Shown: one piece after another, positions 1 to 20,291 of the stretch
Position numbering within the stretch: the first letter of the stretch is position 1
How the letters are laid out: each line of letters begins with the position of its first letter
Origin: a virus
Strand: one strand, 5' to 3'
IMG/VR virus record: IMGVR_UViG_3300023223_000257
Coordinates: 1 to 20,291 of that record
Length of the DNA stretch: 20,291 nucleotides
Made by a program: the position numbers and the translations under genes
The notes under the pieces: generated by a model
The model's database searches: none
Told to the model about the DNA's origin: nothing
What the model saw: the letters and a program-made list of their open reading frames with translations, nothing else

Positions 1-133
1 TTACTAGATGTAAACCCTCATCATAGGGTTGTGTCTGAACCTTACCGAATAGCGTTGCTACTCCCATCTGCCCCGCAGGTATTGATTGCAGGCTGTTAAA
101 CAATACAACTACAATACCTGCGACTACTACCAC
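1..133 (-). pseudogene. SPFH/band-7 protein, N-terminal fragment, runs off the left edge
   Basis: On the minus strand, positions 133 to 1 read as an open frame beginning with a hydrophobic stretch (VVVVAGIVVVLFN). It continues SIPAGQMGVATLFGKV and then QPYDEGLHLV. This is the standard start of prohibitin/stomatin/HflC-like SPFH proteins: one N-terminal membrane helix, then the IPAG..GV...FGKV strand and the E-G-LH motif. The frame stays open to position 1. A GTG at 133 is the first possible start after a stop further right, but the true start may be lost at the junction. The plus-strand ORF beginning at 136 is the C-terminal half of the same kind of protein, so this is probably the inverted other half of one gene. 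The family is well supported; the reason for the arrangement is inferred. Confidence 0.6.
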
Positions 134-135
134 CA

Positions 136-723
136 GTGCTCCTAGAAACAGGTACCCCTAAGGAGGTTATTGATGTGCATATGCTACCCTTATATCGCTC
201 TATTTTACGTGAGCAAGGTAAGAGTGTACCTAAGGCAGAGGATTTCTTTAAGCAAGAGATTCAACAACGACTACAAGCAAGCCTTACGGATGCCCTTGTA
301 CCTGTGTTAAAGAAAAAGGGTATCGAGATTCAAAAGATACTAATCAGGGATATACGCTTACCGGGGTTCATTGCAAAGGCTATTGAGGATAAAAAGATAC
401 GTGAGCAGGAGGCTATGAAACAAGAGGCCGAACTTAAGCGGTTTATAGTTGAGCAGCAACAAATAGTAGCCAAGGCAAAGGCAGATAAGGATGCAGCCGA
501 TATTGAAGCTCAAAAGATTATGGTATTAGCTGATGCCAAAGCCTATGAGATTAAGGCTATCAACGCGGCCATAGCTACGAACCCAGCTTATATCAAGCTA
601 CAAGCCCTGAAATCCCTTGAGGCCATTAGTAAAGATCCGGCGTCAAAGATTTACTTTATCAACGGCGACTCACCTAGCCCGCTACCTCTTATGCACTTAG
701 GCGATATTCAACGGGGTAAATGA
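136..723 (+). pseudogene. SPFH/band-7 (prohibitin/HflC-like) protein, C-terminal part
   Basis: This 195-residue frame matches the C-terminal two thirds of phage-type SPFH proteins. It has a coiled-coil region rich in Glu, Lys, Gln and Ala (about residues 80-140: KKIREQEAMKQEAELKRF and AKAKADKDAAD), then LADAKAYEIKAINAAIATNP, then a tail containing KIYFINGDSP.PLPLMHLG. SPFH proteins form membrane-anchored oligomeric rings and, as HflK/HflC, restrain the FtsH protease; phage homologues are of unsettled function. The frame has no N-terminal membrane helix. The only usable start is a GTG at 136, after a stop at 97-99, with no convincing ribosome binding site. The missing helix lies on the opposite strand at 1-133, and an estimated 60-70 residues between the halves are absent. 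It is best read as a gene broken by inversion or a chimeric assembly join. The downstream gene overlaps its stop codon. Confidence 0.75.
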
Positions 724-926
724 TGAAAGTAGAATACAAGGAAACGGATTATGGTTTCTGGATTAATTTTGAGCCAGAGACAATGGAGGATCAGACATTT
801 CTTTTAAGGATGCAAATGAACGGGGTAAAATCATCACTTAAACAAAGTACCTCAGTTTATAAATCAGGTGTTAGTGGCTGGATAAGTGCCAATAAGAAAA
901 AGCAAACAACGTCAGATATTAAATGA
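720..926 (+). CDS. Small hypothetical protein (68 aa)
   Basis: Its start overlaps the preceding stop (ATG at 720, TGA at 721-723; a second in-frame ATG lies at 723), which indicates translational coupling. A GGGG run just upstream can act as a weak ribosome binding site. The product has an acidic, aromatic N-terminal half (DYGFWINFEPETMED) and a Lys-rich C-terminus. There is no membrane segment, cysteine pair or recognisable motif. I do not recognise the family. Its support as a real gene comes from the tight overlaps on both sides and the lack of a competing frame. Confidence 0.6.
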   Translation: MMKVEYKETDYGFWINFEPETMEDQTFLLRMQMNGVKSSLKQSTSVYKSGVSGWISANKKKQTTSDIK

Positions 927-1162
927 TAATCATAGCAGTAATAACATACGTCCTGATAGCTTGGGTAACGCTCGTATTCCTAAAACTAATCAAATGGGAA
1001 TCAGATGACGGGAATAGGTTTACTGGAGCATTAGTATGGCCCATTTTACTTATCGGGTTCATGGCAAATATATTATATAGTTTTGTAATTGCTTCAACTA
1101 ATAAGGCTACCAGCTTAATAGAGGCATTATTTGAGCCTGATGATGATGAGGAAAGCGAATGA
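923..1162 (+). CDS. Small two-helix membrane protein (79 aa)
   Basis: Two hydrophobic segments are visible: residues 1-22 (IIIAVITYVLIAWVTLVFL) and about 36-58 (ALVWPILLIGFMANILYSF). A short polar loop separates them, and the tail is strongly acidic (EPDDDEESE). Start and stop overlap both neighbours in ATGA fashion, so it is part of one transcript. The architecture and the motifs AWVT and VWPI recur in the next gene, suggesting a tandem duplication. Size and topology would fit a holin or a membrane accessory protein, but nothing specific identifies a holin and no endolysin is nearby. The function is unknown. Confidence 0.65.
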   Translation: MIIIAVITYVLIAWVTLVFLKLIKWESDDGNRFTGALVWPILLIGFMANILYSFVIASTNKATSLIEALFEPDDDEESE

Positions 1163-1386
1163 TTTGGACAATGATACCGATTATATACATATTCATGGCT
1201 TGGGTTACATCCATCATAGTAGGCATTTCAGAGCATTATAACTCAACGGATGATAATACCAAGCCCGAATATATGTGTTCCGCGGTTGTACTCTGGCCTA
1301 TCTATTATGTCATTATTTCATCGCTATGGGTAACAAATAAGCTTAAAGAAATGCGTGATAACGAAGAGGATAAGGATGATGTATAA
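1159..1386 (+). CDS. Small two-helix membrane protein (75 aa), paralogue of the preceding gene
   Basis: The N-terminal helix covers about residues 4-22 (TMIPIIYIFMAWVTSIIVG). A polar loop follows (HYNSTDDNTKPEY), then a second helix at about 41-58 (AVVLWPIYYVIISSLWV) and an acidic tail (EEDKDDV). Helix-loop-helix spacing, the AWVT motif, the (V)LWPI motif and the acidic tail all resemble the gene at 923-1162. The pair looks like diverged tandem copies that could form a heteromeric membrane complex. Its ATG overlaps the previous stop. The function is unknown; holin/antiholin-like pairing is possible but unproven. Confidence 0.65.
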   Translation: MIWTMIPIIYIFMAWVTSIIVGISEHYNSTDDNTKPEYMCSAVVLWPIYYVIISSLWVTNKLKEMRDNEEDKDDV

Positions 1387-1558
1387 GAAATTAGGTAACT
1401 GCCATCCAAAGCTAAGCCGGGGTATGGTTTGGTGTACGGAATGTGGTAAATCCCTTAATATAAAAGCTGCTGAATGCCTAGCCACTGGTTGGCCTAAATG
1501 CTGTGGCTATACAATGACAATCGATAGCCCACAAGAAAGAAAGGAGCTAGAATCATGA
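1376..1558 (+). CDS. Cys-rich zinc-ribbon-like mini-protein (60 aa)
   Basis: I prefer the ATG at 1376 (a second ATG follows at 1379) over the upstream GTG at 1355. It sits 11 nt before the end of the previous gene and is preceded by the purine-rich GAGGATAAGG. The product contains WCTECGKS followed about 20 residues later by PKCCGYTMTID. That is a CxxC plus Cys-Cys arrangement typical of very small zinc-binding phage proteins. Its stop overlaps the ATG of the next gene. Zinc binding is inferred from the cysteines; the role is unknown. Confidence 0.6.
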   Translation: MMYKKLGNCHPKLSRGMVWCTECGKSLNIKAAECLATGWPKCCGYTMTIDSPQERKELES

Positions 1559-2100
1559 TACAACTGAGTAGGTGGGAGATGGCGGCAACTCAGAACATGC
1601 CGGAAGGGACTGAATTTGAGCATATCCTAAAAGATGGTGTTGATTGGGAATCGGGGCCACTAGAATGGTGCGCGACAGCTAAAAATGATATTAATATTCT
1701 ATGGAATTGGGGTACATACATCTACCGCCCAGTCGCCCCAGGGGGCTATGAATATACAGGCAAGTTTGATGATGAGAATGGTGATGAGAATGGTGCTGAA
1801 AATGGTGATGACACCGTATACCTTGATTGGGATGATGGCGGGATTGTCTTTGGTGAGGAGCTTAAACCTGATGATTATTACAACCCTGATAGCTATAAGC
1901 TCCGCCACTGGGAACTACGAAAGGTTGAGGAGCGTAAAGACATTGATATTAATGAGCTTGAAACCGTTGGCGAGGGAGTTATGGAAATGCCTGAACTTGC
2001 GCCTACAGGGAAAGGCAATGTAACCTTAAACGAGATTGTGGATAAGGTTGTTGAACTTGCAGATAAACATATGAGAGAAAGAGAGGATAATAGTTTCTAA
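1555..2100 (+). CDS. Hypothetical acidic protein with short DENG repeats (181 aa)
   Basis: This is a soluble, acidic protein with a Trp/Tyr-rich N-terminal half (WNWGTYIYRPV). An acidic repeat covers residues 73-86, in which Asp-Glu-Asn-Gly occurs three times with one variant. The middle is hydrophilic, and the last 30 residues look helical (NEIVDKVVELADKHM). No enzyme motif or membrane segment is visible. The ATG at 1555 overlaps the preceding stop. It is the last gene before a terminator and is followed directly by a promoter, so it ends the early part of this strand. The family is not recognised. Frames at 1685-2023 (+) and 1699-1908 (-) inside it are shadows. Confidence 0.65.
   Translation: MIQLSRWEMAATQNMPEGTEFEHILKDGVDWESGPLEWCATAKNDINILWNWGTYIYRPVAPGGYEYTGKFDDENGDENGAENGDDTVYLDWDDGGIVFGEELKPDDYYNPDSYKLRHWELRKVEERKDIDINELETVGEGVMEMPELAPTGKGNVTLNEIVDKVVELADKHMREREDNSF
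1771..1806 (+). repeat. Three 12-nt tandem units encoding (D/A)ENG
   Basis: The unit gatgagaatggt occurs twice exactly at 1771-1794 and once more as gctgaaaatggt at 1795-1806, in frame. It looks like a recent slippage-type expansion inside the acidic linker of the 1555-2100 gene. Confidence 0.8.
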
Positions 2101-2101
2101 T

Positions 2102-2129
2102 TTGACATTTGTTCTCAGCGAACTATAGT
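2102..2129 (+). promoter_or_regulatory. Sigma-70-type promoter (TTGACA-N16-TATAGT)
   Basis: The -35 box TTGACA at 2102-2107 is a perfect match to consensus. The -10 box TATAGT at 2124-2129 matches five of six, with a 16-nt spacer. The spacer holds a short inverted repeat, GTTC-N5-GAAC (2111-2123), that could be an operator half-site pair. The predicted start near 2136 lies only about 18 nt before the terminator hairpin at 2154, so transcripts would be very short unless the terminator is read through. Confidence 0.6.
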
Positions 2130-2153
2130 GGGTACCCATTCCCACCCCCACAC

Positions 2154-2192
2154 GGAGCCTTCTAGCTTACCCTAGCTGAGGGCTCCTTTTTT
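2154..2192 (+). terminator. Intrinsic terminator
   Basis: GGAGCC at 2154-2159 pairs with GGCTCC at 2181-2186 and is followed by six T residues (2187-2192). The apical part can add an AGCT/AGCT pairing. It ends the transcript of the small-gene cluster at 720-2100, and also sits just downstream of the promoter at 2102-2129. Confidence 0.8.
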
Positions 2193-2201
2193 CTTGTTTA
2201 C

Positions 2202-2230
2202 TTGCCTCTACCCAAATTTACGGCTATATT
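2202..2230 (+). promoter_or_regulatory. Probable promoter of the structural operon
   Basis: TTGCCT at 2202-2207 matches four of six consensus -35 bases. TATATT at 2225-2230 matches five of six -10 bases, with the ideal 17-nt spacer. It follows the terminator and gives a leader of about 18 nt before the portal ATG at 2255. It is weaker than the upstream TTGACA promoter but better placed to drive the portal and head genes. Confidence 0.45.
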
Positions 2231-2254
2231 GCTAAAAATTTAACGGTGTAGTTT

Positions 2255-3694
2255 ATGAATGCCCCCGATAAATCCTCTTTGAAAAGCAAGCTTGCCACCC
2301 TCGAAGGCATTATTTCCCGTCCCGAATTGTTTCGCCAACTAGGCCAGCAGTACGACGGTGACAGGGATATGTATGTCACTTTAGGCTATAAGAAAGATTT
2401 GGTATATGACGATTTCTTTAGCCTCTATAAAAGGCAAGACATATGTAAGCGGATAATTGATGCCCCAGCAGATGCCACATGGCGCGGTGAGCCTATTATA
2501 GTAGACTTAGATGCTGATGAGGATGATAAGGATGATAAGGATGACGATGGCGTAACACTAGAATCTGAGTTTAATAGAAAGTTCTCTGAGATTGCCCGGG
2601 CCTTAAAGATATGGCATTACTTTACCCGAGCAGACAAGCTTGCTGGTGTAGGCCAATACTCAGTACTATTCCTTGGCTTTAATGACGCTAAAACCCAAAA
2701 TGATTTAGCTAAGGAGGTTAAGCGCGGGAATAGCCTTGAGCTTACCCATCTGAGGCCATTTAGTGAGGGTAATGCCGAGATAATGACATTTGATGATGAT
2801 GTTAATAGCCCACGTCACGGCCTCCCTGAAACCTACCAACTACAAACCTCGCTCACAGGTACTACCACGGCCACGGAATCTAATAAAACCATTGTCGTAC
2901 ATTGGACTAGGGTAATTCATGTAGCAGAGGATTTACTTGAGAGTGAAACCTTTGGTACGCCTCGCCTTGAGGCGGTATTTAACCGCATGTTCGACTTAGA
3001 AAAGACGGTAGGTGGTAATGCCGAAATGTTCTGGCGTGGCGCATTCCCCGGTTACAACTTTAAGCTTGATCCTGAGGCTGAGCTTGCTGATGATGAGATC
3101 ACCGATTTACAGGATCAAATTGATAACATGATTCATAAGATAAGCCGGTATATACGTACTCAGGGCGTAGATATACAAGAGCTTAAACAGGAGGTTGCCG
3201 ATCCCTCAAGCACCTTTGATGTTATTATCAAGCTAATTTCAGCTGCTACAGGCATACCTACAAGGATACTTACGGGCTCTGAACGCGGTGAGTTAGCGAG
3301 TAGTCAGGATGAGAGTAATTGGAATACACGTATAGATGAAAGGCGTAATGACTTTGCTGTACCAATTATTATCAGGCCATTTATAGAACGCCTTATCTTA
3401 TTCGGAATCCTGCCTGTCCGTGATTTCAATACTGTTTGGCCTGATCCATTGCCTCTTGATGCCGAAACAATTTCTGTAGTTAATAAAAATCAGACATCGG
3501 CCCTTGTTGAATACGCGGAAAGTATAGAGGCACAATTACTGATACCACCAATAATCTACCTTACGCGGTTCGCTAATATCGATGAGGATACTGCCTTACA
3601 GATTATCAAGGATAGAGAGGGTGATTTGGATGATGAGGATGATTTAGATTTTGATGATGATGAACCAGATGATATTGAACCAGAGGATGAATGA
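2255..3694 (+). CDS. Portal protein (DUF1073-type)
   Basis: Portal proteins form the dodecameric ring at the capsid vertex through which DNA enters and leaves. This 479-residue product has the layout of the DUF1073 portal family. An N-terminal region contains DMYVTLGYKKDL and YKRQDICKRIIDAPADATWR. The core contains GVGQYSVLFLGF, and the helical stem region contains TGIPTRILTGSERGELASSQDE. A typical segment NWNTRIDERRNDF follows. Two acidic inserts are notable: residues about 88-100 and a very acidic C-terminal tail from about 453 to the end. The start ATG has only a weak GGTG binding site. Portal normally follows large terminase, but here a promoter/terminator region precedes it and no terminase is present. 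The next gene overlaps its stop. Confidence 0.9.
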   Translation: MNAPDKSSLKSKLATLEGIISRPELFRQLGQQYDGDRDMYVTLGYKKDLVYDDFFSLYKRQDICKRIIDAPADATWRGEPIIVDLDADEDDKDDKDDDGVTLESEFNRKFSEIARALKIWHYFTRADKLAGVGQYSVLFLGFNDAKTQNDLAKEVKRGNSLELTHLRPFSEGNAEIMTFDDDVNSPRHGLPETYQLQTSLTGTTTATESNKTIVVHWTRVIHVAEDLLESETFGTPRLEAVFNRMFDLEKTVGGNAEMFWRGAFPGYNFKLDPEAELADDEITDLQDQIDNMIHKISRYIRTQGVDIQELKQEVADPSSTFDVIIKLISAATGIPTRILTGSERGELASSQDESNWNTRIDERRNDFAVPIIIRPFIERLILFGILPVRDFNTVWPDPLPLDAETISVVNKNQTSALVEYAESIEAQLLIPPIIYLTRFANIDEDTALQIIKDREGDLDDEDDLDFDDDEPDDIEPEDE

Positions 3695-3921
3695 TGGAAA
3701 AGCTTAAAAAAGTACATATTATTATATTAGTTATAGTTGCATTAGTATGCGGGGTATTCGCATATCTAGCTAAATCAGATTCATTGCAGGAGAAAGAGCA
3801 AGCGGCACCGGCTGTGGAAACTATTGCCGCCCCAGAGGAAGGTAAACCACCGGCTAAGTCGGAGGGGCTTACGCCGGATGGTGAGCCTACCCAGAAGATT
3901 GTTGAACCTCCCGCAGAATAA
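3691..3921 (+). CDS. Small membrane-anchored Pro/Glu-rich protein (76 aa)
   Basis: The ATG at 3691 overlaps the portal stop; a second ATG lies at 3694. A short basic N-terminus (KLKKVH) leads into one hydrophobic helix, about residues 9-26 (IIILVIVALVCGVFAYLA). The rest is a low-complexity extracytoplasmic-looking tail rich in Pro, Glu and Ala. It could be a single-pass membrane protein or, given a Cys at about residue 20, a poor lipoprotein candidate. An inner-membrane spanin subunit would have similar topology, but a coiled coil and a partner are lacking. The function is unknown. A terminator-like hairpin follows it. Confidence 0.55.
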   Translation: MMEKLKKVHIIILVIVALVCGVFAYLAKSDSLQEKEQAAPAVETIAAPEEGKPPAKSEGLTPDGEPTQKIVEPPAE

Positions 3922-3939
3922 CAATCCACAAGCATGGCT

Positions 3940-3968
3940 GTAGGTTTAACCAAAGCCTACGTTTTTTT
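3940..3968 (+). terminator. Intrinsic terminator or attenuator touching the next start codon
   Basis: An eight-pair stem (GTAGGTTT with AAGCCTAC, one G-U pair) and a 5-nt loop span 3940-3960. After a single G come seven T residues (3962-3968). The ATG of the minor head gene follows at 3971, only two bases after the T run, leaving no room for a ribosome binding site between them. It may act as partial terminator, attenuator or structured leader. Confidence 0.7.
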
Positions 3969-3970
3969 GT

Positions 3971-6634
3971 ATGAACGTAGTAAATTCACATAGAAGAATT
4001 TTACGTCGTGATCCCACACTAACTATTACAATCCGTAAACAGTGGGTTACCGAGGGTAACAAACGTATCAATACAATCAAGCGGTTTATCCGGGAAACCA
4101 TTGTCACTAACGATGCATTCGGATTAAAAGAACGCCCCCTGCTTTCATTCCTTGCCGCTGCTCCGGTAGGTGCATTTGATCAACCATCGGATGCAGAAAA
4201 ACTTGTTGCCTTTTCCCTATGGCTTAAGCAGCAATTCAATACCGAGTTTTTACAATTACGCGTGAACCCGTCTACCGGACAGATAATCCGTATCGATCCT
4301 AATTGGACACAGAAATATGTGGACAGGGCCTATCTCATGGGTGTTAAGAATGCTAATCGTCAATTAAAGAAAACGGGCATCGATCCAGCAGTTGAACCTG
4401 TTCCAGGCAGCCGCCCCCGTGTAACGCTTGCCGGGATATTAGCCATACCAATTCATCGGCAAGGTATTTCTGCTATGAGAGAACGTGTATTAAACGAATT
4501 AGACGGCATCGCCAATGCCACCCAGCAACAGGCTACAAGAGTTTTAGCCGATGGCTTAGCCCGTGGCGATACACCCGCACAGCTTACACGTTCTATAAAC
4601 GAGGTTATGGATAAGGTAGCCAAACAACGGGCAACGGCTCTGGCGTTAACAGAGACAGTAAGGGCCCATGCAGAGGCCCAATTAAACCAGTTTGAGGCAT
4701 TTGGCATTACGGAAGTGACTGCTATAGCGGAATTTACCACTCAAGGTGACGAATTTGTATGTCCTATCTGCCTCGCTCTTGAGGGCCGCTTGTTTCCCAT
4801 AAACGAGGCGCATGGAATTATACCTGTACATGTAAGATGTGTAGGGGGCGAGACAAGGGTAAATGCGGTTGATGCATCGAAAGCCATTAGAACCTATTAT
4901 ACTGGTGAATTACTAACCCTCGAACTTGAGGACAGGGTAATTGAATGCACGCCTAATCATATATTCTTAAGCCATCATGGATTCTTTAAGACCCAGGATT
5001 TTCGTGTTGGTGCCTCTTTATTGTGTCAAGCTTCGACGGATGGCCATACATATGCTACAAAGATAGAATCGTTTTTCGCTGAGGAAAGCCACGTTCATGC
5101 CTTACAGGGCAATCTCGATCTGCATGGTGATGGCCCTAATTGTAGTGGTTTATGGATGTCTTTTCTTAGGCAAGGAGACTATTCATCACACGATAATGAT
5201 AAATTCTTTAGAGAAATTAACGAGTCATTTCCATATGATAGCAGAGAGGATAAACCACGCAATATCGATGAGGTTCTGATAAATCAAGAGATAATCACCG
5301 ATGCCATGGACGGCCAGGGATTAGAGCTTAAAGAGATTAAGGCTATTAAGACTCGCCATGTCGAGAATTATCCTGTCTATGACATGGAAACAGATAGCTC
5401 TCTCTATCTTGCCGAGGGCATTGTATCAAGCAATTGTGCATGCTTCTGGAGCATTGTAGGTGTACAGGAGGTGCGAGATAGGGAACCTGTATCTGAAAAG
5501 AAATTCTTAACCCCGCCCAGTGATAGGTTCAGGGGTAAGGATGGTAAGGTTCGGCCGAGCCAGGACAAGACAGAGGCAGAGGTAGCCGACATCATAGGCC
5601 AGCCGTTACCACCACGGAATCTTGAACAGCAGCCTGTTATTGTGCCGATTATCCTTGAGGCTAAAGAGCCGTTACCTGCCTTTGACGGGCTAGACGGCGA
5701 ACCAGGAACCCCCGGCGTACCTGGAACAGGTATCCAACATATGGAAATCCTTAAAAGGGATTTATTGATTTACCTGACAAACGGCAGCGGTTATCGGTTT
5801 GAGCATTTCCTCGGACTGCCGGGTACAAGCATTATCAATGCTGAAATAAATGAGCACGGTGAATTAATACTATCCTATGATGACGATAAGCAAGACAATC
5901 TAGGACGTATACAGGGGCGTGACGGCATTTCTATGACGGATGCAACTCTTAAACAAGGTGAACTAATAATTGAAACCAGCGACGGCACTGAGCTTAATCT
6001 AGGCAATGTCATAGGTGATTCAGTAAAGGGTACACCGGGGATAAACGGAACGGATGGTATCGGGGTTTCTGATGTTGGAATAGTGGGTACCAGACTATTC
6101 ATGAGAATGAGTAATGACAACATCTTGGACTTGGGTGATGTAAAGGGCGAAAAGGGTGATCCAGGCCCAAGCATAGTAGGGCCCGCTCTATTAGATGTTA
6201 AATTAATGGAAAATAACAGTTTTACATTCTATCTTGATGATGGTACTGAGATACAGACTAACGAGCTTGAACTTAATCATATAGGCTTTGTTGAGGCAAT
6301 AGAGTTTGATCCGGTTCGCAATGCAATACGCTGGCGCGTCCGTGGAGTATGGAGTGACTTTATACCTCTAGGTACAAGCGGAGGAGGTGGGGGCGGTATA
6401 AGGACACTGACAAGCTCTGATGGTTCTGTAACGCTTGTGCCTACCAGCGGTACGGGCAGCACAGTGGATTTATCTGCGGGCGGCGGTGATCCAGAGGATC
6501 ACGGCTTTGATAGGTGCATTGATTTTGCTTTTATACTTAAAGAGGATTTTACCTATACAACTGATGGTTGGGAATTAAAAGCCGGTGGTAGTATTGAATT
6601 TACTTCTGGTTCACACATAACGATAGTAGGATAA
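3971..6634 (+). CDS. Minor head/head morphogenesis protein (SPP1 gp7-like) with intein and collagen-like C-terminal extension
   Basis: The 887-residue product has three parts. Residues 1-289 plus 489-500 form an SPP1 gp7-like (phage Mu F-like) head morphogenesis domain. It has RRILRRDPT at the start, a helical core (ATALALTETVRAHAEAQLNQ) and the metal-type motif C264-P-I-C267 ... H287 ... CxC. That CxC is split by an intein at residues 290-488; splicing would restore VHVR joined to CACFW. Residues about 571-768 carry short collagen-like Gly-X-Y runs (573-587, about 688-696, 726-734) alternating with beta modules of the pattern (G)ELxxxxxDGTELxLGxVxG. A six-glycine linker lies at 804-809. After splicing the protein would be about 688 residues. 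The gp7 domain probably sits at the portal vertex, and the extension looks like a head fibre or trimerising spike. There is no in-frame alternative start upstream; the start lies right behind a hairpin and T run and has no visible binding site. Confidence 0.85.
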   Translation: MNVVNSHRRILRRDPTLTITIRKQWVTEGNKRINTIKRFIRETIVTNDAFGLKERPLLSFLAAAPVGAFDQPSDAEKLVAFSLWLKQQFNTEFLQLRVNPSTGQIIRIDPNWTQKYVDRAYLMGVKNANRQLKKTGIDPAVEPVPGSRPRVTLAGILAIPIHRQGISAMRERVLNELDGIANATQQQATRVLADGLARGDTPAQLTRSINEVMDKVAKQRATALALTETVRAHAEAQLNQFEAFGITEVTAIAEFTTQGDEFVCPICLALEGRLFPINEAHGIIPVHVRCVGGETRVNAVDASKAIRTYYTGELLTLELEDRVIECTPNHIFLSHHGFFKTQDFRVGASLLCQASTDGHTYATKIESFFAEESHVHALQGNLDLHGDGPNCSGLWMSFLRQGDYSSHDNDKFFREINESFPYDSREDKPRNIDEVLINQEIITDAMDGQGLELKEIKAIKTRHVENYPVYDMETDSSLYLAEGIVSSNCACFWSIVGVQEVRDREPVSEKKFLTPPSDRFRGKDGKVRPSQDKTEAEVADIIGQPLPPRNLEQQPVIVPIILEAKEPLPAFDGLDGEPGTPGVPGTGIQHMEILKRDLLIYLTNGSGYRFEHFLGLPGTSIINAEINEHGELILSYDDDKQDNLGRIQGRDGISMTDATLKQGELIIETSDGTELNLGNVIGDSVKGTPGINGTDGIGVSDVGIVGTRLFMRMSNDNILDLGDVKGEKGDPGPSIVGPALLDVKLMENNSFTFYLDDGTEIQTNELELNHIGFVEAIEFDPVRNAIRWRVRGVWSDFIPLGTSGGGGGGIRTLTSSDGSVTLVPTSGTGSTVDLSAGGGDPEDHGFDRCIDFAFILKEDFTYTTDGWELKAGGSIEFTSGSHITIVG
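4838..5434 (+). mobile_element. Mini-intein (Hint domain), 199 residues, inside the minor head protein
   Basis: The first residue is C290, starting CVGGETRVNA (intein block A). Block B is T327-P-N-H330, with the TxxH pattern, followed by HGFFKTQDFRVGASLL. The C-terminal blocks F and G read VYDMETDSSLYLAEGIVSSN, ending in N488 with C489 as the first residue after the intein. Cys1, the TxxH histidine, the terminal Asn and Cys+1 are all present. The usual penultimate His is Ser487. The insert of about 70 residues between the splicing blocks, including L384-HGDG, has no recognisable LAGLIDADG or HNH endonuclease. It lies exactly within the CxC metal-binding motif of the host domain, the kind of conserved site inteins favour. 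Confidence 0.85.
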
Positions 6635-6637
6635 GAC

Positions 6638-7378
6638 ATGGCATCAGTATTCGAATTAGGATTAGTCGGAGCAGTACCAACACGTCCTGCTCTTGGTTCA
6701 TTCCATCTTTATGTATTGTCTACCGATAGCAACAGATACCTACAGACGAGTACAGCAGAAATAAACCTTGCTAATTTGGGGGATATGACGCAAGCGGTAT
6801 ATGATGCTGCCGGGGTTAGCGAGCAGCTTGTAGGCCTTACTGCATCCCAAGCACTCACAACTAAATCTGTCAACGGGGTAACACTTACTGATGCAGGCTC
6901 GGCTACTAATTTTCTGAATGAGGCTGGGGATTATGTATCTATCGGCGCAATCAATGATTTTTATCAGGCATACGATTCAGCCGGAGTAACAAATCCGAAT
7001 AGTGTTACGCCTGTAGCGATTCCATTTGCTACTACTGAACAGGGGCAGAGTTGGATTACAGATACAAGCGCCACACTAAAGACAATCAATACAACTGGTG
7101 TATATGCGATTTCCTTTGTAATCAATATAGAAAAAACAACCGCAAACTCAGCTACATTACAATTCGATTTATCGGTAAATGGTGTACTAACTGGATTCTT
7201 TGATGTATTCGGTGAGGTAACCGGCAACGATCATGCATCTTATCAAGGTGTTGGACGTGTGCGTTCGCTTACCGCTACTGATACTCTTGAGATAGAGGGG
7301 TTCAGAATTAAGGGAAATTCCAATACAATAACAACCATCGCAGATAATACGCGATTAACAATATTCAGGTTATCATAA
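6638..7378 (+). CDS. Virion protein with C1q/TNF-like C-terminal beta domain (246 aa)
   Basis: The N-terminal part (residues 1-100) resembles tail-fibre or decoration adaptors: SFHLYVLSTDSNRYLQTS, then an Ala/Thr-rich helix and a SVNGVTLTDAG turn. Residues about 125-246 read as a jelly roll of the C1q/TNF type, with VTPVAIPFATTEQG, the strand GVYAISFVINIEK, LQFDLSVNGVLTG and the closing NTRLTIFRLS. Such domains are common in phage structural proteins and form trimers. It directly follows the collagen-like gene, with GGATAAG just upstream of its ATG, and its stop overlaps the next ATG (TAATG). A virion surface role is inferred from fold and context; the exact location (head or tail) is not shown. 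Confidence 0.6.
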   Translation: MASVFELGLVGAVPTRPALGSFHLYVLSTDSNRYLQTSTAEINLANLGDMTQAVYDAAGVSEQLVGLTASQALTTKSVNGVTLTDAGSATNFLNEAGDYVSIGAINDFYQAYDSAGVTNPNSVTPVAIPFATTEQGQSWITDTSATLKTINTTGVYAISFVINIEKTTANSATLQFDLSVNGVLTGFFDVFGEVTGNDHASYQGVGRVRSLTATDTLEIEGFRIKGNSNTITTIADNTRLTIFRLS

Positions 7379-8004
7379 TGCCAGCATTCTTTCATTGTGT
7401 AGATATTGATGGGGTGAATATAGCACTTCAGGTGGACACCAGCGATCCGGTTACGCCTATTTCCCAGGCCGATTTTGTAACAGGAGATATCACAAATCCA
7501 TTAGTTGGTAATCAAAACGTATTCCTGTTCAAATACACGGGCACCGCCTCTAATGGTTCAACAGATGGCACCATGATAGCGGTGGATGATGAGGTAATCA
7601 GTTTCAAAGCGTTAATGCTGATGAATGCCGATACCGTCAAGCTAGACGATATCCCTGAGTCTGCTGCATTAGCATCTACAACAGATGCTACACCTACGGT
7701 TATTGGGGCATTACCAGTCAGGGAGGATGTATCATTACTGGTGACTGTAGCAATCCACGCGGCTCGTACCGATGCTTCTGAGGAAACGGCATATTGGGTT
7801 AGGAGATATACCTTTATCCGAATCACTACCGGAGCATTGGCCGTTGAAAGTTCGAAATTAATAGATAAAAATAATCCAGGTGGTATGAATGCAGTGCTTG
7901 TAGTTTCTGGTAATTATATACATGCTCAGGTAACTGGTTCGGCTGCCGAAACATGGAAATGGGCAATAGCCGAATTAAAAATAGATACAATGGAGCTTTC
8001 GTAA
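7378..8004 (+). CDS. Beta-rich phage virion protein (208 aa)
   Basis: The N-terminal half starts PAFFHCVDIDGVNIALQVDTS and is polar and beta-rich. Residues about 95-208 carry a pattern common in phage virion beta domains. It opens with (T)VIGALPVREDVSLLVTVAI, continues with a charged turn and AYWVRRYTFIRI, and ends NYIHAQVTGSAAETWKWAIA. This pattern usually sits at the C-terminus of tail or head decoration proteins. The start overlaps the previous stop, and the following ATG is two bases past its own stop. The domain is recognised from pattern memory only. The role is probably surface decoration or fibre. Confidence 0.55.
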   Translation: MPAFFHCVDIDGVNIALQVDTSDPVTPISQADFVTGDITNPLVGNQNVFLFKYTGTASNGSTDGTMIAVDDEVISFKALMLMNADTVKLDDIPESAALASTTDATPTVIGALPVREDVSLLVTVAIHAARTDASEETAYWVRRYTFIRITTGALAVESSKLIDKNNPGGMNAVLVVSGNYIHAQVTGSAAETWKWAIAELKIDTMELS

Positions 8005-8005
8005 C

Positions 8006-8521
8006 ATGGCTGAGTTAGACAGAACACAGCTTGGCGTAATGGATGTAGTCTCTGTTGATGCCGATCCAACGTCAACATCCGTAGATGCTCTTACTGGTAG
8101 CCTGATTACTTTTAATGGTGAATATTATTGTAAGATAGATGATGGGGATACAACCAACAGCGTCAAAATAAGCGTAATGAATGTAGCCGGGGCTTATACA
8201 AAGCAGCAAAACATAGTACAGGCTACTCTTTCTGATGGCGCTAATATTGCGTGGGATCTTGATACAGATCAGAGCAGCATCGTAACGCTTGCAGGCAACA
8301 GGACACTGGATAACCCGACGAACCAGAAAGCCGGTGGAACTTATGCGCTGATTGTCAAACAGGATGCTACCGGGGGTAGAACACTTGCGTATGGAACCGT
8401 GTACAAATTTCCAGGTGGCACCGCGCCAACATTGAGTACAGCTGCGAATGCCATTGATTTGCTAACGTTCATCTCAGACGGAACTGATATGTATGGAGTT
8501 GCAACCCTTGCATTCAGCTGA
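8006..8521 (+). CDS. Phage virion beta protein (171 aa)
   Basis: Residues about 75-171 match a widespread phage fibre/decoration domain. Its signatures are LAGNRTLDNPTNQKAGGTY, then ALIVKQDATGGRTLAYG, then KFPGGTAPTLSTAANAID and LLTFISDGTDMYGVA. This beta domain occurs at the ends of many tail-fibre and collar proteins. The first 70 residues contain VSVDADPTSTSVDALTG and look like an attachment segment. The stop TGA at 8519-8521 shares its A with the next ATG, so translation is coupled. Its family is more secure than its place in the virion. Confidence 0.65.
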   Translation: MAELDRTQLGVMDVVSVDADPTSTSVDALTGSLITFNGEYYCKIDDGDTTNSVKISVMNVAGAYTKQQNIVQATLSDGANIAWDLDTDQSSIVTLAGNRTLDNPTNQKAGGTYALIVKQDATGGRTLAYGTVYKFPGGTAPTLSTAANAIDLLTFISDGTDMYGVATLAFS

Positions 8522-9447
8522 TGATATTACTACCTATAAGTCTATTTAATGGTGGTGTAGCTGTTGATACTACGTTTGGCTCTACATGGAAAACAGACAA
8601 TGCAGGCGTCTCAAATGACGATCAGATTTCCTTACCATTGGTATCTACAGGGACATACAGTTTCACAGTTGATTGGGGTGATGGTAATGAGGATACGATT
8701 ACAACTTGGGATGATGTAGCAAAAACCCACACCTATGCGTCCACCGGCACCTATACCGTAGTAATTACTGGACAATGCGAGGGTTGGAAATTCAATGGTG
8801 GTGGCGATAAGACAAAGATATTAACAATCGATAATTGGGGAACCGACTTAAAGCTAAATACTACAGCCTCATTTAGCGGGTGTTCTAATCTTGTAATAAC
8901 TGCCGATGATGTTCTCGCTCTTAATTCTGTTGATGCTGGTAGTGCTTTATTTTATCAATGTTCAAGTCTTACTACAATTCCAGGCATAGAAAATTGGACA
9001 GGTTGGGGTAGTATCAATACTTTATTGTGGGGATTCCGTGCTTGTACAAATCTAAACGAACCGGGCATAGGCAGTATTGATACGAGCGGATGTGCTGTTT
9101 TCACATCTATATTCCGAGATTCCAGCAGTTTTAACCAGCCGTTGACTTGGGATACAGGCCTAAATACAAGCTTTTCGCATGCGTTTAGAAATGCGACATC
9201 ATTTGATCAGGATATAGGGGCCCTTGATGTAACCGCGCTTACTGCCGCCGCAAGCATGTTTACTGGTGTAACTCTTTCGACTGCTAACTATGATGCGCTA
9301 TTGACAGGTTGGGATGCCCAGGCGGTTCTTGATAGTGTTTCATTTAATGGCGGTTCATCACTTTATTCAGCAGGGGCACCAGCCACAGCGCGTGCAGCAT
9401 TAATAGCGGATCACAGCTGGAGCATCGTGGATGGAGGGGCTGCATGA
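8521..9447 (+). CDS. PKD plus BspA-like leucine-rich-repeat surface protein (308 aa)
   Basis: Residues about 40-82 form a PKD-type Ig-like domain with the hallmark D51-WGDG and the closing HTYASTGTYTVVITG. Residues about 100-285 are BspA-like/DUF285 repeats. They show FSGCSNLVI, LFYQCSSLTTIPGIENWTGW, GFRACTNLNEPGIGSIDTS and FRDSSSFNQPLTWDTG, followed by FRNATSFDQDIGALDVT and the ending ALLTGWDAQ. In bacteria this domain pair occurs in secreted adhesins. No signal peptide is convincing (MILLPISLFNGGVA is short and lacks basic residues), which fits a virion component. Located among other virion beta proteins, it may bind host or mucus glycans or proteins. Architecture is confident; the role is inference. 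Confidence 0.75.
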   Translation: MILLPISLFNGGVAVDTTFGSTWKTDNAGVSNDDQISLPLVSTGTYSFTVDWGDGNEDTITTWDDVAKTHTYASTGTYTVVITGQCEGWKFNGGGDKTKILTIDNWGTDLKLNTTASFSGCSNLVITADDVLALNSVDAGSALFYQCSSLTTIPGIENWTGWGSINTLLWGFRACTNLNEPGIGSIDTSGCAVFTSIFRDSSSFNQPLTWDTGLNTSFSHAFRNATSFDQDIGALDVTALTAAASMFTGVTLSTANYDALLTGWDAQAVLDSVSFNGGSSLYSAGAPATARAALIADHSWSIVDGGAA

Positions 9448-9710
9448 TAACTAGAGACGGTAAAACACAAGCAGGATGGTATATCTGTACGGAGGGAATT
9501 AATCATTTCCATATTATAGAGCTTATGCCGGATCAATATCTTGGTTCGGGGCAAGAATATATAATTGAGGGTATTTCAGAGGATGACGTTATATCAAAGG
9601 TTTTTCGGGTTTCTGCCTTTGATGATGAGGGAGATATTGACGTTAAACTATCCACCCCTCTTACAAAATCAGAGATTATATCAAAAGCTGCCCTGCCAAC
9701 AATTCGCTGA
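9444..9710 (+). CDS. Small hypothetical protein (88 aa)
   Basis: Its ATG overlaps the preceding stop (ATGA at 9444). The product is acidic, with GWYICTEGINHFHIIELMPDQ near the start and FDDEGDIDVKLSTPLTKSE near the end. There is no membrane segment or recognised motif. Its position at the end of the fibre/adhesin genes and before an internal promoter suggests a chaperone or small virion part, but nothing in the sequence proves it. Confidence 0.5.
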   Translation: MITRDGKTQAGWYICTEGINHFHIIELMPDQYLGSGQEYIIEGISEDDVISKVFRVSAFDDEGDIDVKLSTPLTKSEIISKAALPTIR

Positions 9711-9725
9711 ATTTATTATGAAATC

Positions 9726-9753
9726 TTGTTATATCCGAGAAAATGGGTATAAT
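9726..9753 (+). promoter_or_regulatory. Promoter inside the structural operon
   Basis: A perfect -10 box TATAAT lies at 9748-9753, with TTGTTA (four of six) at 9726-9731 and a 16-nt spacer. The predicted transcription start is near 9760. The 110-nt gap 9711-9820 holds nothing else except the ribosome binding site AGGTG (9812-9816) of the next gene. The promoter would boost the protease, scaffold, decoration and major capsid genes downstream. Confidence 0.6.
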
Positions 9754-9820
9754 GTAAATATTAAGAACAGAATACGTACCTAACCATGGTAGCGCCGTAA
9801 TTTGTTAAGACAGGTGTCTC

Positions 9821-10708
9821 ATGGCGGTAAGAACTTGGCTCGGGAATCAAGATAGCGCAAGCCCCAATGATTGGAGTGTAGCTGCTAACTGGAAAGAAAA
9901 CGTTGTTCCTGTATCCACGGATGACGTATTTTTCAGTGATAACGCTATATCTGTCACCGCTGGCCTTTCACAAGCCGGTGTCTTATTAGCCTCCCTTAAT
10001 TTTGATTTATCTTACACAGGTAATATCGGGGCTAGTGATACCTCATTTCTGGTTATCGGTGCCACCATCCTTGATATAGGCCAGAACCTCGGTTCAACCG
10101 CTGCAAGTGGTTCACCCCGCCTAAACCTTGATATTCGGGGTGCCTCAACAATTACTGTCTTTGCTACCTCTCGTAGCTCTACGGACGCTAACCGGAACCC
10201 ATTACGCTTACTTTGTGATAATGCATCTACCGATATTTTCATGCGTTCGGGGGCTGCATCCATAGCCGATGACGGCGATCAGACAGCTACCTTAGGCGAT
10301 ATTAATATGGATGGCGACGGGGCTACAATGAAAGTAGGTGATGGTGTTACCTATACGAACCTGAATGTTAATAGGGGCAACGTAGAGGCATTTTCGATGC
10401 CTGCCACACTGGTAGAGGCTCTTGGCGGTATAACTACGCTGCAAGGTGTTGATGCCCTTACCACGTTGGTAATGGATGGCCGGGCAACTGTCAATTCTAA
10501 TATAGATGGAACTATTACGCTTGTTACTGGGCGCAGCGGCACCCTTAGATTCACACAATCATCTGTGCTTAGAACCGTTACAGATATAGTTATATCCGGT
10601 GAGGATTTCAATTTCAGTGCAGATTTCGATGTAATAACTATAACTAATGGCGTAACCTTTGCGGCCAATCTAAAGGCCCTTACAATCGGGAGTGCTGCCA
10701 GTGCATAG
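9821..10708 (+). CDS. Beta-helix-like virion protein (295 aa)
   Basis: The start RTWLGNQDSASPNDWSVAANW is followed by ENVVPVSTDDVFF. This matches the W-G-x(n)-DW-x-AANW-x(n)-VP-x-x-DDV opening seen in beta-helical surface and phage fibre proteins. The rest is a long series of short beta strands rich in Thr, Ser, Asn, Gly and Asp (TLGDINMDGDGATMKVGDGV, GTLRFTQSSVLRTVTDIVI) with no cysteine-rich or helical part. A solenoid fold is likely. AGGTG is well placed before the ATG. It opens the promoter-driven segment ahead of the protease, consistent with an abundant head fibre or decoration protein. It overlaps the next gene by 8 nt. Confidence 0.5.
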   Translation: MAVRTWLGNQDSASPNDWSVAANWKENVVPVSTDDVFFSDNAISVTAGLSQAGVLLASLNFDLSYTGNIGASDTSFLVIGATILDIGQNLGSTAASGSPRLNLDIRGASTITVFATSRSSTDANRNPLRLLCDNASTDIFMRSGAASIADDGDQTATLGDINMDGDGATMKVGDGVTYTNLNVNRGNVEAFSMPATLVEALGGITTLQGVDALTTLVMDGRATVNSNIDGTITLVTGRSGTLRFTQSSVLRTVTDIVISGEDFNFSADFDVITITNGVTFAANLKALTIGSAASA

Positions 10709-12200
10709 AATTAATGACGAACATGATTGCGTAGGCGATTGCATGAGTGATGAGGAAAAGATGCGTGAATTTCCTGACACCGATCAACGCTTAGCCGTAT
10801 GCATAGAGCGTTGTGAAAGCAATAATAGCAAGCACAGGGACAAAGACAGGCGTAAGCGTAAGGATAATTCTGATTGCTCTTGTGGTGGCCATTGTGTAGA
10901 ATGTAGGAATAACCCGCAAACAAATACGATTACCGCTAAGTACGCACACTTTACCAATAACCTTAAAGCCTCACTACTAAAAACCGTTATGTTTGAGGGA
11001 CAACGGCACATAGTAATGCCTGTAGTCCTTATTAAACAAGGTGTTTTGAATGGCATATTCTATAGCTCTGAGGAGTTACGCAAGTTCCCCGAGGCATGGA
11101 ATGGGAGGCCCGTACCCATCTTACATCCTAAGAAAGATGATGAACCAATAAGTGCGAACAGCCCTAAAGTTTTAGAGCAACAGAACGTCGGAATATTGTT
11201 TAATGTTTCCTTCGAAGATGATTCGCTTAAGGGTGAAATTTGGTTGAACGAAAAAAAGATGTTGAAAATTGCGCCGAATTTATTGCGGAAACTGCGAGAT
11301 GGTATTATGATAGAGGTATCTACCGGATTATTTATAGAGATGGAAGAAACTCGCGGTAGATTTGAGGGAAACGAGTTTTTTGCCGAGGCGTTTAATTTCA
11401 GGCCAGATCATCTAGCCCTGCTACCGGGTGAGGTAGGGGCATGTAGTATCGAAGATGGTTGCGGTACCCCTAGAACTAATGAGGTTGATAAGGGTGAAAG
11501 TATGAATTTCGTAACACGAGTACTCAGTTTCCTTACTCAGAATAAGAGTAAAGAAAAGGAACAGGAAATTTTACAGTTAATAGAACCGAAAGAGTTACAG
11601 CCAATGCAAGTGGAAAACAACAAAAAACAGGAGAACACCATGGAAGAAAAGGTAAGTGAACTGATTGCCCATACGGGTACACAGTTTGACGAAACTGATC
11701 GCCCTTGGCTCCTAGCGCTCGATGAGGAGCAGTTGGATAAGTTGGCCCCTAAAGCCAATGACGACGACGAAGCTAAGAAAGCGGAGGCCGAAAAAGCCGC
11801 TGCTCTCAAGGCTCAGGAAGAGGCAGATGAGGCCGCTAAGCAGAAGGCTGCTAAAGAGGCTGAAGAGGCTGAAAAGGCAAAAGAACTCGAAACCGCTGAC
11901 AGTCGGGACTTAAGTGCCCTGATGCAAACCGGTTTTGCTGAGTTAGCTAAACAACTTCCTGAACTCGTTTCCAGTGCTGTTCAAGCGAGAACTGAGGAGC
12001 AAGAGCAAGAAACGATTATCGCTCAGCTTACCGCCAATGGCGAGTATGAGGCTGATGATCTAAAAGGCATGAACCTAAAGGTGCTTAAGAAGATGGCTAG
12101 TCTGTCTTTCCCTGGCGTCTATATGGGCAGTGCCACGGCACACAATACCGGTGAAGAGGCTATGTCTCCTACCCGTACATTGTTTGCTAATGCTAACTAA
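10701..12200 (+). CDS. Capsid maturation protease (DUF2213-type) fused to scaffold
   Basis: The GTG at 10701 is preferred because GGGAG sits 8 nt upstream; an in-frame GTG at 10692 is possible. The first 60 residues are Cys-rich (HDCVGDCMSDEEKM, then FPDTDQRLAVC and CSCGGHCVEC) with a basic stretch. The protease domain spans about residues 85-255 (VMPVVLIKQGVLNG, PILHPK with H142, EVSTGL with S207, then RPDHLALLPGEVGACS), matching DUF2213 prohead proteases; H142 and S207 are the candidate catalytic pair. From about 314 onward the protein is a highly charged Glu/Lys/Ala coiled coil, then a helical C-terminus, as in scaffolding proteins. The protein would assemble the procapsid, cleave the scaffold and be removed. 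An internal start (see 11640) probably also makes free scaffold. Confidence 0.8.
   Translation: MHRINDEHDCVGDCMSDEEKMREFPDTDQRLAVCIERCESNNSKHRDKDRRKRKDNSDCSCGGHCVECRNNPQTNTITAKYAHFTNNLKASLLKTVMFEGQRHIVMPVVLIKQGVLNGIFYSSEELRKFPEAWNGRPVPILHPKKDDEPISANSPKVLEQQNVGILFNVSFEDDSLKGEIWLNEKKMLKIAPNLLRKLRDGIMIEVSTGLFIEMEETRGRFEGNEFFAEAFNFRPDHLALLPGEVGACSIEDGCGTPRTNEVDKGESMNFVTRVLSFLTQNKSKEKEQEILQLIEPKELQPMQVENNKKQENTMEEKVSELIAHTGTQFDETDRPWLLALDEEQLDKLAPKANDDDEAKKAEAEKAAALKAQEEADEAAKQKAAKEAEEAEKAKELETADSRDLSALMQTGFAELAKQLPELVSSAVQARTEEQEQETIIAQLTANGEYEADDLKGMNLKVLKKMASLSFPGVYMGSATAHNTGEEAMSPTRTLFANAN
11640..12200 (+). CDS. Nested scaffolding protein, internal in-frame start (186 aa)
   Basis: Inside the protease gene a textbook ribosome binding site, AGGAG at 11629-11633, lies 6 nt before an in-frame ATG at 11640. 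The resulting 186-residue product (starting MEEKVSELIAHTG) consists only of the charged coiled-coil and C-terminal helical parts. This repeats the lambda C/Nu3 arrangement, in which a scaffold is made from the 3' end of the protease gene. A weaker alternative start is the ATG at 11502, behind AAGGGTG. Seen: the motif, spacing and frame. Inferred: actual use. Confidence 0.55.
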   Translation: MEEKVSELIAHTGTQFDETDRPWLLALDEEQLDKLAPKANDDDEAKKAEAEKAAALKAQEEADEAAKQKAAKEAEEAEKAKELETADSRDLSALMQTGFAELAKQLPELVSSAVQARTEEQEQETIIAQLTANGEYEADDLKGMNLKVLKKMASLSFPGVYMGSATAHNTGEEAMSPTRTLFANAN

Positions 12201-12211
12201 GGAGATTGGTT

Positions 12212-12652
12212 ATGGCTAGAAATACGATCAATCAGAGAACCGTCGGAGATGAGATAAAGGATGAAGCTGTTGCGGCCTCCGCAATCAATCCTGGAAATCT
12301 CATTGAGGTTATAAATAACGCGGGAGTAACCGAGGTTCAGAATCATTCGACATCGGATGGTATTGCTGCACCTACTGTTGCTGTAGAGGATGACTTGCAG
12401 GGAAATGACATCAATGATGCCTATGTCGCTGCTGATAGAGTCCAATATCTACATTTTCGCGCCGGTGAACGGGCATTAATGCATCTTGCCAATGGTGAGA
12501 ATGCAGTAATAGGTGATTTCCTTTCCAGTAATGGAGATGGAACATTGCAAGTCAGTGCCACGTTAGCAATTGGTATTGCCAAAGAAAACATCGATATGAG
12601 TGATTCCAGCGGAGCAGATCCCGATGGAACAATCATTGTCGAGTTTATTTAG
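12212..12652 (+). CDS. Capsid decoration/head-stabilising protein (146 aa)
   Basis: The ATG at 12212 is chosen because AAGGAG lies at the correct distance upstream (12198-12203); a TTG at 12206 is less likely. The sequence has INPGNLIEVINNAGVTEV, then a VAVEDDLQG segment, then GERALMHLANGE and IGDFLSSNGDGTL, and ends DGTIIVEF. This beta-barrel pattern (an N-terminal arm followed by a small barrel) is typical of head decoration or structural-cement proteins encoded just before the major capsid gene. It sits between scaffold and major capsid protein, the standard position for such a protein. Confidence 0.7.
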   Translation: MARNTINQRTVGDEIKDEAVAASAINPGNLIEVINNAGVTEVQNHSTSDGIAAPTVAVEDDLQGNDINDAYVAADRVQYLHFRAGERALMHLANGENAVIGDFLSSNGDGTLQVSATLAIGIAKENIDMSDSSGADPDGTIIVEFI

Positions 12653-12666
12653 GAAGGAGAAACATC

Positions 12667-13698
12667 ATGGATTATATTGATGGTAATAAGGTTCACGGAA
12701 ATGTTGCGCAAGGCTTAGCCGACGTAGACTTTGATGTGAGCCAGTTACGTCCTTTCGTTGGCAACGATGGCCGTCCGTATATTAACCAGGGCAAAATTGC
12801 TGTCCCGGCTATTAATGCGACATTGCGAAAGGATGAATGGCTTGAACTCGATGATGCAATCATTGATGAGGCCGAGGAAAGGTTAGTTGGTGTTCAGGAT
12901 TTGTTGGACGCTGGATTAGTTAAGAATCTCGCTGACGGGCTGGGTACAACCAGTTTGGAATGGGAGAACGCTGACGATTTCAGCCCCGCCGAAATCTCTA
13001 TGGACGCCGTAACCCAAAGTAACGCGGATCGCCCCAATTATGAGTTGGAAAGTGTACCGTTGCCGATTATCCACAAGGACTTCAACTTTAACGTGCGCCA
13101 GCTACGTGCAAGCCGTAAACGGGGACAAACCCTCGATACGGATAGTGCTCGTCTAGCGTCACGCCAGGTTGCGGAAACAGTGGAAACGTTGTTGTTCAGT
13201 GGTACCCCAACGTACACCTTTGCGGGTGGTACGATATTTGGTTATACCACTGCAACAGATCGGAACGTGGTAACACTTACCGAGAACTGGGATGACGCTG
13301 GTAAGACTGGTGAGGAAATCTTAACCGATGTTCTCAACATGAAACAGGCGTCTATTGATGCGTTCCATGAAGGCCCTTGGTGGTTGTACATTCCTACAGC
13401 CTACGACACTGCTCTTGATGAGGATTTCAAGGCGGAAAGCTCCAAGACAATCCGGCAGCGGTTGCTTGAAGTAGCAGGGCTGGATAGCATTAGGGTTGCT
13501 GGTAAGTTGGCGGTTAACACCGTTGTACTTGTTCAGCATACCATGGATGTTGTGCGCATGGTTAATGGCATGCCACTGACAACGGTTCAGTGGGAAGGTA
13601 ATGGCGGGCTCCGTCAGAACTTCAAAATCATGACTATCATGATTCCAAATATTCGCTCTACCCAGGGCAATAGAAGCGGAGTTACCGTCCTGTCATAG
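12667..13698 (+). CDS. Major capsid protein (encapsulin-like HK97 fold)
   Basis: This 343-residue protein has a very strong ribosome binding site (AGGAAGGAG just before ATCATG), fitting the most abundant virion protein. It matches the DUF6260/encapsulin-like branch of HK97-fold capsid proteins. Signatures are DVSQLRPFVGNDGRPYIN near the start and the E-loop-like LESVPLPIIHKDFNFNVRQ. They continue RASRKRGQTLDTDSARLASRQVAE, TLLFSG with GGTIFGYTT (P-domain and A-domain boundary), ESSKTIRQRLLEV, and PLTTVQWEGNGG near the C-terminus. There is no obvious N-terminal delta domain, consistent with a separate scaffold. It follows the decoration gene and precedes a small head-associated gene. Codon use looks more conserved and GC-richer than in neighbours, as expected for high expression. 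Confidence 0.88.
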   Translation: MDYIDGNKVHGNVAQGLADVDFDVSQLRPFVGNDGRPYINQGKIAVPAINATLRKDEWLELDDAIIDEAEERLVGVQDLLDAGLVKNLADGLGTTSLEWENADDFSPAEISMDAVTQSNADRPNYELESVPLPIIHKDFNFNVRQLRASRKRGQTLDTDSARLASRQVAETVETLLFSGTPTYTFAGGTIFGYTTATDRNVVTLTENWDDAGKTGEEILTDVLNMKQASIDAFHEGPWWLYIPTAYDTALDEDFKAESSKTIRQRLLEVAGLDSIRVAGKLAVNTVVLVQHTMDVVRMVNGMPLTTVQWEGNGGLRQNFKIMTIMIPNIRSTQGNRSGVTVLS

Positions 13699-13719
13699 GG
13701 GGTGCTCGCGCAAATAAGC

Positions 13720-13754
13720 TTTATCAGTAACCAGCCTGTAAAGTTTATCATTAA
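13720..13754 (+). repeat. Pair of 11-bp direct repeats after the major capsid gene
   Basis: TTTATCAGTAA (13720-13730) and TTTATCATTAA (13744-13754) differ at one position and start exactly 24 nt apart. They lie in the 85-nt gap after the major capsid gene. No convincing terminator or promoter is visible in the gap. They could bind a regulator or be chance in an AT-rich spacer. Confidence 0.35.
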
Positions 13755-13783
13755 AATACTTTTTCTTAACCAAAGGACATATC

Positions 13784-14344
13784 ATGGAAAAAAGAACATT
13801 TCGCTTATTGAGCGGCACCTATACCTATTTTGAAGATGATGAAAAGATTACCATTACTAAAGGCCAGAAGGTTGATAGTGATGAAGATTTACACCTACGT
13901 TATGTAAACAAGTTTCAATTACTTGATCCAAACGCAGTCTCTATTACCGACGATCCCGATACCATTAACCTTGAGCCTATGCATAAAGGCCATGGCAAAT
14001 ACGTTGTTATTAATAAAGTCACAGGCAAGGAAATTAATGAGGGCGGCTATCTTACTAAAGATCAGGCTTACGAATGGTGCGGCCTAGAAGTCCCTGCATC
14101 CAAGCCTAAGGCTCCTCACACTCCTAAAGAGCCAGCTACGCTTGAAATCGGCAATATTGTCAGGCATAAATGCGGCCAAGGCATAGACGATGGCTTTGGT
14201 ATAATTACTGAAATTAATGATGATATACTGACGCTAAAGAATGATAGCGATGATCCTGAATGGACTATTGATAAAACTGATGTTGTCGGGGTTGTCGATG
14301 AACTGCCAAATGAACCCAAAATTGAAGAAGACGAACTTGTCTGA
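13784..14344 (+). CDS. Small head-associated protein with SH3-like C-terminal segment (186 aa)
   Basis: It starts with AAAGGA upstream of the ATG. The N-terminal part (FRLLSGTYTYFEDDEKITIT, then KGQKVDSDEDL and VNKFQLL) has the 'G-x-Y-x(n)-KG-x-V-x-S-x-x-DL-x(n)-NKF' layout often seen in the short gene after phage major capsid genes. The middle has VINKVTGKEINEGGYLTKDQA. The C-terminal third (IGNIVRHKCGQ, then DDGFGIITEINDDILTLK) looks like a KOW/SH3 barrel. It may be a capsid accessory protein. The next gene begins inside its last codons. Confidence 0.55.
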   Translation: MEKRTFRLLSGTYTYFEDDEKITITKGQKVDSDEDLHLRYVNKFQLLDPNAVSITDDPDTINLEPMHKGHGKYVVINKVTGKEINEGGYLTKDQAYEWCGLEVPASKPKAPHTPKEPATLEIGNIVRHKCGQGIDDGFGIITEINDDILTLKNDSDDPEWTIDKTDVVGVVDELPNEPKIEEDELV

Positions 14345-14996
14345 AAAATGGTGGGTTGCTCCTAGGATTTGGGAAGGGGGTACGGCCTACATCATTGGCG
14401 GTGGCCCATCATTAAAAGACTTCGACTTTTCGCCTATCCACGATAAGCATACAATCGGTTGTAACGATGCGTATGCTCTTGGACCGTGGGTAGACATCTG
14501 TTATTTCGGCGATATCGCTTGGTTTGATATGCATTGGGTACGCTGGGTTTATTACAACAAAAAACAACGTATCCCCGGACTACTGCAATATGGTGGGCTC
14601 ATAGCTTGCTGTAACGAGAAATTCCTTAACAAAGATGGTAGTCAAAAGTACAAGCGTGTGAAGGTACTTAAGCGATATCATGAGGGTATTATGACTCTAC
14701 CTGGGTGTATTGCATGGAACGCTAACACCGGGGCAAGTGCAATTAACTTGGCTATCATCCTTGGCTGTAAGCGGGTGGTGCTCTTGGGCTTTGATATGAA
14801 GCTAAACGAAAAAGGTGACGGTAACTACCATATCAACCTAAAAGACAAGCCAAAGAAAGAATCGTTTGCGAGGTTCATGAAATACATGCCCAAGGTTAAG
14901 GCTGGTGCAGATTTACTTGGGGTAGAGATAATCCAGACTACCAAAGATTCTGCGTTAGATATTTTCCCATATAAACCATTAGCGGAGGTAGTCTAA
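14310..14996 (+). CDS. DUF115/MptE-like Rossmann protein, probable glycan-related enzyme
   Basis: The motifs TAYIIGGGPSL, TIGCNDAYALG, YFGD.AW, then TGASAINLAIILGCKRVVLLG and FDMKLN are those of DUF115/MptE-like proteins. These share a Rossmann fold with sialyltransferase-like and pterin pyrophosphokinase enzymes and commonly occur in phage head-gene regions and in surface glycosylation (Maf-type) loci. The conserved part begins at about 14340. Two starts are plausible: ATG at 14310, or TTG at 14337 with GAAGAAG upstream and overlapping the preceding stop. The frame stays open up to an ATG at 14241, but that would overlap the previous gene by about 100 nt. It is the first gene of the accessory block. 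No substrate can be deduced. Confidence 0.7.
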   Translation: MNPKLKKTNLSEKWWVAPRIWEGGTAYIIGGGPSLKDFDFSPIHDKHTIGCNDAYALGPWVDICYFGDIAWFDMHWVRWVYYNKKQRIPGLLQYGGLIACCNEKFLNKDGSQKYKRVKVLKRYHEGIMTLPGCIAWNANTGASAINLAIILGCKRVVLLGFDMKLNEKGDGNYHINLKDKPKKESFARFMKYMPKVKAGADLLGVEIIQTTKDSALDIFPYKPLAEVV

Positions 14997-14998
14997 TC

Positions 14999-15364
14999 AT
15001 GGCTTACGGATATGAATTAGTTTTAGATTTACATAATTGCAAGGCATTCCCCCTAGATAGAGATGATTTAACAATGTTTCTTATTGAGCTTTGCAGAGAA
15101 ATTGATATGAAGCGTGAGGATTTGCACTTTTGGGATTACCATGATGATCCCGAGGGCTATGAGGCTGCACCGGCACACCTTAAAGGCGCGTCCTGTACTC
15201 AATTCATAAAGACAAGTACTATTGTTATCCATACCCTTGATGATATGCAGGAGGCGTTCATTAACGTCTTTTCATGTAAGGAATTTGATGCCGATATAGA
15301 TAAATGGATAGCAGCATATTTCGGTGCGGATATAAGGCGTTCAACTATGATCGAGAGGGGTTAA
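14999..15364 (+). CDS. SpeD-like pyruvoyl decarboxylase homologue (121 aa)
   Basis: The fold pattern is that of bacterial class 1B S-adenosylmethionine decarboxylase (SpeD): GYELVLDLHNC at the start, then KGASCTQFIKTSTIVIHTL, then INVFSCKEFD, and YFGADIRRSTMIERG at the end. Compared with Thermotoga maritima SpeD (Ser55, Glu62-Ser63, His68, Cys83), the equivalents here are Ser65, Thr72-Ser73, His78 and Cys93, with identical spacing. So the pyruvoyl-forming Ser, both processing residues and the proton-donor Cys are kept, but the Glu of the self-cleavage bond is Thr. SpeD makes decarboxylated AdoMet for spermidine synthesis, and some homologues act on ornithine or arginine instead. No other polyamine gene is present. 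It lies two bases after the previous stop and one base before the DUF3326 gene. Confidence 0.78.
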   Translation: MAYGYELVLDLHNCKAFPLDRDDLTMFLIELCREIDMKREDLHFWDYHDDPEGYEAAPAHLKGASCTQFIKTSTIVIHTLDDMQEAFINVFSCKEFDADIDKWIAAYFGADIRRSTMIERG

Positions 15365-15365
15365 C

Positions 15366-16361
15366 ATGAATGTAGTAATGATAATTCCTACGGGCTTGGG
15401 TTGTGCGATTGGCGGCCATTCCGGGGATGCCACTCCAGCAGCAAGACTATTAGGTGCGGCTTGCGATAATCTTATATTGCATCCTAACGTAGTGAACGCC
15501 TCAGATATAAATGAGATGCCTATGAATGCGTGGTACGTAGAGGGCAGTATCTTAAATAGGTTCCTTGCCGGTGATTGTTTATTATCTCAACCAAAGTCGA
15601 ATAAAATTTTAGCTATATCAAATGACTTACGATATTCAATTATCAATGGCGTAAATTCTACACGTTCTACATTGGGCATAGACATAACCCTTATGAAACT
15701 GAATACCCCTATTGAGATGTTTGCTGAGTTTAACGCAGATGGCACAGCGGGCGGCTATCATTTAGGTTCTGATGAGGCATTTGGACAAATTAATAAATCG
15801 GGAGAGGTGTTTGATGCCATAGCGATACTTACGCCTATTACCATGAATATAGATGAGGCGCATACTTATTTCAAAGAGGGCGGGGTTAATCCTTATGGCG
15901 CGGTTGAGGCTATGCTATCGCGGGTATTCGCCGAATACTTTTGTATGCCTGTCGCCCATGCACCTATTGAATTAGAAGAGAGGGCGGATGTACGTCTTAA
16001 TGATGTAATTCCAGATGCCCGTATATCATCTGAGGTTATTGGTGGACACTCACATAGTGTTTTTAAGGGCTTATCTAAAGCACCAAGGCCAATACAAGAT
16101 ACAGGACAGTATAATATGAGTAGCAAAAATATTGACTGTATGGTAAGCCCTATGTGTTACGGAAGGCCACATATGCATTGTGAAAGCCAAGGTATCCCGA
16201 TTATTTATGTTCGGGATAATTATACGCATAATCCGTGGGTACCGGAGCCAGACAATATTATTGTTGCAAATTACTACGAGGCTGCGGGTAAGATTTTAGC
16301 TATGAAAGCGGGTGTGGAATATCTTGCTCCTCCCGAACTAAAAATAATACAGGGAGCCTAA
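15366..16361 (+). CDS. DUF3326 family protein (331 aa)
   Basis: The N-terminus reads MIIPTGLGCAIGGHSGDATP, then AACDNLILHPNVVNASDINE and AWYVEGSILNRFLAG. This is the hallmark of DUF3326, a family of unknown function known mainly from cyanobacteria, algae and plants. Further matching elements are the RSTLGIDI segment, EGGVNPYGAVEAMLSR, the CMPVAHAP motif and the late GLSKAPRPI. The Gly-rich PTGxG..IGGxxGD start suggests nucleotide or cofactor binding, but this is inference. GAGGGG lies before its ATG. It sits between the SpeD-like gene and a small Cys protein in one tight transcript. Its presence in a phage head region is unusual. Confidence 0.75.
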   Translation: MNVVMIIPTGLGCAIGGHSGDATPAARLLGAACDNLILHPNVVNASDINEMPMNAWYVEGSILNRFLAGDCLLSQPKSNKILAISNDLRYSIINGVNSTRSTLGIDITLMKLNTPIEMFAEFNADGTAGGYHLGSDEAFGQINKSGEVFDAIAILTPITMNIDEAHTYFKEGGVNPYGAVEAMLSRVFAEYFCMPVAHAPIELEERADVRLNDVIPDARISSEVIGGHSHSVFKGLSKAPRPIQDTGQYNMSSKNIDCMVSPMCYGRPHMHCESQGIPIIYVRDNYTHNPWVPEPDNIIVANYYEAAGKILAMKAGVEYLAPPELKIIQGA

Positions 16362-16363
16362 TC

Positions 16364-16702
16364 ATGGCTAAGAAAAAGATAATACCTAAGATATATGGTG
16401 TCTATCAGCATCAGGGTAGGGAGTGGGTTGGTAAGGCATATCGGTTTACTAAAAAGTATAATATTGTCTATAATGGATTTAGGTTTATTAAAATCCCGGT
16501 TAAGCAGGTTATTCAGTGGTACGAGAGATGTCCACACTCACTTAAACCAGTGTCTTATTCTGAATATTGTGACAGGGTTAAACTCACGAGTTATGATGAG
16601 AAAATAATGCCTGATACTGCCATAATCGTCTATCAATGTGAATGCTGTAAAAGGATGGTATCGAGAACCAAGTGGTTGCTTAGTCACGGGAGTATAAAAT
16701 AA
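16364..16702 (+). CDS. Small basic hypothetical protein with a CxxCxC-type cluster (112 aa)
   Basis: GGGAG precedes the ATG. The product is Lys/Arg/Tyr-rich. After a basic, beta-like first half (IIPKIYGVYQHQGREWVG) comes an isolated Cys pair region (ERCPHS, SEYCDR), and near the C-terminus YQCECCKRM. The cysteines could bind zinc. The stop TAA shares its last A with the next ATG. The family is not recognised. Its conserved place between two enzymes suggests a helper role, without direct evidence. Confidence 0.5.
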   Translation: MAKKKIIPKIYGVYQHQGREWVGKAYRFTKKYNIVYNGFRFIKIPVKQVIQWYERCPHSLKPVSYSEYCDRVKLTSYDEKIMPDTAIIVYQCECCKRMVSRTKWLLSHGSIK

Positions 16703-19140
16703 TGCTATTAGAACAATGCTTATGTGGTAGTGAGAAGAGTACGAGAATAGAGCGTATGGGGCTGGACATCGATCAGTGCCTAACATGTGGGCTCTTGCGC
16801 CAGAGCGTGAACCTTTCTGAAATCGGGTATGCAGCATACTACCAAAAGGATTATCACAACGGCAAATACTATCATACCTTTGAACAGGATACCAAGGTAG
16901 CCAATTTACGGCTTGATGAGTATAAGCTAATTAAGGGTTCTGTTATCCTTGATGTGGGTTGTGGTAATGGGGCCTTTGTCATTGAGGCACGTAAGCAAGG
17001 TATAGATGCCTATGGCGTTGAGGTAGGGGAGGGGGCAAGTAAAACTGAATATACCTATTACGGGGAGTTAGCAAGCCATTGCTTTCCTACGGATCACTTT
17101 GACACCGTAACCGTGCATGATGTGTTAGAGCATTTAATTGATCCCATAACGTTTCTACAGGATGTGAGGCGCATATTAAAGCAGGGTGGTAAGCTGATAA
17201 TTGACTTGCCTAATTTTTATGTGCCTGAGGGTGATCACCATTGGAAAGAAATTGAGCACCTATGGTTTTTGAATACAGAGGAGATGATAACCATCTTACA
17301 GGGTGCAGGTTTCCAGATGGGGGATATCAAGCAACCCATTCCAAGTAAATTAGTGTTCTACTGCGTCGCACCAATTGAGGACAGAACCACCATTGTATTA
17401 CCTCCTGGTATTGGTGATAGCTGGTGGAGCCTTGTTAAGCTGCGGAGTTTCTGTGAAAAGAACCTTTTAGGCATACCAGATTGCTATTTAATGTCTGATA
17501 ACGGCAAAAAGGATAGGGCTTTACCCTTTATCCAGAGAGCACCGTTCATCCATGGGGCAGGCTTTAAGAATTACGAGAATAAGCGTCAAGACTTAATATG
17601 GCGTGAGGCTTATCTAGCCTTGGGGCCCTGTAATACACCGTTAAAAGCTCCGCGTACCATTTTCAGCAATGTAGCTGGCTGTGATTACTTTATGGCCTAT
17701 AACGGCATATTCAGGATTGGCCTTGGGCTTGATGATGTGGATACGGGCTATGCGAATGATTGGCATTTCCCTTTATTCAAATCATTAGAAGAAAAGTGGT
17801 TTGGCGAGCGGATGAGAGAGGAGATAGGGGAGTATATCATAGCTTATTTCATCGATCACGGTATGTACGGTAAATATTGGCTTAAAGAATTTCCGATTGA
17901 CGATATACGCGAAACCATGAAACTGTTGCATCAGGCTACGGGTAAGAAAATTGTTGTGATTGGTGCGGATTGGGATAAAGGCCCGTTCATTGATAAGCTG
18001 GTAGAGAACTTTGATTTCGTGGTTAATATGGTTGGTGATACGCCCTTACACGAGGCCCTTGGGCTTATCCAGTACTCAAGTGGGATGATAGGCTTTCCAA
18101 GCGGCATTACGTTCATGGGAGCCATGTACAAAAAGCCTGTTCTCTGTTTGTGGAATGATTACTTTGTTAAACAGTTTTGGGCAAAAGCGTGCCCGCCTGA
18201 GTCGATGAACAAATGGTATACCGTGCTCGGTACTAAGCATGCATACCCTGAATTGGTAAAGAACGCCTTTCTAGCGTTAAAGGACTACAAACCTATGAAA
18301 CATGACAAGCCAAAGAAAAGTGTCTCAGAACCGAAAAGAATGGCGAAAAAGACGGTAGCTGTGCCAAAGAAGCGAAAGCCTCGAAGCGATAAGGGTAAGA
18401 AACGGGGGAAGGTTGAGGTGATTGAACCTGACATAAGCGAAACCGTTATTGAGGATGATATAGCGGAGGCTGTTATACCTGAAAGGCCACCTGTTTTAGA
18501 TATACCGCCTGTGACGGTTGCCTGTGTGCTTAAATCAGGGGGTGATTTTACTGCTGATGATGTTGAGAAACTACGTAGAGGTGTAGCCCGTAATACCACC
18601 TGTGATTATAATTTCGTATGTCTTTCGGATATAGACGTACCCTGTGAGCGTATTGAATTAAAGCATAGGCTTGATGGCTGGTGGAGCAAGGTAGAGTTAT
18701 TTAGAAAGAACATATTTGATACCAGACGCATAATATACTTTGATTTGGATACGATATTTATGGATAACATAGATGCCTTATTCCAGACGGTTCACACATT
18801 CACCATGCTAGGAGCGTTTAACATTAGACGCAATCCATTCGCATCTGGCGTTATGGCATGGGAAGGGGATTGGCATTTAATCCATCGTGCGTTTATGGAT
18901 CGCAAGCAAGAGATAATGCAGAACAGAAATAATACTGATCAGTTACATATCCACCAAGTATTGCGTGAAGAGTATGGAATACAGCCTCGAAAAGTGCAGA
19001 GTATTTTGAATGTATATAGTTTCAAAAGGCATTGTAATGCGGATACCGGGCCACCTAAGGGAGCACAAATTGTCTGTTTTCATGGCAATCCGCGGCCATC
19101 CGAGGTAGAGTATCTTTGGGTAAAGGAGAACTGGAAATGA
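16702..19140 (+). CDS. Three-enzyme fusion: SAM methyltransferase, GT9-like and GT-A glycosyltransferase (812 aa)
   Basis: Residues 1-35 carry a zinc-knuckle-like C6-x-C8 ... C26-x2-C29, as in sugar methyltransferases. Residues about 75-215 are a class I SAM methyltransferase: motif I ILDVGCGNGAF at 82-92, then VHDVLEHL and LKQGGKLIIDLPNF. Residues 228 to about 530 resemble GT9/heptosyltransferase-like GT-B enzymes: TIVLPPGIGDSWW, KIVVIGADWD, LIQYSSGMIGFPSGITFMG and KPVLCLWND. A Lys/Arg-rich linker covers about 531-602. Residues 604-812 are a GT-A glycosyltransferase of GT8-like type: FVCLSDIDV, GWWSKVELF, IIYFDLDTIF with the DxD at 681-683, and a late CFHGNPRPSE. The enzyme would build and methylate a glycan. 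No frameshift is visible. Its start shares a base with the preceding stop, so it is a true in-frame fusion as assembled. Donor and acceptor sugars cannot be read from sequence. Confidence 0.82.
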   Translation: MLLEQCLCGSEKSTRIERMGLDIDQCLTCGLLRQSVNLSEIGYAAYYQKDYHNGKYYHTFEQDTKVANLRLDEYKLIKGSVILDVGCGNGAFVIEARKQGIDAYGVEVGEGASKTEYTYYGELASHCFPTDHFDTVTVHDVLEHLIDPITFLQDVRRILKQGGKLIIDLPNFYVPEGDHHWKEIEHLWFLNTEEMITILQGAGFQMGDIKQPIPSKLVFYCVAPIEDRTTIVLPPGIGDSWWSLVKLRSFCEKNLLGIPDCYLMSDNGKKDRALPFIQRAPFIHGAGFKNYENKRQDLIWREAYLALGPCNTPLKAPRTIFSNVAGCDYFMAYNGIFRIGLGLDDVDTGYANDWHFPLFKSLEEKWFGERMREEIGEYIIAYFIDHGMYGKYWLKEFPIDDIRETMKLLHQATGKKIVVIGADWDKGPFIDKLVENFDFVVNMVGDTPLHEALGLIQYSSGMIGFPSGITFMGAMYKKPVLCLWNDYFVKQFWAKACPPESMNKWYTVLGTKHAYPELVKNAFLALKDYKPMKHDKPKKSVSEPKRMAKKTVAVPKKRKPRSDKGKKRGKVEVIEPDISETVIEDDIAEAVIPERPPVLDIPPVTVACVLKSGGDFTADDVEKLRRGVARNTTCDYNFVCLSDIDVPCERIELKHRLDGWWSKVELFRKNIFDTRRIIYFDLDTIFMDNIDALFQTVHTFTMLGAFNIRRNPFASGVMAWEGDWHLIHRAFMDRKQEIMQNRNNTDQLHIHQVLREEYGIQPRKVQSILNVYSFKRHCNADTGPPKGAQIVCFHGNPRPSEVEYLWVKENWK

Positions 19141-19430
19141 ATGAAGTTACTGAAAATATAAAATCTATTAGGACAACAGTAAAGATAGAAGATGGATATA
19201 TCCGGCTCTTTGCTGATTGCGATGAGGATATTAAGGGTGCCACTCTCATGATAAATAACCATCCAGTGCCTCAGTTCATACCTCATAGTTCTAAAACGGC
19301 TGTCATGTCTCGAGTTTTAATATCTGAGCAAGATGATTATACGCAGGGCATAAGCTTAACAGTCGAAAATGCTAGGGCCATGGTAGATAAACTAAATAAG
19401 GCGATAGACGGATTATCGGAAAACCTATGA
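19137..19430 (+). CDS. Hypothetical protein (97 aa)
   Basis: The ATG at 19137 is chosen because AAGGAG lies just upstream (19123-19128); an in-frame TTG at 19116 lacks such a site. The start overlaps the last codons of the fusion gene. The product is mixed alpha/beta: TTVKIEDGYIRLFADCDED in the first half, VPQFIPHS in the middle, and a helical end (VENARAMVDKLNKAIDGL). No motif is recognised. The small size and coupling to both enzymes suggest an accessory factor of the block. Confidence 0.55.
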   Translation: MNEVTENIKSIRTTVKIEDGYIRLFADCDEDIKGATLMINNHPVPQFIPHSSKTAVMSRVLISEQDDYTQGISLTVENARAMVDKLNKAIDGLSENL

Positions 19431-20101
19431 GTGAAATGTCAGATAAAATTTTATTGGTGACTGGGTGTGCAAGATCGGGTACCTCAATGACTGCCGGGAT
19501 AATAGATATCTGCGGGGCCTTTGGCGGTAATACTGCCCCGCCTAATCCCAATAATAAAAAGGGGATGTTTGAGAACAGGCGCATAGTTAATGAGATTACA
19601 AAGCCTTACTTAAGTGCTATGGGTGTTGATCCTATGGGCCAGAACCCGCTGCCGGATATTAATAAGCTTATTCCCTTTGATTCGCTACGCAGTAAAGTAG
19701 AAAGCGTGTTCAAGCATGACGGCTACCAGGATGGGCCATGGTATTATAAGGGTGCTAAGATGTGCCTTATTTGGCCGATATTTAAGGCTGCATTCCCAAA
19801 TGCTAAGTGGATAATTGTCAGGCGTGATGATGCGGCTATAGTTAATTCATGCATGCGAACAGGCTTTATGAGGAAACACGAAACTGCGGCTGGTTGGCAA
19901 AGCTGGGTAGATGTTCATAAGCAGAGGTTCGTGGAAATGCATACGGGCGGCTTAGCTGTGCGCGAGGTGTGGCCGTCACGATTTATTGCCGGTGACTATG
20001 ACGAGATTAAAGACGCCATTAAATGGTTGGGCTTAAGCTGGCATGATGACAAAGTAAAGAAATTTGTTGATCCGAAACTATATACAGCGGGAGCAAAATA
20101 A
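19427..20101 (+). CDS. P-loop sulfotransferase (224 aa)
   Basis: The N-terminus has LVTGCARSGTSMT, the 5'-phosphosulfate-binding loop of PAPS-dependent sulfotransferases (residues 13-20). Residues 128-144 (WIIVRRDDAAIVNSCMR) form the 3'-phosphate-binding segment, with Arg132/Arg133 and Ser141 in the usual order. A helix after the P-loop and KKGMFENRRIVNE fit bacterial and phage sulfotransferases that act on carbohydrates or proteins. It overlaps the previous stop (ATGA) and the next ATG (TAATG). With the adjacent methyl- and glycosyltransferases it suggests a sulfated glycan product. The alternative, a generic P-loop kinase, is less likely because there is no DxD or lid motif. Confidence 0.82.
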   Translation: MSEMSDKILLVTGCARSGTSMTAGIIDICGAFGGNTAPPNPNNKKGMFENRRIVNEITKPYLSAMGVDPMGQNPLPDINKLIPFDSLRSKVESVFKHDGYQDGPWYYKGAKMCLIWPIFKAAFPNAKWIIVRRDDAAIVNSCMRTGFMRKHETAAGWQSWVDVHKQRFVEMHTGGLAVREVWPSRFIAGDYDEIKDAIKWLGLSWHDDKVKKFVDPKLYTAGAK

Positions 20102-20291
20102 TGGCTATTGATTCAAGCTGCCCTATCACTGAACAGGATGTAGCCGATATAGCGGGTATTACCCTTGATAGTGCTGATAACCTGGACCCGTTTATTAATG
20201 CGGCATGCGCTCTGTTCGATGCTAAAATAGGTACATTAATCGGTGAGGGCACGCTAAAAGATTCTATTCTCTCATATCTAGCTGCTCACTG
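20101..20291 (+). CDS. Head-tail adaptor (DUF4054-like), truncated by the window edge
   Basis: The start ATG shares its A with the sulfotransferase stop (TAATG). The visible 63 residues read ITEQDVADIAG, then LDPFINAACALFDAKIG, then LKDSILSYLAAH. This matches the start of DUF4054/gp6-like head-tail connectors, in which a helix pair precedes a conserved (R/S)YLAAH. Such proteins attach below the portal ring. Its presence shows that the head-gene order resumes after the accessory block. The 3' end is outside the window. Confidence 0.6.
   Translation, partial: MAIDSSCPITEQDVADIAGITLDSADNLDPFINAACALFDAKIGTLIGEGTLKDSILSYLAAH

Follow-up and report, generated by a model that had tools for sequence, protein, structure and literature searches.

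The stretch of viral DNA analysed here (20,291 nucleotides in full, referred to below as the window) carries a gene for a minor head protein of the MuF/SPP1-gp7 type, and window positions 4838-5434, inside this gene, encode an intein that is predicted to splice. The features of the locus are as follows.

3971..6634, + strand: gene for the MuF/SPP1-gp7 minor head protein; precursor of 887 aa, 688 aa after predicted splicing
3971..4837, + strand: N-extein, containing the MuF domain, C264-x-x-C267 (4760-4771) and H287 (4829-4831)
4838..5434, + strand: intein, 199 aa; C1 at 4838-4840, block B (TPNH) at 4949-4960, block F/G at 5375-5434
5024..5311 (approximate), + strand: insert at the endonuclease position, intein residues 63-158; open in sense, 5 antisense stops
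5117..5134, + strand: DLHGDG, a putative fossil of the antisense nuclease motif; the minus strand reads AITMQI where relatives have [VI]AVE[VI]
4838..5434, - strand: position of the predicted antisense homing endonuclease of relatives; degenerate in the window (11 stops, longest open run 34 codons)
5435..6634, + strand: C-extein, beginning with CACFW; C489 and C491 finish the HxxCxC motif

The product of the gene matches Phage_Mu_F (Pfam, 2.5e-8, residues 190-281), TIGR01641 (NCBIfam, 9.2e-11) and PHROG_758 (9.4e-29), which bears out its initial annotation as a minor head protein. The N-extein is matched best by tailed viruses of haloarchaea (36% for Hardycor1), and the virus may therefore have an archaeal host. 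The C-extein runs on into collagen-like G-x-P-G repeats and then into a tail-fibre-like stretch (phrog_6049, residues 614-735); splicing would therefore seem to yield a minor head protein with a fibre-like tail attached. Elsewhere in the window, a protein with an SPFH/Band 7 domain, unusual for a phage structural region, is encoded at the contig edge (136-723), and the region downstream of the head gene (6638-9447) encodes a BclA_C-like protein and a DUF285 repeat protein with a PKD-like segment. Positions 14241-20101 contain sugar and small-molecule genes (MptE-like, DUF3326, a methyltransferase plus glycosyltransferase of 812 aa, and a sulfotransferase), possibly a cluster for surface modification.

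The intein possesses the residues of a class 1 intein: Cys1 (C290 of the precursor), the block B motif T38-P-N-H41 (T327-H330), the C-terminal Asn199 (N488) and Cys+1 (C489); its block F/G reads VYDMETDSSLYLAEGIVSSN. This splicing frame had been proposed in the initial annotation, and every residue number given there is correct in the ORF translation. The proposed junction, VHVR joined to CACFW, holds as well, as it aligns exactly with the empty site of homologues that have no intein at this very position, e.g., Halorubrum phage Hardycor1 (VHPNCRC) and Jerseyviruses (HPN|CRS). The insertion does lie at the HxxCxC motif, but not inside CxC as had been stated: it falls between R289 and the first Cys, so that the wider set C264-x-x-C267...H287-x-x-C489-x-C491 is broken and CxC itself is left unsplit. 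The term mini-intein is likewise justified in part, as no in-frame endonuclease domain was found with Pfam (Intein_splicing gave the sole meaningful E-value), but about 96 codons of additional insert are still present. The match to PF14890 (Intein_splicing) has an E-value of 7.8e-6 and 26.2 bits, below the curated 35.8, and TIGR01445 and TIGR01443 match weakly, one at each end of the intein; a profile of inteins from the same site detects it with an E-value of 6.8e-21. In the AlphaFold model (pLDDT 81.6) the splicing core exceeds 90 and part of the insert is at ~48-55. The best PDB matches of this model are inteins, with the Mtu RecA intein at Z 13.3 (rmsd 1.5, 105 residues); this intein (3ifj, 2imz) and the others share the Hint fold with the window intein but reside in a different host protein. 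The penultimate His, which is usual for inteins though not obligatory, is replaced by Ser198. Among the Asn-ending inteins that we extracted, this residue is His in 87, Ser in 4 and Gln in 2; the window intein shares its Ser with two family members (L011 and L016) and with isolated phages, Edwardsiella phage MSW-3 for example. It could slow Asn cyclisation in the window intein.

No relatives turned up among viral contigs, phages or plasmids when the window intein was the sole query sequence. A DNA pattern with degenerate positions that represents the HPRC..GDT junction did retrieve them, in the form of MuF genes with an intein at the same site. In an alignment-based search, at least 547 viral stretches encode relatives of this family, and nearly all members inspected are inserted at the one MuF site, between the parts of HxxC|CxC, where the window intein also resides. 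A genome scan based on the closer alignment set A4 gave contigs labelled as Pseudomonas, Firmicutes, Planctomycetota, Chloroflexi, Actinobacteria, Gemmatimonadales, Spirochaetaceae and Cyanobacteria (Brasilonema), among others. Pfam recognised no sense-frame endonuclease in the ten family inteins scanned. Most relatives possess the motif D-[FL]-H-G-[DE], or a near variant of it, in the insert.

The opposite strand of these inteins bears the signature of a coding sequence. Each of the 75 relatives extracted (268-371 aa) has, in register with its codons, an antisense frame that is open along most or the whole of the intein (241-371 codons), at a GC content from 0.40 to 0.66. The inteins use TTA, CTA and TCA, the codons that create antisense stops, at 25 of their 3650 Leu/Ser positions, and the exteins upstream in the same genes do so at 299 of 2528 (P 1.5e-89 in a Fisher test, a guide rather than an exact value because the sequences are related). 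In 48 of 76 inteins the antisense stop falls on codon 2, which is TTA or CTA. Furthermore, the mean pairwise amino acid identity of the insert is higher in antisense (0.385) than in sense (0.242), and of its sense codon positions the third is more strongly conserved than the first, whereas the splicing blocks have the opposite order. A Shine-Dalgarno-like sequence precedes an antisense ATG or GTG at antisense codon 20 in most members, and both fall within the codons of block F (HVYNLQ), which would thereby double as the start codon and ribosome-binding site of the antisense gene. Taken together, the codon statistics show protein-level selection acting on the antisense strand of the family inteins. 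A by-product of codon bias, considered as another origin of the open frame, is ruled out by the extein control, the codon-position conservation and the confident fold of the encoded protein described below. In intact members, the antisense gene has its start and ribosome-binding site inside sense block F, and its stop typically falls on sense codon 2 or close to it. It is thus entirely contained in the intein and would move together with it.

The antisense proteins of the relatives contain helix-turn-helix regions and a C-terminal domain with GPYNCDLAAxPVAVEVFGGxWH, in which YN-x-D...E is invariant and the following WH nearly so. Pfam finds HTH_58 and, under the cut-off, a weak match (0.0025) to the restriction endonuclease family MTES_1575; no PHROG or NCBIfam family covering the whole protein was found. 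The AlphaFold model (pLDDT 93.4) has a predicted Vsr-like catalytic fold, and its top PDB matches are the EDxHD homing endonuclease I-Bth0305I (3r3p; VIA-align Z 9.8, rmsd 2.5, 93 residues) and Vsr (1cw0, 1vsr; Z 11.1, rmsd 2.4, 113 residues), which resemble it in predicted fold and motif at 16-22% identity across the aligned part. The antisense ORF is therefore predicted to encode a helix-turn-helix protein with a homing endonuclease domain of the Vsr/EDxHD type. The codons of sense D[FL]HGDG, when reverse-complemented, encode antisense [VI]AVE[VI], and the sense residue is Phe or Leu because the antisense Glu is invariant. A conserved sense-strand domain had been considered for DFHGDG; it is ruled out by this reverse complementarity to the nuclease motif and by the lower identity of the insert in sense than in antisense.

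Among phage records, 117 possess the antisense protein and 124 the sense intein. Named carriers include Jerseyviruses, Gordonia Vivi2, Edwardsiella MSW-3, Aaphi23, Klebsiella KpTDp1 and Mycobacterium Sejanus, and an antisense ORF of 262-319 codons with the YNxD motif is kept in 9 of the 9 named phages checked. In the records inspected, either the head protein alone is annotated or unnamed hypothetical ORFs are given on the opposite strand. In Salmonella phage PK2 (L122:2504-3313), for example, the antisense nuclease is entered in one GenBank record as a hypothetical ORF without a name, situated inside the gene for head morphogenesis; in the other Jerseyvirus records inspected, the head gene alone is named or short partial ORFs are present. 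The MuF gene of Jersey has matches in 406 records, of which 58 cover at least 80% of it and many others match both flanks alone. The site is exactly empty in SETP3 and SM86 and occupied in Jersey. These occupied and empty alleles fit the pattern expected of a mobile element, which would spread by homing.

In the window, no open antisense frame with the helix-turn-helix and YNxD...E...WH features is left. The codon for the catalytic Glu has changed to one for Gln, and block F has lost the antisense start (CAT) and the ribosome-binding site. Given this degenerate frame, the window intein is taken to be a decayed relative of the family. Intermediate stages of decay can be found in a Thiotrichales MAG (L133:2501-3082, 194 aa) and in Brasilonema (L138:1988-2617, 210 aa), in which the sense intein is intact and the antisense nuclease shortened and interrupted by stops. 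In the tree, the window intein groups with L011 and L016, both of which have antisense ORFs (support 0.936), and this group sits among further inteins with antisense ORFs. The insert of the window intein is open in sense, whereas shuffled inserts contain 6.3 stops on average and only 0.1% of them are open, which suggests a continuing need for splicing.

We are highly confident that a large family of phage inteins with a nested, codon-aligned antisense homing endonuclease exists and that the window intein represents a late stage of its decay. The window intein itself is likely a cis-splicing class 1 (Cys1/Asn/Cys+1) mini-intein derived from such mobile inteins by loss of the nuclease. In intact members, the nuclease would cut the HxxC|CxC-coding site of an intein-less allele, the intein would be copied into the cut site, and splicing would keep the head protein functional. 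In the lineage of the window the endonuclease would have decayed, leaving a mini-intein that probably still splices and was probably kept because a failure of splicing would break the conserved motif of metal-binding type.

An ordinary mini-intein of independent origin, which never possessed an antisense nuclease and in which DLHGDG is coincidental, appears improbable to us, though several observations would agree with it. The antisense frame of the window has many stops, the identity of the window intein to its relatives is just 18-28%, and the insert as a whole is unlike the family inserts: beyond DLHGDG no similarity to them was detectable (0.1 bits, where shuffled sequences reach 3.8), and a whole-insert profile search recovered as antisense fossils the block F end and the DLHGDG hexamer alone. 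With so little similarity in the insert, descent from an antisense-nuclease intein is argued from the splicing-block tree, the common site and the six-residue motif. All three speak against an independent origin, as does the homology of the splicing domain to the same-site profile: the tree places the window intein inside the antisense-nuclease clade, the insertion site is that of the family, and an exact, position-matched D[FL]HGDG is expected by chance at roughly 1e-5 per insert (a rough estimate). The persistence of DLHGDG may reflect a recent loss of the nuclease or a role in the sense protein.

The two other alternatives concern the function of the intein rather than its origin, and we regard either as having little chance of being correct. 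A degenerate intein that does not splice or only cleaves, with a MuF product that is non-functional or works unspliced, would be compatible with the loss of the endonuclease, with the penultimate Ser and with the absence of a His ahead of block F as in GHVYNLQ. However, no nucleophile has been lost, nor has TxxH or the Asp of block F; Ser or Arg is usual at the penultimate position in the clade of the window intein, and the long sense frame is open, as it is in only 0.1% of shuffled inserts. The initial annotation had further supposed that capsid assembly depends on splicing, which could act as a switch controlled by redox state, zinc or timing. Such gating could draw on the CxxC...HxxCxC set interrupted by the insertion and on further cysteines within the intein (e.g., residues 37, 63 and 103), and the general idea was put forward for a related case by Ward et al. 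2004 (PMC517821). Against it, close relatives (Jerseyviruses) exist without the intein and intact members resemble homing elements, so that there is no need to invoke a conserved role as a switch. The presence of same-site antisense-nuclease inteins in very diverse phages, together with their presence or absence among Jerseyviruses, points to a mobile element rather than to a regulatory one. A dependence of capsid assembly on the predicted splicing is nevertheless plausible.

Classical inteins carry LAGLIDADG-type endonucleases in frame with the splicing domain, and antisense homing endonuclease genes occur in some nuclear rDNA group I introns. In the literature searched, which covered few subscription journals, we found no report of an antisense-encoded endonuclease in an intein. 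An intein without endonuclease in a MuF-type protein, and the regulatory idea, have been known since 2004: Ward et al. (PMC517821) describe such an intein in the F (gp30) protein of a Mu-like prophage of Methylococcus and propose that splicing controls head morphogenesis. The intein of Methylococcus capsulatus (Bath) resembles that of the window in its MuF-type head protein and in the lack of a recognised endonuclease; it belongs to a different phage, and the available text reports no antisense gene (PMC517821). It is similar to archaeal IF-2 inteins, and these are also the best NCBIfam match of the window intein. The ShiLan element (PMC11855218, 2025), an out-of-frame HNH endonuclease inside a phage methylase, is like the present family in that an in-frame insertion within a phage gene conceals a homing endonuclease in a different reading frame; in contrast, it is not an intein, its nuclease is HNH rather than Vsr/EDxHD and it is encoded on the same strand (third frame) rather than in antisense. 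In a review (PMC3943268), EDxHD enzymes are listed among the homing endonucleases of group I introns, whereas the gene of the present family lies antisense within an intein.

By itself, the window intein is an ordinary new member, but the family that it revealed is a new form of mobile intein. In the usual view of mobile inteins, the splicing and endonuclease domains are part of one polypeptide. With an antisense endonuclease they would be two separate proteins that are inseparable in the DNA, a selfish element bound by two overlapping frames. This would explain why the inteins of the family looked endonuclease-less and why they share the conserved DFHGDG. The predicted nuclease has gone unrecognised in isolated phages (Jerseyviruses and phages of Gordonia, Edwardsiella, Klebsiella and Mycobacterium, among others), and the Jerseyviruses with and without the element constitute a ready test system.

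Follow-up and report, generated by a model that had tools for sequence, protein, structure and literature searches.

A putative virion-glycan and sulfate island with an embedded SpeD-DUF3326 cassette in the head operon of an uncultivated phage

Related systems

Glycosylation of phage virions is already established and is, to our knowledge, known from few cases. In the mycobacteriophages (Freeman et al. 2023, as cited in PMC12619734), capsid and tail-tube proteins of tailed phages carry glycans that are credited to phage glycosyltransferases; the description in PMC12619734 mentions no sulfotransferase, no GT42-fold enzyme, no methyltransferase-GT9-GT-A fusion and no amine cassette. Blocks of DUF115, glycosyltransferase or methyltransferase genes also occupy a similar part of the genome in two isolates. 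Tetraselmis viridis virus S20 has DUF115/'sialyltransferase', glycosyltransferase and/or methyltransferase genes between its capsid and head-closure genes, and in Pseudomonas phage PAJU2 such sugar-enzyme genes lie between the head-closure and tail-terminator genes, but neither has an annotated fusion, sulfotransferase, SpeD or DUF3326.

Phage SpeD is likewise known. Phage homologues with proven activity are ornithine or arginine decarboxylases or S-adenosylmethionine decarboxylases (AdoMetDC) (PMC9992855). In bacteria, PspA-polyamine operons make up the third group of PMC11237479, which cites Li et al. 2019.

We analysed a window that is a complete IMG/VR virus record of 20,291 bp. The author of an earlier note on this DNA knew of no described system with its combination of glycan, sulfate and polyamine-type genes. 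Our literature search, which covered few subscription papers, returned no account of a sulfated island in the interval from capsid to neck genes, nor of a decarboxylase-DUF3326 partnership, so that the statement holds for the sulfation and for the SpeD-DUF3326 pairing; it goes too far for the sugar enzymes, given the similar blocks of S20 and PAJU2 and the known glycosylation of mycobacteriophages.

General features of the locus

Seven co-directional ORFs fill positions 14310-20101 between the capsid genes and the next gene of the head-completion region, with intergenic distances of only 2, 1, 2, -1, -4 and -4 nt. The earlier note's account of seven tightly coupled genes that split the capsid genes from a downstream head gene is thus confirmed in ORFs, strand and gaps. 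Portal, MuF, protease/scaffold, decoration and major capsid genes lie 5' of the block. The genes are as follows.

12667..13698, +, major capsid protein (MCP), flanking gene and left anchor; phrog_771 (E 4e-26) and phrog_264
13784..14344, +, small post-MCP head-region gene, flanking; homologue in the same place in L007/L008 and L012
14310..14996, +, DUF115-like / GT42-fold glycosyltransferase, first island gene; phrog_4603 (E 1.6e-29)
14999..15364, +, SpeD-like pyruvoyl decarboxylase; PF02675 (E 3e-11)
15366..16361, +, DUF3326; PF11805 (E 3.9e-59)
16364..16702, +, 112-aa Cys-containing protein, island cargo without a family match of weight
16702..19140, +, methyltransferase/GT9/GT-A fusion; Methyltransf_23 (E 9e-18), GT9 (E 9e-4), phrog_1962 (E 4e-31)
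19137..19430, +, 97-aa protein in the gap between fusion and sulfotransferase
19427..20101, +, PAPS-type sulfotransferase; Sulfotransfer_3 (E 2e-5)
20101..20289, +, next head-region gene and right anchor, running off the window; weak matches to function-unknown phage families

The 3' end of the small post-MCP gene overlaps the start of the DUF115 ORF, and the sulfotransferase gene overlaps the right anchor by 1 nt. The latter had been called a head-tail adaptor; its position agrees with this and makes it probably a head-completion gene, but its matches are all to families of unknown function. Promoter- and terminator-like sites in the block show no excess over chance.

Other genes of the window were also annotated. 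The MuF-like head protein (3971-6634; PF04233, TIGR01641), which continues into collagen-like repeats, is probably interrupted by an intein, to judge from a weak, sub-cut-off TIGR01445 match near aa 287-333 and the splice-like ends CVGGETRV and SSNC. The head-region genes at 6638-9447 have BclA-C-terminal-like, tail-fibre-like and DUF285/PKD features and could possibly encode capsid decoration fibres. Upstream of the portal gene, a Band 7/SPFH domain protein (PF01145, E 9e-8) is encoded at 136-723; in bacteria, some polyamine-PspA operons likewise include SPFH genes.

The putative glycan and sulfate island

A scan of viral contigs with the 812-aa fusion retrieved 51 contigs, including 44 loci with both the methyltransferase and the GT9 parts. 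These counts take in fragments and near-duplicate contigs, so the independent cases are fewer. A sulfotransferase lies downstream of the fusion in 37 of the 44 loci, as the immediate next gene in 25, and the order MCP, DUF115, fusion is kept in 19 of the 20 loci with a capsid gene in view. DUF115, fusion and sulfotransferase are therefore one conserved module in fixed order after the MCP in uncultivated phage contigs. The earlier note had proposed a search for co-occurrence in other phages and had named its absence from relatives as evidence against the proposal; the three genes were found together, in order, in many contigs.

The genes between these core members vary. In L007, the nearest relative, the MCP gene is followed by the small gene, DUF115, fusion and sulfotransferase with no further genes between them. 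Most relatives have sugar enzymes in the slot that separates DUF115 from the fusion; these include a split transketolase, a zinc alcohol dehydrogenase, an SDR, a TPP enzyme, an HldE-like heptose kinase and (extra) sulfotransferases. The gap between fusion and sulfotransferase holds the 97-aa protein in the window and an APS kinase in some relatives. APS kinase makes PAPS, the sulfate donor. It is encoded in 6 of 20 island records, with a full-length copy in L007. The window, itself a fragment, encodes neither an APS kinase nor a donor-sugar pathway, and host donors may therefore be needed. The 97-aa protein has no relatives in the sets searched, nor has the 112-aa Cys protein, for which the fetched loci were included.

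Brevundimonas phage MaInes and Halorubrum phage Hardycor1 have related capsid proteins (the window MCP compares with the Brevundimonas phage MCP at 38%) and lack the island; their MCP gene is followed directly by small downstream or neck genes. The island is thus a recurrent insertion into the head operon. A chance pile-up of auxiliary genes that share no function, in the stretch from capsid to neck, would account for the variable cargo and for the two genes without relatives. It is very improbable, given a core order fixed over dozens of contigs, repeated use of the same slot and sulfotransferase motifs conserved in 36-37 of 37 relatives.

The fusion comprises an N-terminal Cys-rich motif and SAM methyltransferase (aa ~1-215), a GT9/heptosyltransferase-like region (aa ~226-530) followed by a Lys-rich linker, and a GT-A glycosyltransferase (aa ~605-811) matching phrog_1962. 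Methyltransferase motif I is present in 39 of 44 fusions and a DxD motif in 34 of 35 GT-A parts. In L009 the fusion is split into two genes of 514 and 233 aa, which suggests that its parts work together. L184 and L185 encode a 1267-aa version, ~450 residues longer. The GT-A part is homologous (28% identity) to PmgQ of phage P1 (AF234172.1, 81449-82111), which is labelled as having a putative morphogenetic function; PmgQ and HdmD of phage P7 may be virion glycosyltransferases.

The sulfotransferase contains the P-loop CARSGTS and the 3' motif VRRDDAAIVNSC. Its 5'-PSB / PAPS-loop motif is kept in 36 of 37 relatives and its 3'-PB motif in all 37, and the protein compares with that of L007 at 55%. 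It misses both curated Pfam cut-offs (25.6 against 27 bits and 22.3 against 22.8). The GT9 part of the fusion is also below its cut-off, as is the DUF115 protein against MptE-like/DUF115 (PF01973; E 1e-4, 22 bits against 34.6). All three are conserved across dozens of relatives, and the family assignments made earlier for the block were right despite these scores, with one refinement.

This refinement concerns the DUF115 protein, whose match to phrog_4603 is to a family named 'alpha-2,3-sialyltransferase'. In a Foldseek search with its AlphaFold2 model (pLDDT 91.7), the five top PDB matches are sialyltransferases, led by CstII (1ro8, with cytidine-nucleotide analogues; E 9.6e-5, prob 1.00, TM 0.49). 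The model thus assigns the protein to the GT42 sialyltransferase fold, with the difference that identity to CstII is only 16% at a TM of about 0.5. A His after the GFD motif is present in 25 of 30 DUF115 relatives.

Probable target of the proposed modification

We consider it somewhat better than evenly probable that the locus is a virion-glycan island, expressed late, into which an amine-pathway cassette is embedded. Judging from its predicted fold, the DUF115 enzyme would probably use a CMP-activated acid sugar to start or cap a glycan. Within the fusion, the GT9 and GT-A domains would lengthen this glycan and the methyltransferase domain would methylate it, and the sulfotransferase would transfer sulfate to it from PAPS. 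Because the enzymes look soluble and cytoplasmic and are translationally coupled between capsid and head genes, the likeliest acceptor would be a protein of the capsid or neck that is assembled in the cytoplasm. What the analysis shows is the gene content with its conservation and order, the catalytic motifs, the predicted fold of the DUF115 protein and the association of the SpeD-DUF3326 pair; we infer the acceptor and the donor sugars, and likewise the identity and use of the amine discussed below.

The earlier suggestion of a late modification of the virion or of the cell surface fits enzymes embedded in head genes and left the two targets undivided. In the second case the glycan enzymes would modify LPS or capsule of the host late in infection, with the head operon as a route to late expression, for example to keep progeny off lysed debris or to exclude other phages. 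GT9 enzymes and GT42/CstII sialyltransferases commonly act on the lipooligosaccharide (core), so that the fold match of the DUF115 protein speaks for such a target, as does the HldE-like heptose kinase within some islands. Against this, phages with unrelated capsid lineages keep the placement between MCP and head-completion region, a scan of island genes brought up neither a flippase nor an enzyme that initiates synthesis on a lipid carrier, and a late change of the surface would leave little time for effect. We therefore hold a cell-surface target to be doubtful and favour decoration of the virion, which agrees with soluble-looking enzymes, coupling to head genes and use of the same site in different phages.

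The SpeD protein

By its PF02675 match and the presence of the pyruvoyl-forming residues Ser73, His78 and Cys93 (T. maritima S63/H68/C83), the window protein is assigned to the SpeD family, class 1b. It would decarboxylate a substrate resembling an amino acid, by means of a pyruvoyl group that it forms itself. It resembles the neofunctionalised SpeD proteins of uncultured phages (PMC9992855, PMC10407285) in its class, in its Ser/His/Cys residues and in the absence of the AdoMetDC Pro: a conserved Pro after the His motif marks true AdoMetDC (PMC10407285), and the window protein has Asp at this position. Nor does it reach the cut-off of NCBIfam SAM_DCase_Bsu (21.6 against 75.65 bits). The ornithine decarboxylases (ODC) named SpeDC are distinguished by four diagnostic residues, Gln, Thr, Phe and Tyr (PMC10407285). 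Gln and Thr are present in the window protein, and Phe and Tyr are absent if they correspond to the columns in HTVC201P. Its subfamily keeps the ODC Gln/Thr and differs in probably not having the Phe/Tyr. The subfamily also has N, S or T after the pyruvoyl Ser, where the reference sequences have His, and it is paired with DUF3326, which is absent from the text of PMC10407285.

The protein could alternatively be a true AdoMetDC that feeds spermidine-type aminopropylation together with a host SpeE. It keeps the catalytic Ser, His and Cys; the SpeD of phiN3, a member of the ODC clade, has proven AdoMetDC activity (PMC9992855), so that clade does not fix the substrate of the window protein; and the L186 island has a canonical-type SpeD, between MCP and DUF115. 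Two points make this appear improbable: the diagnostic Pro is missing (PMC10407285), and the decarboxylases that fill the SpeD slot elsewhere, of NspC-like and PSD type, do not belong to the SAM enzymes. A spermidine-synthase domain is moreover found in only 1 of 26 records, several of which are fragments. The spermidine pathway was set aside as the default reading because spermidine synthase is almost absent.

DUF3326 and its decarboxylase partner

The window DUF3326 matches PF11805 with 200.8 bits (cut-off 25) over positions 2-333 of 337. It sits on a long branch, yet keeps all 48 of the 48 columns that are at least 95% conserved in 79 relatives, which argues against decay. Its AF2 model is of high confidence (pLDDT 90.4, pTM 0.88). 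A fold search of PDB and BFVD gave no match at E<=1e-3, so the fold points to no particular reaction or enzyme class; weak fold matches to carbamoyltransferase and D-LDH (TM about 0.2) were discarded. A sequence search of PDB gave chance matches only. No DUF3326 was found in the isolates of the phage collection.

We collected 63 viral DUF3326 loci and 212 cellular stretches, 80 of which were kept. SpeD directly adjoins DUF3326 in 40/63 viral and 33/75 cellular loci and lies within 4 kb in 6 further viral loci. In the reverse direction, a SpeD scan, which rests on an alignment query since the window SpeD alone matched nothing, yielded 53 viral loci with DUF3326 adjacent in 29, within 4 kb in 5 and not nearby in 19. 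The divergences of the two proteins are correlated (Mantel r 0.50, 73 pairs, 0/2000 permutations).

Where SpeD is missing, other decarboxylases take its place. A PLP decarboxylase stands beside the long cellular form of DUF3326 in 18 loci; its best match is the carboxynorspermidine decarboxylase NspC (273 bits, under the NspC cut-off). In viruses, the slot holds a PSD-type decarboxylase in 5 loci and a relative of ornithine cyclodeaminase/mu-crystallin in 3. Altogether, the long cellular form has a decarboxylase next door in 45 of 51 loci, and the short form has none beside it in 18 of 24. This replacement of SpeD by non-homologous decarboxylases is the main argument, drawn from gene neighbourhoods, that DUF3326 probably belongs to an amine pathway, in which it would either make the acid for decarboxylation or use the amine. 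Individual loci show these arrangements: a PSD-family gene (PF02666) directly adjoins a long DUF3326 form in L143, L145, L146, L147 and relatives, and an ornithine cyclodeaminase/mu-crystallin family gene lies immediately upstream of DUF3326 at L151:4588-5517. Signs of decay of one partner were also seen, as a shortened DUF3326 next to an intact SpeD (L153:5956-6189) and, in a head operon with DUF115, as a truncated SpeD (L263:8992-9186).

Cellular operons add a glutathionylspermidine-synthase-like ATP-grasp ligase (GSP_synth), DUF1190, DUF350, PspA and DUF2170. The bacterial SpeD-DUF3326 and NspC-like-DUF3326 loci thus share GSP_synth, DUF1190, DUF350 and PspA with the PspA-polyamine operons of PMC11237479. 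Among the open-access papers found, just two name DUF3326, and PMC11237479 is neither of them. The phage copies differ in lacking these partners: GSP_synth is found in 0/26 viral records, and DUF350, DUF1190 and PspA were not found near viral DUF3326.

Relationship between the two modules

The block, taken as one in the earlier note, consists of two modules, a glycan/sulfate island whose genes are indeed conserved as a set and a separable SpeD-DUF3326 cassette in its variable slot. The pair is widespread among bacteria and phages, and as a rule no glycan genes accompany it, so the connection with the glycan module may be one of position. One other record, IMGVR_UViG_3300024429_000127 (L125/L251), has the gene order and slot of the window: protease, decoration, MCP, a 109-aa gene, DUF115, SpeD, DUF3326 and alcohol dehydrogenase, and further 3' some other genes, half of a transketolase and a gene resembling a sulfotransferase; the contig ends short of the expected position of the fusion. 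A single acquisition of the pair by the window and L125 is compatible with the AU test (p 0.68), as are separate ones, and the two DUF3326 genes may or may not go back to one event. SpeD also occurs elsewhere in the head operons of the DUF115-bearing L221, where it follows the portal gene, and L234.

These neighbourhoods bear on a reading in which SpeD-DUF3326 is unrelated to the glycan and makes polyamine-like cations that neutralise packaged DNA, its site in the head operon matching the time of packaging. The pair adjoins portal or terminase without glycan genes in seven loci (L003, L006, L095, L096, L101, L105 and L116), so that a packaging role also fits; the position of SpeD after the portal in L221 and the ornithine, arginine or AdoMet decarboxylase activities proven for phage homologues (PMC9992855) point the same way. 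Some pairs, however, lie near non-head genes (a tail fibre in L107, GroEL in L121), the partners in bacterial operons (ATP-grasp ligase, DUF1190, DUF350, PspA) suggest a conjugated or membrane-related amine, and the window and L125 place the pair inside the glycan slot. We give this reading a substantial chance that stays below even. In L121 the GroEL gene (3546-5162) is upstream of SpeD-DUF3326, with one small ORF in between.

In the virion-glycan island that we favour, the amine would be used late in infection, either as a counter-ion of packaged DNA or attached to the glycan as a substituent. A more specific version, which we put forward tentatively and regard as rather unlikely as a whole, is that DUF3326 and its exchangeable decarboxylase are an undescribed amine-biosynthesis pair of bacteria, archaea and phages, whose product in this phage would be attached to or packed with a virion bearing a sulfated, methylated glycan. 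By analogy, and with the same reserve, DUF3326 might then stand to the SpeD-type, NspC-like and PSD-type enzymes as carboxynorspermidine dehydrogenase stands to NspC.

Significance

If a conserved head-gene island with sulfation, methylation and possibly an acidic sugar does act on the virion, virion glycosylation would be common and chemically rich, and such sugar decoration would have effects on virion stability, adsorption and recognition. The recurrent association of DUF3326 with three decarboxylase families that are not homologous would place this uncharacterised family in a pathway and supply a class of substrates that can be tested directly, in bacteria as well as in phages.
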